From NCBI RefSeq assembly GCF_030055425.1, contig NZ_JASFYE010000003.1, forward strand, positions 1 to 64,000: 64,000 bases of DNA, given 5' to 3'. Of this stretch, positions 1 to 64,000 are shown one piece after another. The position numbers and the translations under genes were made by a program. The DNA is from Methanothermobacter sp. Lineage in GTDB: Archaea > Methanobacteriota > Methanobacteria > Methanobacteriales > Methanothermobacteraceae. The notes under the pieces are model-generated. The model saw only the letters and a program-made list of their open reading frames with translations. It was not told the DNA's origin and made no database searches. Positions within the stretch are counted from its first letter, which is position 1, and each line of letters starts with the position of its first letter.

Positions 1-374
1 GTGAACTCCTCATCACCCACATAGAGGTCCTCAGTGTTCTCCCTCACTATGACAAAGTCAAGGTCAGGGTAAAGGCACGGAACACCCGGAAGGGACTTAA
101 CAGGCCTCAAATTCGCAAAAAGATCAAATTCACGCCTCAGTTTAACTATAACATCCGCTGCACTTTCACCTGCGGCACCAAAGAGGGCGGCGTCCGCCTC
201 ACCGATGATTTCAATTGTTTCATCTGGAAGGGCCGTTCCTGTCCTCTCAAGGCACTCATCCCCTGCATCTGCATACACAAATTCCAATTCAAGTTCCAGT
301 CCTTTGAGGACATGAAGGGCGGCCTCCATGACCTCCTTACCGATACCATCCCCTGGTATAACGGCTATCTTCAT
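1..374 (-). CDS. leuB: 3-isopropylmalate dehydrogenase family protein, N-terminal part
   Basis: This is the N-terminal 124 codons of an isocitrate/isopropylmalate dehydrogenase-family enzyme; the rest lies beyond the left window edge. It begins MKIAVIPGDGIGKEV, the classic NAD-binding start of the family, and contains the NTEDLYVG segment typical of the substrate region. It starts 5 bases after the leuD stop, in the same direction as leuC and leuD, so the three form one operon. With LeuCD this points to oxidative decarboxylation of 3-isopropylmalate in leucine synthesis. Methanogens also have a homoisocitrate/threo-isocitrate dehydrogenase paralogue for coenzyme B synthesis, so the substrate is inferred from neighbours, not from the sequence. 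Confidence 0.88.
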   Translation of the reverse strand, partial: MKIAVIPGDGIGKEVMEAALHVLKGLELELEFVYADAGDECLERTGTALPDETIEIIGEADAALFGAAGESAADVIVKLRREFDLFANLRPVKSLPGVPCLYPDLDFVIVRENTEDLYVGDEEF

Positions 375-379
375 GGTAT

Positions 380-874
380 TCACCCGTCAAATTCTCCCTT
401 TTTCCTGAGGTAGGGTATGAGACCCCCACTTTCAAGTATTTCCACCATGAAATCAGGGAGTCTCTTGAAGGGGAATTCCTCATCTCCCCGTGTTATAACG
501 CCCCTTTCCAGGTCCACCTCTATCTCATCACCCTCATTGAGTTCATCTGTTATTCCTGGCGCCTCAAGGAGGGGTATGCCCACATTTATGGCGTTCCTGT
601 AGAATATCCTGGCAAAGGACTCTGCAATAACAGCGGCTATTCCGGCACCCTTGAGGGCAAGGGGGGCGTGTTCCCTTGATGATCCACATCCAAAGTTCTT
701 CCCGGCAACTATGAAGTCCCCTGGCCTGACCTTTGAGGGGAATTCAGGGTCGAGGCCCTCCATGACGTGTTCCCTGAGTTTTTCAGGGTCACGCATCACA
801 AGGTATCTTCCTGGTATGATTATGTCGGTGTCCACGTCGTCGGGGAATTTCCAGACTCTTCCTTTCATATCCAA
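380..874 (-). CDS. leuD: 3-isopropylmalate dehydratase small subunit
   Basis: Small (swivel) subunit of the LeuCD isopropylmalate isomerase, 164 residues, a normal length for archaeal members. The N-terminal [13 protein letters not shown] region and the [15 protein letters not shown] motif (about residues 60-75) are visible. The substrate-discriminating loop reads YLVM. In characterised methanogen paralogues, isopropylmalate-specific subunits carry YLV- at this place whereas homoaconitase small subunits carry YLRT, so this copy fits leucine synthesis better than coenzyme B synthesis. It lies 9 bases after leuC and 5 before leuB on the minus strand. Confidence 0.9.
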
Positions 875-883
875 GCACCTCCA

Positions 884-2140
884 CTATTCAAGTTCAGCAG
901 GATGGGTGATTCTGCCTGTAACTGCGGATGCGGCTGCAACCGCCGCGGATGATAGGTATACCTGTGCCTCAGGGCTTCCCTGCCGGCCCCTGAAGTTTCT
1001 GTTTGATGTTGAAAGGCTGACCTCTCCTGGCCCCACAAGTCCCACATGGCCACCGAGACATGGTCCGCAGCATGGGTTGCACACCAGGGCGCCTGCGTCC
1101 ACGAATATCTCCATGAGACCCTCTGAGAGGGCCCGGCGGTAGACCTCCCTCGAGGCGGGTATCACGAGCATCCTGACGCTGTCTGCAACCTCCCTGTTTT
1201 TCAGTATTGCAGCGGCATCCCTGAGGTCACTGAGGCGGCCGTTTGTACATGAGCCAAGGAAAACCTGGTCTATCTCAACATCCACCTCACTGACGGGCTT
1301 CACATTGTCAACGTTGTGGGGACATGCCACCTGGGGTTCAAGGTCGGAGACATCAACCTCCACGACACTGAGGGAGGGGGCATCGGGGTCTGTCCTGAAA
1401 ACCCTGTAGGGTTTATCTGATCTCCTTTCCACGTACCTTATGGTTTTTTCATCCGGCTCCACTATCCCGGTTTTACCACCCATCTCTATTGCCATGTTGG
1501 AGAGCACCATACGGTCTGATACACTCATATCTGCGACGGTTTCACCTGCAAATTCACAGGCCATGTAGGTGGCACCGTCTGCCCCCACCTTTCCTATGAT
1601 GTTCAGTATGACGTCCTTTGCATACACATGTTTTCTGAGTGAGCCGCTTATTTCGAAGCGTATCGTTTCAGGTACCCTGAACCACAGTTTTCCGGTGGCA
1701 AAGACCATTGCCATGTCAGTTGATCCTATACCGGTGGCAAAGGCCCCGAGGGCACCGTGGGTGCAGGTGTGGGAGTCTGTCCCCACAATAACCTCTCCAG
1801 GCACCACGTGTCCCTTTTCAGGTAGCACCTGGTGGCATACACCCTCCCTGACATCATAGAAGTTCCTTATGCCCTGTTCCCTTACGAATTCCCTCATTAT
1901 CATGTGGTTCTGGGCCGCATCCAGGGAATCTGCAGGTACCTGGTGGTCGAATATCACAACGATTTTTTCAGGGTCCCAGACCCCGTCTTTTCCTATCCTC
2001 TCAAAGGATTCAACCGACAGGGGCCCTGTGAGGTCATGGGTCATGGCTACATCTATACTGGCCATAACTATTTCACCGGCCTCCACACGATCTTTACCTG
2101 AAGCCCTGGCAAGTATTTTCTCAGAAACAGTCATAGACAT
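884..2140 (-). CDS. leuC: 3-isopropylmalate dehydratase large subunit
   Basis: Large, [4Fe-4S]-carrying subunit of isopropylmalate isomerase, 418 residues. The cluster cysteines are visible as GSCTNGR near residue 297 and [11 protein letters not shown] near residue 355, the usual C...C-x2-C pattern of the aconitase family. [18 protein letters not shown] is also present. The chosen ATG is preceded by AAAGGAGG at good distance. An in-frame ATG two codons later is a weaker alternative. It is the first gene of leuC-leuD-leuB. A homoaconitase large subunit would look very similar; the assignment rests on the LeuD loop sequence and operon partners. Confidence 0.88.
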
Positions 2141-2466
2141 CTTCTATCCTCCTTTAGCAGAATATGATGAAGGCATCATAAAATTTCCAGCAATGGGTCC
2201 ATGGGGCTGGCTGTGAAAATTAGAGCATCCTTAAAGTTCAGATGTCCCCATCTGTTCACTGGATATCTGCATTCCACCTTCATACTGAAAAACTCGGCTG
2301 AATTTTACAGTTATATTTTCACCCACCATTAATAAATACTTTGATAATAAAATTTAAATATTCAGTAATACAAGGTAGTAACAGTTCCAGGAATATTAGT
2401 TTCCAGGACCTCACCAAGTCTTTTATAGACGGTCCTTAATAATTATTAATCAAGTGAGGGACCCAA
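2141..2466. promoter_or_regulatory. Divergent promoter region between leuC and RPA
   Basis: This 326-base gap separates the divergently transcribed leucine operon and RPA-radA. I see no open gene in it. The middle (about 2325-2375) is very A+T rich. For RPA a TATA-like TTTTATA at 2421-2427 lies about 40 bases before the ATG, with a GTGAGG ribosome site just upstream of the start. For leuC a TATA-like ATTTTATGA on the minus strand lies near 2178-2186. These assignments are by eye only. Confidence 0.5.
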
Positions 2467-4845
2467 ATGAAGGAAGAACTTAAGAGGGAATATGAAAGGA
2501 TTAAGGACAGAATGTCCCTTGAGGAATTTCAGGAGCTAATAGAGAAAAGGAAAGAGGAATATGGGGACGTAGGATTCATGGATGATGTTGCAATTGCAAC
2601 GACGGTGGTTGATGAGATCCTCAGGGATGAAAATACGATGCTGTCAGAGAAGGAAGAGCACAGGATGGACACCATATCCAAACTTGAGGAGGGTGCAGAG
2701 GCACCGGTGACAGGCAGGGTCATGAAAATATCAAGTCCCAGGACCTTCACAACAAGGAAGGGAAGGGAGGGAAAACTTGCCAATGTGATAATTGCAGATA
2801 ATACAGGTGAACTTCGAACCGTTTTCTGGACAGAGAACATGAAGCTCCTCAAGAAATTCAATGAGGGCGATGTGATCAGGATAAGGGATGTTAGAATAAG
2901 GGGTGGATTCGGGGGCAGAAAGGAGGCACATCTCATGCCAAGGTCAAGGGTTGAGGTCCTTGACCCTGCGGATTTTCCGGACTTTCCAGAATACAGGGAG
3001 GAGATAACCCCCATCGCTGACCTTGCCGAGGACCAGGAGGTCAACGTCATTGCAAGAATAACAGGCATATCCCGCGTGAGGACCTTTGAGAGGGATGGCC
3101 GTGAGGGAAGGTTCATTTCACTTGACATAATGGACGAAACAGGTTCAACCACATACACAATCTGGAACAACGACGTCAGCCTCGTGGAGGAGCTTGATCT
3201 TAAGGAGGGAGACGCTGTTAAGATACTGGGGGCCCAGACAAGGAGAAGGGATGACAGTGTAACACTCACACACACCAGCCTCACAAGGATTGTGCCAGGG
3301 GAATATGATGTTCCCGAGTACAGTGAGAAGGTGGTTAAGATAGGGGACCTCCATGAGATGGAGAGCGCAACTGTGATGGGCCTTGTAACAAGGGTTCATG
3401 ACCCTGTGGAGTTTGAAAGAAACGATGGAACAACAGGCTCTGTAAGATCCATTGAGATTACAGATGATACAGGCTCTGCAAGGGTAACACTCTGGGATGA
3501 TGACACCCGCCTAAAGATCAACAAGGGGGACATTGTAAGGATATCCGGTGCAAGGGTTGAATTTGATGAGTTCAACCAGTCATACCGCATAAATACTAAC
3601 TTCAACACCCGCATCACCGTCAACCCTGAATCTGATGGTTCGCTCCTTAAGGTCCTTGAGGAGTACAGGGAACATCTGAGACCCCTCAAGATAGCCGAGA
3701 TACTTGAAATGGAGGATGAGGGTGAGGAGGTAGATGTTGTAGGTAGGATATTCAGCCTCAGCGACCCGAGGGAATTTGAGAGGCAGGATGGGACCGGTAT
3801 CGTGAGGTCAATGGAACTTGCAGATGAGACAGGCAAGATAAGAGTCAGCCTCTGGGACGATAAGGCAGAAAAACCCCTGAATGTGGGGGATGCGGTGAGA
3901 ATAGAGAATGCCAGAATAAGACTAGGGCTTTACAGCGTGGAACTCAACACAGGAAGAACAACCAGAATAGTGGAGCCCCTCCCAGAGGATATTGAAAACC
4001 TGCCCTCCTTTGAGGAGCTTGAGGAGATGCTCTACACCACAAAGAAGATCGATGAACTTGAGGAGGACGACAGGAACATAAGGATAATTGCGAGGGTGGT
4101 TGATCTCTTTGATCCCAGGGAGTTCCAGAGGGGTGACGGGACACCCGGCCTTGTGAGAACCGTTGAATTTGCTGATGACACAGGATCCATAAGGGCAAGC
4201 CTCTGGGATGATGCTGCGGAGAAACCACTGAGCATTGGAGATGCGGTGAGAATAGAAAACCCCCGCGTAATCTACAGGGATGATATGGGCGGAGAGAGAC
4301 TTGAACTCAGCATAGGGAGAAATTCAAGGATTGAACCGGCAACTGAAAGGGATATCAGCGGGTTACCCTCATTTGAGGAGCTCCAGGAGATCCTCTACCC
4401 ACATATGAATATTGAGGACCTTCAGGAGGATTCAAGAAATGTCATGATAAAGGGTGAACTCACAGAAATGTCAGGCAGGAGAATTCTATCCATAAAGTGC
4501 CCATCATGCAATGAGAGGCTTGAAATCTCTGACGAGAACATCTGTAACTTCTGCGGCGCCCTTGTGGATGAGCCACGATACCTCCTGATGATCCCCGGGA
4601 GGATCATGGATGATACCGGAGAGGTACTCATAACCTTCTTTGGAAGGGAGGCTGAAAAAGTCCTGGGAATGTCCACGAGGGAGGTTGTTGATATCATAAA
4701 CCAGTCTGCAGATGAATCAGCCCTTGAGGAGAGGGTTGAGGACCTTAACGGCGTTACTGTGGAGGTTATCGGAAACGCGGATTTTGATGAATACAATGAG
4801 GAACCGAGGTTTATACCCAGAAAGGTTGTGAATATTGAATTTTAA
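2467..4845 (+). CDS. Single-chain replication protein A (multi-OB-fold ssDNA-binding protein)
   Basis: Single-stranded DNA-binding protein of 792 residues for replication, repair and recombination. Five repeated OB-fold units are visible from about residue 72 to 640. Each carries a version of DPREFERxDG... followed by V/MRSxExxDxTGxxRxxLWDD. After them comes a zinc-finger OB domain with C678, C681, C693 and C696 (CPSC...CNFC). The N-terminal 65 residues are highly charged and probably helical. It is 23 bases upstream of radA in the same direction, a sensible pairing because RPA and RadA act on the same ssDNA. It is one uninterrupted reading frame here. Confidence 0.93.
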   Translation: MKEELKREYERIKDRMSLEEFQELIEKRKEEYGDVGFMDDVAIATTVVDEILRDENTMLSEKEEHRMDTISKLEEGAEAPVTGRVMKISSPRTFTTRKGREGKLANVIIADNTGELRTVFWTENMKLLKKFNEGDVIRIRDVRIRGGFGGRKEAHLMPRSRVEVLDPADFPDFPEYREEITPIADLAEDQEVNVIARITGISRVRTFERDGREGRFISLDIMDETGSTTYTIWNNDVSLVEELDLKEGDAVKILGAQTRRRDDSVTLTHTSLTRIVPGEYDVPEYSEKVVKIGDLHEMESATVMGLVTRVHDPVEFERNDGTTGSVRSIEITDDTGSARVTLWDDDTRLKINKGDIVRISGARVEFDEFNQSYRINTNFNTRITVNPESDGSLLKVLEEYREHLRPLKIAEILEMEDEGEEVDVVGRIFSLSDPREFERQDGTGIVRSMELADETGKIRVSLWDDKAEKPLNVGDAVRIENARIRLGLYSVELNTGRTTRIVEPLPEDIENLPSFEELEEMLYTTKKIDELEEDDRNIRIIARVVDLFDPREFQRGDGTPGLVRTVEFADDTGSIRASLWDDAAEKPLSIGDAVRIENPRVIYRDDMGGERLELSIGRNSRIEPATERDISGLPSFEELQEILYPHMNIEDLQEDSRNVMIKGELTEMSGRRILSIKCPSCNERLEISDENICNFCGALVDEPRYLLMIPGRIMDDTGEVLITFFGREAEKVLGMSTREVVDIINQSADESALEERVEDLNGVTVEVIGNADFDEYNEEPRFIPRKVVNIEF

Positions 4846-4868
4846 AATGAAATTTAAGGGAGATTAAA

Positions 4869-5804
4869 ATGGTTGAACTGGAAGATCTACCAAACGTGGG
4901 GGCCAAAACGGCACAGAAATTAAGGGACGCAGGATTCGGGGACATGATGCGTCTTGCCACAGCCACTGCCAAGGAACTCTCTGTGAAGGCGGAAATTGGT
5001 GAGGGCGTGGCTGAGAAGGTGATAGAGGCTGCCAGAAGGGCTGAAAAAATAGACTTTGAAACCGCCTTTGATGTGATGGAACGCCGAAAGGACGTGGGCC
5101 GAATAACAACAGGGAGCAAGGCCCTGGATGAACTCATAGGCGGCGGGATTGAAACACAGGCAATAACAGAGGTTTTCGGAGAGTTCGGGTCAGGTAAGAG
5201 CCAGCTATCCCATGAGCTAGCGGTGACTGTGCAGTTGCCAGAGGAAAGGGGCGGCCTGGATGCAGAGGCAGTTTTCATAGATACAGAGAACACCTTCCGC
5301 CCGGAAAGGATAGAGCAGATAGCCAACGCCTTTGAACTGGACCTTGAGGAGGTTCTCAACAGGATACACATTGCAAGGGCATTCAACTCAAGTCACCAGA
5401 TACTTATGGCAGAGAAGGTGAATGAGCTCATACAGGAGGGCAAGAACATACGCCTCGTCATCGTGGATTCCCTAACAGCCCACTTCAGGGCGGAGTATGT
5501 TGGGAGGGAGGCCCTAGCAACAAGGCAGCAGAAGCTCAACCAGCACCTTCACACCCTCCAGAACATAGCAAACACCTACAATGCAGCTGTATTCGTAACA
5601 AACCAGGTTCAGGCAAGACCCGACGCCTTCTTCGGAAGCCCCACAAAGGCGATAGGCGGACACGTCCTGGGCCATGCAGCGACCTACCGCCTGTGGCTCA
5701 AGAAGGGACTTGCAGGTAAGAGGATAGCGAGGCTTGTTGACAGCCCCCACCTTCCGGAGGGTGAGTGTGTCTTCAAGATAACAGAAGCAGGTATTGTTGA
5801 TTAA
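4869..5804 (+). CDS. radA: DNA repair and recombination protein RadA
   Basis: Archaeal RecA/Rad51-family recombinase, 311 residues, forming ATP-dependent filaments for strand exchange. An N-terminal helix-hairpin-helix domain (about residues 1-55, [16 protein letters not shown]) precedes the ATPase core. Walker A is GEFGSGKS at residues 104-111 and Walker B is LVIVD near residue 200; [11 protein letters not shown] and [10 protein letters not shown] loop motifs are also visible. There is no intein, although some archaeal RadA proteins have one. An AAGGGAGA ribosome site sits just before the ATG. It is probably co-transcribed with the upstream RPA gene. Confidence 0.96.
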
Positions 5805-5823
5805 ACCCTAATTTTTGATTTTT

Positions 5824-6723
5824 ATGGGCTCGTTTGAAACGGTTCTGTCCATACTGATCCTTGTCCTCACAGGACATGCACTTAAACTGGGGAGCATACT
5901 GAGGGAGGAGGATGCATCACCCCTCAACAGGATTGTCATAAACCTCGCAATACCCTCACTGATATTCACGTCACTCTACAGGGCCGACTTAAGTGGAATA
6001 GCGGACCTCTTTCTGATACCAATGGTCTGTATAAGCACCGGGGCATTATCTGGAGCCATAGCATCCCTGTGGGCAAGAAGGAGGGGTATGGATTCCCAAA
6101 AAACCTGGGGGATAATTGTTGCTGTGGCAATGATGAACTCAGGTTTCCTGGGTTACCCTGTAACTGAGGGAATATTTGGATCTGAGGGTCTTTTAAGGGC
6201 AATATTCTATGATACAGGCACAACAGTTATGTTCACATCCCTTGGACTCATACTGTCAGTTATTTCAGGGGCTGAGGGGACTGCAGTCGTTAAAAGGGCA
6301 GCCACCTTCCCACCCCTCTGGGCATTCATACTGGGGGTTGCCTTCAACCTGATGGGATTACCTGTGGGAATTGCAGGCACGGTTCTTGGTTATCTGGCCG
6401 GTGCAGCGGTTCCCCTCATAATGATTTCACTTGGCCTGTCACTGAACTTCAGGTTCCTGCGGGATTCGCTGGCTGAGGCCACATTTGTGAGTGCCGTGAG
6501 GCTCATAGTATCCCCTATAATTGCGGCATTCATCGCTTACCTCTTATCATTTAGGGGAATGGACTTTTCTGTAACGGTCCTTGAGGCATCAATGCCCTCG
6601 GCCATGCTTGCAGCGGTACTTGCAATTGAAAATGATCTTGACGTAGACCTTGTATCATCGTGTATATTCATGAGTACAATACTGTGTCTCGTGTCACTGC
6701 CACTATGGTCCATCATACTCTAA
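5824..6723 (+). CDS. AEC (auxin efflux carrier) family membrane transporter
   Basis: Integral membrane protein of about 299 residues with some ten hydrophobic segments. It contains the conserved N-terminal NRIVINLAIPSLIF-type pattern and the mid-protein NSGFLGYPVTEGIFG seen in the AEC/malate permease family. The transported substrate cannot be told from sequence. The ATG at 5824 is taken as start; an in-frame TTG three codons earlier is possible and neither has a clear ribosome site. The gene begins only 19 bases after radA, so it may be read through from that operon without a functional link. Confidence 0.82.
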   Translation: MGSFETVLSILILVLTGHALKLGSILREEDASPLNRIVINLAIPSLIFTSLYRADLSGIADLFLIPMVCISTGALSGAIASLWARRRGMDSQKTWGIIVAVAMMNSGFLGYPVTEGIFGSEGLLRAIFYDTGTTVMFTSLGLILSVISGAEGTAVVKRAATFPPLWAFILGVAFNLMGLPVGIAGTVLGYLAGAAVPLIMISLGLSLNFRFLRDSLAEATFVSAVRLIVSPIIAAFIAYLLSFRGMDFSVTVLEASMPSAMLAAVLAIENDLDVDLVSSCIFMSTILCLVSLPLWSIIL

Positions 6724-6906
6724 AAAAATTTATTTTGAATTCGGAATATAATGAAAATTTTTTTAAATTTTAGCCCTTTTATAAAAATAAATGTAATACT
6801 ATATAAATCTTACTTAAAGTTTTTGATAGAAATATTTATTTAGCACTGTGCTATACCTTACATCAAATAAATGTCATTGCTAGATATCTCTATGCAAGGT
6901 GATCTA
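6724..6906 (+). promoter_or_regulatory. AT-rich promoter and leader of hdrA
   Basis: This 183-base region is extremely A+T rich. A strong TATA box (TACTATATAAAT, about 6797-6808) lies roughly 100 bases before hdrA, and a second TATA-like stretch (AATATTTATTTA) lies near 6831-6842. The AAGGTGAT ribosome site at about 6895-6902 decides the ATG at 6907 over two in-frame ATGs upstream (6871 and 6892). A long leader or two start sites are therefore possible. This fits a highly expressed energy-metabolism gene. Confidence 0.55.
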
Positions 6907-8886
6907 ATGGCAGAAGAAAAAAAAGAAACAATGGAAGAACCAAAAATCGGTGTTTACGTCTGCCACTGTGGTGTAAACATCGGCGGTGTGGTCGACATTG
7001 AGGCTGTGAGGGACTACGCTGCGAAACTACCAAACGTTGTGGTTGCAAAGGACTACAAGTACTACTGCTCTGACCCAGGTCAGCTCGAGATACAGAAGGA
7101 CATCAAGGAACTCGGGATAAACAGGGTAGTTGTGGCTGCATGTTCCCCAAGGCTCCACGAACCAACCTTCAGGAGATGTGTTGAGGAGGCAGGACTCAAC
7201 CAGTTCCTATTCGAATTCGCAAACATAAGGGAGCACGACTCATGGGTCCACATGGACAACCCTGAGGGCGCAACAGAAAAGGCCAAGGACCTTGTGAGGA
7301 TGGCGGTTGCCAAGGCAAGGCTCCTGGAACCCCTCGAGGCATCAAAGGTTAGTGTGGATGACAAGGCCCTGGTCATCGGCGGAGGAGTTGCAGGTATACA
7401 GGCCGCCCTTGACCTTGCCGACATGGGATTCAAGACCTACATGGTCGAAAAGAGGCCAAGTATCTCAGGAAGAATGGGTCAGCTGGACAAAACCTTCCCA
7501 ACCCTCGACTGTTCAATGTGTATCCTCGCACCGAAAATGGTGGATGTCGGTAAACACGACAACATTGAACTCATAACCTACGCCGAGGTTAAGGAAGTTG
7601 ACGGTTACATAGGTAACTTCAAGGTCAAAATCGAGAAGAAACCAAGGTACATAGACGAGGACCTCTGTACCGGATGCGGTTCCTGCGTAGAGGTATGCCC
7701 AATTGAAATGCCAAACTACTTCGACGAGGGAATCGGTATGACCAAGGCTGTCTACATACCATTCCCACAGGCTGTCCCGCTCTGCGCAACCATTGACAAG
7801 GACTACTGTATAGAGTGCATGCTCTGTGATGAGGTCTGTGAAAGGGGAGCCGTTAAACACGACCAGGAACCAGAGGAAATCGAAATCGAAGTTGGTACAA
7901 TAATCGTGGCAACAGGATACGACGCCTACGACCCAACAGAGAAACTCGAATACGGTTACGGCCGACACACCAACGTCATAACGGGTCTTGAACTCGAAAG
8001 GATGATCAACGCCTCAGGCCCAACCGATGGTAAGGTCCTCAAACCATCAGACGGCGAAAAACCAAAGAGGGTTGCCTTCATCCACTGTGTGGGTTCAAGG
8101 GACGAACAGGTTGGAAAGCCCTACTGTTCCCGTGTCTGCTGTATGTACATCATGAAGAACGCACAGCTCATCAAGGACAAAATGCCTGACACAGAGGTCA
8201 CACTCTACTACATGGACATAAGGGCATTCGGTAAAGGATTCGAGGAATTCTACAAACGCTCACAGGAGAAATACGGAATCAAATTCATAAGGGGACGACC
8301 CGCTGAGGTCATCGAGAACCCTGACCTCACACTCACAGTGAGATCAGAGGACACACTCCTGGGTAAGGTCACAGAGTACGACTACGACATGGTTGTCCTT
8401 GGTGTTGGTCTCGTCCCACCAGAGGGTGCAGAGACACTTAGGCAGACAATCGGTCTATCCAAATCTGCAGACGGCTTCCTCATGGAGGCACACCCAAAAC
8501 TCAGGCCTGTTGACACACTGACAGACGGTGTGTACCTTGCAGGTGTGGCTCAGGGTCCAAAGGACATTCCTGACGCTGTTGCACAGGCTTCAGGTGCAGC
8601 TGCACGTGCAGCAATACCAATGGTTAAGGGTGAAGTGGAAATTGAGCCAATAATCGCAGTTACAGATTCCGACGTCTGCGGTGCTTGTGAGGTCTGCATT
8701 GAGCTATGTCCATTCGGTGCCATAAGCATAGAGGAAGGGCACGCCAACGTCAACGTGGCCCTCTGTAAGGGCTGCGGTACCTGTGTGGCAGCCTGTCCAT
8801 CAGGTGCAATGGACCAGCAGCACTTCAAAACAGAGCAGATCATGGCTCAGATCGAAGCTGCACTCAACGAACCCGCTTCAAAATAG
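6907..8886 (+). CDS. hdrA: CoB-CoM heterodisulfide reductase iron-sulfur/FAD subunit A
   Basis: HdrA (659 residues) is the flavin-based electron-bifurcating subunit of the Mvh-Hdr complex. It couples heterodisulfide reduction to ferredoxin reduction with H2. Visible parts are an N-terminal CHCG (residues 19-22), a FAD Rossmann motif VIGGGVAG near 157, TLDCSMC near 202, a first ferredoxin pair ([12 protein letters not shown] near 257; [11 protein letters not shown] near 303), and a C-terminal pair ([12 protein letters not shown] near 592; [12 protein letters not shown] near 620). HdrBC and Mvh are not in this window. The codon choice is more uniform than in its neighbours, consistent with high expression. 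No in-frame UGA is needed, so this is the cysteine version, not the selenocysteine version. Confidence 0.97.
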
Positions 8887-9097
8887 ATGGGCTGGCCCCA
8901 TCAAAACACTTTCTTTTATCTGAACTCTTGATTTGATTTATTCTGTCTCAATGCTATTTATGCACCTTTTTCGCATCAAACTCTTTTTCATGATCTCTCC
9001 CAGATTCATCTTCTGCTCTCATGATTGTTGCAGATAAAATCACCGGCACCAATTTTATATTGTAATTTTAACTATTTTCCTAATGGAGATGATTTTC

Positions 9098-10369
9098 ATG
9101 GTCAGCAATCAGGATTATACCGAGAGGATAAGAGATCTCATGAAGGATCATAATAGCTGGATGGAGTCAAGCATCAACCTCATAGCAAGTGAAAATATAA
9201 CCAGTTCAAGGGTCAAGGAGGCCCTCATCTCTGATCTGTCACACCGCTATGCAGAGGGTCTTCCCGGCGAGAGGCTCTATGAGGGCTGCAGGTACATAGA
9301 TGAGATTGAAGAGATCACAATTGAACTCTCAAAGAAACTTTTCGGGGCAGAACATGCCAATGTCCAGCCAACTTCGGGTGTTGTGGCCAACCTCGCATGC
9401 TTCTTTGCAACTGCAGATGTTGGCGACCCCATAATGGCCATGGAGGTCCCATACGGCGGCCACATATCACATGCCAAGGTCAGTGCAGCAGGTGTCAGGG
9501 GATTCAAAATATACACACACCCCTTTGATTTTGAAAACATGAACATAGACGCCGATGCAATGAAGAAGAAGATCCTTGAGGTCAGACCAAAGATAATACT
9601 CTTTGGCGGGAGCCTCTTCCTCTTCCCCCACCCTGTGGAGGGGGCTGTTGAGGCCGCAGAGGAGGTGGGTGCAAGGATAATGTACGACGGAGCCCACGTC
9701 CTTGGCCTCATTGCAGGCGGATACTTCCAGGATCCCCTCAGGGAGGGCGCCGATATGCTGGTGGGAAGCACACACAAGACATTCCCAGGACCCCAGGGTG
9801 GCATAATCCTCTGCAGGGAGGAACTTGCAGATGACATAGATGAGGCGGTCTTCCCGGGACTTGTGAGTAACCACCACCTCCACCATGTGGCCGGCCTAGG
9901 AATAGCAACCGCAGAGATGCTTGAGTTTGGAAGTGAATACGCGGCACAGACAATCAGAAACGCAAAGAAACTAGCAGAAAGCCTCAATGAACTTGGATTC
10001 AATGTACTCTGTGAGCACCTCGACTTCACAGAATCCCATCAGGTTGTGATGGATGTATCAGACATTGGCAGGGCCGCAGAGATGTCCAAGAGACTCGAGG
10101 CCAACAACATAATACTCAACAAGAACCTTCTCCCATGGGACGATGTTAACAGGTCAGACGACCCATCAGGAATAAGGATAGGTACACAGGAGATAACAAG
10201 GCGCGGGATGAAGGAGTCAGAGATGTCAGAGGTTGCAGAATACATAAAGAAGGTTGTTATTGACGGAAAAGATGTTAAGGAAGAGGTTTCAGAGTTCATG
10301 TCCTCCTACACAAAGGTCCACTACGCCTTTGAGGAATCAGAGGCCTACAAGTACATGGAGATCCTGTAG
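9098..10369 (+). CDS. glyA: Serine hydroxymethyltransferase (tetrahydromethanopterin-linked)
   Basis: PLP enzyme (423 residues) converting serine to glycine and transferring the C1 unit to tetrahydromethanopterin in this lineage. The PLP lysine is K227 within [13 protein letters not shown], and the N-terminal [10 protein letters not shown] and [15 protein letters not shown] motifs are typical. The ATG at 9098 is chosen because GGAGATGAT lies just before it; the ATG at 9083 has no such site. The next gene, a putative dihydromethanopterin reductase, starts on the base after the stop codon. This suggests a joint role in C1 transfer to thymidylate or glycine synthesis. Confidence 0.95.
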
Positions 10370-11065
10370 ATGAGAATTGCCTGGGCATTCACAGGGGCCG
10401 GGCACCTCCTCCTTGAGAGTGTGGAGGCACTGGAGGAGATGGTTTCTAGGGGCCACGAGGTAACCATACTCCTATCAGGTGCCTCAGAGGAGGTCCTGAG
10501 GATGTACGGCCTCTTTGAGAGGGTCAGGAAACTTTCTGGCGGATACTACAGGGAACTTGTCCTTGAAAGTGACGAGGGCTACAGCTTCCCAATAACAGGG
10601 AGGCTATCAATGGGGAGATACGATCTTCTGGTGGTATCTCCTGTAACATCCAATACCGTGGCCAAGATAGTTCATGGTATAGCAGACACACTTGTAACAA
10701 ATGCCGTGGCCCAGGCAGGTAAGGGGGGAGTGCCGGTATACTGCGTCCCTGTGGACCTTGAGGAGGGGGACGTTGAAACGGTCCTCCCATCAAAACTTGA
10801 ACTTGAACTCTGCAGGAGATGCGAGCAGTGCCTTGCTGCAGCGGCATGTCCCGGGGACGCCATAGTGCCGGGGGTTGAGATAAGGCTCCTCAAGTGCAGG
10901 GGCTGCGGGCTGTGTCAGAGCTCATGTCCATATGGCGCTGTCTCAGGTGGTAGGATAATAACCATCCACATGAGGGAGGTGGACATCAGAAACACAGAGA
11001 GGCTCTCCTCAATGGAGGGTATAACTGTGTTTGAAGGACCTGGAGAGATTCTGAGGACTATCTGA
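10370..11065 (+). CDS. Flavoprotein-ferredoxin, dihydromethanopterin reductase (acceptor)-like
   Basis: 231-residue protein with an N-terminal flavoprotein fold of the archaeoflavoprotein/phosphopantothenoylcysteine-decarboxylase type ([10 protein letters not shown] near residue 5; [19 protein letters not shown]). A C-terminal two-cluster ferredoxin part follows ([14 protein letters not shown] near 147; [12 protein letters not shown] near 175). This architecture matches the DmrB/DmrX group, in which a ferredoxin-fed flavin reduces dihydromethanopterin to tetrahydromethanopterin. Direct fusion to glyA (no spacer) supports the role, because thymidylate synthesis would produce the dihydro form. 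The exact reaction is inferred from family and context. Confidence 0.75.
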
Positions 11066-11170
11066 CCATTTCAAAGCCCTCCAACAGTATGTTTTAAGGT
11101 CAGCACCCATTCTCCTTCATAAAATTTAATTATCATCTGCAACAGAAATAATGGAGTAGGGGGTGTTTTA

Positions 11171-11563
11171 ATGGAGGGTAAGAGGATTGATTTTCTCCTT
11201 GAGGAACTCAAGAACCCTGACTGGGTTGTGCGTGAGGACGCTGTTGAACTCCTTGCAGAGGTTGCAGATCCCCGGGCTGTGGAACCACTCATAGAGGCCC
11301 TTGATGATGAGGACTACCATGTCCGGGAGGCGGCTGCACTCGCCCTTGCAACCTTTGATGATAAAAGGGCTGTCGGACCCCTCAGGGAGCATCTTTCAGA
11401 TGAGAAACCCGGTGTGAGGTACGCGTGTGCCCTGGCCCTTGGAATACTCGGTGATGAGGATTCAGTCGAGGACCTTGAGGGCCTCCTTGGAGATGAGAGC
11501 CCAATGGTTCAGAGGGTGGCGGAGGTTGCAATCTCCGAGATAAAAAAGAGGGCGAGATCCTAG
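11171..11563 (+). CDS. HEAT-repeat protein
   Basis: 130-residue alpha-solenoid protein made of about four HEAT/PBS-lyase-type repeats, each with a D-x-x-V-R-E/x-A-A-x-A-L core (for example [56 protein letters not shown]). Such proteins are protein-binding scaffolds; nothing in it suggests phycobilin lyase activity in a methanogen. AGGGGGTG precedes the ATG. It stands alone between the dmr-like gene and the convergent DUF192 gene, so no partner can be inferred. Confidence 0.82.
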
Positions 11564-11604
11564 CTCCCATGGGATTTCACATTTTAGGGTTCCCTGAGGC
11601 GGAA

Positions 11605-11970
11605 TCAGATATCCTTAAATTCCAGTATATCGCCTATTCGGGTCCCGGTTTCCTCAATTTTTCCCTTTTTAAGTTCTATAACATACCTTGCAGGTTTCAC
11701 GGGATTGTAGACCTGCCATGGTTTGAGTTCAGCCATATCAACAATCCGCATATCCTCATCAAGGAATAGGACGTCAAGCGGGACCAGCATGAAGAACATG
11801 TGTATTCCCGAGCCGTATCTTCCACGTCCCCCGGGTATTTCAAGTACAAGTCCAGTCTCAACGTTCCTCCTGAGCATCAAACCCCTGAAACGTGAAAGGA
11901 ATGTATCTGCAAACCTCACAGCACCAAGAGTGGCGCCCCTTGTCTTATTGAACACCTCTTTCTCCATCAT
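11605..11970 (-). CDS. DUF192 family protein
   Basis: 121-residue member of the DUF192 family, a small beta-rich domain of unknown function found in many prokaryotes. The conserved pattern is visible: [16 protein letters not shown], then [19 protein letters not shown], then the C-terminal P(A)RYVIELKKG. The ATG at 11970 is chosen because CAGGAGAAT lies 5-7 bases upstream; a GTG at 11988 is the alternative. No signal peptide is visible, whereas bacterial members often have one. It is divergent from metK with about 90 bases between starts. Confidence 0.82.
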
Positions 11971-12063
11971 AGATTCTCCTGAAAACACTGTGTTATATTT
12001 ATTTATATCATCAGCTCAAAACCATAAACCATTACTGTGCATATTCATCAGGAGGTTATCAGT

Positions 12064-13269
12064 GTGAGAAATATTATCGTTGAACCCCTTAACCAGACAC
12101 CAATCGAGGACCAGAAGGTGGAGATAGTTGAAAGGAAGGGCATAGGACACCCTGACAGTATAAGTGACGGGATCGCTGAATCAGTTAGCAGGGCCCTCTG
12201 CAACGCCTACCTTGACAGATTCGGTGCCATAATGCACCACAACACCGACGAGGTACAGATAACAGCCGGAGAATCCGCACCACAGTTTGGAGGCGGTGAG
12301 GTTATAAAACCGATAGAGATACTCCTCACGGGAAGGGGCATCGCCGAGGTTGATGGAGAGAAGATAGGCCTTGATAGGATAGCCATATCAGCAGCCAAGG
12401 AGTACCTAAGGGACAGCATAATAAACCTTGATGTTGAGACCTGCACCGTGGTGGAGTGCAAGATCGGGCACGGTTCAGGGGACCTGCGGGACGTCTTTGC
12501 AAGGAAGGGAAGGGCGCCCCTATCAAATGATACATCATTTGGGGTTGGATTCGCACCATTCTCAGAGACCGAGAGGATAGTGATGGAGGCAGAGAACCTC
12601 CTCAACTCCCCTGAGTTCAAGAAGAAATACCCTGCAGTGGGTGAGGACATAAAGGTCATGGGTCTCAGGGAAAACGACAACATAACCCTTACAGTTGCCT
12701 GTGCAATGGTGGACAGATACGTATCAGACCTCGAGGAATACCTTGAGATCAAGAATGTGGTGAAGGATGAGGTATTCAAGCTGGCCTCAGGGATCACAGA
12801 GAGAAACCTTGAGGTCTTTGTAAATACAGCCGACCGCTGTGAGGACGATGAGCCATCTGTTTACATAACAGTTACAGGGACCTCCGCTGAGATGGGTGAT
12901 GACGGATCAGTGGGAAGGGGTAACAGGGCCAACGGCCTCATAACACCCAACAGGCCAATGTCCATGGAGGCAACATCAGGTAAGAACCCCATAAACCATG
13001 TGGGTAAAATTTACAACCTCCTCTCAAACCAGATGGCCGCAGACATAGTTGAGAGCATCGAGGGAGTTAAGCAGGTCCATATAATGATACTCAGCCAGAT
13101 AGGAAAGCCAATTGACCACCCCAAGGCCGCCACAGCCCAGGTGATCCTTGAGGACGGCTACACCATGGATGACATCACAGGAAAGGTTTCAGGAGTAATG
13201 GACGCATGGCTCGAGGACATACCAAGCATAACCGAGATGCTGGTCAAGGGCCAGCTCAGGACATTTTAA
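12064..13269 (+). CDS. metK: Archaeal S-adenosylmethionine synthetase
   Basis: Archaeal-type methionine adenosyltransferase, 401 residues, making S-adenosylmethionine from methionine and ATP. Family marks include [18 protein letters not shown] near the start, [17 protein letters not shown]-like sequence, and [16 protein letters not shown]-like sequence near residue 300. The start is a GTG at 12064, decided by AGGAGGTTAT seven bases upstream; the longer in-frame ATG at 12037 would put this site inside the coding region. A TATA-like TTATATTTATTTATA lies at about 11992-12006. ileS follows 22 bases downstream. Confidence 0.95.
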
Positions 13270-13291
13270 TATCCATCTGAGGGAGAAATTC

Positions 13292-16200
13292 ATGCCAATC
13301 CAGGAAGCCGAAAAATCCTACAAGCCCCATGTGATAGAGGAAAAGGTTCAGAGTTTCTGGGAAGAAAGGGATATCTATGAACGCGTGAAGGAACTGAGGG
13401 AGAAGGGCCCAAGGTATTCATTCCTGGACGGCCCACCCTACTGCAGCGGAAAGATTCACCTTGGAACAGCATGGAACAAGATAATGAAGGACTCCTACCT
13501 CCGCTTCAAATCAATGAGGGGTTTCAATGTCAGGAGGCAGCCTGGATGGGACACCCATGGTCTCCCAATAGAACACAAGGTTGAGGGGATCATGGGTGTC
13601 AGGAGCAAGAAGGACATCGAGGATGAGATCGGAATAGAGGAATTTGTCAGGAAGTGCAGGGAATTCGCGGTTGAAAACAAGGCTGTGATGACATCCCAGT
13701 TCCAGCGCCTCGGGGTCTGGATGGACTGGGATGACCCCTACGTGACCTTTGACCCCGCCTACATGGAATCATGCTGGTGGACCCTGAAGAGGGCCCATGA
13801 GAAGGACCTCCTTTTAAGGGATCTCAGGGTGATAACTTGGTGTCCCCGCTGTGAAACAGCCCTGGCACTTGCAGAGATAGACTATCATGAGAAGGAGGAC
13901 CCATCCATCTACGTGAAGTTCCCGGTCTCAGGGGACACATATATACTGGTATGGACAACAACCCCCTGGACCCTCCCTGCGAACATGGCCGTCGCTGTCC
14001 ACCCTGACTTTGACTATGCCTACGCCCGTCTCCATGGTGAAACCTACATAATGGCAGAGGCACTCGTTGAGAAGGTCCTCGGGGAGGAGGCGGAGATCAT
14101 AAAGACCGTTGGGGGATCTGAACTTGAGGGCCTCACCTACAGGCACCCCCTGGATGAGGAGGTGCCATGCCACAGGGACATGGATCACAGGATCATCATG
14201 GGGGACCATGTGACACTCACAGAGGGTACAGGGTGCGTGCACACAGCTCCCGGTCACGGTCCAGAGGACTTTGAGATAGGTAAAGAATATGGCCTCCCAG
14301 TATTCTGCCCTGTGGACGAGGCAGGGGTCTTCACTGAGGAGGCAGGGAAATACAGGGGACTCTTTGTTAAGGACGCTGATTCTGACATAATAGATGACCT
14401 CAGATCAAAGAACCTCCTCCTGAGGGCAGAGACCATCAGCCACAGGTACGGGTTCTGCTGGAGATGCAAGACACCCATAATCTACCTTGCCACAGAGCAG
14501 TGGTTCCTCAAGATAACAGAGATAAAGGATAAAATGCTCAGTGAACTCGACAGGGTACAGTGGATCCCCTCATGGGCAGGGGAGAGCAGGTTCAGGAACT
14601 GGATAGAGAATGCGAGGGACTGGACCATCTCAAGGCAGCGCTACTGGGGGATACCCATTCCCATATGGGTCTGCGAGGACTGCGACAGCATACACGTGGT
14701 CGGATCAATAGAGGAGCTCAGGGAGCTGGCTGTTGAGGGCCAGCTTGAGGGGGACTTCATCCACAGGCCCCACGTGGACAGGATAATACTCGAGTGCGGC
14801 AGATGCGGGGGCAGGATGAGGAGGACACCCGATGTCCTGGACGTCTGGATAGACTCGGGGGTTGCAGGCTGGGCAGCCCTGCACTACCCCAGAGAGAAGG
14901 AACTCTTCAGTGAATGGTTCCCCTACGACTTCATAACCGAGGGACATGACCAGACAAGGGGCTGGTTCTACTCACAGCTTGGCTGCGGTGTGATAGCACT
15001 CGATGAGACACCCTACCGGCGGGTGCTCATGCACGGATTCACCCTTGATGAAGAGGGCAGGAAGATGAGCAAGTCCCTGGGGAACGTGGTTGAACCTGAG
15101 GATGTCATAGAGAAGTACGGGGCAGACGTCCTGAGGTTTTACCTTCTATGGGCCAACAAGCCATGGGAGGACCTTAAATTCGTATGGGACGAACTCAAGA
15201 ATGTTAACAAGATGTTCAACATACTCTGGAATGTCTACGTCTTCGCAACAACCTACATGTCCCTTGACAAGTTCCAGCCAGGTGACCATGAACTGGAGGA
15301 CCTCCACTTCAGGGATGAGGATCGATGGATAATCTCAAGGGTTAACTCTGTGGCCCTGAAGGTGACAGAGGCCCTGGATAACCTCCACTTCCACAGGGCA
15401 ACCCGTGAAATACACGACTTCATAGTGGAGGATCTCAGCCGCTGGTACATAAGGCTCATAAGGAGCCGCACATGGATAGAGAGGGACGACCCAGACAAGC
15501 TGGCAGCCTACCACAGCCTCTACACAGCCCTCAAGACACTGATAGTGACACTCTCACCCATAGCACCCCACGTATGCGAGGACATCTACCAGAACCTTGT
15601 GAGGGGGGCTGAACCCGACTCACCTGAGAGCATACACATGCTGGACTGGATGGTGAGTGAGGATGCGGTGGATGGCAAACTCGAGGCGGAGATGGACATC
15701 GTCCGTGAGATAATAGAGGCATGTGCAAGGGCAAGGGACACTGCAAGGTACAAGCTGAGATGGCCTGTAAGGGAGATAGTTGTGGTATCAGAGGACGAGA
15801 AGGTTCTGGAGGCCGCTGAATCCCTCAAAGGGGTTATAGCGGAACAGGCCAACGCCAAGTCCATCAGGACTTCAACCGAATTCCCTGATATGAAGATAAT
15901 AGCCAGACCAAACCCCGCAACTCTGGGTCCAAAGCTCAGGCAGGACATGCCACCTGTCATGAGAAAACTTGAGGAGGCGGATGGCGCTGAGGTTAAAGCC
16001 GCACTGGAATCAGAGGGCAGCTTCAGGGTTGAACTGGACGGCAGAATAATCGTCCTGGAACCCGATGATATAATGTTTGAGACAGAGCTCCCTGAGAACA
16101 TCGTGAATGCACAGTTTGAGGGTGGAAGCGTATTCGTTGACACGGAACTCACACCTGAGATAATGAGTGAGGCAATGGCCCGCGAACTGGTAAGGAGGAT

Positions 16201-16429
16201 CCAGGATATGAGGAAGGACCTTGACCTGGACGTTGAGGCCAGAATAGAGGTTTCAGTGAAATGCAGCCCAGAGTTCAGGGAACTGACCGAGCCCCAGAGG
16301 GAATTCGTTGAAAATGAGGTCAGGGCCAGCCATCTCTCCTTTGATTACACTGAACTCGAATACACCAAGGAATGGAAGATATCGGATGAAAACCTTATAA
16401 TATCCATAAAACCTTTAGATAAGGTGTGA
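13292..16429 (+). CDS. ileS: Isoleucyl-tRNA synthetase
   Basis: Class I aminoacyl-tRNA synthetase of 1045 residues charging tRNA-Ile. The HIGH-type motif is GKIHLGTAW (near residue 54), the editing-domain threonine-rich motif is [11 protein letters not shown] (near 221), and the KMSKS loop is RKMSKSLGN (near 591). A zinc-type CPRC...C pattern near 188 and CEDC/CGRCGG motifs are present. GAGGGAGAA precedes the ATG. The stop overlaps or abuts the purL start region (TGTGAAAATG), so ileS and purL are probably one transcript, with metK upstream. Confidence 0.96.
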
Positions 16430-16431
16430 AA

Positions 16432-18576
16432 ATGGTTTTAACAGATTCAGAGGTTGAATTCATAAGGAAAGAACTTGGGAGGGATCCGAATCCCCTCGAA
16501 TACGGGATGCTGGATGTGATGTTCTCTGAGCACTGCTCATACAAGAGCAGCCGCCCGGTCCTCGGCCTCTTCCCAACCGAGGGTGAGGGGGTAATCATAG
16601 GCCCCGGTGATGACGCCGGAGTGGTTGAGGTCACCGATGAGCTGGCCATGGCCATTGGAATTGAGAGCCACAACCACCCCTCTGCGATAGAACCATATGG
16701 GGGTGCAGGTACCGGTATAGGCGGGATTCTGAGGGATATAATCTCAATGGGTGCCATGCCCATAGCCCTCCTTGACTCCCTTCGATTCGGATACCTTGAG
16801 GACCAGAAATCAAGGTACCTCTTTGAACACGTGGTTAAGGGTATATCAGACTACGGGAACCGTGTGGGGGTTCCAACAGTTGCAGGCGAGGTTGAATTTG
16901 ATGATAACTTCCAGCTGAACCCCCTTGTGAATGTTATGTGCACGGGCCTTGTGCGCAAGGATGAGATAAAACGGGGGATAGCCCCGCGGCCAGGAGACGT
17001 ATTCCTCCTCATGGGGGGCAGAACAGGCAGGGATGGAATCCATGGCGTAACCTTCGCATCGGAGGAACTCACCAGTTCATCTGAACTGGAGGACCGGCCA
17101 GCGGTTCAGGTCGGCGACCCCTTCACCAAGAAGATGGTGATGGAGGCAAGCTTTGAGATAATGGAGAAAATAGAGGTTTCAGGCGTGAAGGACCTCGGGG
17201 GCGGGGGTTTAACGTGCTGCATCTCTGAACTCGTGGCCAAGTGTGATAACGGTGCAAGGGTCAACCTGGAGGCGATACCCCTGAGGGAGGAGGGAATGAC
17301 ACCCTATGAGATAATGCTCTCAGAGTCACAGGAGCGCATGATCTTCGTTCTCAGCCCCGACAGGGTTGATGAGGCAATGGAGATCTGCAGGAAATATGAG
17401 CTCCCGGCCGCGGTCATAGGGGAGGTTACAGATACCGGAAGGATGATAGTTGAAAGCCAAGGGAAATTTATAGCGGACCTTCCAGCAAAACTCCTCGCGG
17501 ATCCCCCTGTAATTGAAAGGGAGGCAAAAAAACCAGATTTACCTGAGGGGCAGGTGGAGGTCAAGCACCCCCCTCTCAATGAAGCGCTCCTTAAACTCCT
17601 GTCATCACCTAACATTGCAAGTAAGAGGTGGGTTTACCGCCAGTACGACCATGAGGTTCAGATAAGGACCGTTGTGAAACCTGGTGATGATGCAGCGGTC
17701 CTCAGGGTCGATGAGAAGACGGGAGTTGCGCTCACCGTTGACTGCAACAGCATCCACACAAAGCTGGACCCATACGGTGGCGGCGCAGCCTCTGTGGGGG
17801 AGGCAATAAGGAACGTTGTTTCAATGGGCGCCTGGCCACTCTGCATAGTGGACTGCCTCAACTTCGGAAACCCGGAGAAACCAGAGGTTTTCTGGCAGTT
17901 CAGGGAATGCGTGAGGGGAATGGCTGAGATGGCAGAGACCTTCGGCACGCCGGTAATAAGCGGTAACGTGAGCTTCTACAATGAAACCGAGGGGGTCACA
18001 GTGAACCCCTCCCCCGTGGTTGGAGTCGCAGGGAGGCTAGCACTTGATAACATAAAGACAATGGACTTCAAGGCCGAGGGCGAGAAGATACTCGTCATCG
18101 GGGATACAAAACCTGAACTGGGCGCCTCAGAGTACCTCAGGACAGTTCATGGCATTGTTGATGGTAAGCCACCCGAAACAGATCTCAGGGCAGAATTTGA
18201 CGCTGCAAACTCAGTCAGGAAGATAATTGAAAGATTCGGGAATCAGGTAACGGCAATCCATGACTGTTCAGCAGGTGGTATAGGTGTTGCAGTCGCTGAG
18301 ATGGCCATAAAGGCAGGTATCGGGGCAACCATAGACACAGGGAAGATCCCTGGAAGCTTCAGTAACATCCATGAGGCCCTATTCGCTGAATCAAATGGAA
18401 GGTACATCCTAACCGTGACGGGATCCGTGGAGGAGATAATCCAGGAAATTGAAGTGCCCTGTGCTGTCATAGGAACCACTGGTGGCAGCACCCTGAAATT
18501 TGATGATGTGGCACTGGATGTATCTGAACTTTATGATGCCTACCATGGGGTTATTGAGGCATACATGTCCACATAG
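16432..18576 (+). CDS. purL: Phosphoribosylformylglycinamidine synthase subunit PurL
   Basis: Catalytic subunit (714 residues) of the three-part FGAM synthase (PurS, PurL, PurQ) of purine synthesis. The length fits the small archaeal PurL rather than the 1300-residue fused form. Typical motifs are [13 protein letters not shown] near residue 30, [26 protein letters not shown], and the second-half repeat [15 protein letters not shown]. The ATG at 16432 with GGTG just upstream is chosen; a GTG at 16426 overlapping the ileS stop is possible. PurS and PurQ are not in this window. Confidence 0.95.
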
Positions 18577-18584
18577 GTGTTTTT

Positions 18585-19145
18585 TTGAGGTACAGGAGGG
18601 AGTTCTTCAGGCAGATCATACATGCAGCAGGCATAGTGTTCGTGATCCTTGCAGGCTACCTCGGCTCCCTCCCCATGGTGGCACTCTCACTCACAGCAGC
18701 ACTCATGGGTGAGGTGATATTTCAGCTTGACAGGAGGTTCACCCTCCCCTTCTTCTCCTATGTTCTCAGGAGCTGCCGGAGGGATGATACCGAGAGGGGC
18801 TTCATCTACTACTTTCTGGGAATGGCCCTAACATATGCCCTCTTTGGTTTCAACATTTCAGTGGCCAGTGCCTCAGTTATAATACTCACCCTTGGTGACT
18901 CACTATCCACAATCATTGGCAGGGAGTATGGTTCACATACCCTCCCCTTTAACCCTGATAAGAGCATTGAGGGTTCAGTGGCCTTCCTCTTTGCAGGGTT
19001 CATGGGGGCCCTCTTTTTCCTTGACCCCCTAACAGCATTTACAGGGGCTCTTGCGGGAATGCTGGTGGAGGCCTACACCCCGGTTGAGGATAACCTAACC
19101 ATTCCCGTCGGTGCCGGGGCTGTGATGCTGCTCCTCGCCCACTGA
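18585..19145 (+). CDS. Polyprenol/diacylglycerol kinase-family membrane protein (SEC59/DGK1/VTE5-like)
   Basis: 186-residue integral membrane protein with about six hydrophobic segments. The conserved core LGDSLSTIIGREYGSH ... NPDKSIEGSVAFL resembles CTP-dependent polyprenol/dolichol or diacylglycerol kinases and the related CTP-transferase fold. An archaeal role in polyprenyl-phosphate or lipid precursor salvage is plausible but unproven. It uses a TTG start at 18585 with AGGTG five bases upstream, and begins 8 bases after the purL stop. It converges on the ABC permease gene. Confidence 0.7.
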   Translation: MRYRREFFRQIIHAAGIVFVILAGYLGSLPMVALSLTAALMGEVIFQLDRRFTLPFFSYVLRSCRRDDTERGFIYYFLGMALTYALFGFNISVASASVIILTLGDSLSTIIGREYGSHTLPFNPDKSIEGSVAFLFAGFMGALFFLDPLTAFTGALAGMLVEAYTPVEDNLTIPVGAGAVMLLLAH

Positions 19146-19212
19146 ACAGATTTTTTGTGAGGATTCAGAGTCTTATAACGTGATGAGACAAAAAACATGC
19201 TTTTTTTGAATT

Positions 19213-20337
19213 TCAGAGTCTTATGACTCCCTCCCTCCTGAATGAGACCACTGAAGCCGCAAAGAGGATTACAGATAAAAGGGCCGCTGGTAACATGTCA
19301 TATATGAGACCCGGGTTGAGATATGGGCTTGATGAGAGCTTGACCATTATGATGCTGGGTATGAAGCGTATTATTGGGTTGAGGATCCCCATATCCATGA
19401 ATAGGGGCACGAAGAGCAGGAATGTCGCAAAGAAGAGCACCACAGTGATGGCAGAGTTGGCCTCCTTTGTGCTGTCTGCAAGGATGGATATGAAGAGGCC
19501 GGTCCCTGTGAACCCCAGTCCCGTGAGGAACATTATGATGGACATTAGGGGGATATTGTAAACCGGCACCCCAAGGAGTATAACTATCCCGAGCCACAGG
19601 ATGCTCTGAATGAATGAAAAAATGAGTGCAGGGGTTATCTTACCTAGAATGATGCTTGTCTCGGATAGAGGGACCATCAGGAGGACCTCGAAGGTTTTCC
19701 TTTCCTTCTCGCCAACCACGCTGTCGGTTACAATGTTACTCCCAAGGAAGAATGGGAGGAAAACCACGAAGGGTATTATGAACCCGTACATTATCTCCAC
19801 AAAGTAGGAGCTTTCAACTGCAAGGGGAGCATACCTTTCCCTGTTAATGGGGATAATTTTAAGTTTAACGGGATTCTCCAGGGCTTTGACTGTGGATGCA
19901 GGGATTCCTGAGTCTCTGAGCTGTTTCTGCTCCGCGTACCAGGAGGCAGCACGCTGAAGCCTTTCGCTCATGATGGTGTAGAATGCACTGCCGGTGTCTG
20001 CTTCGATACGGACATCCCCACCGCTGGTGTAGACAATGGCAACCACCCCTGAACCCAAACTTTTCCTGGCATCAGCAAGATCCGGGAATTCCGTAACACC
20101 CAGACCCTCCCTTTCAAGGCCCTCAATGAGCAGACGTTCATCCCCCACAACACCCACCTTGAGGAACTTGGAACCACCCCACTCCCCAATGAGCTCTGGA
20201 TCCGCTGCAACTGAACTTACAACTGCAAGTCCATAGGCACCCAGTATTATTATGACCTGCACGAGGACAAGCAGCATGTAGATCCTGTTTGAGAATATGT
20301 CCCGTGCTTCCTTAACTGTAATGGCCTTCAGTTTCAT
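19213..20337 (-). CDS. ABC-2 type export permease (second permease)
   Basis: 374-residue membrane subunit of an ABC-2 exporter. One N-terminal membrane segment (MLLVLVQVIIILGAYGLAVV) is followed by an extracytoplasmic domain of about 150 residues and then five membrane helices. The cytoplasmic loop motif SVVGEKERKTFEVLLMVPL is the NatB/ABC-2 hallmark. It overlaps the upstream permease by 4 bases (ATGA), so the two are translationally coupled and probably form a heterodimer with the ATPase at 21417-22322. The substrate is unknown; sodium export or peptide/lipid export are both possible. Confidence 0.85.
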   Translation of the reverse strand: MKLKAITVKEARDIFSNRIYMLLVLVQVIIILGAYGLAVVSSVAADPELIGEWGGSKFLKVGVVGDERLLIEGLEREGLGVTEFPDLADARKSLGSGVVAIVYTSGGDVRIEADTGSAFYTIMSERLQRAASWYAEQKQLRDSGIPASTVKALENPVKLKIIPINRERYAPLAVESSYFVEIMYGFIIPFVVFLPFFLGSNIVTDSVVGEKERKTFEVLLMVPLSETSIILGKITPALIFSFIQSILWLGIVILLGVPVYNIPLMSIIMFLTGLGFTGTGLFISILADSTKEANSAITVVLFFATFLLFVPLFMDMGILNPIIRFIPSIIMVKLSSSPYLNPGLIYDMLPAALLSVILFAASVVSFRREGVIRL

Positions 20338-21416
20338 GGTCTCACCATCAACCTTAAAATACCGGGCCTTGGACCAAAAACCACATCATCCCTGCTGAAT
20401 AATCTGACTGCAAGGCCATAGAAGAGGATGTTGAGTATGATGACCGAGAACAGGGGCGGTATGAGGTCAGCTGCATTCAGGTTAACCCCGGCTATCAGCT
20501 TTATGGTGAGGGTCATGGGTGAGAGGGACCCTGAGGAACCCGCCATGTAGGCTAGGGCCGGCACAATCAGGTATGCTGCTGCGATTATGTAGGCAAAGGT
20601 TATACCTATCCCGGCCTCACGGTAGTTCTTTGCATAGACCGATATGAGTGCCGTGAGCCCTATGATGGGTGTTGATGAGAGCACAACGGTTAGATAGGCA
20701 CCTGCCGGGTTGCTTATCTGAAAACCGGCCGCCATTATTAGGATCATCCATACACCCACCTGCAAAGCCACCGTCGCGGTAACAGAGAGGCACTTCCCGA
20801 TGATTATCTCAGAGCGCCTTATGGGCATTGCAATAAGGGCTTCACCTGTTTTCCTCTCCTTTTCACCCACGATACTGTCCACCACGAGGTTTCCGAACAG
20901 GAAAACCGGGAGAAAGAGGAGAATGGAAACCATGACCCGTCTCACAAGCTGAAGTGGAAGGGCCTCACCCCTTGTCTCCTCACGGACCTCAGGTCTCGGT
21001 GTTGGGGTTTCAATGAGTTCCCTGGTTATAATGGTGGAGGCCCTTTCAACCGCGGCTTCCACCTCGTCCCTCACAACGGTCCTTCTTGGATCAGAATAGT
21101 CAAGGTAGAGTGTTGCATTCAGGGGGATGCCTGTGAAGTTATCGACCAGGAGCCTGGATGGTGCACCACCATGTATATAGAGGACGTCGGGGTTCAGCTG
21201 CCCGGAGATGATACCTGAGGGGTCGGTGACACTGAGCTCTGCAAAACCCCTGAGGGAGGGGGTGAAAGTGCTTCCCTCACCGATCATCTCAATGAAGCCG
21301 CTGAACATGAATATGGTGAGTGAAAGTACCAGTATCTGGAATATGAATATGAAGAGGAATTTACGGCTTCTGAATGTGCCCCTGAGTTCCCATTTTGTAA
21401 CTGTTAGGAGATTCAT
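20334..21416 (-). CDS. ABC-2 type export permease (first permease)
   Basis: 360-residue membrane subunit, paralogous to the following permease. It has an N-terminal helix (FLFIFIFQILVLSLTIFMF), an extracytoplasmic domain of about 150 residues, and a multi-helix C-terminal half with SIVGEKERKTGEALIAMPI. It starts 1 base after the ATPase stop codon and ends overlapping the next permease by 4 bases, so the three genes are one unit. The two permeases differ mainly in the outer domain, which suggests an asymmetric pore. Confidence 0.85.
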   Translation of the reverse strand: MNLLTVTKWELRGTFRSRKFLFIFIFQILVLSLTIFMFSGFIEMIGEGSTFTPSLRGFAELSVTDPSGIISGQLNPDVLYIHGGAPSRLLVDNFTGIPLNATLYLDYSDPRRTVVRDEVEAAVERASTIITRELIETPTPRPEVREETRGEALPLQLVRRVMVSILLFLPVFLFGNLVVDSIVGEKERKTGEALIAMPIRRSEIIIGKCLSVTATVALQVGVWMILIMAAGFQISNPAGAYLTVVLSSTPIIGLTALISVYAKNYREAGIGITFAYIIAAAYLIVPALAYMAGSSGSLSPMTLTIKLIAGVNLNAADLIPPLFSVIILNILFYGLAVRLFSRDDVVFGPRPGILRLMVRP

Positions 21417-22322
21417 CTAGGACCCCTTCAGGCTCTGTATGAACACGTCGTTCAGTGTTGCCTCCCGGGTGTTCACACTGAAGACAGTTCCAGGAATATT
21501 CTCTATAACCTCTGTTATGGATTCACGGCTACCAAGGGATAACCTGATGATTTTACCATCGATTTCAATGGATTTAACACCACTTACCTTCATAAGAGAT
21601 TCTCTGCTGACCAGTGAGGGCTCTGAGACCTTAACTTCAAGTATCAGGTCCCCCCGGACCCTGGATTTGAGTTCATCAGGTGTTCCAATGTCGAGTATAT
21701 GACCCCTGTTTATTATGGCAACCCTGTCACAGAGGTAGTCGGCCTCCTCCATGTAGTGGGTGCAGAGTATCATGGTCCTTGAGCCCTTCAGCTCCCTTAT
21801 GAATTCCCTTATTGAGAATGCTGTCGCCGGGTCAAGGCCCATGGTGGGCTCATCGAATATTATGATTGGAGGGTCATGTATGAGGGCCCTTGCTATCCCG
21901 ATCCTCTGCCGCATGCCCTTGGAGAATGTGTTTATGGGGTCCTCTGCACGTTCACTCATACCCACAAGTTCAAGTAACTCGTATATCCTATCATCCAGCA
22001 CATCGCCGGGGACACCATAGAGTTCACCGAAGTACCTCAGGAGATCCGCAGCCCTGAAACGCTCATAGAGGTTGGGTTCCTCTGGAAGATAACCTATCAT
22101 TGCTTTAACCCTGAGGGGGTCCCTGGTAACATCATAGCCACCCACATGGACCGTGCCAGAGTCAGGGTGCAGTATCCCTGCTATTATCCGTATTGCGGTG
22201 GTCTTACCGGCACCGTTGTGGCCGATTATGCCCATGAGTTCCCCTTCCCTCACACTGAAGCTGAGGTTATCAAGGGCCCTTATTCTTCCAAAGCTTTTAG
22301 AGACAGAGTCCACCTCTATCAT
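21417..22322 (-). CDS. ABC transporter ATP-binding protein
   Basis: 301-residue ATPase energising the two downstream permeases. Walker A is GHNGAGKTT near residue 38, the signature is FSKGMRQRIGIARAL near 135, and Walker B is IIIFDEPTMGLDP near 157, with a C-terminal regulatory tail of about 80 residues as in CcmA/NatA-type exporters. The ATG at 22322 is preferred because GTGGAGGTTTC stands directly before it; the longer GTG/ATG start at 22340 lacks this. It is divergent from moeA, 95 bases apart. Confidence 0.9.
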   Translation of the reverse strand: MIEVDSVSKSFGRIRALDNLSFSVREGELMGIIGHNGAGKTTAIRIIAGILHPDSGTVHVGGYDVTRDPLRVKAMIGYLPEEPNLYERFRAADLLRYFGELYGVPGDVLDDRIYELLELVGMSERAEDPINTFSKGMRQRIGIARALIHDPPIIIFDEPTMGLDPATAFSIREFIRELKGSRTMILCTHYMEEADYLCDRVAIINRGHILDIGTPDELKSRVRGDLILEVKVSEPSLVSRESLMKVSGVKSIEIDGKIIRLSLGSRESITEVIENIPGTVFSVNTREATLNDVFIQSLKGS

Positions 22323-22416
22323 GAAACCTCCACGAATCAAAGATTCTTTTCCAGCGGGAATTTATATCCCCTTTATATATTAATAGTATAAACAGTACTT
22401 AAGCGGTGATGGTCAC

Positions 22417-23631
22417 ATGTTTCTATCAGAACTCATACCAGTGAGGGATGCATTCAGGATTCTTGATGAGAATCAGAGATTAACTGATACTGAAACCCTG
22501 GATCTGCTATATGCCCATAAAAGGGTTCTTGCGGAGGATTTAAAAGCCAGATTTGACTCCCCACCCTTTGACAGGTCAGCGATGGATGGATACGCGGTTA
22601 GGGCCGAGGACACATTCGGTTCCTCCCCTGAGAATCCATCAAGATTCACTGTCATCGACTCCATAGGGGCGGGGGATGTATCTGATGTGGATGTGGGTAG
22701 GGGGGAGGCTGTTAAAATCGCAACAGGAGCCCCCATACCCAGCGGAGCGGACGCTGTTGTCATGGAGGAATACACTGTCAGTTCAGGACCTGAGATCAGT
22801 GTTGTAAGACCGGTATTTCCTGGAGAGAACGTGGCACCGGCAGGCGAGGATTTCAGGGCAGGGGATACAGTTCTGAGTAAAGGAACCCTCCTAAGACCTG
22901 CAGAAATTGCCATGGCGGCATCGGCCGGTTACAGCCAGCTGAGGGTGTATAAAAGGCCTTTGGTAAAGGTGATAATAACAGGTAATGAACTCATGGAACC
23001 TTCAGCGGACCTTGAACCAGGCAAGATACCCAACTCAAACCTCTACACCCTCAAGGCCCTTGTAGAGAGTGCAGGTGGGGAGGCAGAGGTTATCCACGCC
23101 CCCGACGACATGGATATCATAGTGGATGAAATCAGAGGGGCAGTGAAGGAATATGATATGGTCATAACAACCGGCGGAACAGCGGTGAGTCGTGGGGATG
23201 TGGTTGTGGATGCTGTGGACAGCCTTGGCGACGTACTATTCCATGGGGTGGCAATTAGGCCAGGAAAACCTGTGGCGTTTGGAATGGTTGAAGGTAAACC
23301 CGTTTTCATGCTTTCAGGGTATCCTGTCGCTGCCATGGTGCAGTTTGACGTCCTTGCAAGGTATTATCTTCTCAGGATGCAGCACATGGATTACAGGCAC
23401 AGGACAGTGAAGAGGCGGTGTCTTGGCAAGGTTGCATCTGGACCCGGCAGGACGGAATACGTACGGGCAAGTGCAGACAACGGAACAGTCAAACCTGTCC
23501 AGAGCAGAGGTTCGGGTATAATAAGGTCAATGGTGGAGTCAAATGCCTACATAGTAATAGATGAGAACCTTGAGGGTATAGCTGAAGGTGAGGAGTGTGA
23601 GGTCCTCCTCTTTGATTCAATGACACTCTGA
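22417..23631 (+). CDS. moeA: Molybdopterin molybdenumtransferase (MoeA)
   Basis: 404-residue MoeA-family enzyme that inserts molybdate or tungstate into adenylylated molybdopterin. In this organism that would serve formylmethanofuran and formate dehydrogenases. Conserved blocks are PPFDRSAMDGYAVRAEDT near residue 48, KIATGAPIPSGADAVVM near 107, and GGTAVSRGDVVVDAV near 256, with GYPVAAMVQFDV in the last third. GGTGAT precedes the ATG. It stands alone on the plus strand; the following site-2 protease has its own TATA-like box. Confidence 0.93.
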   Translation: MFLSELIPVRDAFRILDENQRLTDTETLDLLYAHKRVLAEDLKARFDSPPFDRSAMDGYAVRAEDTFGSSPENPSRFTVIDSIGAGDVSDVDVGRGEAVKIATGAPIPSGADAVVMEEYTVSSGPEISVVRPVFPGENVAPAGEDFRAGDTVLSKGTLLRPAEIAMAASAGYSQLRVYKRPLVKVIITGNELMEPSADLEPGKIPNSNLYTLKALVESAGGEAEVIHAPDDMDIIVDEIRGAVKEYDMVITTGGTAVSRGDVVVDAVDSLGDVLFHGVAIRPGKPVAFGMVEGKPVFMLSGYPVAAMVQFDVLARYYLLRMQHMDYRHRTVKRRCLGKVASGPGRTEYVRASADNGTVKPVQSRGSGIIRSMVESNAYIVIDENLEGIAEGEECEVLLFDSMTL

Positions 23632-23705
23632 AACCATCCCAGCACATATGAATGATAGCTTTTATATGAGCGCTTCAACAACCATTAAAACAGGTGTTAT
23701 GTAAT

Positions 23706-24863
23706 ATGAATGCACTGTGGTTTTACGTCATCGCATTTATCCTGATATGGACATTCGCTGTTCTTTTCAGGGACAGGTTCAAGATTGAGATACAGGGACC
23801 CCTCCTCCTGCGGAGAACAAAGAGGATGAGGGGATTCATCGACAGCATCGCGTCAGGCCACCCAGGACTCTGGAGGTGGATACTGAATGCAGGCATCCCT
23901 GTGGCGTTCTTCTTCATGTTTTACATGCTCTACCTTATGGTGATGTCCCTTCAGAACATATTTGTGACTCCACAGGCATCACTCATCGTGCCGGGTGTTG
24001 ACATACCAGGGTCACCGGTTTATGTGCCTCTGGGTTACGGTATACTGGGCCTTGCCACGGTAATAGTGGTGCATGAATTCGCCCATGGGATACTTGCAAG
24101 GGTTGAGGGGGTCCGCATAAAATCCATTGGCCTCCTTCTTCTGGCAATACTTCCGGGTGCTTTCGTTGAACCTGATGAGGATGACATCAAGAAGGTGAGC
24201 CCTATTTCAAAGTTGAGGATATATGCCGCCGGGTCAGTGGCCAATCTCATACTTGCGGGTATATGCTTTGCACTCTTCTTTGGTATTTCAGCATATGCCA
24301 TGCCCGCGGCCTTTCAGGCCGATGGTGTTCAGATAGACAGTGTGGTCCCTGGAAGTCCTGCAAGTGAGGTCCTCAAACCGGGCCTCGTTATTGAGAGCAT
24401 AAATGGAATGCCAACCACAAACCTCACCACATATGGAATGGCCCTTAAGAGGATACGGGTTGGTGAGGTTATCACAATAGACACTGATCAGGGGACTTTC
24501 AGGCTCAAGACAGGCAGAAACCCCAACAACTCAAGCAGGGCCTACATGGGTATTAGGACCAGTAACCACCTGCAGGTGAGGGAGTCTGTGGCATCTGTCT
24601 TTGGAGGCACCCTGCCATTTGCACTCACATACCTGGAGGAGCTCTTCTTCTGGATATTCTTCCTGAACTTCGCTGTGGGTACTGTGAACCTTCTGCCTGC
24701 CAAGCCCCTTGATGGAGGCCTCATGTTTGAGGAGCTCCTGCGCTACAGGTTACCGGAGAGGATTGTTAAACCGGCGGTCAGCTATGTCTCCATATTTGTT
24801 ATACTCATCATAGCGGTGAGTATAATCTGGGGTACAGGGCGTGGTATCCTGATGATGTTCTGA
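23706..24863 (+). CDS. Site-2 protease family intramembrane metalloprotease
   Basis: 385-residue polytopic membrane zinc protease. The active-site motif VVHEFAHG (H123, E124, H127) lies in a membrane helix. A PDZ domain follows at about residues 205-275 (GVQIDSVVPGSPASEVLKPG), and the third zinc-ligand motif NLLPAKPLDGG is near 330. Such enzymes release transcription factors or clear signal peptides; the target here is unknown. The ATG at 23706 with AGGTG nine bases upstream is taken instead of an in-frame GTG four codons earlier. A TATA-like TTTATATGA lies near 23661. Confidence 0.88.
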   Translation: MNALWFYVIAFILIWTFAVLFRDRFKIEIQGPLLLRRTKRMRGFIDSIASGHPGLWRWILNAGIPVAFFFMFYMLYLMVMSLQNIFVTPQASLIVPGVDIPGSPVYVPLGYGILGLATVIVVHEFAHGILARVEGVRIKSIGLLLLAILPGAFVEPDEDDIKKVSPISKLRIYAAGSVANLILAGICFALFFGISAYAMPAAFQADGVQIDSVVPGSPASEVLKPGLVIESINGMPTTNLTTYGMALKRIRVGEVITIDTDQGTFRLKTGRNPNNSSRAYMGIRTSNHLQVRESVASVFGGTLPFALTYLEELFFWIFFLNFAVGTVNLLPAKPLDGGLMFEELLRYRLPERIVKPAVSYVSIFVILIIAVSIIWGTGRGILMMF

Positions 24864-24897
24864 TAGCTGAGCTATACGCTGCCGACCGATGTTCTGA

Positions 24898-25047
24898 TCA
24901 GCGCCTCTGGCAGCTGAAGCAGACATCGTCTTCCTTATCGGTCCTGTAGACCTTACCACAGCGGGGACACATAACCGTCCTCATGCCGCTCTCCCTGGCA
25001 GGGGGCTCATGGCACTGGCACCTTACCCCGACCATCTTTTTTGTCAT
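24898..25047 (-). CDS. Small zinc-ribbon protein (49 aa)
   Basis: A 49-codon ORF with three cysteine pairs: C10-x-C12, C27-P-R-C30 (VMCPRCGKVY) and C43-x2-C46 (VCFSCQ). The spacing of the last two pairs is that of a zinc ribbon. The basic start (MTKKMVGVRC) has a weak ribosome site; a second ATG at codon 5 is possible. It overlaps nothing and sits just after the site-2 protease gene on the opposite strand. An inverted repeat lies about 35-115 bases upstream of its start. Function unknown; nucleic-acid binding is the usual role for such proteins. Confidence 0.6.
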   Translation of the reverse strand: MTKKMVGVRCQCHEPPARESGMRTVMCPRCGKVYRTDKEDDVCFSCQRR

Positions 25048-25082
25048 GGATAAGGATATGTTGGTTCATCAGTGTATTTTTT

Positions 25083-25162
25083 TGGGTCACTGACCTGAGA
25101 AGGGTTTATGCACAATCTCACTGCCTTAAGACAGTAAGCCCATTAGATTTTTCAGTGACCCA
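25083..25162. repeat. Long-range inverted repeat, possible structured leader RNA
   Basis: TGGGTCACTGA at 25083-25093 is exactly complementary to TCAGTGACCCA at 25152-25162, with 58 bases between. Inside are a second imperfect pairing (GGGTTTA / TAAGCCC) and a small hairpin around CTTAAG (about 25121-25136) that pairs fully, with one wobble, only when read on the minus strand. The element lies between the 4Fe-4S protein gene and the zinc-ribbon gene, both minus-strand, so it could be a 5' leader structure of the latter or a small RNA. It lacks a T-run on the correct side to be a simple terminator. Confidence 0.45.
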
Positions 25163-25179
25163 GCTTTAAAAGAAATCCA

Positions 25180-25491
25180 TCACTCTTCAGGGTTCAGTTT
25201 ACCTTCTTTGAGCAGTTCTTTTTTAACCTTGGCCCAGATACCTTCTTTTCTGTAGAGATCCCTCAATTTTTCCCTATCAGGGAATGTTATTGCGTTTCCC
25301 TGGCAGAGGGTTGCGCAGGTGCTGCAACCGACAACGCACTTGTAGGGCTGTGCAACCACAGGTCCTTCTTCTGTCCATCTGTAGACCTTCTGTCCACAGT
25401 TCATGCACATACCACATTTTACGCATTTTTCAAGGTCTATTGTGGGGTACCATTTTATTTTTTCACGTGGATATCCAGCAAACCATGGCAT
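25180..25491 (-). CDS. Small ferredoxin-like iron-sulfur protein
   Basis: 103-residue protein with two cysteine groups: CVKCGMCMNCGQKVY near residue 24 and CVVGCSTCATLCQGN near 53, fitting two 4Fe-4S clusters of ferredoxin type with altered spacing. The ends are rich in lysine and tryptophan/tyrosine. The ATG at 25491 follows GGGTGATG at good distance; ATG 25497 and GTG 25500 are upstream alternatives. No operon partner is evident. It is probably an electron carrier, but partner enzymes cannot be inferred. Confidence 0.75.
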   Translation of the reverse strand: MPWFAGYPREKIKWYPTIDLEKCVKCGMCMNCGQKVYRWTEEGPVVAQPYKCVVGCSTCATLCQGNAITFPDREKLRDLYRKEGIWAKVKKELLKEGKLNPEE

Positions 25492-25629
25492 TTCCATCAC
25501 CCAGATGTTGATGAGTTCATTGAAACTCCCTATAAATCCACAACATTCCGGTCAGCTGTGTCTGACCTCTCAATGGATTCGGGGGTATCATAAGACTATA
25601 TTTTATTCAATATATTTAAATTCATGGAT

Positions 25630-25724
25630 GTATATTAAAATATACTTTATTATTATTAAAGCAAATTTTATATAAATCTTAATTCAACAATATTTGATTT
25701 AAAATAAAATTAAATGGAGGTGAA
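25630..25724 (+). promoter_or_regulatory. Promoter and candidate operator of the CobN-like gene
   Basis: A perfect inverted repeat GTATATT-AA-AATATAC lies at 25630-25645, about 20 bases upstream of a strong TATA box (TTTTATATAAAT, 25666-25677). The GGAGGTGAAAA ribosome site follows at about 25714-25724. The palindrome position, just upstream of the TATA box, is one where archaeal activators or repressors often bind. Because the whole stretch is A+T rich, chance palindromes are expected, so the operator call is tentative. Confidence 0.4.
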
Positions 25725-25727
25725 AAG

Positions 25728-28700
25728 ATGAGAAGATCAGTGATTCCATTAATTCTGATCATTGTACTCATGTTTACAGGAGGTGTTTCAGCATCGGATA
25801 ACAGCAGCAACACCACTGGGGACGTTATTGCAGAGAACTCATCCCACTACAACCTTCTGATACTGACCGGGTCAACATCCAGTACAAAGGCGATAGTGGA
25901 GGGGTATAAACTGGCAGGCCAGAACGGCTACAGATTCAACCTCTCAATGTTCACCAATGATGAACTCCTGAGAAACGACCCGCAGATCGATGCAGCAGCC
26001 ATTGAGGCTGGCAGAAGGGCCGACGTGATACTTATACAGATGATAAGCAGTCCAAACACGGTTGCAAAGGTCAACCAGATCCTCAACGTCACATCAGCAA
26101 GAAGGATCATAGCCATAGGAACAGGGAACACCTTCAAGAGCTATCCCCAGATAGGCGAGGACAATGCAACTGTTAAGAATATATGGGACCAGGGGGGCCC
26201 TGAAAATTTCAGGAGGATGATGCTTCTCCTTCTGAGGGATGTGGGGATGAAGCTCAGAACAGGGGAGAACCTCACAGCAATTCCAGCCATAAAGTCCTTT
26301 GTCTACCATCCTGACTCAGCACAGCAGTTCACCAGCTGGGACCAGTACTATTCCTGGTATGTGCAGAGCGGACACTACAAGCCGGGAAAACCATGGATAG
26401 GTATCCTGACCTTTGACACCTACTACCGTGGAAGCGACATGAGGATGCACACGGCGATAGTTGATAGCCTCGAGCGCAAGGGCTACAATGTGATACTCGG
26501 GTTTGCAGCGGACACACCAACAAAGAGGAATGTCATAGAGAAGTTCTTCCTGGATGGCAACAGGACACCGAGAATAAGCGGACTCATAACATGTATGGGT
26601 TTCAACCTCTACAACGGGGATCCGGTGAACTCCACCAGCATACTGAGGGAACTTGATGTGCCCGCACTTTCAGCGGTATATGCGTCAAACCTCAAAACAT
26701 GGAACGAGAGCATATCAGGACTCTCATCCGAGGTCTACTGGCAGATAGCCCTGCCAGAGATTGATGGGAGAATAGAGCCCATCATGATCGGTGGCGGCGT
26801 AGAGATGGTTGACCCTCAGACAGGGTTGAGGTACACGTACTACGTACCCATACCCGACAGGATAGAGAGGCTCACAGAGAGAATGATCAACTGGGTGAAA
26901 CTGAGGGAACTTTCAAACTCAGAGAAGAAGATAGCCCTTATCTACTACAACATAGGGGGAGGTAAGGATGGTATCAGTGCCAGCTACCTCAACGTACCAG
27001 AGAGCATAAGCACGATACTGAGGGCCATGAAGGCAGCGGGCTACACGGTGGATGAAAAGTCAACTGCAGAGGTAATCAGCATACTCCTTGGACCGGGCCT
27101 CAATGTGGGATCATGGGCCCCAGGGGAACTTGCAAAGGTTGTGAAGGCAGGTGCAGTGACCATACCCGTATCAGAATACCTGGCATGGTTCAGCCTCCTT
27201 CCTGAAGCCCTCAGGAACAACATAACAGCAACCTGGGGGCCAGCACCAGGGAACGTGATGGTATACAATGGCAGCATCGTGATACCCGGCGTGATGCTTG
27301 GAAACGTATTCCTTGGACCACAGCCAATGCGCGGTTTTGGAGAGGACGCAGCTGACCTCATACACTCAACCACGCTCCCACCCCACCACCAGTACCTGGC
27401 ATTCTACCTCTGGCTTCAGAAGAACTTCAATGCAGTTATACACCTCGGAACACACGGAACCCTTGAGTGGCTGCCAGGAAAATCCGTTGGACTCTCCTCA
27501 CTTGACTGGCCAGACGTCATGATAGGTGATCTTCCCCACATCTATCCCTACATCGTCAACAACCCCGGTGAAGGAACACAGGCCAAGAGGAGGGGATATG
27601 CGGTGCTCATCAACCACAACATCCCACCCATGGTTGTGGGTGAACTCTACGGTGACCTGGCTGAACTCCAGCACAAGATCAACAGCTACCACTCATCAGA
27701 GGATCCCCAGCGTAAACTGATAATTGCAGAGGAGATAAAGAACCTCACGGTGAAACTGGACCTTCACAGGGAACTGAACCTTGACCTCAACGCATCCTTT
27801 GAGGAGGCCCTTGACAGGATTGAACACAGACTCGATGAACTTTCAGCAACACTGATACCCTACGGTCTGCATGTATTCGGAGAACCACTGAGCGGTCAGC
27901 TACTTGATGCAATGGTTGAGGCCATTGTGAGCTTTGACCCGGCGACACGTAACACCACAGAGTTCAGGAACGCCATAAGGGAGAAGCTGGCCAGTGACTG
28001 TGAGATCAGCAATCTCCTGAGGGCCCTTGAGGGCAGATTCGTTGAGCCGGGAAGAGGCGCCGACCCCATCAGGATACCTGATCTACTGCCGACAGGTAAG
28101 AACTCCTACTCCTTTGACCCCAGACTGGCACCGGATAGGGCTGCATGGGAGATCGGTAAGAAGATGGCCGATGATCTCATAGCAGACTACCTTGCAAAGA
28201 ACGGCAGGTACCCTGAAACCGTTGGGGTTGTTCTCTGGGCCATTGAAACCATGAGGACCAATGGACAGACAATAGCCATGGTGCTGAGACTGATAGGTGC
28301 TGAGCCGGTATGGGATAAGTCAGGAAGATTCACAGGGATCAACGTGACCCCCCTTGCAACCCTGGGAAGGCCAAGGATCGATGTCCTTGTAACCATCAGC
28401 GGGCTCTTCAGGGATACCTTTGCCTACAGCATAGACAGGATGGACGAGGCAATAAGGCTTGTGATGAAACTGGATGAACCGGTGAACCAGAACTATCTCA
28501 GAAAACACTACCTTCAGGATCTCACAAATTACACCGCCAGGGGCCTGCCAATGGCAGATACACTTGCAGGAGCAAGGATATTCGGCAGCGCACCTGGAAG
28601 TTACGGTACAGGGATACCGGCTGTTGTGGAGTCCACTGCCAAGTGGAACAACCAGTCACAGCTCGTTGAAACCTACCTTAACCACATGGGATTCATCTAT

Positions 28701-29735
28701 GGAAAGGACTTATACGCCATTGATGCGAAGGAGGTCTTCATGAAGCAGCTATCAAATGTAGATGCAACCGTGCAGGTGAGGGACAGTGTTTACGGGGTCC
28801 TGGACAACGATGATGTCTACCAGTACCTTGGAGGGCTCACAATGGCTGCAAGGGCAATGTCAGGTAAGAATGTTGCATCCTACATTGCCAACACAAGGTT
28901 CACCCCGAGGATTGAGACACTCTCAGATTTCCTTGCAGCTGAACTGAGGACAAGGACCTACAACCCCAAGTGGATTGAGGGAATGCTCAGCCAGGGATTC
29001 TCAGGGGGGCATCAGATCTCAAAGGAGATAGGACACCTCTTCGGGTGGAGCGCAGTTACACCTGAACTTGTACAGGACTGGATGTGGCAGAGGGTCGCTG
29101 AGACCTATGTCCTTGATTCCTCTGTGAGGGACAGGTTCAGGAGTGCTCAGCCCTACTCGTATGCTTCCACCGTGGCATGGCTTCTTGAGGCCAGCAGGAG
29201 GGGTCTGTGGAGGGCTGATTCAGCAACGCTTCAGAGGCTTGCAGATGAGTATATCTCGGCGGTCAATGAGTATGGTGTTGTCTGCTGTCACCATACCTGT
29301 GCCAACATCGTCTTCAATGAGTGGGTTGTGAAGCTCTCCTCCCTTAACCAGGCTGCTCTGAGGAAGTTTGCAAGTGCAATGGCCGCAGCCACAGGCAAAT
29401 CCATTGATGTGCCTGGATCTGATACGGGGTCTGATATCTCCACAGGAACAGATAGCGATGGCAATGGCGCCGGAGAGACCGGTGCACCGTCATCAGGTTC
29501 AGTAGGTGGAAGATCAGGTTCCGCACCCAGTGTGGCTGCCAGTTCTGGTGAGTCATCTGAGGCCAGTGAGGTTTCACAGTCAGAACCTGCCGGTGAGTCA
29601 GGTAAGGCCTATGAGGTTGCTGCTTCAAGTCAGAGCGGTTCAGCAAGCACCCAGACACCGCTCTATGCTCTTGCTGGTATCATAGGAATTGTATGCCTCC
29701 TTGGAGCAGGATACTTCTATCAGGGAAGAAATTAA
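25728..29735 (+). CDS. Secreted, membrane-anchored CobN/BchH-like chelatase subunit
   Basis: 1335-residue protein of the CobN/magnesium-chelatase large-subunit family, with export signals. Residues 1-23 form a signal peptide (RRSVIPLILIIVLMFTGGVSA). The CobN core spans about 40-1190, with HLGTHGTLEWLPGKSVGLS near 566 and NSYSFDPRLAPDRAAWEIG near 790. A Ser/Gly/Thr-rich linker with the KAYEV motif follows (about 1215-1305), and then one membrane helix and a short tail (GYFYQGRN). Normal cobaltochelatase is cytosolic, so an outward-facing copy suggests binding or metallating tetrapyrroles at the surface, or metal scavenging. feoAB lie downstream but have their own promoter. The catalytic role is inferred only. 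Confidence 0.85.
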   Translation: MRRSVIPLILIIVLMFTGGVSASDNSSNTTGDVIAENSSHYNLLILTGSTSSTKAIVEGYKLAGQNGYRFNLSMFTNDELLRNDPQIDAAAIEAGRRADVILIQMISSPNTVAKVNQILNVTSARRIIAIGTGNTFKSYPQIGEDNATVKNIWDQGGPENFRRMMLLLLRDVGMKLRTGENLTAIPAIKSFVYHPDSAQQFTSWDQYYSWYVQSGHYKPGKPWIGILTFDTYYRGSDMRMHTAIVDSLERKGYNVILGFAADTPTKRNVIEKFFLDGNRTPRISGLITCMGFNLYNGDPVNSTSILRELDVPALSAVYASNLKTWNESISGLSSEVYWQIALPEIDGRIEPIMIGGGVEMVDPQTGLRYTYYVPIPDRIERLTERMINWVKLRELSNSEKKIALIYYNIGGGKDGISASYLNVPESISTILRAMKAAGYTVDEKSTAEVISILLGPGLNVGSWAPGELAKVVKAGAVTIPVSEYLAWFSLLPEALRNNITATWGPAPGNVMVYNGSIVIPGVMLGNVFLGPQPMRGFGEDAADLIHSTTLPPHHQYLAFYLWLQKNFNAVIHLGTHGTLEWLPGKSVGLSSLDWPDVMIGDLPHIYPYIVNNPGEGTQAKRRGYAVLINHNIPPMVVGELYGDLAELQHKINSYHSSEDPQRKLIIAEEIKNLTVKLDLHRELNLDLNASFEEALDRIEHRLDELSATLIPYGLHVFGEPLSGQLLDAMVEAIVSFDPATRNTTEFRNAIREKLASDCEISNLLRALEGRFVEPGRGADPIRIPDLLPTGKNSYSFDPRLAPDRAAWEIGKKMADDLIADYLAKNGRYPETVGVVLWAIETMRTNGQTIAMVLRLIGAEPVWDKSGRFTGINVTPLATLGRPRIDVLVTISGLFRDTFAYSIDRMDEAIRLVMKLDEPVNQNYLRKHYLQDLTNYTARGLPMADTLAGARIFGSAPGSYGTGIPAVVESTAKWNNQSQLVETYLNHMGFIYGKDLYAIDAKEVFMKQLSNVDATVQVRDSVYGVLDNDDVYQYLGGLTMAARAMSGKNVASYIANTRFTPRIETLSDFLAAELRTRTYNPKWIEGMLSQGFSGGHQISKEIGHLFGWSAVTPELVQDWMWQRVAETYVLDSSVRDRFRSAQPYSYASTVAWLLEASRRGLWRADSATLQRLADEYISAVNEYGVVCCHHTCANIVFNEWVVKLSSLNQAALRKFASAMAAATGKSIDVPGSDTGSDISTGTDSDGNGAGETGAPSSGSVGGRSGSAPSVAASSGESSEASEVSQSEPAGESGKAYEVAASSQSGSASTQTPLYALAGIIGIVCLLGAGYFYQGRN

Positions 29736-29762
29736 ATCCCTAATTTTTATTTTTTTTTTATT
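29736..29762 (+). terminator. Oligo-T terminator after the CobN-like gene
   Basis: The stop codon is followed by TAATTTTTATTTTTTTTTTATTG, a long U-tract of the kind that ends archaeal transcription. No hairpin is evident. It separates the CobN-like transcript from the feoAB promoter. Confidence 0.6.
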
Positions 29763-29790
29763 GTCCTATTTTCACCCCCATGGAACCCAT

Positions 29791-29858
29791 TTTAGGAAAA
29801 CCTAAAAATTTATATGTGATGGTGATTTAGGTATAACTAAAGTTTAGGAATACCTAAA
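29791..29858 (+). promoter_or_regulatory. Three DtxR-family-type palindromes around the feoAB promoter
   Basis: Three copies of TTTAGG-N4-CCTAAA are present: 29791-29806 (perfect), 29826-29841 (right half degenerate, ACTAAA) and 29843-29858 (perfect). A TATA box (AATTTATATG, about 29807-29816) lies between the first and second. The sequence resembles the TTAGG/CCTAA operators of iron-responsive DtxR/IdeR/MDR regulators. Placement over the TATA box and start site implies repression of feoAB when iron is sufficient. The centres of the second and third sites are 17 bases apart. Confidence 0.75.
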
Positions 29859-29869
29859 AAGGTGGTGTC

Positions 29870-30100
29870 ATGGAAACTACACTCGATAGAATATCCGAAT
29901 CAGAAAGGGTAACGGTCACCTCAGTTGATATTGCCGGTAAGATAAAGCACAGGTTCACGGTAATGGGGATCGTCAGGGGCTCCAGGGTAACCATTGAAAA
30001 GGTTGCACCCCTCGGCGACCCACTCAAGGTGAGGGTCAGGGGCCACCCCTTATCCATCCGCAGGAAGGAGGCCTCAAGGATAAGGGTGAGGAGAGATTAG
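29870..30100 (+). CDS. feoA: Ferrous iron transport accessory protein FeoA
   Basis: 76-residue SH3-like protein of the FeoA family, thought to help or regulate FeoB. It has the usual layout: IAGKIKHRFTVMGIVRGSRVTIEKVAPLGDP, then VRGHPLSIRRKEASRIRVR. GGTGGTG precedes the ATG. It starts 11 bases after the third DtxR-type site, and its stop codon is one base before the feoB start. Confidence 0.92.
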   Translation: METTLDRISESERVTVTSVDIAGKIKHRFTVMGIVRGSRVTIEKVAPLGDPLKVRVRGHPLSIRRKEASRIRVRRD

Positions 30101-30101
30101 C

Positions 30102-32057
30102 TTGTCACTGAAAATAGCCCTTGCAGGAAACCCCAATGTTGGTAAAAGCACCCTCTTCAACAGCCTCACCGGTCTAAACCAGCACGTAGGCAACTGGCCA
30201 GGCAAAACCATTGAAAAGAAGGAGGGCCACCTCCAGTTCAGGGGATGTGACCTTGAGGTTATAGATCTCCCCGGAACCTACAGCCTCACAGCTGGTTCTC
30301 CAGAGGAGGGGGTGGTTATAGATTACCTCCTTGAGGAGCCTCCTGATCTTGTGATAAACGTTGTTGACGCATCCAATCTCGAAAGAAACCTTTACCTTGC
30401 CCTCCAGATAATGGAGTTTGGCCTTAACACCATCATTGCAGTGAACCTCAACCGCGAGGCCGAGAGGAGGGGTTACATTCTGGACTATGGGAAGCTTGAG
30501 GAACTCCTTGGTGTACCTGTTGTGAGGATCGAGGCAACTGAAGGCGAGCAGGATGATCTCCTTGAACGGGTAATTGAATGGAGTAAAGACGAACCCAGGA
30601 CCCCAGGATATGAATTCCTGAGACATGAATCTCTGAGCAGGCTATATGAACTCATCAGGAGCAGCGAACTCAAATTTCCACCACAATGGATCATCATAAA
30701 GCTCCTTGAGGGCGATGAGAGGGTGGCCTCAATGGTCGGGGAGGAAGTTCATGATGAATTCAGGAGGATTCGCAGGATCCTTGAGGATGAATACTCTGTG
30801 AAGGCCGACGTAATTGTATCCGATGCCAGGTATGGGCTTATAGAGGCCCTCCTTGAGAGTACACTCAGAAAGCCCCCAGTGGATCGGGTTACAGGCTCAG
30901 AGATTATTGACAGAATTGCGCTCAACCGGTACCTTGGCCTTCCGGTACTCCTTGGGGTGATGTGGCTGATTTTTCAGCTGACATTCACTGCAGGGGCCCC
31001 ACTGACAGACCTGCTGGATTCCGCCTTTTCATACCTTGCAGCTACGGTTCATGGTATCATGGGTGATTCCCTGCTTGCATCTCTCCTATCTGATGGGGTG
31101 ATAGGTGGTGTAGGGTCGGTCCTGGTCTTCATACCAAACATATTCATCCTCTTCTTCCTCCTGTCATTCCTTGAGGATTCAGGTTACCTTGCCAGGGCGG
31201 CATTTGTCATGGATCGTGTGATGAATACCCTGGGGGGTCTCAGTGGAAGGTCATTCATCCCCATGGTGCTGGGTTTTGGATGCTGCGTACCTGGCGTCAT
31301 GGCCACAAGGACGATAGACTCTGAGAGGGAGAGGATAATAACGGCACTAACAGTGCCCTTCATGTCATGCAGCGCAAGGCTCCCTGTCTATGTGCTATTC
31401 ACAGCAGCCCTCTTCCCGGTTATCTACCAGGGCTGGGTGATATTCTCACTTTACATTCTTGGAATATTGGTGGCCATACTGACCGCCCGCTTACTCGGTG
31501 ATAGAATCGTGGGGGGTGAAAGGTCCCTGTTCCTCATGGAGCTTCCACCCTACAGGGTGCCGAGAATTAAGGCACTGCTCATACACACCTACCTGAGGGG
31601 TGTTCAGTTTATAAAGAGGGCAGGGACCATCATACTGGCAGGTTCTCTGGTGATATGGTTCCTATCAAACTTCCCGGCAGGCGACGTTTCATCATCAATC
31701 CTGGGGATTACAGGGTCAGTGATCGCACCCATTTTCCAGCCACTGGGCTTTGGGGACTGGCATTCTGCGGTTGCAATCATATTCGGTTTTGCCGCAAAGG
31801 AGCTTGTAATAAGTACCTTCGGGACGGTATACGGCACCGGTGATGTTGCAGCAACCATTCAGGGGATTTTCACGCCACTGGAGGCCTTCTCCTTCATGGT
31901 ATTCATACTGCTCTACACCCCCTGCCTTGCAACACTTGCCGTAATAAAACAGGAGGCCGGTACAAAATGGGCCCTCTTTTCCCCCGCATATTCCCTGCTG
32001 GTTGCCTGGGTTGTGTCCTTCCTTGTCTACACGGCAGGTACTCTGACTGGTTTATGA
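30102..32057 (+). CDS. feoB: Ferrous iron transporter FeoB
   Basis: 651-residue Fe(II) transporter with an N-terminal GTPase domain: G1 is GNPNVGKS at residues 9-16, G3 is DLPGTYS, and NLNRE stands in place of the usual G4 NxxD. A helical linker and a membrane domain of about eight helices follow, with the two Gate-type regions (GFGCCVPGVMATRTI and TVPFMSCSARLPVYV). It uses a TTG start with GAGGAGAG upstream, directly after feoA. Regulation is through the DtxR-type sites before feoA. The unusual NLNRE may reflect weaker guanine specificity but should be compared with close relatives. Confidence 0.94.
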   Translation: MSLKIALAGNPNVGKSTLFNSLTGLNQHVGNWPGKTIEKKEGHLQFRGCDLEVIDLPGTYSLTAGSPEEGVVIDYLLEEPPDLVINVVDASNLERNLYLALQIMEFGLNTIIAVNLNREAERRGYILDYGKLEELLGVPVVRIEATEGEQDDLLERVIEWSKDEPRTPGYEFLRHESLSRLYELIRSSELKFPPQWIIIKLLEGDERVASMVGEEVHDEFRRIRRILEDEYSVKADVIVSDARYGLIEALLESTLRKPPVDRVTGSEIIDRIALNRYLGLPVLLGVMWLIFQLTFTAGAPLTDLLDSAFSYLAATVHGIMGDSLLASLLSDGVIGGVGSVLVFIPNIFILFFLLSFLEDSGYLARAAFVMDRVMNTLGGLSGRSFIPMVLGFGCCVPGVMATRTIDSERERIITALTVPFMSCSARLPVYVLFTAALFPVIYQGWVIFSLYILGILVAILTARLLGDRIVGGERSLFLMELPPYRVPRIKALLIHTYLRGVQFIKRAGTIILAGSLVIWFLSNFPAGDVSSSILGITGSVIAPIFQPLGFGDWHSAVAIIFGFAAKELVISTFGTVYGTGDVAATIQGIFTPLEAFSFMVFILLYTPCLATLAVIKQEAGTKWALFSPAYSLLVAWVVSFLVYTAGTLTGL

Positions 32058-32078
32058 TCACAGAATGGAGGTGAAATC

Positions 32079-32135
32079 ATGGTCTCCCGTGGAGGTATAA
32101 GGGGCGCAAGAAAACCTGTAAAACCGGAAGATTAG
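32079..32135 (+). CDS. Candidate 18-residue basic microprotein after feoB
   Basis: Twenty-two bases after feoB there is an 18-codon ORF, MVSRGGIRGARKPVKPED, with one of the best ribosome sites in the window (GGAGGTGAAATC) directly upstream. The peptide has five basic and two acidic residues and no cysteine. Its stop overlaps the stop of the convergent DsrH-like gene. No equivalent of FeoC is otherwise present. It may be a real feo-operon peptide or the remnant of a longer gene; the ribosome site is the main support. Confidence 0.45.
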   Translation: MVSRGGIRGARKPVKPED

Positions 32136-32455
32136 ATGGTGAAGACCATCCGGTGCTTCTCCATGATATCCACAACTATCCTGTCAAAACCCTCAAGTAT
32201 TTCCACACCATCGATGAGCATGTCACGGGTTATGCCCCTTGCCATTAGATCTTCCTTCCTTGCAAAAACAGCCTCGGTCTCTGACAGTTCTCTGATGGTG
32301 TGGGAATACCTGTTTTTTTTCATTGCAGCATACACACCACTGGATATGAGGTATACGATGAGTTCATCTTCCCTCCATATCCCCACAAGGTCAAGGAATG
32401 TCCTGAAACCCAGTTCAGATGGACTTTTAGTTACAAGGAACCCAACAGAACCCAT
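32132..32455 (-). CDS. DsrH/TusB-like sulfur relay protein
   Basis: About 107 residues, DsrE/DsrH superfamily. It begins MGSVGFLVTKSPSELGF, matching the TusB/DsrH start, and ends with a region rich in I/V and basic residues. It is the last gene of a four-gene minus-strand operon of DsrE-, DsrF-, Fe-S- and DsrH-like proteins. The ATG at 32455 overlaps the stop of the preceding gene (TGATG), which argues for it over the GTG at 32470. The DsrH cysteine of sulfur-oxidising bacteria is not evident, so persulfide transfer is uncertain. Confidence 0.7.
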   Translation of the reverse strand: MGSVGFLVTKSPSELGFRTFLDLVGIWREDELIVYLISSGVYAAMKKNRYSHTIRELSETEAVFARKEDLMARGITRDMLIDGVEILEGFDRIVVDIMEKHRMVFTI

Positions 32456-33054
32456 CAGTAACCGCTCCACCCAAGTGTCTCCATGAGCTGCTCACCAAGA
32501 AGTTTCTCGAGGCAATGGACATTCTCCTGCATCCATGGCTCCTTGAGGGGGTGGCAGTTATCGAGTTTCTGCTCACCGTTCAGGAGCTTCATTGCAAAGG
32601 CCATGCATGTTGATTCACCGCATTCTCCACAGTTGCTGCCAGGGAGGCACCTCTGTATATCGAGGGGTCCAATGCTTTCCACGTCCCTTCCACGCACACC
32701 CCTCATGTAGGCCTCGTGTGCCTGGTTTATCCTTTCCATGATCCTCCTTATGATATCAAAGGCCTCATCCACGTCATGGTTTTTGTTCATGCTGACCTTC
32801 CCTGAGGGGTAGAGGCTTATGAGCCTGTCGTAGATGGTGAGGGTGAGAATGTTTTTCTTCTTAACATAATTCACAGCACCCGGCGGATACATATTTGCCA
32901 GGAGGGGGATGATGTCTCCGATTTCAGAGTCAAGCTCCATAAGGACCCTTATCTTCCCCTCACTTGCAATGCATGGCTTAACCTGTTTAAGTGTAACCTC
33001 CCTTACAAGGGGCCCATCAGGGATGAGCTCCCTTTTAACCTCATCCATTTCCAT
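32455..33054 (-). CDS. Fe-S domain protein in a DsrEFH-like operon
   Basis: 199 residues. The first 130 form an unrecognised domain. The last 60 carry C-LPGSN-C-GEC-GESTC ... C, the four-cysteine 4Fe-4S module known from the acetyl-CoA decarbonylase/synthase gamma subunit and RnfB. The cysteines are in CLPGSNCGECGESTCM near residue 137, with a last one in DNCHPL near 165. A GAGGTG ribosome site lies six bases before the ATG. Its place between the DsrF- and DsrH-like genes suggests an electron-transfer or sulfur-handling partner. The specific reaction is unknown. Confidence 0.75.
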   Translation of the reverse strand: MEMDEVKRELIPDGPLVREVTLKQVKPCIASEGKIRVLMELDSEIGDIIPLLANMYPPGAVNYVKKKNILTLTIYDRLISLYPSGKVSMNKNHDVDEAFDIIRRIMERINQAHEAYMRGVRGRDVESIGPLDIQRCLPGSNCGECGESTCMAFAMKLLNGEQKLDNCHPLKEPWMQENVHCLEKLLGEQLMETLGWSGY

Positions 33055-33063
33055 AAAGGCACC

Positions 33064-33420
33064 TCATATCCTGATAACTGCGGTTTCACCCTTTGCAGAG
33101 ATTATCTCATGGAGCTCCTCATCGTTTATTATCTCTGCAGCCTCAACAAGGTCCTCCTCCACAAGCCCCCTCTCCCTGAGGGATCCCTCGTGTACCAGTA
33201 TGCTCCCCTCTGGAAATATGAGGTATGTGAGCTCCTCCACATTGGGGTAGCCTATGCTCTCTGATTTCTGATCTGCAACTGCAGCGTAGACACCGTCCTC
33301 CATTAGGAGAACATCAGAGTCAAGGCCACTGTTCAGACATGCTATGACAACGTAGAAACCACTGAATGCATCTTCAGACCCGTAGGGGGCCCTGTCTATT
33401 ATTATGAGTGAGGATTTCAT
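33064..33420 (-). CDS. DsrF/TusC-like protein
   Basis: 118 residues of the DsrE/F superfamily: SSLIIIDRAPYGSEDAFSGF at the start is typical of the TusC/DsrF branch, followed by a V/L-rich core with LLMEDGVYAAV. It begins one base after the stop of the DsrE-like gene and is followed nine bases later by the Fe-S gene. In TusBCD this subunit is structural and the sulfur passes over TusD; the DsrE-like neighbour would be the active one. Confidence 0.72.
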   Translation of the reverse strand: MKSSLIIIDRAPYGSEDAFSGFYVVIACLNSGLDSDVLLMEDGVYAAVADQKSESIGYPNVEELTYLIFPEGSILVHEGSLRERGLVEEDLVEAAEIINDEELHEIISAKGETAVIRI

Positions 33421-33421
33421 T

Positions 33422-33787
33422 TTAACAACCCAGACTTATCACACGGTGGCTTTTCTTTATCCATTCTGCCAGTTCATAAACACTTTTTATCTCCACACCC
33501 TTTATGTAGGGCTTCTCTGAACAGGTGTAGCCCCTTGCGGTGGAGCACCTTATGCAGGATATCACATTAACACCGGACCGTACAAGGGCCCGGAATTTTT
33601 CTGCAACATTGGGGAATGACTGGGGGGCCTGGTCCCTTTTCGGTACATGTGTTCCATCCATGTAAAGGAATATGTTAACATCGTACCCGTTTTTAATGGC
33701 GCTTTCTGCCAGTTCTGATGCTATGTCAGCATACTGGTGGCGGTAGGGCCCCTCCAGGAGGACTATTGTGAGCAGTTTTTTCTCCAT
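33422..33787 (-). CDS. DsrE/TusD-like sulfur relay protein
   Basis: 121 residues. The start LLTIVLLEGPYRHQYADIA and the FLYMDGTHVPKRDQ segment fit the DsrE family. ISCIRCSTARGYTC near residue 78 supplies cysteines where TusD/DsrE carries its active-site cysteine, so persulfide relay is plausible. It is the first gene of the four-gene operon. A related function in tRNA thiolation or coenzyme sulfur supply is possible, but no target enzyme is encoded nearby. Confidence 0.75.
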   Translation of the reverse strand: MEKKLLTIVLLEGPYRHQYADIASELAESAIKNGYDVNIFLYMDGTHVPKRDQAPQSFPNVAEKFRALVRSGVNVISCIRCSTARGYTCSEKPYIKGVEIKSVYELAEWIKKSHRVISLGC

Positions 33788-33844
33788 GGATCTATCTTCG
33801 TATCCATAAAATAAATAATTTATTATGAATAATAATGATAGTTT

Positions 33845-34492
33845 TCACTGATTTTCAAGTGCCCTCTCAAAGGCCTCACAGTGGATTCTGGCCGCCAGCT
33901 CCTTCTTGCACTCATCATCTGCAAATAACCTCATCTTGGCGGCTCTGCAGGGGTAATGCTGTATCTTAAGACCTGCACGGACAGGCAGATCCTTCACCTC
34001 AGTCCCAACAAGTTCCTCTGCAACAAACCGTGTTGCACCGCAGGGTGAACACCTGAGGACCCTTATGTTCTTTACTCTGTCTTCTTCAACATCAACCTCA
34101 ACCACTGGCTTTCCAAATTTTGATACGAATTCATCAAAGGACGGATTCCCGTTCTCCTCAAGGTCGCACATGTTCTCTGGTGCTGTGACATTCCCGTAGC
34201 CCAGTAGCTGATTCCTGAAGCCCTCACCCCTCCAGGCACCCACTATTATCCAGTCAACATTATTGTGGATGCGGTCCACAAGTTCAAGTGTGAGGTCAGG
34301 GTGGAGGATGTAGGTTATAACGATATCCGCTGATACTATCTGCTCAATCTTTTCCTCTGGTATTTCAACTTCATCTGCGAATATGCCTGAGGGAGCCTTG
34401 AGTTCAATGAAATCTGTTTCAAACTCCTCACCTATGTTCTCATGGGCCCTTTCACCGTAGGGGCCGTCTGTCACTATTGCAACCCTTACCAT
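33845..34492 (-). CDS. DUF166 family protein
   Basis: 215-residue member of the archaeal DUF166 family, which has at times been mislabelled thymidylate synthase. The N-terminal [20 protein letters not shown] resembles a nucleotide-binding beta-alpha unit, and the C-terminal half has [12 protein letters not shown] and HYPCRAAKM, a cysteine arrangement that could bind metal or a cluster. It begins on the base after the arsC stop, so the two are co-transcribed. That link is the only hint of function. Confidence 0.72.
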
Positions 34493-34885
34493 TCAATCAT
34501 CCTCCGGCTTGAATTCAGTCCTTATCCACTCTGCAATCTCATCACGTATCCTTCTGAATCTGGCTATATCCCCACCTGCAGGGTCTGGAAACTCTGCATG
34601 CATGTACCTCTTACCCCCCAGGAATACAGGGCATGCCTCATCACAGAGACTCACAACCAAATCAAACTCCTCACCCTCGAGTTCCCTGAGGTCGGTGGGC
34701 TTATGGGAGCTCATATCGATTCCAATCTCCTCCATGACCCTCACTGTCAGGGGGTTGATTTCCCTTGGCTGGCTTCCAGCACTCTGGACATGGTAGTGCT
34801 CCCCATACATGTTCCTGAGAAGAGCCTCAGCCATCTGGGACCTTCCTGAGTTGTTTCTGCATATGAAAAGAACCCTCTTCTTCAT
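34493..34885 (-). CDS. arsC: Arsenate reductase / low-molecular-weight phosphatase-family protein
   Basis: 130 residues with the P-loop CRNNSGRS at residues 9-16 (C-x5-R), followed by QMAEALLR as in thioredoxin-coupled ArsC and low-molecular-weight tyrosine phosphatases. The DLVVSLCDEACP segment carries two further cysteines in the redox region, as in true ArsC, so arsenate reduction is favoured over phosphatase activity. Its ribosome site GAGGAT lies just before the ATG. The promoter region upstream is duplicated (34895-35004). Confidence 0.82.
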   Translation of the reverse strand: MKKRVLFICRNNSGRSQMAEALLRNMYGEHYHVQSAGSQPREINPLTVRVMEEIGIDMSSHKPTDLRELEGEEFDLVVSLCDEACPVFLGGKRYMHAEFPDPAGGDIARFRRIRDEIAEWIRTEFKPEDD

Positions 34886-34894
34886 GGTGATCCT

Positions 34895-35004
34895 CTTTAC
34901 AGTTTCTGGGACATAAATCAGTGCACTGAAAATCTATTCATGCATCGAAGTGGTTCCCTTTACAGTTTCTGGGACATAAATCAGTGCACTGAAAATCTAT
35001 TCAT
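34895..35004. repeat. Tandem 47-bp duplication with palindromic core upstream of arsC
   Basis: Positions 34895-34941 and 34958-35004 are identical over 47 bases (period 63). Each copy contains the perfect palindrome TCAGTGCACTGA (34918-34929 and 34981-34992). The duplication lies between arsC (minus) and the NADH oxidase-like gene (plus), starting 10 bases upstream of the arsC ATG. A minus-strand TATA-like stretch (TATATTTATAAATT) lies just beyond at about 35008-35030. This looks like a doubled operator or a recent tandem duplication of the arsC leader. Confidence 0.85.
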
Positions 35005-35089
35005 AAATTCAAATTTATAAATATATCTGAGTTATTTATGAGATAAAAAATAAAACCATAAGTGATAACTCTGAGGGAGAAAGGAATAA

Positions 35090-36442
35090 ATGAGAGTTGT
35101 TATAGTTGGAGGAGGGGCCGGGGGACTTTCAACGGCCTCAAACATAAGAAAATATGATAAGGATGCAGAGATAACTGTTATAACCCGTGACAAGCACGTG
35201 GCATATTCACCCTGCGCCATACCCTACGTTATGTGCGGGGAGGTTGAGTGCTTTGATGATATAGTGATGCACCAGCCAGAGGACTACAGGGAACGCAACA
35301 TAGATATCCTCACAGAAACCGAGGTGGAAGAGGTTGACTCCCATAAAAAAACCGTGACCTATGTGAAGGATGGTAAACGCCAGGAAATACCCTACGACGT
35401 CCTTGTCCTTGCAACAGGGGGCTCTCCATTCATACCACCGGTGGAGGGGGTTGACCTTGAGGGGGTGTTCACCATAAGGACACTCACAGATGGTGAGAGG
35501 ATAAGTGAATGGGCCTCCAAAAGTAAAAAAGCCGTGGTGGTGGGCGCAGGGCTCATAGGTCTTGAGATAGCATATGGGCTCCTGAAAATGGGGCTTGAGG
35601 TCACCGTGACAGAGATGCTGCCACAGATCGTCCCACGTTCCCTGGACCCGGACATGGCAGCCATAGTACAGGAGTACCTTGAGGAGAAGGGGATAAGGGT
35701 TGTCCTTGGAAAGGCACTTGAGAGGATAACCGGAGACGAAAGGGTCGAGGCGGTTGCTGTGGGAGATGAGTGCATTGAGGCCGACCTGGTGGTCCTCGCA
35801 ACAGGGGTGAGGCCAGAGACAAAACTTGCGCGGATGGCGGGATGCGAACTGGGACAGTGGGCAGTGAAGGTCAATGAGAGAATGCAAACAAGTGTACCTG
35901 ACATTTATGCCGTCGGTGACTGCGTTGAGGTCTACGATGCCGTGACAGGCTTCAGGACCCAGTCACCACTGGGATCAACTGCCGTGAGACAGGCCAGGGT
36001 GGCTGCAAGGAACATAGTGGGTATTGATGCAACCTTCAGACCAGTTCTCAACGCCATGGTATCAAAGATAGGTGAACTCGAGTTCGGTGCTGTTGGACTC
36101 ACAGAGGTCATGGCACTCCAGAGCGGGATAAAGGTGGTCTCAGGAAAGAAGAGGGCCCTTACAAAGGCCAGATACTATCCCGGCGCCGAGAGAATTGATG
36201 TGAAAATGATATGTGACCTCAGGGGAAGGATAATCGGGTGCCAGATGGTTGCAAAGGAGAGGGTGGCTGAAAGGGTTGACACCATGTCACTTGCAATATC
36301 ACAGGGACTCACATGTTCAGACCTTGCCTGGACCGAGTTTTCATATGCGCCCCCTGTTTCAATGGTCATAGACCCCATAATCCTCGCAGCGGAGGATGCC
36401 TGTGAAAAACTCAAAAGGGTGAACAGCAAGCAGGATGATTGA
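35090..36442 (+). CDS. FAD-dependent NADH oxidase / CoA-disulfide reductase family protein
   Basis: 450-residue flavoprotein disulfide reductase. The FAD motif GGGAGGLSTASNIRK is at the N-terminus, the single redox cysteine is in SPCAIPYV (residue 43), and the NAD motif GAGLIGLEIAYGL lies near residue 155. The DIYAVGDCVE FAD-binding motif and a dimerisation domain follow. One active-site cysteine is the pattern of CoA-disulfide reductase and water-forming NADH oxidase. Together with FprA, rubrerythrin and rubredoxin this suggests oxygen or disulfide stress defence. Activity cannot be decided from sequence. Confidence 0.85.
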   Translation: MRVVIVGGGAGGLSTASNIRKYDKDAEITVITRDKHVAYSPCAIPYVMCGEVECFDDIVMHQPEDYRERNIDILTETEVEEVDSHKKTVTYVKDGKRQEIPYDVLVLATGGSPFIPPVEGVDLEGVFTIRTLTDGERISEWASKSKKAVVVGAGLIGLEIAYGLLKMGLEVTVTEMLPQIVPRSLDPDMAAIVQEYLEEKGIRVVLGKALERITGDERVEAVAVGDECIEADLVVLATGVRPETKLARMAGCELGQWAVKVNERMQTSVPDIYAVGDCVEVYDAVTGFRTQSPLGSTAVRQARVAARNIVGIDATFRPVLNAMVSKIGELEFGAVGLTEVMALQSGIKVVSGKKRALTKARYYPGAERIDVKMICDLRGRIIGCQMVAKERVAERVDTMSLAISQGLTCSDLAWTEFSYAPPVSMVIDPIILAAEDACEKLKRVNSKQDD

Positions 36443-36443
36443 A

Positions 36444-37214
36444 ATGAGGCAGTTTCTCATTACCCCTGCGGCGGGTAAACGCCTGATTGCCAGGGGAATG
36501 CTTCAGCACCCAGAGGTGGAGAGGGTTCTTGAGGATGGAACCCTCGTTATAATTGCAGGGACAACCAATGGCTACATAGCAGAGGAGATCCTGGCAGGAA
36601 TCGGTGAGGATGGATTTGATCGAAGGGGCTTTCACAGGGGTATAACAGTCCCCGAAAATATCAGCAGGGAGGATATGGGTCGGATGGGCACAGATTTTCC
36701 AGGCGACGTCGTGATCAGAGACGGCAGATGGGAACGTGGTCTTGAAATATTTGATGTTGCAGACGAACTTGGAAGGGGGGACCTCATACTCAAGGGTGCC
36801 AACGCCCTCGACTATCAATCAGGAAGGGCCGCTGTCTACATAGGCCACCCAATGGGGGGCACGGTAATTGCTGCACTCCAGGCCGCTGTGGGGAGAAAAA
36901 CAGGGCTTATAGTACCCGTGTGCCTTGAGAAGATAATACCCGGGGACCTTGATTCTACTGCACTCAAACTCAACTCAGCAGCTGCCGAGGGGCCCGGGAT
37001 GCTTCCAATACCAGGCAGGGTATTCACCGAGATTGATGCCCTGGAACTTCTAACAGGCGGATCTGCAGAGCCTGTTGCAGCTGGAGGAGTCTGCGGTGCC
37101 GAGGGGGCATTTTACATACTGGTTGATGGCAGTGAAAGATCACTTGAACTTGCAGAGAGGATAGTGGGGGAAATAGCGTCTGAACCATCCTACGCCAACC
37201 TTTATAATAAATAG
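36444..37214 (+). CDS. Conserved archaeal protein of unknown function
   Basis: About 256 residues, not assigned to a family I can name. The N-terminus MRQFLITPAAGKRLIARGM and a Gly/Thr motif AGTTNGYIAEEIL near residue 35 are notable. A second half with IGHPMGGTVIAALQAAVGRK and GGVCGAEGAFYILVDG looks like a Rossmann-like or phosphate-binding alpha/beta protein. No membrane helices. It follows the NADH oxidase-like gene with its start next to or within the previous stop (ATG at 36444 after AGGATGATT; ATG 36435 would overlap by 8 bases), so the pair is co-transcribed. Confidence 0.75.
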   Translation: MRQFLITPAAGKRLIARGMLQHPEVERVLEDGTLVIIAGTTNGYIAEEILAGIGEDGFDRRGFHRGITVPENISREDMGRMGTDFPGDVVIRDGRWERGLEIFDVADELGRGDLILKGANALDYQSGRAAVYIGHPMGGTVIAALQAAVGRKTGLIVPVCLEKIIPGDLDSTALKLNSAAAEGPGMLPIPGRVFTEIDALELLTGGSAEPVAAGGVCGAEGAFYILVDGSERSLELAERIVGEIASEPSYANLYNK

Positions 37215-37315
37215 TACAGGGCCCTGATTTTATTCAATTCATAAAAATTCTGTTTTATCTGGCAGGGATAAGAAAAAAATTCAATTAAGAGGATGATGGG
37301 ATGATCTGGCAGCCC

Positions 37316-37849
37316 CTATTTTTTTGATACTCCTGAAAGTTCGATGATGTGGCCGTATTCCCCTGGAAACCTCCTTATCCTGTACCTGTATCCTGTGGAG
37401 GTCTCAAGGGCCGCTGCAGCGGTGTTTGCATAGGGGCAGGTGGATACTGTGACCCCATCGTCCTCAAGGGAGCGGCAGAAACCATAAAACCTGCAGTTTT
37501 TCACATCCATCACATGCTTCTCTCCTTCAGAGCACTCGATGGATGCTGCGAATCCATGGCTGAGGAAGTATTCTGCTGTTGATTTTACTGGATCCTCAGG
37601 GTCAATGATCTCTGCCAGGACGAAGCCCATCTCCCTTGTGACTCCCTGGGAACCATTGCCGAGGACCTTCCAGAGGCTCTCTGTGATGGCCCTGAACATG
37701 AGCATGAATGGCTGCTCAGGGGATGATGAATCGGTGGAGTGCTCAAACTGGTCTCTTCCCACACCACACTGGGGGCAGACCCAGCCATCCCCAAGTTCGC
37801 TGAACTCCCTGTCAGGGACCTGGTACTGGCATATCCTGCAGACGTACAT
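37316..37849 (-). CDS. Rubredoxin domain fused to a cysteine-containing C-terminal domain
   Basis: 177 residues. Residues 1-35 are a rubredoxin-type iron site (YVCRICQY and WVCPQCGVG, two C-x2-C pairs). The next 140 residues form a separate domain with CRFYGFCRSL and STCPYANTAAAALE, resembling small-molecule or heme/thiol-sensing domains of the V4R type, although I cannot name it firmly. It follows rubrerythrin by 2 bases and is third in fprA-rubrerythrin-rubredoxin. The rubredoxin part probably feeds electrons to FprA and/or rubrerythrin, which lacks its own rubredoxin domain. Confidence 0.75.
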   Translation of the reverse strand: MYVCRICQYQVPDREFSELGDGWVCPQCGVGRDQFEHSTDSSSPEQPFMLMFRAITESLWKVLGNGSQGVTREMGFVLAEIIDPEDPVKSTAEYFLSHGFAASIECSEGEKHVMDVKNCRFYGFCRSLEDDGVTVSTCPYANTAAAALETSTGYRYRIRRFPGEYGHIIELSGVSKK

Positions 37850-37851
37850 CT

Positions 37852-38265
37852 CTACCCCTTGAAGTACCTCTCAAGAATGCCCCTGAGCATACGGGCATGC
37901 CTTCCCTCATCCCTTGAGCTCTCATGGAAGAAATCACGGGCCTCATCAACACCACACTCCGCGGCCCTGAGGGCCGCTTCACCCTTTTCCCTGCTGGCAG
38001 CCTCTTCACCCTCAAGCATCATCTCGATGTTCTCCTTGAGATTGTCTCTGATCACGCCATTGAGCTCTGCAAACCTGGCGGCATGCTCAGCCTCCTCGAG
38101 GGCTATTGTTCTGAGGGCCTCTGCCACCTCAGCGAGGCCCTCCCTCTGGGCCTGCCTCGCCATTGCAAGATACATGCCAACCTCGGCGCATTCACCCCTG
38201 AAATTGGCATCAACCACCTTTTCAATTTCAGTATCCCTGCATATGCCTGTCCTGTTTTCGTTCAT
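37852..38265 (-). CDS. Rubrerythrin-type diiron protein without rubredoxin domain
   Basis: 137 residues, four-helix ferritin-like domain. The diiron ligands are visible as E-x2-E patterns: [28 protein letters not shown] and [16 protein letters not shown]. The usual C-terminal rubredoxin domain is missing; the next gene supplies one as a separate fusion protein. It should act as a peroxide reductase in anaerobes. The ATG at 38265 is chosen since GAGGTG precedes it; that site overlaps the fprA stop codon, tying translation of the two. Confidence 0.85.
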
Positions 38266-38270
38266 GTTAC

Positions 38271-39485
38271 TCACCTCTTTATTTCAGCTGCAAGTTTTCT
38301 CCCTGCCTCAAAGCAGGCGTCGAGTTCCTCACCTGAGGGCACGTAGTACACTTCATCCTCGTCAATGACATCAAATCCTGCCCCTGCAAGGAGCTCATTC
38401 ATGGTGCCTGTGGCACCACCCTTTCCACCCATTGACCCGAATACAAGGGCCTTCCTGGTGAGGGTTCTGTTGAATTTGAGGCCCCTGAGGTACATGAGGA
38501 GGTCTCCGACGCTGGGGTAGGGCTCGTCGTATATGGTGGGGGCTCCAAGTGCTATGGCGCCACTTTCAAGTATATCCTTCACGATCTCGCTCCTGTCATC
38601 CTCATGGAGGCAGTAGACCCTAACATCGACCCCCTCGCTCATGGCTCCCTCTGCTATGGCATGTGCCATCTTCCTGGTTGAGCCGTGCATGGTGTCGTAG
38701 ATCACCGTGACCCTCTCATCCACCATGCCGGTGGCCCAGCCTGTGTAGGCCTCTATGATCTTCATGGGCTCTGTCCAGATCTGCCCATGGGATGGGGCGA
38801 TCATATGGATCCTTTCGAGAAGCCCAAGCTCCTTAACTTCATCGAATTTTTTGAGTACCAGCTTTGAGACCGGGGTTATGAGGTTTGCATAGAACTTCCT
38901 GGCGGCATCCATGAGGACGTATTCTGATATCTCCCTGTCAAAGCGCTGGGGGTAGCAGAGGTGCTGCCCGAAGGCGTCGTTTGAGAAGAGTATCCCCTCC
39001 TCATCAAGGAGTGTGAACATGCTGTCTGGCCAGTGGAGCAGCGGGGCCTCCAGGAATGTCAGTGTCTTCCCGCCAAGATCAAGCACATCCCCTGTTTTCA
39101 CGGTCCTGAACTCTGCTCCCCTGAGGGAGGGGTAGTGTTTCAGGAGCCCCTTAACAGCCACCTCTGTGCAGTAGATGGGGGCTTCAGGAAACCTCCTGTG
39201 GAGTTCCAGAAGGACCCCGCTGTGGTCCTTTTCAACGTGGTTCTGGACTATGTGGTCAATCCCGTCCATTCCCTCCTGTTGCAGGGCGTCCTCAACCCTT
39301 GCCATGAGCTCATCAAATGTGCCGGGGTAGGAGTTGTCTATCAGTGCAACCCCTTCATCTCCACAGACAAGGTAGGCGTTGTATGTGGTTCCCTGCAGGG
39401 TGTATCCATGGTAGTTTCTAAGATCCCAGTCCAGGACTCCCGTCCAGTATACTCCATCGGATATTCTTTTTGCTGCGGCCTTCAT
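38271..39485 (-). CDS. fprA: F420H2 oxidase (flavodiiron protein FprA)
   Basis: 404-residue flavodiiron protein: an N-terminal metallo-beta-lactamase-like domain with the diiron motif NHVEKDHSG near residue 84, then a flavodoxin domain from about 258 ([13 protein letters not shown]). Methanothermobacter FprA has been characterised as an F420H2-dependent oxidase reducing O2 to water, and length and layout match. It leads the minus-strand operon fprA-rubrerythrin-rubredoxin fusion. A minus-strand TATA box at 39541-39550 and an overlapping inverted repeat at 39501-39542 precede it. Confidence 0.93.
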
Positions 39486-39500
39486 CTTATCACCGGATAT

Positions 39501-39542
39501 TTAGTTCGTATGTCATCGAATGTACTATAACCTACGAACTAA
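39501..39542. promoter_or_regulatory. Inverted repeat in the fprA promoter
   Basis: TTAGTTCGTA at 39501-39510 and TACGAACTAA at 39533-39542 form an exact 10-base inverted repeat with a 22-base spacer. The right arm touches the fprA TATA box (AATATATAAT, 39541-39550). A regulator bound here would cover the start of fprA transcription. The divergent HTH-V4R gene next door is the natural candidate. Confidence 0.55.
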
Positions 39543-39564
39543 TATATAATTTTTTCTGTTCTAT

Positions 39565-39596
39565 GGTAGTGAAACAATTTTATGGGTGGTGAAACA
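39565..39596. repeat. Direct repeat GGTrGTGAAACA upstream of the HTH-V4R regulator
   Basis: GGTAGTGAAACA (39565-39576) and GGTGGTGAAACA (39585-39596) differ at one base and lie 20 bases apart, about two helical turns. They flank the TATA-like AATTTTATG (39576-39584) of the plus-strand regulator gene. This may be a binding site for autoregulation. Confidence 0.4.
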
Positions 39597-39608
39597 TAAC
39601 ACTGCTCG

Positions 39609-40358
39609 ATGAGGGAAAGACAGCAGTTCACAATATTTGCAACAGATAATGGAATAGAGGTAATCGAGAGTCCCGTTAAATCACTTATACTATCGGAACT
39701 CATGAAGAGGGAACTCAGATTTCAGGATATAGTCAGAATAACCGGTAAATCCAAGTCCACGGTATCAAAGCACCTCTCGGATCTCAGAATGGCTGGCCTT
39801 ATAGTTGAAAGGCAGGACCCGGCAGATAGGAGAATAAAGGTCTTCTCAATAAACTCAAGGTATCTGGGTAAACTCAGAAGAAAAAAGCGCCGGGAACTGG
39901 ATGAGGAAAAAACAGAGTTTCTTGCAGAGCACCTGACCTCAGTGGGGGATCCATTTGAGTTCTTCAGGCTGATGTTCCATCTACTCCGGGTTGAACTCAT
40001 AAAGGAGGGTATGAACATCGACCCCATTCTCCACGAGGTGGGATTGAAGATAGGGGAGGTCATATACCCCAGTTTAAGCGCGAAGAACCTTGAGGACCTC
40101 CTTGAAAACCTGGGAAGATTCTGGAGGATAAACCGGCTGGGGACCCTCAAGGTGGAAAGCACGGATCCACTTATAATCAGGGCCTACGACTGCTTTGAAT
40201 GCGGGCTGCTCCCTGACATCGGGGAATCTGCCTGTGCCCTGGACTCAGGGATACTAGAGGCAGTCTTTGGCAGATACTTCAATTCTGATGTTGAAATACA
40301 GGAGACAGAATGCTATGCAAGGGGGGATGAGAGGTGCTCATTCATCATAAACCCATGA
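39609..40358 (+). CDS. HTH transcriptional regulator with V4R-type ligand domain
   Basis: 249 residues. An N-terminal winged helix of ArsR/MarR type spans about residues 15-85 (MKRELRFQDIVRITGKSKST, then VSKHLSDLRMAGLIVERQ). The C-terminal half ends in the 4-vinyl-reductase-like domain with conserved cysteines (DCFECGLLPDIG, ACALDSG and TECYARGDERCSF). V4R domains bind small hydrophobic or metal/thiol ligands. It is divergent from the fprA oxygen-defence operon with repeats between them, so it probably senses redox or a small molecule and controls fprA. No ribosome site is visible; the mRNA may be nearly leaderless. Confidence 0.78.
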   Translation: MRERQQFTIFATDNGIEVIESPVKSLILSELMKRELRFQDIVRITGKSKSTVSKHLSDLRMAGLIVERQDPADRRIKVFSINSRYLGKLRRKKRRELDEEKTEFLAEHLTSVGDPFEFFRLMFHLLRVELIKEGMNIDPILHEVGLKIGEVIYPSLSAKNLEDLLENLGRFWRINRLGTLKVESTDPLIIRAYDCFECGLLPDIGESACALDSGILEAVFGRYFNSDVEIQETECYARGDERCSFIINP

Positions 40359-40410
40359 GTGTTCAGTTCATGGTCAGACTATCCAGGAACCCCCAGCAGG
40401 GCTTTCACCA

Positions 40411-41109
40411 TTAGATGCTGCCCCTGAACCTCACTATGGTCGTTGCAAGGTACCTCCCCTTTGACGGGAAGCCCCTCTCAACCACCTCATCGTCCATGCT
40501 GCAGTTCTCCACAGATACAACATACCTATCCCGGGGGTCAGACTCCACAACCTCCCTGGCACGCCTCCCGTGACGTGAGGTTTTCATTATAACGCAGGCA
40601 TCAACGTTTTCAATTATGCTCCTGAAGCGCTCATCAACCCTTGGCACCACAACAAGGATCTCATCACCCTCCACGATAGCCGTACCTGCACTTGCAGCAC
40701 ATGCTGTGAATGATGTCACACCTGGAACCATCTCTGTCTCGAAGCCCATATCCTCAATCCGCCTCTGAAGGTAACTGAAGGTGCTGTAGATGGAGGGGTC
40801 ACCCAGGGTTATAAATGCAACGTCCCTCCCTGAGGCAAGTTCCCCTGAAACCAGGCGGGCAGCCTCATCCCAGTGCCTTTCAAGTTCATCCCTATCATCT
40901 GTCATGGGGAATACAGGGTCAATTACCCTGTAATCATCGTCACGTTCACTTAAAACATCTTTCACAATTGAAAGGGCTATGCTGTCTCTTTCAGATGAGG
41001 AACGGGGAGCGCATATAACTGGAACTGATCTTAAAACCTTCAGGGCCCTTATGGTTAAAAGTTCACTGTCACCTGGCCCAACACCCACACCTATGAGTTT
41101 TCCATTCAT
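40411..41109 (-). CDS. cbiL: Cobalt-precorrin-2 C20-methyltransferase
   Basis: 232-residue tetrapyrrole methylase for corrin (vitamin B12) synthesis. The N-terminal LIGVGVGPGDSELLTIRALK is the family glycine motif; FITLGDPSIYSTFSYL and EMVPGVTSFTACAASAG match the CbiL/CobI branch. The ATG at 41109 follows AGGTG at six bases; a GTG at 41118 is the alternative. It stands apart from other cob genes here. It is needed for the corrinoid of the methyltransferase Mtr. Confidence 0.88.
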   Translation of the reverse strand: MNGKLIGVGVGPGDSELLTIRALKVLRSVPVICAPRSSSERDSIALSIVKDVLSERDDDYRVIDPVFPMTDDRDELERHWDEAARLVSGELASGRDVAFITLGDPSIYSTFSYLQRRIEDMGFETEMVPGVTSFTACAASAGTAIVEGDEILVVVPRVDERFRSIIENVDACVIMKTSRHGRRAREVVESDPRDRYVVSVENCSMDDEVVERGFPSKGRYLATTIVRFRGSI

Positions 41110-41201
41110 TAGAAACACCTGATGATCATTCTGCAGATAATGAATTTGTTTTCAGTGGCACTCTCTAAACTTATATAGTTCCTCACCCTTAAATAGACCC
41201 C

Positions 41202-42956
41202 ATGGAAAACCCACTTTTCTGTCCCGACTGTGGAATGATGAGGGATAACTGCACATGCAGGGGCAGGGGGCGCCTTTCATTCTTCAGGAACCTCATAAAA
41301 TCCCATGAGAAATCAGATTCCATCAACGAGGACCTCCAGAAGAGGTATCCCCACATACCCGGCGAAATCATAGAGAACTTTCCCTTTCCCCAGCCAAGAC
41401 CAGGACAGCTTGATATCATAAACGACATCTACCAGGCACTTGAGGACGGCTACCGCTACGTTATACTCGAGGCAGGTACAGGCACCGGGAAGTCGGCAAT
41501 AGCATGTACCCTAGCAGGGATCTACCAGCCGGCATACATACTCACAATGACAAAACAGCTCCAGGACCAGTATGCCACTGAATTCGGGTTTCCGGTTGTG
41601 AAGGGGAGGGGCAACTTCCTCTGCCGCAACGACGACCTGGAGTCAACCTGTGACATGGGCACCTGCCAGACAACCCCATCATCAGAGAACTTCCACTGCC
41701 CCTACGGTGTTGTGAGGGGCGAAACACTCCTGGGTGAGGAGGCATTCCGGGACTCATATGGCAACAGGGTATTCTTCAGGACAGATGAGCACTGCCACTA
41801 CTGGGAACAGAAGGCAGAGGCCATAAACAGCCCCATAACCCTCATGAACTATGACTATGCATTCCTTGAACTGAACTACGTGGGCCACTTTGACAGGAGG
41901 AACCTCATGATACTGGACGAGGCCCACAACATCGAGGATAAACTCATGAAGCGACTGGAGGTCACCATATCCAACAGGCGACTCAGGAAGGACATTAAGA
42001 GGACGATACCCTCCAGCATGATGCAGGAGGATGACCCCGCCGAGTGGATCCTCCAGGTTGAAGCCATAGCAGACCACTACAGCGACCTTGAACTGGAATC
42101 ACTGCCCAGGAAGAGGAGGGACAGGATAAAGAGGACCATCAAGAGGCTCTCGGAACTTAAAATGAGCCTTGAGGATGAACCAAAAAACTGGGTTATTGAT
42201 TCCGACGGTGAATCGGTTTCATTCAAACCCCTCAGGGTCCACCACTATGCACATGACCGCCTCTTCTCCTACTCTGAATCATGCCTCTTCATGAGCGCCA
42301 CAATACTGAATGAGAGGCTCTTCTGCCAGTGGCTGGGCATAAAACCCGATGAGGCCTACATAGTAAGGGTCGACAGCCCATTCCCGGCATCAAGAAGACC
42401 CATAGAACTGAAGATCGCCGGGAAAATGTCAAGGAACCGGATAAAGCAGACGGCCCCGGAGACCATCCCCATACTGAACAGAATCCTTGAGAGGCACAGA
42501 AACGATAAGGGACTCATACATACACACAACTACCGCTGCCAGAGGTTCATAATGGAGAACATACCAAACAGGAGACTCATCGACCACAAGGCATCCAACA
42601 GGGAGGCCGTTCTAAGATACTTTGAGGACTCCACTGAACCACTGGTCCTTGTGAGCCCATCAATGAGCGAGGGCGTTGATCTACCCTATGATAAGTGCAG
42701 GTTCCAGGTGATCTACAAGATACCCTTCCCCTACCTTGGGGATAAGCAGGTGAACAGGAGGCAGAGGATGGACCAGAGGTGGTACGCCTACAAGACCATA
42801 ATGACACTGATGCAGGCATATGGGCGTGGTATGAGGGCTCATGACGACTCATGCTACACCTACATACTGGACGGTAACATAGAGATGCTCTTCAGAAGCC
42901 CCCTCTACAGGTCGCTCCTCCCTGAGTTCTTCAAGGAGGCCATAGTCAATGAGTGA
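41202..42956 (+). CDS. Rad3/XPD-DinG type DNA helicase
   Basis: 584-residue superfamily 2 helicase. Walker A is GTGTGKSA near residue 92 and the DEAH box is LDEAHNIED near 238. Four cysteines between them (C-x8-C-x4-C-x10-C, near 141-168) match the 4Fe-4S cluster of XPD-like helicases. The N-terminus adds a zinc-ribbon-like CPDCGMMRDNCTC. Motif VI region QAYGRGMRAHDD is present. A TATA box (ACTTATATA, about 41169-41177) about 30 bases before the ATG and no ribosome site suggest a leaderless mRNA. A role in repair is likely; there is no nuclease domain. Confidence 0.85.
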   Translation: MENPLFCPDCGMMRDNCTCRGRGRLSFFRNLIKSHEKSDSINEDLQKRYPHIPGEIIENFPFPQPRPGQLDIINDIYQALEDGYRYVILEAGTGTGKSAIACTLAGIYQPAYILTMTKQLQDQYATEFGFPVVKGRGNFLCRNDDLESTCDMGTCQTTPSSENFHCPYGVVRGETLLGEEAFRDSYGNRVFFRTDEHCHYWEQKAEAINSPITLMNYDYAFLELNYVGHFDRRNLMILDEAHNIEDKLMKRLEVTISNRRLRKDIKRTIPSSMMQEDDPAEWILQVEAIADHYSDLELESLPRKRRDRIKRTIKRLSELKMSLEDEPKNWVIDSDGESVSFKPLRVHHYAHDRLFSYSESCLFMSATILNERLFCQWLGIKPDEAYIVRVDSPFPASRRPIELKIAGKMSRNRIKQTAPETIPILNRILERHRNDKGLIHTHNYRCQRFIMENIPNRRLIDHKASNREAVLRYFEDSTEPLVLVSPSMSEGVDLPYDKCRFQVIYKIPFPYLGDKQVNRRQRMDQRWYAYKTIMTLMQAYGRGMRAHDDSCYTYILDGNIEMLFRSPLYRSLLPEFFKEAIVNE

Positions 42957-42979
42957 TATATAAAAAGAAAAAAGTTTTT
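42957..42979 (-). terminator. T-rich terminator between convergent genes
   Basis: Directly after the stop of the minus-strand FmdE-like surface gene the minus strand reads a run of As followed by CTTTTTTCTTTTTATA, a U-rich end signal. It abuts the stop of the convergent helicase gene. Confidence 0.45.
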
Positions 42980-45781
42980 TTATTTTCCAGCTCCACCCCT
43001 TAGGAACCCGAAGGCCACGAGACCAGCAGCCACAAGGACGCCCACGATACCATAAACATACCATGATGAGTCTCCGCCACTGGAAGATGATGTCGCATTC
43101 TTAACCTCATATGCCTTCTTACCTTCAACCGGGGACTCCTCTGAGACTTCAGATGCAGCACTCTCACCGGCAGGTGAAGTACTGAGGTCAACACCCGGTG
43201 AGTAACCGGCATGGACACCTGTAACACCATGAGAACCTGAGGACACACCACCAGTTGAGCCGCCTGTGGAGCCACCAGGAACACCTCCCTGGTTCCCACT
43301 CTGTGATCCTCCATTGTTCACAGGTATGAGGTCATCCAGAGTTCTTGCAGGTATTGAACGCAGGTATGCGAGCGGGTTACCATTTGCACCACTCTGTATC
43401 ACCCTCAGCTCGTCCTCTGTTATCCACTTTTCAACCTCCTTTGTTAGCACCATGGGAGATGTCATGTAAGCTGGTGTCTGGCCGCTGTAGAGCATTATGA
43501 AGGCGGCAGCCCATTTCTCGAACATGGCATTCCTTGTGGTGCAGTCACTGAGGTCAAACTGTGGCCATCTGAAGCTTATCATCACCGCCTTACCAACCTT
43601 CTTCACGGGGTCCCATAGTATGAGTATTCCCTCTTCACTTCCACCGGGGATCATGGGTGATTCAAGTTCATCCTGGAGGACCCTCTTCGCAAAGTATGTG
43701 CCTGTACCAGGACTCACACCCATGAGGTAGAGGAGGGCGTCGTCCTTGCAGTATATGCTTGTCCCGAACCACTGGTACTGCTGGCCAGCTTCCAGAGGAT
43801 AGTTCTCAAAGGCATACTCTGTTATGAAGAAACCTGGCTGAACACCGGGGCAGACATGGTTGTGGAATAGGAACGTCACGAGCTGGTCGTAGGGGATGTC
43901 GTACTTCCATGCGTTTGCTATGCTCTCTATGCTGAAATATGAACTTCCAAATATCCTTGAATTTGCGGTGTCTCTTGCGGCGTCATTAAGGGCTGCGGGA
44001 CCTATGTCGTTGACCCGTATACCATCCGGTGTGGCCCATGCAGTGAGGGCACCTGTTGTGGGGTTGTAGGTTATGTATACTGAGTCCAGTGTTCTTCCAT
44101 CGGCTCCCTTAAGGACGAATGTGAACCACAGGGGCTTGTAGAATGGGCTGTGGATCGGTAGCAGATTTTTCCTGCTGAGTCTTGAACCAAGGACCTCAAA
44201 GATTCCGTCATAACATGCATCTGTTGGCGTGCCGTTGAGGTAGACGTAACCTGCCGATGTGAGGACGGCAATGTTGAGACTATCTCTTTCAAGGTTCACA
44301 CCCCTCTCAGCCATGAATATGTTCTTTGCCATCTCAGCAGCCCTTTTTCCGATCTCCCTGAGCTCCGTGTAATTCACACCACCAGCTGATGTGGCGGGGG
44401 TTGCCCTGGTTGCATTTGGAAGATTGAGTCTGTTTATGTATTCCATGTCAAGGCCGTGGGTTTCGTTCACCTGGTTATAGTTGACCTCCCTTCCCACAAG
44501 GTAGTAGTACTGATCGGCTGTGAGATTATCGAGCTCTTTGACTATGGTTACAAGTGATGTGGGGTTCTGTGTAACCTTTTTAACAAGCCAGGCATTGAAT
44601 TTGAGTTCTGATACTGCTATTGCACCTGTTTCCCTTTTGTAGAGGTCGATGAGTGCCTGCTGGTCAAACTTCATGACAACAAGGGTACCCGTATTTGTCC
44701 TTGAGTTCCATCTTATGAAGCCAACCATACTCGCATCTGCACCAGTACCTGATGTATCAAAGCCAAGGTATGACCTCTTTCCAGGTGTATTGTCGAGTGC
44801 AACTATGAGTGCGTCGTCATCTGATCCGCCTGGAACACCTATTGTTACATAGTTGGTGATTTCTATTGGGGAACCTGTTGACCAGTCCTGAAGTGGCGGG
44901 TAGTACATGCATAACGTTTTGCTCATGGCATAGCCGCTGATTGTTCCAATACACATGTGACCGTGGAAAGCTGCCTGCTTGAGAAGGTCAGCGGGGGCTC
45001 CAACAGCCCATGCATTGGCAAGGCTTGCGAACGGGAAGGCGTCTTCCCCCAGCCTTGAGGTCAGGTTGTTCCACTGGGTGATGGTCATGTTCTGGGAGAC
45101 GGTTCCAAGATAAACAAGGGTGCTGTTCCTGTAAAAAGCCATAAGAAGGTCTTTGCCCTTTTTTATTATGAAGGCCGTGCAGAGTGGATCCACTGCTGTT
45201 CTCCTGAGGGTGAGTATGTTTGCCTTTCCATAACTGATAACACCCCCTGCCCTGTTGAGTATGCCCTCTATCACGTCTTCGGTCGTCTTATTTCTGTATT
45301 TAACAAGACCTGCGGTTGTTATAACCAGGACTTCACTTCCTGATGTGAAGTTCAGGATTCTGTCGGCCCTCTCGGTCACATCTCTGCCAAGACGGTATGC
45401 TTCTGTTGCATTGAGCAGAAGGTTCAGGCTGGAGTAGTACCTTGTGTCTCTGGGATCCCTCGGGTTTAATGTGAGGTTGAGTCTTCTCTCTGCGGTTATG
45501 TATCCAGGGGCCCTCACCGTGAGTGTAAGATTTGCTGAGCTTATATTTGTGTGCTGGAATATCAGCTTTGTGTAGCCGCTTGATGGGTCGTAGGTTCTCG
45601 TGTAATTCAAACCAACCCCCGAGTCTGTGATCTCAAATGTTGGGTTTATTCTGGCTGTGTCATCACTATACTGGTAACTGACAAGTACGCCAACCTCACA
45701 GGTTGTGTTGTCTGCAGCCGCCACTGATCCTGTCATTAGGACCATCAGTAAGAGCACTGAGACCAGAAATAGCTCACGCAT
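42980..45781 (-). CDS. Secreted, membrane-anchored protein with two FmdE-like domains
   Basis: 933-residue surface protein. Residues 1-23 are a signal peptide (RELFLVSVLLLMVLMTGSVA). Two FmdE-type metal-binding modules are marked by AAFHGHMCIGTISGY near residue 274 and FLFHNHVCPGVQPG near 640, each with the H-x-H-x-C pattern seen in the FmdE family. A Gly/Ser linker, the motif ASEVS ... KAYEV, a Ser-rich stretch, one membrane helix (YGIVGVLVAAGLVAFGFL) and a short tail end the protein. The ATG at 45781 follows GGAGGTGAAAAA; the longer start at 45799 would place this site in the gene. It is not a subunit of formylmethanofuran dehydrogenase; an external metal-binding role is inferred. Confidence 0.82.
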   Translation of the reverse strand: MRELFLVSVLLLMVLMTGSVAAADNTTCEVGVLVSYQYSDDTARINPTFEITDSGVGLNYTRTYDPSSGYTKLIFQHTNISSANLTLTVRAPGYITAERRLNLTLNPRDPRDTRYYSSLNLLLNATEAYRLGRDVTERADRILNFTSGSEVLVITTAGLVKYRNKTTEDVIEGILNRAGGVISYGKANILTLRRTAVDPLCTAFIIKKGKDLLMAFYRNSTLVYLGTVSQNMTITQWNNLTSRLGEDAFPFASLANAWAVGAPADLLKQAAFHGHMCIGTISGYAMSKTLCMYYPPLQDWSTGSPIEITNYVTIGVPGGSDDDALIVALDNTPGKRSYLGFDTSGTGADASMVGFIRWNSRTNTGTLVVMKFDQQALIDLYKRETGAIAVSELKFNAWLVKKVTQNPTSLVTIVKELDNLTADQYYYLVGREVNYNQVNETHGLDMEYINRLNLPNATRATPATSAGGVNYTELREIGKRAAEMAKNIFMAERGVNLERDSLNIAVLTSAGYVYLNGTPTDACYDGIFEVLGSRLSRKNLLPIHSPFYKPLWFTFVLKGADGRTLDSVYITYNPTTGALTAWATPDGIRVNDIGPAALNDAARDTANSRIFGSSYFSIESIANAWKYDIPYDQLVTFLFHNHVCPGVQPGFFITEYAFENYPLEAGQQYQWFGTSIYCKDDALLYLMGVSPGTGTYFAKRVLQDELESPMIPGGSEEGILILWDPVKKVGKAVMISFRWPQFDLSDCTTRNAMFEKWAAAFIMLYSGQTPAYMTSPMVLTKEVEKWITEDELRVIQSGANGNPLAYLRSIPARTLDDLIPVNNGGSQSGNQGGVPGGSTGGSTGGVSSGSHGVTGVHAGYSPGVDLSTSPAGESAASEVSEESPVEGKKAYEVKNATSSSSGGDSSWYVYGIVGVLVAAGLVAFGFLRGGAGK

Positions 45782-45833
45782 TTTTTCACCTCCATCCATT
45801 TTTCACTAAGATAATTTTACTACTATAAAAATT

Positions 45834-45880
45834 AATATTATTACTTTTTTTAAATTAATATAAGTATGAGTAATAATATT
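45834..45880. repeat. 12-bp inverted repeat between the divergent FmdE-type genes
   Basis: AATATTATTACT (45834-45845) and AGTAATAATATT (45869-45880) are exactly complementary, 23 bases apart. They lie in the shared upstream region of the surface FmdE-like gene (minus) and the small FmdE gene (plus). The position would let one regulator act on both. The DNA is very A+T rich, so chance must be considered. Confidence 0.5.
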
Positions 45881-45942
45881 CTCTGGATCCAGCACAAACG
45901 TTTATATTTAGTGTGGCCTCCAGAGATAGAATGGGTGATAAC

Positions 45943-46458
45943 ATGGATTATAGTGACATAGTCAAATTTCACGGTCATTCCTGTGCGGGAACAGCCCTTG
46001 GATACATGGTTGGAAAGATCGTGGCAGAGAGATTTGGAAGATCAGAGGATGAGGAGATAGTGGCGGTTGTTGAGAACGACAGCTGCAGCATAGACTCCAT
46101 CCAGTTCATGACAGGGTGCACATTCGGTAAGGGGAACCTGATATTCAGGGACCATGGAAAACATGTCTACACGTTCCTGAACAGAAAAACAGGTGAGGGG
46201 ATAAGGATATCCCTTAAAAAGACCATTGATGAACTCATGGATGAACTGGGAGTTGCTGACAGGGCTGAGATGACAGACAGGATACTTGAAATGGACCCCC
46301 ATGAACTCTTTGATGTCACCGATGTGGTGGAGGAGATTCCAGAGAAGGCGAGGATCTATGGATCTGTGAGATGTGCTGAATGTGGAGAACCGGTTTCAGA
46401 GCACAGGGCAAGAATAAAGAATGGTGAAATAGTCTGCATCCCATGTTTCAGGGCCTAA
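45943..46458 (+). CDS. Small FmdE-family protein with C-terminal zinc ribbon
   Basis: 171-residue cytosolic FmdE-family protein: [19 protein letters not shown] near the start carries the H-x-H-x-C motif, [20 protein letters not shown] follows, and the last 35 residues form a zinc ribbon ([14 protein letters not shown] ... VCIPCFRA). The family was named from an fmd operon but is not a catalytic subunit; metal or cofactor handling is suspected. The ATG at 45943 follows GGGTGATA; an ATG at 45931 is further upstream. It is divergent from the surface protein with related domains. Confidence 0.82.
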
Positions 46459-46567
46459 AATTTTATTTTTTATCATCAGGTTATATTCACTTCCACCAGA
46501 TGATCATCCAGATATAAAAAACGTTAAATGGATTACCTGGTAGGTTGGCTTCCCAGAAATTAAATGT
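46459..46567. other. Intergenic region with T-rich end signal
   Basis: After the FmdE stop the plus strand reads AATTTTATTTTTTATC, a likely terminator. I see no gene in the rest of these 109 bases, which lead to the stop of a minus-strand membrane gene. This is the boundary between core genes and the small-membrane-protein region. Confidence 0.4.
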
Positions 46568-46834
46568 TTACTGGGGGAGGGCGCTGTTTAGAATGCTTCC
46601 TGTTTGCATGAGGATCAGTGAGAGGAAAAATGACCCTGCTGTGAACAGCAATGTCCACGAATTTAATGGAAAACCTCTAAGAGCTTGCAGCATGACAAGG
46701 ATTGTGTAACAGGATACTGCTGATATTATCATGTTGCTCTTTTCTTCAGCAGGCTTACTGAAGCGTGCGATAACGAGTCCCGTGAAGATGGCGAATGCCA
46801 GGCCCAGAAGGAAACCTGAATTTCTGCTCACCAT
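46568..46834 (-). CDS. Small membrane protein
   Basis: 88 residues with three hydrophobic stretches (GFLLGLAFAIFTGLVIARF; MIISAVSCYTILVMLQAL; WTLLFTAGSFFLSLILM) and a charged loop. No family recognised. Its ATG overlaps the stop of a 19-codon hydrophobic ORF (ATGGTGA), which suggests translational coupling. Of the same general kind as the other small membrane proteins around the C39 peptidase gene; an immunity or accessory role is speculation. Confidence 0.55.
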   Translation of the reverse strand: MVSRNSGFLLGLAFAIFTGLVIARFSKPAEEKSNMIISAVSCYTILVMLQALRGFPLNSWTLLFTAGSFFLSLILMQTGSILNSALPQ

Positions 46835-46887
46835 CCAGGAAAAAGGAGCAATATAACCCCAGCCATGAGTACATATGCACTTCGCAC
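46828..46887 (-). CDS. Candidate 19-residue hydrophobic peptide
   Basis: GTG-started ORF encoding VRSAYVLMAGVILLLFPGW (first residue would be Met). GGTGGTGATTTA directly upstream is a good ribosome site. The peptide is one short membrane-spanning segment. Its stop overlaps the start of the 88-residue membrane protein by 7 bases, and the upstream 46-codon ORF ends inside its ribosome site. The tight overlaps support reality, but it could also be a leader peptide or chance. Confidence 0.35.
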   Translation of the reverse strand: MRSAYVLMAGVILLLFPGW

Positions 46888-46891
46888 TAAA

Positions 46892-47032
46892 TCACCACCT
46901 ATCAATGAATAGGGAGGCCCCATCATGATGCATATCCATAACCCTCGTGACGGTACCAGACCATGTAGCTTTCACTATAATCTTGGAACCCATCGAAAAT
47001 CTACTTTCCCAATATCTCCACAATGAAGCCAC
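46892..47032 (-). CDS. Candidate 46-residue small protein
   Basis: GTG-started ORF with GAGGTAG a few bases upstream. The product is tryptophan- and methionine-rich (SLWRYWESRFSMGS ... MDMHHDGASLFIDRW) and has no membrane segment. Its stop lies in the ribosome site of the following 19-codon ORF. It may be a genuine small gene or the 3' remnant of a decayed one. There is no family match that I can recognise. Confidence 0.3.
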   Translation of the reverse strand: MASLWRYWESRFSMGSKIIVKATWSGTVTRVMDMHHDGASLFIDRW

Positions 47033-47085
47033 CCTTCTACCTCAACATTGATATAAATAGGGTCTTAGCATCCCAAAAAGGTACC

Positions 47086-47570
47086 CTATGTCTTTTTGTT
47101 TTTACTGCTGGTTCTTAGGAGGGTTTTCAGTTGGGGTGTGTTGATCAGGAGGAGTGTTGTCAGTAATATGATGGCAACATACCAGTTTAAGGTGTTTAGC
47201 GTTGGTTGAAGTACCAGTATGATGTAGAGGAGGAGTGCTGTTAGGACCGTCTCAACAAAAATTTTAAGATGCCCTCTATTGTGCTGGTTTGAAGTTCTAT
47301 AACCTAGAGGGAGAGCATGGTAAGCATCAAGAGAAAAACCATGAACTCTGATGCTACATGGACATCAAACACATAGAGGAATGAAATTACCATAAAAACC
47401 GTGAATAGGCCTAAAAACCTCTGAATAAGGAGGAATGGCGGTACTTTAATACCACCACCCACAATGTGCACGATAATAACGCCCTTCTGCAGGTTCAAAG
47501 AGGATATGGGAGCATCCTTTACCAGGATCCCCCTGCAATGTCCCGGCAAACCATGTAATAAACATTCCAC
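47086..47570 (-). pseudogene. Frameshifted small membrane protein gene
   Basis: A GTG at 47570 with GGTGAGGAG upstream opens an 88-codon frame ending in a hydrophobic region (FTVFMVISFLYVFDVHVA, then FMVFLLMLTMLSL) and a stop at 47304. Another frame then continues without a start codon: it reads GYRTSNQHNRGHLKIFVETV, then two hydrophobic segments (LTALLLYIILVLQPT; WYVAIILLTTLLLI), and ends in a basic tail at 47086. The two halves look like one former protein of about 155 residues broken by a single frameshift near 47305. A sequencing slip or programmed shift would look the same. Confidence 0.45.
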
Positions 47571-47636
47571 CAGTTAAACTCCTCACCATGCCATTTTTTA
47601 TTTTTTTGCTTACTGTATTTTAATAATGCTTTTTTC

Positions 47637-48068
47637 TCAATCTTTTGAATCAGTTACTGGCTTGATTATGGTTAACACTGTAAAGGCGATATATGCGGTG
47701 GCGGTTACTGTAAGCGCGACGCATGTGGTGCCCACAACATTTTTGTTGATGGGTGTTTCAGTGAGGATGGCGTTTGTTAAACCTATGAGGTTGAATCCCA
47801 GTGTGAACAGGGCGCTGATCAGCAGTGTCCCGGTAAAGCCATGGTCATAGCATCCACCCGTGTCTATGATAACCTCCTTCAAACCAGTCATGAACAGTAT
47901 AGCAATGACATCTAAAATGAGAATATAGGCTGCTGAATCAACAGGGTCCCCTGAGACAGCATAGAAGAATGGGGCCAGCTCATCCCCCTGCAGCCACCCT
48001 GATAGAACTATAGCTGCAGTTATGGCAAAAACCGCCAGCAGCGTTAATATAAACCTTTTATATTTCAT
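47637..48068 (-). CDS. Small four-helix membrane protein, C39-linked
   Basis: 143 residues with four hydrophobic segments: ILTLLAVFAITAAIVLSG, AAYILILDVIAILFMTGL, FTGTLLISALFTLGFNLIG, and CVALTVTATAYIAFTVLTII. No known family. It begins 38 bases after the stop of the C39-domain gene, with a strong GAGGAGGAAAGC ribosome site, so the two are one operon. Small multi-helix proteins next to peptide precursor genes often act as immunity proteins or export helpers; here that is an inference from position only. A T-rich end signal follows. Confidence 0.7.
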   Translation of the reverse strand: MKYKRFILTLLAVFAITAAIVLSGWLQGDELAPFFYAVSGDPVDSAAYILILDVIAILFMTGLKEVIIDTGGCYDHGFTGTLLISALFTLGFNLIGLTNAILTETPINKNVVGTTCVALTVTATAYIAFTVLTIIKPVTDSKD

Positions 48069-48106
48069 AGCTTTCCTCCTCTTTTAAAAAATAATTGGTT
48101 TGGTGG

Positions 48107-48988
48107 TTAGTATTCTACATAATGTATGCAGTGATCACGCCCCACGTATGCTTTCACCTTCTTGTTTGGCGGATGATAAGCACAATATTTCCAGTATCTT
48201 TGAGGAACATATTTATCTCTGATTGTGATGATTAGATTACCCAGCCCATATAAAGTCACTGGAAGCCACCATAACCGCCCTTTAATCCTCTGCATTTCCT
48301 CGGTGCTTAGGATTTTTCCTGTGTTTATATGGGGCTCTGTTTCTGTTTGGTTTTCTGGGTTTGTCTGGTTTTCTGGTTCTGTTGTGTTTTCAGTTGTTTC
48401 TGTTTGGTTGGTGGTTGTGAGGGTGTAGCCGGTGTAGATTTTCTGGAATTCTTCCAGTGGTATTTCTATGTTTCCCTGTGTGGGGTCTGCGAGTTTAACG
48501 GTGTTGCTGGTGACTTCCCTGATGAGGGTGTAGTGTCCCTCGCCGTCACTCACTGTATAGGCGATCATGTTCCCGCGGAGTTCAGTGATGTTGAGTTTCA
48601 CTCCAATGAGGTTCACGCCTTTGGCCTTTGCTGCTTTGATGAGTCCCTGCATTGTTGTTCCGTCTTCTGTGGTTTCGGCGAGGTCTGCGAGCTCATCTTC
48701 GGTTGTGTTTATTCCGAGGTTCTGGAGTAGTGTGGCGAGTGCTGCCGGCCCGCAGGTGTAGTTCCTGGTCTGCATAACCACTCCTGTGGTGTCGGCTGTG
48801 ATGTTATCGTCTATGGTGAACTCTGCTGGATCCGTGAAGTTCACTTCAGGGTTATCTGCTGTGGATAGTTCCATGGGATCGGTGGGGTTGCTGCTGTTAT
48901 CCTGTGGGGTTTCTGCGGCCGCAGCAGCGTTAAAGGATACTGCGAGTGTGAAGAGGATCAGCAAACCCCAAAGACACAACTTTCTCAT
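48107..48988 (-). CDS. Secreted C39-like peptidase with leader-like motif and C-terminal peptide segment
   Basis: 293 residues. A signal peptide (residues 1-25, WGLLILFTLAVSFNAAAAA) precedes a C39 papain-like domain with all active-site residues visible: Q73 and C79 in VMQTRNYTCGPAALATLL, H152 in GEGHYTLI, and D168 in LADPTQG. A Thr/Asn-rich linker (about 190-220, many N-x-T sites) follows. ILSTEEMQRIKGR (226-238) then matches the double-glycine leader pattern LSxxELxxIxGG except for Arg at the last place. The 55 residues after it have a hydrophobic half (LWWLPVTLYGLG) and a basic half with C269 and C287. Self-cleavage to release that peptide is an inference. Confidence 0.72.
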   Translation of the reverse strand: MRKLCLWGLLILFTLAVSFNAAAAAETPQDNSSNPTDPMELSTADNPEVNFTDPAEFTIDDNITADTTGVVMQTRNYTCGPAALATLLQNLGINTTEDELADLAETTEDGTTMQGLIKAAKAKGVNLIGVKLNITELRGNMIAYTVSDGEGHYTLIREVTSNTVKLADPTQGNIEIPLEEFQKIYTGYTLTTTNQTETTENTTEPENQTNPENQTETEPHINTGKILSTEEMQRIKGRLWWLPVTLYGLGNLIITIRDKYVPQRYWKYCAYHPPNKKVKAYVGRDHCIHYVEY

Positions 48989-49221
48989 CCATCATCACCA
49001 CCATAAATTGATAATAAATCTATAAGAAAAACTCATATATATATTACGGTTCACTTCTAATGTATTATTCACGTTGATGGGAAAGGATTCTTCTGCGGGT
49101 TGCTTTCCTGTCAGCTGGTGATCATCAGGGTTATTGGGCGCATGGTTTGTCTTCGAGAACTCTTTATATCCCTTTTTTGTTATAGCTTTGGGGATACTGT
49201 TAATTGGTGGATATTATTTTT
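48989..49221 (-). promoter_or_regulatory. Promoter region of the C39-like gene
   Basis: A minus-strand TATA box (TAATATATATATGAG, about 49031-49045) lies about 45-55 bases upstream of the C39-like gene, and GGTGGTGATGATGG is its ribosome site. The rest of this gap contains no convincing gene; it is T-rich on the plus strand near 49160-49245. Confidence 0.45.
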
Positions 49222-49611
49222 TCATCCCCTCTTTTTTTGGGTTCTTTTGTGTTTGAGGGGTTCTGGGATGATGTTGATTATTCCGGCTGGGAGAATGGCT
49301 GACCATAGGCTCTCTATTGTGCCTTTGGTTAAACTGATATCCATGAGTGTTGAATAGGTGATACCTGTGATGTTGATGATGGCAAGGGATAGGAGACATG
49401 GTTGCCAGTTCTCCCCCCACCATGCCTTCAGGAGACTTAGGAGGAGCAGATTGAGCAGAATGTAAAACAGGGCTGTGTTCAATCGGTGGTAGATGAGTTG
49501 AAAGAGTCCGCTTGCCGGGATGCCCCCTGAGGATAGGATGAGAAGTAGTGTTGATATGAGAACAATCACCATTCCAGCCATACTTACAAAATAACTCTTC
49601 TCTGACTTCAT
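49222..49611 (-). CDS. Small membrane protein upstream of the C39 operon
   Basis: 129 residues, three to four hydrophobic segments (FVSMAGMVIVLISTLLLILSS, TALFYILLNLLLLSLLKAW, CLLSLAIINITGITYSTLM) and a basic tail ending KHKRTQKKRG. No family recognised. The ATG at 49611 follows GGTGGTTTTA, so it is preferred to the upstream ATGs at 49635, 49626 and 49623. It belongs to the same minus-strand group of small membrane proteins in this accessory stretch. A basic C-terminal tail is common in membrane-protein topology signals but gives no function. Confidence 0.55.
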   Translation of the reverse strand: MKSEKSYFVSMAGMVIVLISTLLLILSSGGIPASGLFQLIYHRLNTALFYILLNLLLLSLLKAWWGENWQPCLLSLAIINITGITYSTLMDISLTKGTIESLWSAILPAGIINIIPEPLKHKRTQKKRG

Positions 49612-49739
49612 TAAAACCACCATCATATTACCCATCGCAATGATACTTGTGAACTAGGTAATTACTTGATAGCTATGAATGGGCTGTAGAATAAATGATT
49701 TTAGGCTTTTATTTAATAAATTCAAAACAAAATAAAATA

Positions 49740-49815
<76 letters not shown>

Positions 49816-49949
49816 TACAGACACTTCTCTATTTAAACTTAACCATTTAAATATTTTCTCATAAGCCGTACACCACCACAGATTTATAGAGGGTACCCGT
49901 TAGATATACATAAACTTTCAGGAATCTTAATGGGCCAGTGGCGATTGAA

Positions 49950-50789
49950 ATGCTTGCAAAGAGGATAATACCATGTCTTGACTGCGACCTCCAGGTTCCG
50001 CATGGGAGGGTCGTGAAGGGCGTTGAATTCAAGAGGATAAGATATGCGGGGGACCCTGTGGAACTTGCAACCCGCTACTACGAGGATGGTGCCGATGAGA
50101 TAGTCTTCCTTGACATAACAGCCTCCCATGAGAGAAGGGAGACCATGACCCATGTGATAGAGGCAACCACCGAGAACGTCTTCGTGCCCATATGTGTGGG
50201 CGGAGGCGTAAGGAAACCAGAAGACTACGTTAAGATGCTGAAGGCCGGCGCAGATAAGTGCTCAACAAACACGGCGGCAATAAAAAACCCTGAACTCATC
50301 AGTGAGGCATCAAAACTCGTGGGGTCCCAGGCATGTGTCGTGGCAATAGATGCCAAGAAGAGATACATTGAAAACCCCCGGGAATCCGATGAGAGATTCA
50401 TAATAGAAGTTGACGACGGCTACTGCTGGTACGAGTGCAGCATATACGGTGGAAGGGAATTCACAGGGATAGACGCCATAAACTGGGCAATGGAGTGCCA
50501 GGACAGGGGGGCAGGGGAGATACTCCTCACATCCATGGACCGCGACGGCACAAAGGAGGGCTATGACATTCCACTCACAAGAACCATGAGCGAAAACCTG
50601 GACATACCTGTCATAGCATCAGGGGGGGTGGGAAACCCCCAGCACATATACGAGGCCTTCACAGATGGAAAGGCAGACGCGGCCCTCGCTGCAAGTATAT
50701 TCCACTTCAACGAGTATCCGGTCCCCGCTGTGAAGGAGTACCTTCATTCAAGGGGTATCCCGGTCAGGCTACAGGAAAAACGGGGTTAA
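49950..50789 (+). CDS. hisF: Imidazole glycerol phosphate synthase subunit HisF
   Basis: 279-residue (beta/alpha)8 cyclase of histidine synthesis, working with HisH. The ATG at 49950 gives the classical start [13 protein letters not shown], with GGCGATT upstream; a GTG at 49938 is the longer choice. Key motifs include [24 protein letters not shown] and [14 protein letters not shown] with the [16 protein letters not shown] loop. Compared with typical HisF of about 250 residues, the region around 140-165 holds extra sequence, an archaeal feature. The DNA glycosylase gene follows after 7 bases. Confidence 0.95.
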
Positions 50790-50796
50790 ACTATAC

Positions 50797-51729
50797 ATGG
50801 ATATACCTGTAAGGGAATTCGACCTTGAACTGACCCAGGAGAGTGGCCAGACATCCCAGCCACCATGGAGAAGGACTGACGGCGCCTTCAGGGAGCTCCT
50901 CATAATCGGGGGAGTGCCATGCCCTGTGGAGGTGAGGGTTGAGGATGAAGTCCTCAGGGTGAACCCCTACATTGATGTCCCCAGAAAACCTTTAAAGAAG
51001 AAGATAGAGTACATATTCGACCTTAAATTTGAAATTGAAGATTTATACAGTTTTCTTGAGGATAAGGGGCTATCAGACACCATTCAATCATCAGGGGGCC
51101 TGAGGCTATTCCTTGCAAAGGATCCATTTGAGTGCATAATCTCATCCATAGCCTCCGCCAACTGCTCCATTAAGAGATGGACAAGGGCAGTGGCTGATAT
51201 CAAAAGGGGTTGGGGTGACTGCCACGAATTCCTGGGGGAGAGGTTCTACACCTTCCCATCTCCTGCCACCCTTGCAGGGGTTGAGGAGGAATCACTTGAG
51301 GACCTTCAGAGGCGCGAGGATAAACTACCCGATGATTTCAGGTTCACTGACCTCAGGTCATGTGGGGTGGGCTACAGGGCCCCCTACATAAGGGAGACCT
51401 CAAGGATACTCTCTGAGGAACTTGATATCAGCAAAATCCACAGGATGGACTACCAGGATGCCAGGGAGGTCCTCCTTGAACTGCCAGGGGTCGGACCGAA
51501 GGTGGCTGACTGCATACTCCTCTATGGGTTCAGGAAGACCGAGGCCTTCCCTGTCGATGTATGGGTGAGGAGGATAATGAACCACCTGTACCCTGATAGA
51601 AACTTCAGTGCCAGGGATATTTCTGAATTTGCAGCCCGAGAGTACGGTGAAATGGCTGGTTACGTCCAGCTCTACCTCTTCAACCATGCAAGGAGGTCAG
51701 GGCTACTTGAAAAACTCAGAGGCCAATGA
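50797..51729 (+). CDS. ogg: 8-oxoguanine DNA glycosylase/AP lyase (OGG-type)
   Basis: 310-residue HhH-GPD family repair enzyme that removes oxidised guanine. The helix-hairpin-helix LPGVGPKVADCILLYGF contains the catalytic lysine (KVADC), and the conserved aspartate follows in FPVDVWVRRIM. An N-terminal OGG-like domain of about 100 residues precedes it, and RCSCGVGYR-type sequence (LRSCGVGYRAPYI) is present. It is 7 bases downstream of hisF and followed by two small genes with overlaps, so all four may be one transcript. Confidence 0.88.
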   Translation: MDIPVREFDLELTQESGQTSQPPWRRTDGAFRELLIIGGVPCPVEVRVEDEVLRVNPYIDVPRKPLKKKIEYIFDLKFEIEDLYSFLEDKGLSDTIQSSGGLRLFLAKDPFECIISSIASANCSIKRWTRAVADIKRGWGDCHEFLGERFYTFPSPATLAGVEEESLEDLQRREDKLPDDFRFTDLRSCGVGYRAPYIRETSRILSEELDISKIHRMDYQDAREVLLELPGVGPKVADCILLYGFRKTEAFPVDVWVRRIMNHLYPDRNFSARDISEFAAREYGEMAGYVQLYLFNHARRSGLLEKLRGQ

Positions 51730-51760
51730 TGAAGGGCAACCTGTGCCCGGGAACTTTAAG

Positions 51761-52264
51761 ATGAAGGATGTTATTGATGAATTCAGGAGGGCCGCAGGGA
51801 AATCTTTCAGGGAACTCAGGAGGGTCCTGGATGAAAAATACTGCTGGAAGTGTCCTCAGAGGTCAACAAGGGACAGGATAGGCTGCAGGGAGGTTGAGGC
51901 ATGGATGCGTCTCAGATCGGCCCTTGAGGAGGAACTCACAGAACAGGTGAAGGGACTCGGGGAGAGCTATCATGAAACTGTACTCTTAAGGATCAGGGAT
52001 AAGACTGAGAAGCCCACCATTAAGATAATCAGGGAGAAGGGGGGATACATAATCATCAGGGATAGCACCTCCGGCCTCAGGATGGGCCATGAGGTAATGG
52101 TTGGATCCAGGATCCTCAGGGTTGAGGGGCTGGATGGTGCCGCTGTCATAACCGATGGGGGAAGGTACCCCCTTTATGAGGTGCGGGGCAGGGTCCTGGA
52201 CAGGGTTCGACCAGGGCACCCACTCTACAGTTATATAAGGTCACTGGAGGGCCAGAATGAATGA
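51761..52264 (+). CDS. Conserved protein of unknown function with N-terminal cysteine motif
   Basis: About 167 residues. The N-terminal half has YCWKCPQRSTRDRIGCREVEAWMRLR, a C-x2-C ... C arrangement within helices. The C-terminal half looks like a small beta-rich domain (MVGSRILRVEGLDGAAVITD ... YEVRGRVLDRV). I do not recognise the family. ATG 51761 is taken; the GTG at 51743 is also possible and neither ribosome site is strong. The frame remains open upstream into the glycosylase gene without a start. It overlaps the next gene by 8 bases. Confidence 0.65.
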   Translation: MKDVIDEFRRAAGKSFRELRRVLDEKYCWKCPQRSTRDRIGCREVEAWMRLRSALEEELTEQVKGLGESYHETVLLRIRDKTEKPTIKIIREKGGYIIIRDSTSGLRMGHEVMVGSRILRVEGLDGAAVITDGGRYPLYEVRGRVLDRVRPGHPLYSYIRSLEGQNE

Positions 52265-52766
52265 TCTGAGGGAAAAACTTGAATCTGTTTCGTCTGTTAA
52301 GGAAGCCTCTGATATTGTCTTTGATGAAATAAAAATGAGAACAGGAAGCAGGTACTGCTATGTTGCCTACGTTGACCCTGAAAATGGTGACAGTGTCGGT
52401 ATAAGGTTCTCCCACCTGACCGATTACTGCAGTTACTATGAGGAACTGGGCGAGGCAAGGTTCAGGCTCCCCAAAAGCGGGAGGTACGGGGGCCTCCTAG
52501 GGTACTCCCTTGATACAGGGGAGTCATTCTTCACCAACAACCCGGCAGGACACCCTGCAGCCCATGGGATACCTGAGGGACACATAAAGGTTTCAAAATT
52601 CCTATCCGTGGCGGTGAAGGATGATGAGGGGATCCTAGGGCAGATAGTGGCAGCGGATCCCCCTGAAAATTACAATGAGGGCCACCTCAGGGTGGCTGAG
52701 GAGATCGCAGAGGTCTACGCAGGGGTCCTTAGAAGGTTCTACCGTGGCGAGATACCCCTCAGATAG
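52257..52766 (+). CDS. GAF-domain protein
   Basis: 169 residues forming essentially one GAF domain: the helical start DLREKLESVSSVKEASDIVF, then GSRYCYVAYVDPENGD and VAVKDDEGILGQIVAADPP, with a final helix. GAF domains bind small molecules or act as redox-sensitive modules; a free-standing one could be a sensor or a methionine sulfoxide reductase-like protein. The cysteine pattern needed for fRMsr is not clear, so I do not propose that activity. GGAGGG precedes the ATG, which overlaps the upstream stop. Confidence 0.75.
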   Translation: MNDLREKLESVSSVKEASDIVFDEIKMRTGSRYCYVAYVDPENGDSVGIRFSHLTDYCSYYEELGEARFRLPKSGRYGGLLGYSLDTGESFFTNNPAGHPAAHGIPEGHIKVSKFLSVAVKDDEGILGQIVAADPPENYNEGHLRVAEEIAEVYAGVLRRFYRGEIPLR

Positions 52767-52789
52767 AATTTCACACCACCGGGAAAACA

Positions 52790-52864
52790 TCACTCGTCGT
52801 AGACCCTGACCGGGATGTCCTCATCCTGATCCTCAATGAAATCGAAGAGGGAATTCTCATTCAT
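52790..52864 (-). CDS. Candidate 24-residue peptide repeating the cyclophilin C-terminus
   Basis: A 24-codon ORF whose ATG overlaps the stop of the cyclophilin gene (ATGAATGA). It is acidic ([12 protein letters not shown]) and ends in VRVYDE, the same six residues that end the cyclophilin. The DNA repeats as well: CGTAGACCCTGACC at 52798-52811 and 52865-52878. It may be a coupled microprotein, or the trace of a gene end that has moved by a frameshift after a short duplication. Confidence 0.35.
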
Positions 52865-53282
52865 CGTAGACCCTGACCTTCAGCATACGGTCACCCCTCT
52901 CTATTGATTCAACAACATCCATGCCCTTCACAACCCGCCCGAAGACGGTGTGAACCCCATCAAGGTGAGGCTGGGGGGAGAGTGTTATGAAGAACTGACT
53001 ACCACCGGTGTCCCTCCCTGCATGGGCCATTGAAAGGGCCCCCTTCACGTGTTTATTGGGGTTTATCTCACACTTTATGGTGTAACCTGGACCACCGGTA
53101 CCATCACCCACCGGGCAGCCACCCTGAATCACAAAGTCAGGTATTACCCTGTGGAATGTGAGTCCATCATAGAAGCCGGTATTTGCAAGTTTCTCAAAAT
53201 TGGCAACTGTATTCGGGGCATCCTCAGGGAAGAGGATGAGCTCTATTTCTCCCTTAACGGTTTCAATAACAGCCCTTTTCAT
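52857..53282 (-). CDS. Cyclophilin-type peptidyl-prolyl cis-trans isomerase
   Basis: 141-residue cyclophilin for proline isomerisation during folding. It shows the conserved core: [22 protein letters not shown], then [17 protein letters not shown], then [20 protein letters not shown] and [12 protein letters not shown]. No signal peptide, so cytosolic. It is convergent with the GAF-domain gene. The C-terminus [10 protein letters not shown] is echoed in the short ORF that overlaps its stop. Confidence 0.92.
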
Positions 53283-53359
53283 TTAACCACCATAACATAC
53301 ATATTTATTATCCTTTTAGGTTCAAGATTAATATAAGTCCACCACATGTCGGTGATATC

Positions 53360-54535
53360 ATGGATTCAGAGGAAGTAATTGAACTTGAAAAAAAATTTAT
53401 CATGCAGACCTACACGCGGCAGCCCATTGTACTATCACATGGAAAGGGCGCCACTGTATGGGATATTGATGGTAACTCCTACATTGACTGCTTTGCCGGT
53501 GTTGCGGTTAATAGCATTGGACATGCCCACCCCAAGGTTGCCCTTGCAATCTGTCACCAGGCCCAGAGGCTCATCCACTCATCCAACATATACTATACCA
53601 GGGAGCAGGCGGAACTTGCAAAGCTCCTCACAGGGATATCCCCCCATGACAGGGTTTTCTTTGCAAACAGCGGTGCTGAGGCAAATGAGGGGGCCATAAA
53701 ACTTGCAAGAAAGTTCACAGGAAAATCCGAAATAATAGCCGCGGAGAACTCCTTCCATGGAAGGACCCTTGCAACTGTAACCGCCACGGGACAGAAGAAG
53801 TACAGTGAACCATTCAGGCCGCTGCCAGAGGGATTCAAACACGTCCCCTACGGTGACCTGGGGGCAATGGCAGATGCCATAGGAGATGACACAGCAGCCA
53901 TAATACTTGAACCAGTGCAGGGTGAGGGCGGCGTTATCGTCCCCCCTGAGGGCTACCTGAGGGACGTGGGGGAACTTGCAAGGCAGAACGATGTTCTCCT
54001 CATACTCGATGAGGTACAGACAGGTTTTGGAAGGACCGGGGCAATGTTCGCATCGGAGCTATTTGATGTGCGACCTGACATCACCACGGTTGCAAAGGCC
54101 ATGGGTGGAGGATACCCAATAGGTGCAGTACTTGCAGATGAAAGGGTTGCATCGGCATTCAAACCAGGAGACCATGGATCAACATTCGGGGGGAACCCGC
54201 TGGGATGTGCAGCTGCCATAGCAACCATTGAGGTTTTGCTGGATGAGAAGCTCCCTGAGAGGGCAGCCAGGATGGGTTCCTATTTCATGGCAAGGCTCAG
54301 GCAGGTCCTGCAGGGCTGTGATTCTGTGAAGGATATCCGTGGCGTGGGCCTCATGATCGGGATAGAACTTGATGGCGGCTGCAGCAGTGTCGTTGACGAG
54401 GCAAGGAAGATGGGGGTGCTGGTAAACTGTACTGCGGATAACGTGATAAGGATAACGCCTCCACTTGTCATAAAGAAGGAGGAGATAGACGCAGCGGTCT
54501 ATGTCCTTGGACATGTCATCTCCGAGGTTCAGTAA
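53360..54535 (+). CDS. argD: Acetylornithine aminotransferase
   Basis: 391-residue class III PLP aminotransferase, acting in arginine synthesis and often also in lysine synthesis. PLP lysine K246 is in [27 protein letters not shown] and [15 protein letters not shown] are the other class III marks. A GGTGATATC site precedes the ATG. lysA and dapF lie downstream on the same strand (after a minus-strand Nudix gene), consistent with an amino-acid synthesis neighbourhood. Confidence 0.92.
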
Positions 54536-54552
54536 GTAATGGTAAAGTGGTG

Positions 54553-54960
54553 TCATCGAGGTTTGGTCTGCCCAAAAAGCCATGGATTTTTATTTTTAAA
54601 TTCACGGAGCCAGGGTGAAAAGTCCATTTCACCACCAGTGAACCAGCACCAGTCCTCGTGTTCGCTGCTGATTTTCGGAACGCCCCCTCTAAACTCAGTA
54701 GAGAAGATAATGTTGACCGATACCTTCTCCGGGAAAACCTGCTCAAATGCACCCAGAACATGCACAGGCCTGATTTCAAGGCCTGTCTCCTCATAAACTT
54801 CCCTTAATAATGCCTCATCCAGTGTTTCACCACCATCAGGTTTTCCACCGGGAAGCTCCCAAAGTGAGGGGTTTGTTGCCGAATCACCGGCTCTTTTCAG
54901 AATGAGAACACCATCATCACCCCTTATAAGGGCCCTAACAACCGGTATGAATGGTTTCAT
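54553..54960 (-). CDS. Nudix hydrolase
   Basis: 135-residue MutT-type hydrolase. The Nudix box GGKPDGGETLDEALLREV-YEETGLEI is complete (GX5EX7REUXEEXGU) near residues 39-61. The start MKPFIPVVRALIRGDDG is typical of MutT-like sanitising enzymes for nucleotides or of ADP-ribose hydrolases; substrate cannot be told. The ATG at 54960 with GGGATGTGA upstream is chosen; an in-frame GTG at 54975 is possible. It lies between argD and lysA on the other strand. Confidence 0.9.
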   Translation of the reverse strand: MKPFIPVVRALIRGDDGVLILKRAGDSATNPSLWELPGGKPDGGETLDEALLREVYEETGLEIRPVHVLGAFEQVFPEKVSVNIIFSTEFRGGVPKISSEHEDWCWFTGGEMDFSPWLREFKNKNPWLFGQTKPR

Positions 54961-55044
54961 ATTTTCACATCCCACGAACTTTTATTAGTCAGTTGAATGA
55001 AAGATTTGATTGATTCATTAATTAATCTGGGAGGATCACCGATT

Positions 55045-56331
55045 ATGTTTTCTGATATTGAGGTTAACGATAAGGGACACCTTGTGATTGGAGGCGCCGA
55101 TGCAGTTGAACTGGCAGATGAATACGGCACCCCCCTCTATGTCATCGACGAGATGAGAATAAGGGACAATTACAGGAGGCTCCACAGGGCATTCTCCAGG
55201 AACTATCCAGACTTCCAGGTATTCTACGCATGCAAGGCCAACACCAACCTCGCGGTCATGAGGATACTGGAGGAGGAGGGCAGCGGAATCGATGCTGTGT
55301 CCCCTGGGGAGATCTACACCGCCCTCATGGCAGGCTTTGACCCTGAAAGGATCCTTTACACAGGCAACAATGTGAGGGATGATGAGCTGCAGTTTGCCCT
55401 TGAAGCGGGTGTGAGGATCAATATTGATTCAAGGTCACAGCTTCTGAGGCTGGCGGAGATGGCCCCTGAGGGACTTGAGGTATCATTCAGGGTCAACCCC
55501 CTTGTGGGTGCAGGCCACCATGAGCACTGCATCACCGGCGGGGAGATGAGCAAGTTCGGCATCATGGAAAGCGAGGCCCCGGAGGTTTACAGACTCGCAC
55601 TAGACCTTGGCCTTAAGCCGGTGGGTATACACGCTCATATAGGGTCAGGCATACTTGACCCGGAGCCCTTCATGCTGGCAGTTGAGTCCCTGATGGATAT
55701 CGCGGGAAGGGTTCATGGGGAGACAGGGGTCGAATTTGAATTCATAGACTTCGGCGGAGGTCTGGGTATACCATACACTCCAGATGAGGAGCCACTGGAC
55801 ATTGATGAATTTGCATCAAGGATAACTGGCCTCTTTAAGGATAAATTATCTGATTATGGTCTTGGAAAGCCTGTTATGTGCCTTGAGCCTGGAAGGTACA
55901 TAGTTGGTGATGCATCGTATCTCCTAACACGCGTTAACACAGTAAAGGAGAGCTACAGGAAATTCGCAGGGGTTGACGCGGGCTTCAACACACTGCTGAG
56001 GCCTGCAATGTATGGCTCCTACCACCACATCCTGGTTGCAGACAGGCCCCTTGCCGGGCCCTCAGAAAAGATAGACATAGCAGGGAATGTATGTGAATCA
56101 GGGGACCTCTTTGCCAGGGACAGACCCCTGCCTGAGGTCAATGAGGGCGATCTACTTGCCATCATGAATGCAGGTGCCTACTCCTTCTCAATGGCATCCC
56201 AGTACAACTCCCGCCCAAGACCGGCTGAGGTGCTTGTAAGGGATGGCGAGGCCGAGGTTGTGAGGAGGAGGGAGACATTCGCTGATCTACTGGCAGGGCA
56301 GGTTGTACCTGCAAGGCTTCTTAAGAGGTAG
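55045..56331 (+). CDS. lysA: Diaminopimelate decarboxylase
   Basis: 428-residue fold-III PLP enzyme forming lysine from meso-diaminopimelate. Marks are [13 protein letters not shown] with the PLP lysine, [35 protein letters not shown] and [11 protein letters not shown] with the active cysteine. The ATG at 55045 follows GGGAGGATCACC; the longer frame from 54997 has no ribosome site. dapF follows 5 bases downstream, so the last two lysine steps (epimerase and decarboxylase) are co-expressed. Confidence 0.94.
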
Positions 56332-56336
56332 ATAGA

Positions 56337-57209
56337 ATGACGAGGATGGTAATGTTCTCCAAGATGCATGGACTTGGAAATGACTATGTGGTTATAGATG
56401 AGAGCACACAGGAATGCATACCCGAGGATAAAAAGCCTGAATTCGTCAGGGAGGTCTGTACCAGGGGATTCTCTGTTGGGGCCGATGGCGTCATATTTGT
56501 CCAGCCACCAGCTGGTGAAGGGGATATAAGGTTCAGGATATTCAATGCCGATGGAAGCGAGGCAGAGATGTGCGGTAACGGAATAAGGTGCTTCTCAAAG
56601 TTTGTATACGAAAATGCAATTGTGAGAAAGAAAAAACTTGACGCTGAAACCCTTGCAGGCATCAAAACCGTGGAGCTTGAGATCGGGGATGATGGTTCAG
56701 TGGTCTCCGCAAGGGTTGATATGGGCACAGCAACATTCAAGACAGACCAGATACCCATGGATGTGGGGGAATATGAGTTCATAGACCGTTTCCTCCCGGT
56801 TGAGGGTGAGGATATCAAACTCACAGCCCTGAGCGTCGGGAACCCCCATGCGGTGATATTTGTGGATGATGCCGGATCGGTGGACCTGGAGCGGCTTGGA
56901 CCTGCAATAGAGAATCACCCCCTCTTTCCTGAGAGGATCAACGTGCACTTTGTTGAGGTGGTTGATCCATCTGAGATCATCATGGTAACCTGGGAGAGGG
57001 GCGCCGGGCCAACAATGGCATGTGGAACAGGGGCCACTGCCAGTGTTATTGCAGGGGTTAAACTCGAAAAACTGGATGACAGCGTCCTGGTGCATCTACC
57101 TGGAGGTGAACTGAAAATAGACGTCTACCAGGAGGGTACAGAGCTGGGGGCCTACATGGAGGGCGATGCAGTCCTCGTGTTCGATGGGATACTCATAAGG
57201 GATCCCTAG
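56337..57209 (+). CDS. dapF: Diaminopimelate epimerase
   Basis: 290-residue cofactor-independent epimerase turning LL- into meso-diaminopimelate. The two catalytic cysteines are visible in [15 protein letters not shown] (first half) and [11 protein letters not shown] (second half); the start [16 protein letters not shown] is the usual one. GAGGTAG precedes the ATG at 56337; a later ATG (codon 4) would also fit. Its 3' end overlaps the convergent methyltransferase gene by 17 bases. Meso-diaminopimelate feeds lysine synthesis; pseudomurein itself contains lysine, so demand is high. Confidence 0.94.
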
Positions 57210-57795
57210 CTTTCATAATGGCCCTTATGAGTACTATCTCCTCAAAGAAGTACCTTTCACTCGCGGTAACCTCCGCATCAAAACCAAGACTCCGGAGCCT
57301 TTCAAGTGTCCTACTGGTGTCTGAGAGTGAGGATTGAACGAGCTGGACTCTTCCACCGGGCTTGAGGTGTTCGGCCACACCATCAAGGAAGCGGTCTATA
57401 ACCCTCCTCCCGTCGGGTCCCCCATTCCAGGCAAGGTCTATGGGGTCCTCTGTGAGATCCTCCTCTCCCACCGGGAGGTAGGGGGTGTTGAAGAGTATAA
57501 CATCGAATTTCTCACCCCTCACAGGATCAAAGAGGTCACCCTGGAGTACCCTTAACGTGGAGCCATTCAGGGCAGCGTTTTTTCTGGCACATTCAACTGC
57601 AGCGGGATTTATATCTGTTGCAGTCACATCGGCCTTCTCTGAGGCCTTTATGGCAACCAGCCCAGTACCGGTGCCTATTTCAAGGACCCTTTCGCCCTCT
57701 CTAACATCAAGGTTATCTGCAAGGAGGAAGGTGTCCTCTGCAGGCTCATATATGTCCCTGCATGTTTCGATTTTCAGATCACCGTACCTTATCAT
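57193..57795 (-). CDS. HemK2/Mtq2-like release-factor-type methyltransferase
   Basis: 200-residue class I methyltransferase. The SAM motif [15 protein letters not shown] is near residue 38, and the start [15 protein letters not shown] is typical of the archaeal/eukaryotic HemK2 group that modifies glutamine of release factor aRF1. Where the family has the NPPY catalytic motif, this protein reads FNTPYLP, with Thr in place of the first Pro. The start may be ATG 57795 or 57804; both overlap the stop of the HTH gene (ATGGTTGA). With no trimming partner (Trm112) in this window, activity is inferred only. Confidence 0.82.
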
Positions 57796-57796
57796 T

Positions 57797-58000
57797 TCAA
57801 CCATCCTCATCAAGGAGGAATATATCCTCGATGTGCTCCCCCCTGAGGGCCCTTGTGATCCTGTGGGCGAGGATGAGGGAGGGATTGTAGCGCCCCCTCT
57901 CAAGGGCTATTATGGTCTGCCTTGTAACCCCCACCATCTCTGCCAGTTCCTCCTGGGTCAGTCCAAGTTTATTTCTGTATTCCCTTATCAGGGTTTTCAA
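57797..58000 (-). CDS. XRE-family HTH regulator
   Basis: 67-residue Cro/CI-type helix-turn-helix protein: [20 protein letters not shown] then [17 protein letters not shown]. The start is TTG at 58000, preceded by GAGAGGGAAAA, and it overlaps the stop of the preceding membrane gene (TTGA). Single-domain XRE proteins paired with a small membrane protein are common in archaea; the membrane partner may act as its anti-regulator or sensor. The methyltransferase gene begins within its stop region. Confidence 0.88.
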
Positions 58001-58437
58001 TTTTCCCTCTCCAGGCGATAGTTTGTCACTGATTTGGCGATAACCCCTGCAACCAGTGCAATAACCGGGACTGGATCCACGTAGGGGTCACCCTTAAGGG
58101 AACTTGAGATGAGCTGGATGAATATTCCCACAACAAGGACAGGCATCATGGCCCAGGCCGCGTTTCTCTCGGCTACTGCCTCGTGGAGGTATTCCCTTTC
58201 ATCCCTCCTGACCTTCCACATGACATCAAACATGTCAAGGAAGAGGAATACCAGCCATGCGGCCGTCACATATATTCTTGCCATGGTGCTGAGGGGCAGG
58301 AGCTGGACCGCTACAAGGATGAGAAGCACAGATGCCAGGTATACAGCGCCCTGCCAGGTTTTAACTGAAACTCCCCAGCCACCATACTTTCTTCTTCCAA
58401 ACCATTCGGGTCTTGCTATTATCAAAACAACCACCAT
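57997..58437 (-). CDS. Small membrane protein paired with an XRE regulator
   Basis: 146 residues with four hydrophobic segments ([72 protein letters not shown]) and a charged cytoplasmic-type loop [20 protein letters not shown] between the second and third. No firm family name; DUF2178-like proteins have this layout. It overlaps the HTH gene by 4 bases, so the two proteins should be made together. Start [12 protein letters not shown]; an internal start near GVSVKTW is possible. Confidence 0.75.
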
Positions 58438-58503
58438 GTAAAAAATAGTTTACATAATATTTATATTTTTCTATTGTGGTGCACTTGAGAGAGGTCCTGG
58501 TGC

Positions 58504-59325
58504 TCATGAGGGCGATGATAGCTCCTCAACGCGTTCTGTAATCTCAAGTATCTCCTCTGGCTTCAGCTGGAAGACCCTCTTCTCAAGTATCTCAGATGGA
58601 AGAACATCCAGAACCTCACTGAAGTTCAGGTCGGCCTTTATCTCGTGGAATGACTCCCTGAGTGACTTGGAGGTTTTTTTCTTTCTGTGCTGAAAGAGGG
58701 CACGGCACACATCCTCAAAAAGTGCCGGGAGCCTGAACCCCGTGGGCCTTAAAGTCACGACTGCAGAGTCAACACGGGGCCTCGGGAAGAAGCAGCCCGG
58801 TTTGAGGTAATCAACTATCTGAACCTCTGCAAGGAAGTGCAGCATTACGGAGAGCCTTGAGTAATCCCGTGTACCTGGCTCTGCAACCATCCTTGCAGCA
58901 AACTCCTTCTGGTACATGAGGACCCCCAGCTCGAATTCATGCCTCAGAAGCCTGAAGGTTACAGGGGAGGATATCTGGTAGGGCAGGTTGGATACAACCT
59001 TGTTGAAGTCGGGAAAATCAACCTTAAGGGCGTCACCAACGATGATATCCACGTTGTCCACTTTTATTCTATCGGCAAGGATCCCTGCAATGAATGGGTC
59101 ACTTTCGATTGCGGTGACATGACCAGCAAGTTCTGCCATGGGGAGTGTCAGTGTACCTATGCCGGCCCCTATCTCCAGGACGTGATCATCGGCCCCCAGA
59201 TCGGCATATCCCAGTATGCGCCGCCTCTTGCCGTCATCAACAAGGTAATTCTGCCCCAGACTCCTTCTGAGCCTGACACCGTACTTCCTCAGAACGTCCC
59301 TTGTCTCTCTGTAGAGTCCCGTCAT
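58504..59325 (-). CDS. ksgA: 16S rRNA dimethyladenosine transferase
   Basis: 273-residue KsgA/Dim1 enzyme dimethylating two adenines near the 3' end of 16S rRNA. Motifs include RRSLGQNYLVDDGKRR, VLEIGAGIGTLTLPMA and VVSNLPYQISSPVTFRLL with the catalytic NLPY. The C-terminal helical domain with RAL(F)QHRKKKTSKSLRES is complete. It lies 26 bases after DUF655 on the minus strand, in a conserved archaeal block of transcription and translation genes. Confidence 0.94.
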   Translation of the reverse strand: MTGLYRETRDVLRKYGVRLRRSLGQNYLVDDGKRRRILGYADLGADDHVLEIGAGIGTLTLPMAELAGHVTAIESDPFIAGILADRIKVDNVDIIVGDALKVDFPDFNKVVSNLPYQISSPVTFRLLRHEFELGVLMYQKEFAARMVAEPGTRDYSRLSVMLHFLAEVQIVDYLKPGCFFPRPRVDSAVVTLRPTGFRLPALFEDVCRALFQHRKKKTSKSLRESFHEIKADLNFSEVLDVLPSEILEKRVFQLKPEEILEITERVEELSSPS

Positions 59326-59351
59326 AAAATAAATTGGTTATTGGGTTAAAA

Positions 59352-59933
59352 TCAGTCCCTCTTCTTCTGGGGAGGTCTTGTGAATATTGTGTACTTCCTT
59401 TTTCCCCGCTTGGCGCCCTCAACGTCCAGTTCCATGAGGACCCTCCTGACGATGAGTTTAACAGGGTCTGATAGCATCGGGACCCTGTTCTTTATGTCCT
59501 CAAAACTCTCAAAGGGCTTTTCCTCACGGGCCTTCAGGATATCCCACATATGTTTTTTACCGATTCCTGGAAGAAGTTCAAGCTGATGAAGCCTGGTGCT
59601 TATGGGGCCCGCCTCATTGAAGAAACGCACGAACCTGTCCTCGTTGGACTTTATTATTTCCTCAATGACGTAGGGCAGTTCAACCCTGGCCGTGGCCGTG
59701 AGTTCATTGTGCCGGAGTCTCCTGTTGATCCTGGCTATCTTATCCCTTTTACCCTTACCTATGTAGACCTCCTCATGAATCTCAAGGTCAACATCTGGCC
59801 TAGGTGTTAACTCAAGGAGGGTGAACTCATCCTTTCCTAGAGCCTGGGCAACAGGCCTCTTCTTGAATGTACCGAAACCTTCACTCACGTAGCCAAGTGG
59901 AAGGTAATCCAGTATGATAGCGTACTCTTCCAT
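59352..59933 (-). CDS. DUF655 nucleic-acid-binding-type protein
   Basis: 193-residue DUF655 protein, universal in many archaea. The first half is an S1/OB-like beta domain (AIILDYLPLGYVSEG) and the middle has a helix-hairpin-helix LELLPGIGKKHMWDIL, indicating nucleic-acid binding. The position between ksgA and rpo4 is widely conserved, suggesting a role in ribosome or RNA biology. No catalytic motif is visible. Confidence 0.85.
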   Translation of the reverse strand: MEEYAIILDYLPLGYVSEGFGTFKKRPVAQALGKDEFTLLELTPRPDVDLEIHEEVYIGKGKRDKIARINRRLRHNELTATARVELPYVIEEIIKSNEDRFVRFFNEAGPISTRLHQLELLPGIGKKHMWDILKAREEKPFESFEDIKNRVPMLSDPVKLIVRRVLMELDVEGAKRGKRKYTIFTRPPQKKRD

Positions 59934-59972
59934 GAAATCACATACTCTAATTTTTCAGGTCAGATATTATTT

Positions 59973-60314
59973 TTATTCGACCCGGTATTTATCTATTACC
60001 TCGAGTATGCCTGGCAGGTCCTCTGCCTTTATGGGAACCCTTTCCTTGGCAAAGATTAAACGGAGGTCCGATAGGTCCACAGGCATGATATCTGCGATCT
60101 TGACAGCATGCCTCCTCTTTATGTTGGGGATACCCATCAGTTCCTCAATGAGACTCCTGCTGGTTTCAGGGTCAAGCCTTGAAAAGCGGGTTACATGGTC
60201 AAGGACAAGGTTCTGCTCGTAGGTGAGCTCATGTTCTTCCCCGAATTTTTCGAGTATCTCCTTAACCTCTGCCATTGAAACAGGTTCACTTTCCAGAACC
60301 TTTTTCCCTATCAT
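59973..60314 (-). CDS. rpo4: RNA polymerase subunit Rpo4 (F)
   Basis: 113-residue Rpb4-type subunit, which with Rpo7 forms the stalk of archaeal RNA polymerase. The start MIGKKVLESEPVSMAEVKEIL and the HRDC-like DPETSRSLIEELMGIPNIKRR segment are typical. The ATG at 60314 is chosen because GAGTGATT, which includes the rpl21e stop codon, lies before it; an ATG at 60323 would overlap rpl21e. It is co-transcribed with rpl21e. Confidence 0.9.
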   Translation of the reverse strand: MIGKKVLESEPVSMAEVKEILEKFGEEHELTYEQNLVLDHVTRFSRLDPETSRSLIEELMGIPNIKRRHAVKIADIMPVDLSDLRLIFAKERVPIKAEDLPGILEVIDKYRVE

Positions 60315-60319
60315 GGGAA

Positions 60320-60610
60320 TCACTCTTGCATCTGAAGGTGCTCTGGCCTCACCACAAGCTGTTTCTCCTTGTTACCGTCCCTTATGGACACCACATATGA
60401 TCTGCCCATCATACCGGCAACACGGCCTGTTTTACCATGGAAGCGGGGGTGTGGCTGGCCCCTGTGGATGCTTGGATCTATTATTATGTGTACAAGGTCA
60501 CCCTCACTGAAGCTCTGGATCTTCCTTGTTATCGGGTTTGATCTTCCAGGTCTTTTAACCTTCTGAAGCTTGTGTCTTGTTTTACTTCTGAAACCTCTTG
60601 ATCTTCTCAT
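60320..60610 (-). CDS. rpl21e: Ribosomal protein L21e
   Basis: 96-residue large-subunit protein: basic start [14 protein letters not shown], then [18 protein letters not shown], then [14 protein letters not shown]. Length and pattern are those of archaeal and eukaryotic L21e. GGAGGTTAAAAA precedes the ATG. It is the first gene of rpl21e-rpo4-DUF655-ksgA. A TATA-like palindrome AACTTATAAGTT at 60681-60692, 70-80 bases upstream, may be its promoter. Confidence 0.95.
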
Positions 60611-60797
60611 TTTTTAACCTCCATAAAAGCCTGTGATGGCTTGTAAAAGTCATTAAAACCTTACAAGAATCAGACATCTAAACTTATAAGTTCTGTATTT
60701 AACATTTCCATAAATATATATTTTTCCTCAGGTCAGGGGATCTTTCAGGTTTAAGGGGAGACCATCATCAGGCTTGTCTGCCGGGTCAGATGAATCT
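60611..60797. promoter_or_regulatory. Intergenic region with rpl21e promoter
   Basis: 187 bases between rpl21e and pus10, both minus strand. It contains the palindromic TATA-like AACTTATAAGTT (60681-60692) and a second A+T-rich stretch AAATATATATTTTT at about 60711-60724. I see no gene in it. Confidence 0.45.
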
Positions 60798-62006
60798 TCA
60801 TGCGGCCTCCCCTACCTCAAGGACATCAAGGCTGGCGCACCTTGCAGGTACGCCCAGGATGCTGCTCACACTGGGATCTGTACGGCCCGAGTCCCCTGAG
60901 ATCAGTTCCTTTATGTACAGCCCACCCTCAGCCTTTATTATGAGTTCCAGGTGATCGTCAAGGCGTTTCCAGGATATGTCAAGGACCCTGCGTTCCCTGA
61001 TCCTGTCAGCCCTTCTGTGTGAAACCCTCAACGGGGTCCGCTGCCTTATCAGGTCAAGTTTCTCAAGCTTTACCAGATCCTCATCAGAAACGGCACCCTC
61101 GAGTTCAACAATGGCACGGTAGACCTTGTATTTTTTCCTTGATGACTCCTTCAGTTCCACCTTCCGGTTCCTTGAGGAGAACCTCAGATCAGCCACATCA
61201 ACCATGCCCCTGGCTCTTCTGTTTATCTCATCCTCCAGTGCCCTCAGATCTGGTGTGCGGATTGCCGGCTCCTTAATCTCCAGCACGAAGGGTCTTCCGG
61301 TTCCAAGCATCCGCACATCCACATCCTCCCTGCCGGAGCCATGGAACTTACTGTCACTTCCCCCTGTTGCCTCGAGGACAGGTTCTGATATGAGTTCCTC
61401 CACGGATGTGGGGTACATTTTACCGGTATAATTACACCTGCTGCACCCCCTCCCGCGGCAGCTCCTGCAGGGCCATTTTGTCTGGGGTATACCGCGGACA
61501 AGTTTACGGTATCGTCCCTCAATGAAGATGGGGTTTATCTGAACATGGACCCTTATTTGCCCCCTCAGATCAACAGTTATTACAAGGTCCGGCGATTCAA
61601 AGTCCGCACCACACTGGAGGATGGAGGTGACCCTCTTGCCGAGTTCACGGTTCACCTCCCTTTTGACACCCTCCACCTGGACTCCAAGGCGCCTGTTTAT
61701 CTCTTCATCAATTCTGAGCACATCATCAGGGAGCCTTGTACCCACAAGTACCGATGAGTACTCCAGGTTTAGGTCATCCACCTTCTCCCTGACCCTCAGG
61801 GCAGCCTCATCGAGCCTCTCAAACACATCGCCACATACCAGGCAGGGGCCTTCCAGATGAAGTGAAAATTTTTCAACAAGCCTTTCACCCCTCAGGCGAT
61901 TTCCAGGACCCTCCATGACGTCAAAAAAACGTCTTCCAAGGCAGTGAGGACATATTTTAGAGTCTGTGATATCCAAGATGGCATCAAGTCTTTCCTGAAC
62001 GTCCAT
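60798..62006 (-). CDS. pus10: tRNA pseudouridine synthase Pus10
   Basis: 402-residue archaeal Pus10 forming pseudouridine 54 and 55 in tRNA. N-terminal zinc site cysteines KICPHCLGRRF and GPCLVCGDVF, a THUMP-like middle, and a catalytic domain with FHGSGREDVDVRMLGTGRPF, where the aspartate is the expected nucleophile. It also holds CRSCRGRGCSRCNYTGK, a cysteine-rich zinc motif. It is followed by the rpl21e operon and preceded by ffh (26 bases), all on the minus strand. Confidence 0.92.
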   Translation of the reverse strand: MDVQERLDAILDITDSKICPHCLGRRFFDVMEGPGNRLRGERLVEKFSLHLEGPCLVCGDVFERLDEAALRVREKVDDLNLEYSSVLVGTRLPDDVLRIDEEINRRLGVQVEGVKREVNRELGKRVTSILQCGADFESPDLVITVDLRGQIRVHVQINPIFIEGRYRKLVRGIPQTKWPCRSCRGRGCSRCNYTGKMYPTSVEELISEPVLEATGGSDSKFHGSGREDVDVRMLGTGRPFVLEIKEPAIRTPDLRALEDEINRRARGMVDVADLRFSSRNRKVELKESSRKKYKVYRAIVELEGAVSDEDLVKLEKLDLIRQRTPLRVSHRRADRIRERRVLDISWKRLDDHLELIIKAEGGLYIKELISGDSGRTDPSVSSILGVPARCASLDVLEVGEAA

Positions 62007-62032
62007 TTTAATTCTCCTGGTTTAAATCAGAT

Positions 62033-63361
62033 CTACCTCATGAACTGCCTCATCAGCTGACCCATGGGGCCACCCATCTTCCTTCTGCCAAGGCCCTTCA
62101 TGGCCTTCCTGGTGACCCTGTAGTACTTTAAAAGTTCCTTGACGTCTTCGTTCCGGGTACCTGACCCCCTTGATATTCTCCGGATCCGGGATTGCTTGAT
62201 TATGTCGGGTTTTTCCAGTTCCTCCTCTGTCATGGAGTCCATTATGATAAGGTACTTCCTTATGGTCTCCTCGGTCATCTTTGTGGCATCCTTGGGGAGT
62301 TTCCCGACACCCGGGAGCATATTCATGACCTGCTGCAGGGGCCCCATCTTGCCCATCATCTCAAACTGGACCCTCATATCCTTCAGTGTGAACTTCCCGG
62401 ATAGTATGGCGTCTAGGGATTCCTCAGCAAGTTCCTCATCTGAGACCTCCTCAACCTTTTCAAGGAGGCTCTTGAGGTCCCCCATTCCAAGAAGCCTTGA
62501 TATGAACCTTTCAGGGTCGAATACCTCCAGGTCATCTATCCGCTCCCCGGTACCTATGAACCTGATGGGGGCACCAATCTCTGCAACCGCTGAGAGTGCA
62601 CCTCCACCCTTGGCTGACCCATCAAGCTTTGTAATGATTATCGACCCGATATCTGTGGCCGCCCTGAATGCAAGGGCCTGTTCCCTTGCCTGCTGACCGA
62701 TTGTCCCATCGATTACGAGTATAGCCTCATGGGGTTTAATGACGGCCGAGAGTTCCTCCATCTCCCTGAGGAGGTCCTTCTCCTCCTTGTGCCTTCCTGC
62801 GGTGTCGAATATGATAACATCCTTTTTCTGAAACCTTTCAAGCCCCTTCTCTGCAAGGTCAAGGGCGTCTTTGTTTTCAGGGTCCCCGTAGACACTGATA
62901 TCCTGGCCCTCTGTGTACTGCTTCAGCTGTTCAAAGGCCGCGGGTCTCCAGGTGTCTGTACAGACCACACCCACGGTGAAACCCTTCTTACGCAGGTACC
63001 TTGCAAGTTTACCGATGGTTGTTGTTTTACCGCTCCCCTGGAGCCCCAGGAAGAGTATCCGGTAGGGCTTCTCCTCTATCTTTAATTCATGGGACCTTTC
63101 ACCAAGGAGCTTAACCATCTCCTCGTAGACTATGCTTATGATGTGCTCCTTGGGTGTTATCCCCTTTGGGGGCTCCTCGTTAAGAGCCCGCTCCTCTATT
63201 GATTTTGAAAGGTTGAATACAAGTTTTATGTTAACGTCAGACTGGATCAGGGCCCTCTGTATATCCTTAATGACTTCCTTCACGACCTCCTCATCAACTA
63301 TGGTCATCCCTGCCAGTTTTTTCATAGTTTTACTGAGACTCCTGCCCAGATTTCCAAGCAT
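62033..63361 (-). CDS. ffh: Signal recognition particle GTPase SRP54
   Basis: 442-residue SRP54 with an N domain (1-90), a G domain with [17 protein letters not shown] near residue 105, DTAGRH and [11 protein letters not shown], and a methionine-rich M domain from about 300 ([20 protein letters not shown]) binding 7S RNA and signal sequences. The C-terminus is short and basic ([17 protein letters not shown]). It targets membrane and secreted proteins, such as the giant surface proteins in this window. Confidence 0.96.
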
Positions 63362-63513
63362 AGTTTCACCTGCAGTGATCAGTAATCATTAACTATTGTT
63401 GGGGCCAACTTATATATTAAGATCCTTTATAAAGCGTATCCTGTGCCGCTTTTGATACACCGAAACAGTCAGGTTATCATCACTGTTCACAGACCATAAC
63501 GGGTGATTGAAAA
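63362..63513. promoter_or_regulatory. Divergent promoter region of ffh and hpt
   Basis: 152 bases between the two start codons. A TATA box reads CTTATATATTAAG at about 63410-63422 (usable in both directions). The plus-strand gene has GGGTGATTGA a few bases before its ATG. No gene is seen here. Confidence 0.45.
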
Positions 63514-64000
63514 ATGCTTGATAAACTAAAGGAAAGCCTCAGAAATTCCCCTGTAATAAAGAAGGGGGAGTATGACTACTTTGTTAACCCTGTAACTGAT
63601 GGAATACCGCTCACAGAGCCTGAAATCCTTGAGGAAATTGCAGATGAAATAGTGAGGAGATTCAACCCGGATCCAGGCAGTGTGGATAAGATAGTGTGCA
63701 TTGAGGCCATGGGTATACACCATGCCACGGTGCTATCACTCAAAACCCGCATTCCATTTGTTGTTGTAAGAAAAAGGAGGTACGGCCTCCCCGGGGAGGT
63801 CGCGGTCCACCAGATGACAGGTTACAGTGAGGGAGAACTTTACATAAACGGTGTTGATGGGGACGACCGTGTAATGGTAATCGATGACGTCGTGAGTACC
63901 GGCGGGACACTGCTGGCTGTCCTTGAGGCCCTCAGGGAAATGGAAGTGGAGGTTGTGGACGTTGTAACCGTCATAGATAAGGGTGAGGGCTCAAGGGTGG
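63514..64000 (+). CDS. hpt: Hypoxanthine phosphoribosyltransferase, N-terminal part
   Basis: 162 codons of an archaeal-type hypoxanthine/guanine phosphoribosyltransferase, cut by the right window edge. The PRPP-binding motif is [13 protein letters not shown] near residue 122, and the start [20 protein letters not shown] with the downstream [13 protein letters not shown] (purine-phosphoribosyltransferase fold of the archaeal Hpt type) is visible. It recycles hypoxanthine/guanine to IMP/GMP. The ribosome site GGGTGATT supports the ATG at 63514. Confidence 0.9.

What the first reader, a model, noticed from the sequence alone, without database searches (positions are those of the whole stretch)
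48107..48988. Secreted C39 peptidase fused in one chain to a leader-like motif and a cationic C-terminal peptide
In bacteria, C39 peptidases are parts of ABC exporters that cut double-glycine leaders off bacteriocins or pheromones. Here one exported protein has an apparently complete C39 catalytic set (Q73, C79, H152, D168), a glycosylation-type Asn/Thr linker, then ILSTEEMQRIKGR, which fits LSxxELxxIxGG except for Arg at position -1. After it comes a 55-residue segment: Trp-rich hydrophobic start, basic C-terminal half, two cysteines. The layout suggests a self-releasing secreted peptide (toxin or signal) in a methanogen. Residue positions are read directly; processing and activity are inference.
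Basis: partly seen in the sequence, partly recalled or inferred. Interest (0 to 1): 0.78.

Follow-up and report, generated by a model that had tools for sequence, protein, structure and literature searches.

The report
Self-cutting swappable toxin of methanogens
A heat-loving methanogen carries a secreted protein that joins a bacteriocin-type protease, its own cutting-site motif and a swappable toxin-like tail followed by a matching protective gene, which looks like a weapon these archaea rearm by exchanging the tail exactly at the cut site.

Summary
In detail: 48107-48988 (minus strand) encodes a 293-aa exported protein with an intact C39 peptidase (Pfam E 1e-32), an Asn/Thr linker, LSTEEMQRIKGR and a 55-aa cationic tail. 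Comparison adds much. Across Methanobacteriales the signal peptide, C39 tetrad (invariant in 18 aligned proteins) and motif are kept, while the tail is exchanged for about ten unrelated cationic tails. Each tail type is followed within 150 bp by its own small membrane-protein family (type 1: 12/12; NWKYR type: 11/11; never matched in 20,000 shuffles). Against a sister genome, the window gained a 682-bp block, tail plus downstream gene, whose edge falls exactly on the Gly of the motif. Fossils of two displaced tail/protector pairs lie downstream. The same tail on PMBR/PKD carriers without C39 lacks the motif (0/15). Best reading: a polymorphic toxin-immunity system in which a bacteriocin-type C39 peptidase works in cis as release hinge, with Lys/Arg instead of Gly at -1. 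Relatives occur in a few Patescibacteria (CPR), two with weakly matched DUF4258/DUF1871-like pairs. Cleavage and toxicity are inferred, not shown. The key archaeal toxin survey (mBio 2019) could not be read, so novelty is provisional.

The parts
48107..48988 (-). Toxin gene: signal peptide + C39 + linker + leader-like motif + 55-aa tail (293 aa)
48911..48988 (-). Signal peptide, residues 1-26 (MRKLCLWGLLILFTLAVSFNAAAAAE), read from sequence; no lipobox Cys at the end
   Evidence: sequence; hydrophobic N-terminus kept in intact relatives
48401..48781 (-). C39 peptidase domain, residues 70-196; Q73, C79, H152, D168
   Evidence: PF03412 E 1.2e-32; Foldseek best matches PCAT1 with substrate, ComA, and a double-glycine protease with leader peptide
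48314..48400 (-). Asn/Thr-rich linker, residues 197-225
   Evidence: sequence; pLDDT below 50 for residues 196-220
48275..48313 (-). Double-glycine-type recognition motif ILSTEEMQRIKGR, residues 226-238; module boundary at G237
48110..48274 (-). Variable cationic tail (type 1, WWLP...YVPQRYWKY...), predicted toxin, residues 239-293
47637..48068 (-). Cognate immunity candidate: 143 aa, about 4 TM segments; its family follows every type-1 tail of C39 carriers found (12/12)
47597..48278 (.). 682-bp block (tail + immunity candidate) present here and replaced by 34 bp in syntenic genome G003; its right edge is the Gly codon of the leader motif
47449..47620 (-). Fossil of a displaced NWKYR-type tail (frame-shifted; ...KKWHGEEFNWWNVYY... 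/ ...LFEPAEGRYYRAHCGWWY)
   Evidence: tblastn with the G003 tail, E 5e-21
47089..47423 (-). Frame-shifted relic of the immunity gene of the NWKYR type (fam1)
   Evidence: tblastn 90-93% identity, E 5e-50
46926..46979 (-). Remnant of the last 18 residues of a KWRHK-type tail
   Evidence: tblastn 56% over 18 aa, E 6e-5
46568..46887 (-). Relic of the immunity gene of the KWRHK type (fam6), frame-shifted near its start
   Evidence: tblastn 94%, E 2e-53; family assignment
49222..49635 (-). Orphan immunity-like gene (fam10), 3 TM; elsewhere directly downstream of a FLQFIWSGIQAYMTVYG-type tail

Best explanation
This is the active gene of a polymorphic toxin-immunity locus of a methanogen. The protein is exported by its signal peptide. 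Its C39 domain, related to the peptidase domains of bacteriocin exporters, recognises the LSxEEMxxIxG[KR] motif in the same chain and cuts at or next to G237-R238, freeing the 55-residue cationic tail. The tail (hydrophobic start, basic aromatic end) most likely acts on the membrane of related cells, and the 143-aa membrane protein encoded 38 bp downstream protects the producer. New weapons are acquired by recombination at the motif, which brings in a new tail together with its immunity gene and pushes the old pair downstream, where it decays or survives as orphan immunity. Shown here by sequence: conserved C39 and motif, tail exchange, tail/protector pairing, module edge at the motif Gly, displaced relics. 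Inferred: cleavage, release, membrane action, immunity function.
For: (1) C39 Q/C/H/D and motif E230 and G237 are invariant in 18 proteins. (2) About ten tail clusters on the same C39/leader, all net positive (+4 to +9) in the 19 full proteins measured; two proteins of one genome share 99% of the C39 domain but only 21% of the tail. (3) Each tail type has its own downstream membrane-protein family: 12/12, 11/11 and so on; deduplicated same-type concordance 22 of 33 against a mean of 4.9, never reached in 20,000 shuffles. (4) Syntenic comparison: block 47597-48278 is the difference from G003 with its edge at G237; G001 has 1,020 bp with another tail plus fam4 gene in place of 48101-48611, with about 92% identity on both sides. 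(5) Relics of two displaced pairs downstream, the pattern described for polymorphic toxins in PMC3482391. (6) The motif carries hydrophobic residues at -12, -7 and -4, the positions bound by LahT (PMC10885120), and is absent before the same tail on PMBR/PKD carriers that lack C39 (0/15). (7) AlphaFold gives the motif pLDDT 77-85 between disordered flanks, with strand residues 236-237; strand residues 111-112 vanish when the motif is left out. (8) A same-class genome (G151) has the same layout with an amphipathic-helix-like tail and a downstream gene resembling fam35; another fam35 member matches SpoIIM PF01944, a family found in almost all circular-bacteriocin clusters (PMC7132975). (9) Uhrbacteria (CPR) relatives carry C39 + ITDDELSGMTGK + a DUF4258-like tail followed by a DUF1871-like gene.
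Against: No cleavage, toxicity or protection has been shown. The -1 residue is Lys/Arg, whereas known C39 peptidases cut after GG, GA or GS (PMC10885120). The type-1 tail has low model confidence (about 43 pLDDT). DUF4258 and DUF1871 matches are below Pfam's cut-offs. A C39 cysteine outside the cell needs reducing conditions, which are plausible for a methanogen but not tested.
Confidence: 0.78

Rival explanations
1. The C39 domain is a wall-cutting enzyme like PeiR (it opens pseudomurein of the target) and the tail is a toxin delivered through the breach; the motif is only a structural hinge and the tail stays attached.
For: PeiR, a pseudomurein endoisopeptidase, is a C39-family protein (PMC6189367) and is found by Foldseek (E 2e-6).
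Against: The C39 domain is closer to exporter peptidases (phmmer ComA 7e-9 against PeiR 0.006; Foldseek PCAT1 1e-9). No PMBR repeats in P0001. The motif carries the leader hydrophobics and is missing when the tail sits on a carrier without C39. CPR relatives with the same layout are bacteria, which lack pseudomurein (own knowledge).
Confidence: 0.1
2. The tail is released, but by another protease (for example a trypsin-like enzyme acting at the conserved Lys/Arg); C39 has another role.
For: Lys/Arg at -1 in 33 of 34 distinct leader+tail combinations; C39 enzymes are known for GG, GA or GS.
Against: The rest of the motif (-12, -8/-9, -7, -4, -2) is a C39 signature and is tied to the presence of C39 in the same chain. 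Gly at -2 is fixed, which a trypsin-like enzyme would not need.
Confidence: 0.08
3. A secreted peptide signal or self-recognition tag, not a toxin; the downstream membrane proteins are its receptors.
For: Tail/membrane-protein pairing would also fit ligand and receptor; C39 peptidases mature pheromones such as ComC (PMC10885120).
Against: Displaced receptors would have little reason to persist as strings of orphans; an fam35 member matches SpoIIM; CPR relatives carry toxin-like DUF4258 tails.
Confidence: 0.04

Closest known systems
Polymorphic toxin systems (Zhang et al. 2012, PMC3482391)
   Same: Constant exported N-terminus, exchangeable C-terminal toxin with immunity gene directly downstream, 5'-truncated cassettes, strings of displaced immunity genes, releasing peptidase in the chain
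   Different: That survey lists C39-like domains (Tox-PLC39) as toxins, not as releasing peptidase; the tails here are 30-90 aa cationic peptides rather than large enzymes; the host is a methanogen (it reports archaeal cases as rare: Methanosarcina Rhs, haloarchaeal PVC-type)
Double-glycine (class II) bacteriocins processed by C39 exporters (PCAT1, ComA, LahT)
   Same: C39 fold with Q/C/H/D; leader hydrophobics at -12, -7, -4 and Gly at -2; small cationic peptides; membrane-protein partner
   Different: Peptidase and substrate are one chain; a signal peptide instead of an ABC exporter; Lys/Arg at -1 instead of Gly/Ala/Ser
Archaeal C39/double-glycine island (PMC6393860, Fig. 2E) and hypervariable Peptidase C39 of Methanobacterium single cells (PMC8115248)
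   Same: C39 peptidases of archaea suggested to process bacteriocin-like peptides; C39 orthologue unusually variable between cells of one population
   Different: Fig. 2E has peptidase and leader peptides in separate genes; neither text describes leader and swappable tail in cis or paired immunity genes
VARTIG modules of Thermococcales (PMC8416519)
   Same: Archaeal hypervariable C-terminus with downstream genes, polymorphic-toxin-like organisation
   Different: Ig domains, no C39; unrelated by sequence as described
PeiR pseudomurein endoisopeptidase
   Same: C39-type fold in a methanogen context
   Different: PMBR wall-binding repeats and lytic role; weaker match than exporter peptidases

Membership tests
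Polymorphic toxin system | Constant N-terminal part joined to unrelated C-terminal parts | tested here: met
   about ten tail clusters on one C39/leader
Polymorphic toxin system | Cognate immunity gene directly downstream, changing with the tail | tested here: met
   12/12, 11/11; permutation 0 of 20,000 (gene linkage tested, protection not)
Polymorphic toxin system | Displaced toxin cassettes and strings of immunity genes | tested here: met
Polymorphic toxin system | Toxin domains shared between different carriers | tested here: met
   type-1 tail on C39 carriers and on PMBR/PKD carriers
Polymorphic toxin system | Toxicity and protection demonstrated | not testable with these tools
   needs experiment
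Double-glycine leader bacteriocin | C39 peptidase with intact catalytic residues | tested here: met
Double-glycine leader bacteriocin | Hydrophobic residues at -12, -7, -4 and Gly at -2 | tested here: met
Double-glycine leader bacteriocin | Gly, Ala or Ser at -1 | tested here: not met
   Lys/Arg in 33 of 34 distinct combinations, Ala in one
Double-glycine leader bacteriocin | Separate small precursor exported by a C39-ABC transporter | tested here: not met
   single chain with signal peptide; no ABC-exporter-like ORF noticed next to the gene in the 40-56 kb list
Pseudomurein endoisopeptidase (PeiR type) | PMBR repeats plus C39 catalytic domain | tested here: not met
   no PMBR in P0001
Halocin C8 | Cys-rich halocin C8 domain and self-immunity in one precursor | not tested
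   no model of it reported for P0001 in Pfam or NCBIfam; not compared directly

The most novel reading that the evidence does not exclude
A class of self-processing polymorphic toxins, shared sporadically by methanogens and Patescibacteria, in which a bacteriocin-type C39 peptidase with Lys/Arg specificity at -1 has been moved from the ABC exporter into the toxin chain, so that the cutting site is also the recombination joint for toxin exchange.
Probability: 0.6. Interest if true: 0.85.

Novelty: new variant of a known kind. Interest (0 to 1): 0.8.

Why it matters
Antagonism among methanogens is almost uncharacterised. This gives a concrete, testable family of predicted peptide toxins with named immunity partners in thermophilic hosts, and offers an explanation for why a C39 gene is hypervariable in a Methanobacterium population (PMC8115248). 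It also shows a design in which the protease recognition site and the module-swap joint coincide, so every new tail is automatically releasable, and it supplies a C39 branch with a predicted new specificity at -1. Inhibitors of methanogens are of practical interest.

Tried and rejected
First genome-contig scan with the single protein found nothing. Viral contigs gave no relative; plasmid hits were ordinary C39 proteins at about 33% identity or less, so no sign of a mobile element as vehicle. PADLOC hits (AbiEi, MTase_I) are weak, unrelated matches. The idea that the immunity-gene link merely follows C39 ancestry was rejected: near-identical C39 domains carry different tails and different downstream genes. 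The 88-aa ORF at 47304-47570 first looked like an immunity gene; tblastn showed it is a frame-shifted read of a dead tail plus the start of a broken fam1 gene. The type-0 tail cluster lumps two types (KWRHK and Trp-rich) by composition; they pair with fam6 and fam4 respectively, which only lowers the reported concordance. The 2019 mBio survey of archaeal toxins (10.1128/mBio.00715-19) is not held, so novelty against it is untested. In G003 the toxin gene of the compared locus has an in-frame stop, so that copy may be inactive.

Full report
Observation. The ORF 48107-48988 on the minus strand encodes 293 aa. Pfam finds Peptidase_C39 at residues 70-196 with E 1.2e-32. NCBIfam points to bacteriocin-export C39 domains (NHLM, E 3e-15). 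Q73, C79, H152 and D168 are present. The motif ILSTEEMQRIKGR (226-238) is followed by a 55-aa tail of net charge +5. The motif arises in 29 of 200,000 shuffles of the region and is the only hit in 48,191 aa of window ORFs.

Family. Seven further genomes of the genus carry relatives of the protein; 38 of 151 genomes of the order and one more genome of the class (G151) match the C39 region. Many of the more distant matches are other C39 proteins, but in 18 intact members Q, C, H and D of the peptidase and E230 and G237 of the motif are invariant (for the wider set, where L227, M232 and I235 are nearly invariant).

The tail is exchanged. The same C39/leader is followed by about ten unrelated tail clusters. 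Pairwise identity of C39 domains has median 62%, of tails 22%; in genome G006 two proteins share 99% of C39 and 21% of the tail. All 19 full tails measured are net positive. 5'-truncated tail copies that keep only part of C39 or only the motif lie in tandem with full genes, as silent cassettes or displaced copies would.

The tail has a partner. Within 150 bp downstream of each tail type lies a specific small membrane-protein family: type 1 (this window) fam2, 12 of 12; NWKYR fam1, 11 of 11; Trp-rich tails fam4; KWRHK fam6; hydrophobic tails fam90 with fam35, one of whose members matches SpoIIM. After removing near-identical tails, 22 of 33 same-type pairs share the family against 4.9 expected, never reached in 20,000 shuffles. 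SpoIIM proteins occur in almost all circular-bacteriocin clusters (PMC7132975), although there they are linked to export.

Module exchange at the motif. The locus, beside a tRNA-Arg gene, is syntenic in sister genomes. Against G003 the window differs by the block 47597-48278, tail plus immunity candidate, and homology ends at the Gly codon of the motif (AAAGG). Against G001, 48101-48611 is replaced by 1,020 bp carrying another tail (YHTSY) and its fam4 gene, with about 92% identity on both sides, and the fam2 gene is left behind as an orphan. Below the window's active pair lie a frame-shifted NWKYR tail with a broken fam1 gene, then the end of a KWRHK tail with a broken fam6 gene. Above it lies an orphan fam10 gene. 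The order is consistent with successive insertions, the process proposed for polymorphic toxins (PMC3482391). The tail (41% G+C) and immunity gene (46%) are poorer in G+C than the C39 part (53%).

Why the motif is a C39 site. It has hydrophobic residues at -12, -7 and -4, the positions bound by LahT, and Gly at -2 (PMC10885120). It does not occur within 140 aa upstream of the same tail on PMBR/PKD carriers and cassettes without C39 (0 of 15). Foldseek's best matches are PCAT1 with or without substrate and ComA peptidase domains, with a double-glycine protease bound to its leader close behind. In the AlphaFold model the motif has pLDDT 77-85 between disordered flanks, with strand residues at 236-237; in the control without the motif strand residues 111-112 disappear, consistent with docking by strand pairing. 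The models are from thin alignments, and the distance to C79 could not be measured. The -1 Lys/Arg departs from GG, GA or GS.

Beyond methanogens. G151 has the layout with a tail GWLNRLWRKIKRALLRWW... and a downstream gene resembling fam35. Ca. Uhrbacteria and a Microgenomates MAG have exported C39 proteins with ITDDELSGMTGK-like motifs and long tails. Two tails resemble DUF4258 (E 0.002-0.01) and are followed by DUF1871-like genes (E 0.005-0.02), both below Pfam's cut-offs; from general knowledge DUF4258 is toxin-like. They are rare: 3 of 286 genomes of the class.

Mechanism and verdict. Shown: architecture, conservation, tail exchange at the motif, pairing, displaced relics. Inferred: cis cleavage, release, membrane action, immunity. 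The system works like a polymorphic toxin and meets its genomic criteria; it uses the recognition chemistry of double-glycine bacteriocins but fails two of their defining features (-1 residue, separate precursor with ABC exporter). I call it a new variant of a known kind, provisionally, because the main archaeal survey (mBio 2019) was not readable here. Earlier hints are the archaeal C39/double-glycine island in PMC6393860 and the hypervariable C39 gene in PMC8115248.

Noticed in passing
L031-L034, L036 (genomes G001, G005, G007); remnants in own genome at L046 9769-15178: About 840-aa exported PMBR + PKD proteins end in a type-1-like tail and are followed by arrays of 5'-truncated tail copies, each with a small 2-3 TM gene and with TPR genes between: apparently a second polymorphic system with a different carrier.
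   Followed up: partly
L169-L173 (Ca. Uhrbacteria, Microgenomates MAGs): Exported C39 proteins with a GK-ending leader-like motif and long variable tails in CPR bacteria; two carry DUF4258-like tails with DUF1871-like downstream genes.
   Followed up: partly
L115-L123, L158, L159 (Methanobacteriaceae genomes of groups g10, g11): Exported C39 proteins with a GKG junction, but the catalytic Gln position reads Ala or Ser in several and the tails are more uniform; possibly a different or degenerate use.
   Followed up: no
L049 5846-6292 (own genome G000:C2:67902-68282): A stand-alone C39 protein of about 148 aa without signal peptide is found in all genomes of the genus searched; function unknown.
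   Followed up: no
L112 4258-9063; L157 5464-12633: Giant PMBR + beta-helix + C39 proteins (1601 and 2389 aa) with leader-like motifs (MTTSEMKIAKGQ, LLSEKVMKEIKG) followed by long tails.
   Followed up: partly
42980-45799: 939-aa exported protein with two FmdE-type matches and a C-terminal TM segment next to the toxin locus; a related family member is split near the PMBR/PKD arrays in G005.
   Followed up: no
L032 9795-10067, L036 16102-16374: 90-aa ORFs of the form leader motif + NWKYR tail with their own start codon and no signal peptide or C39; dead cassettes or peptides processed in trans.
   Followed up: no
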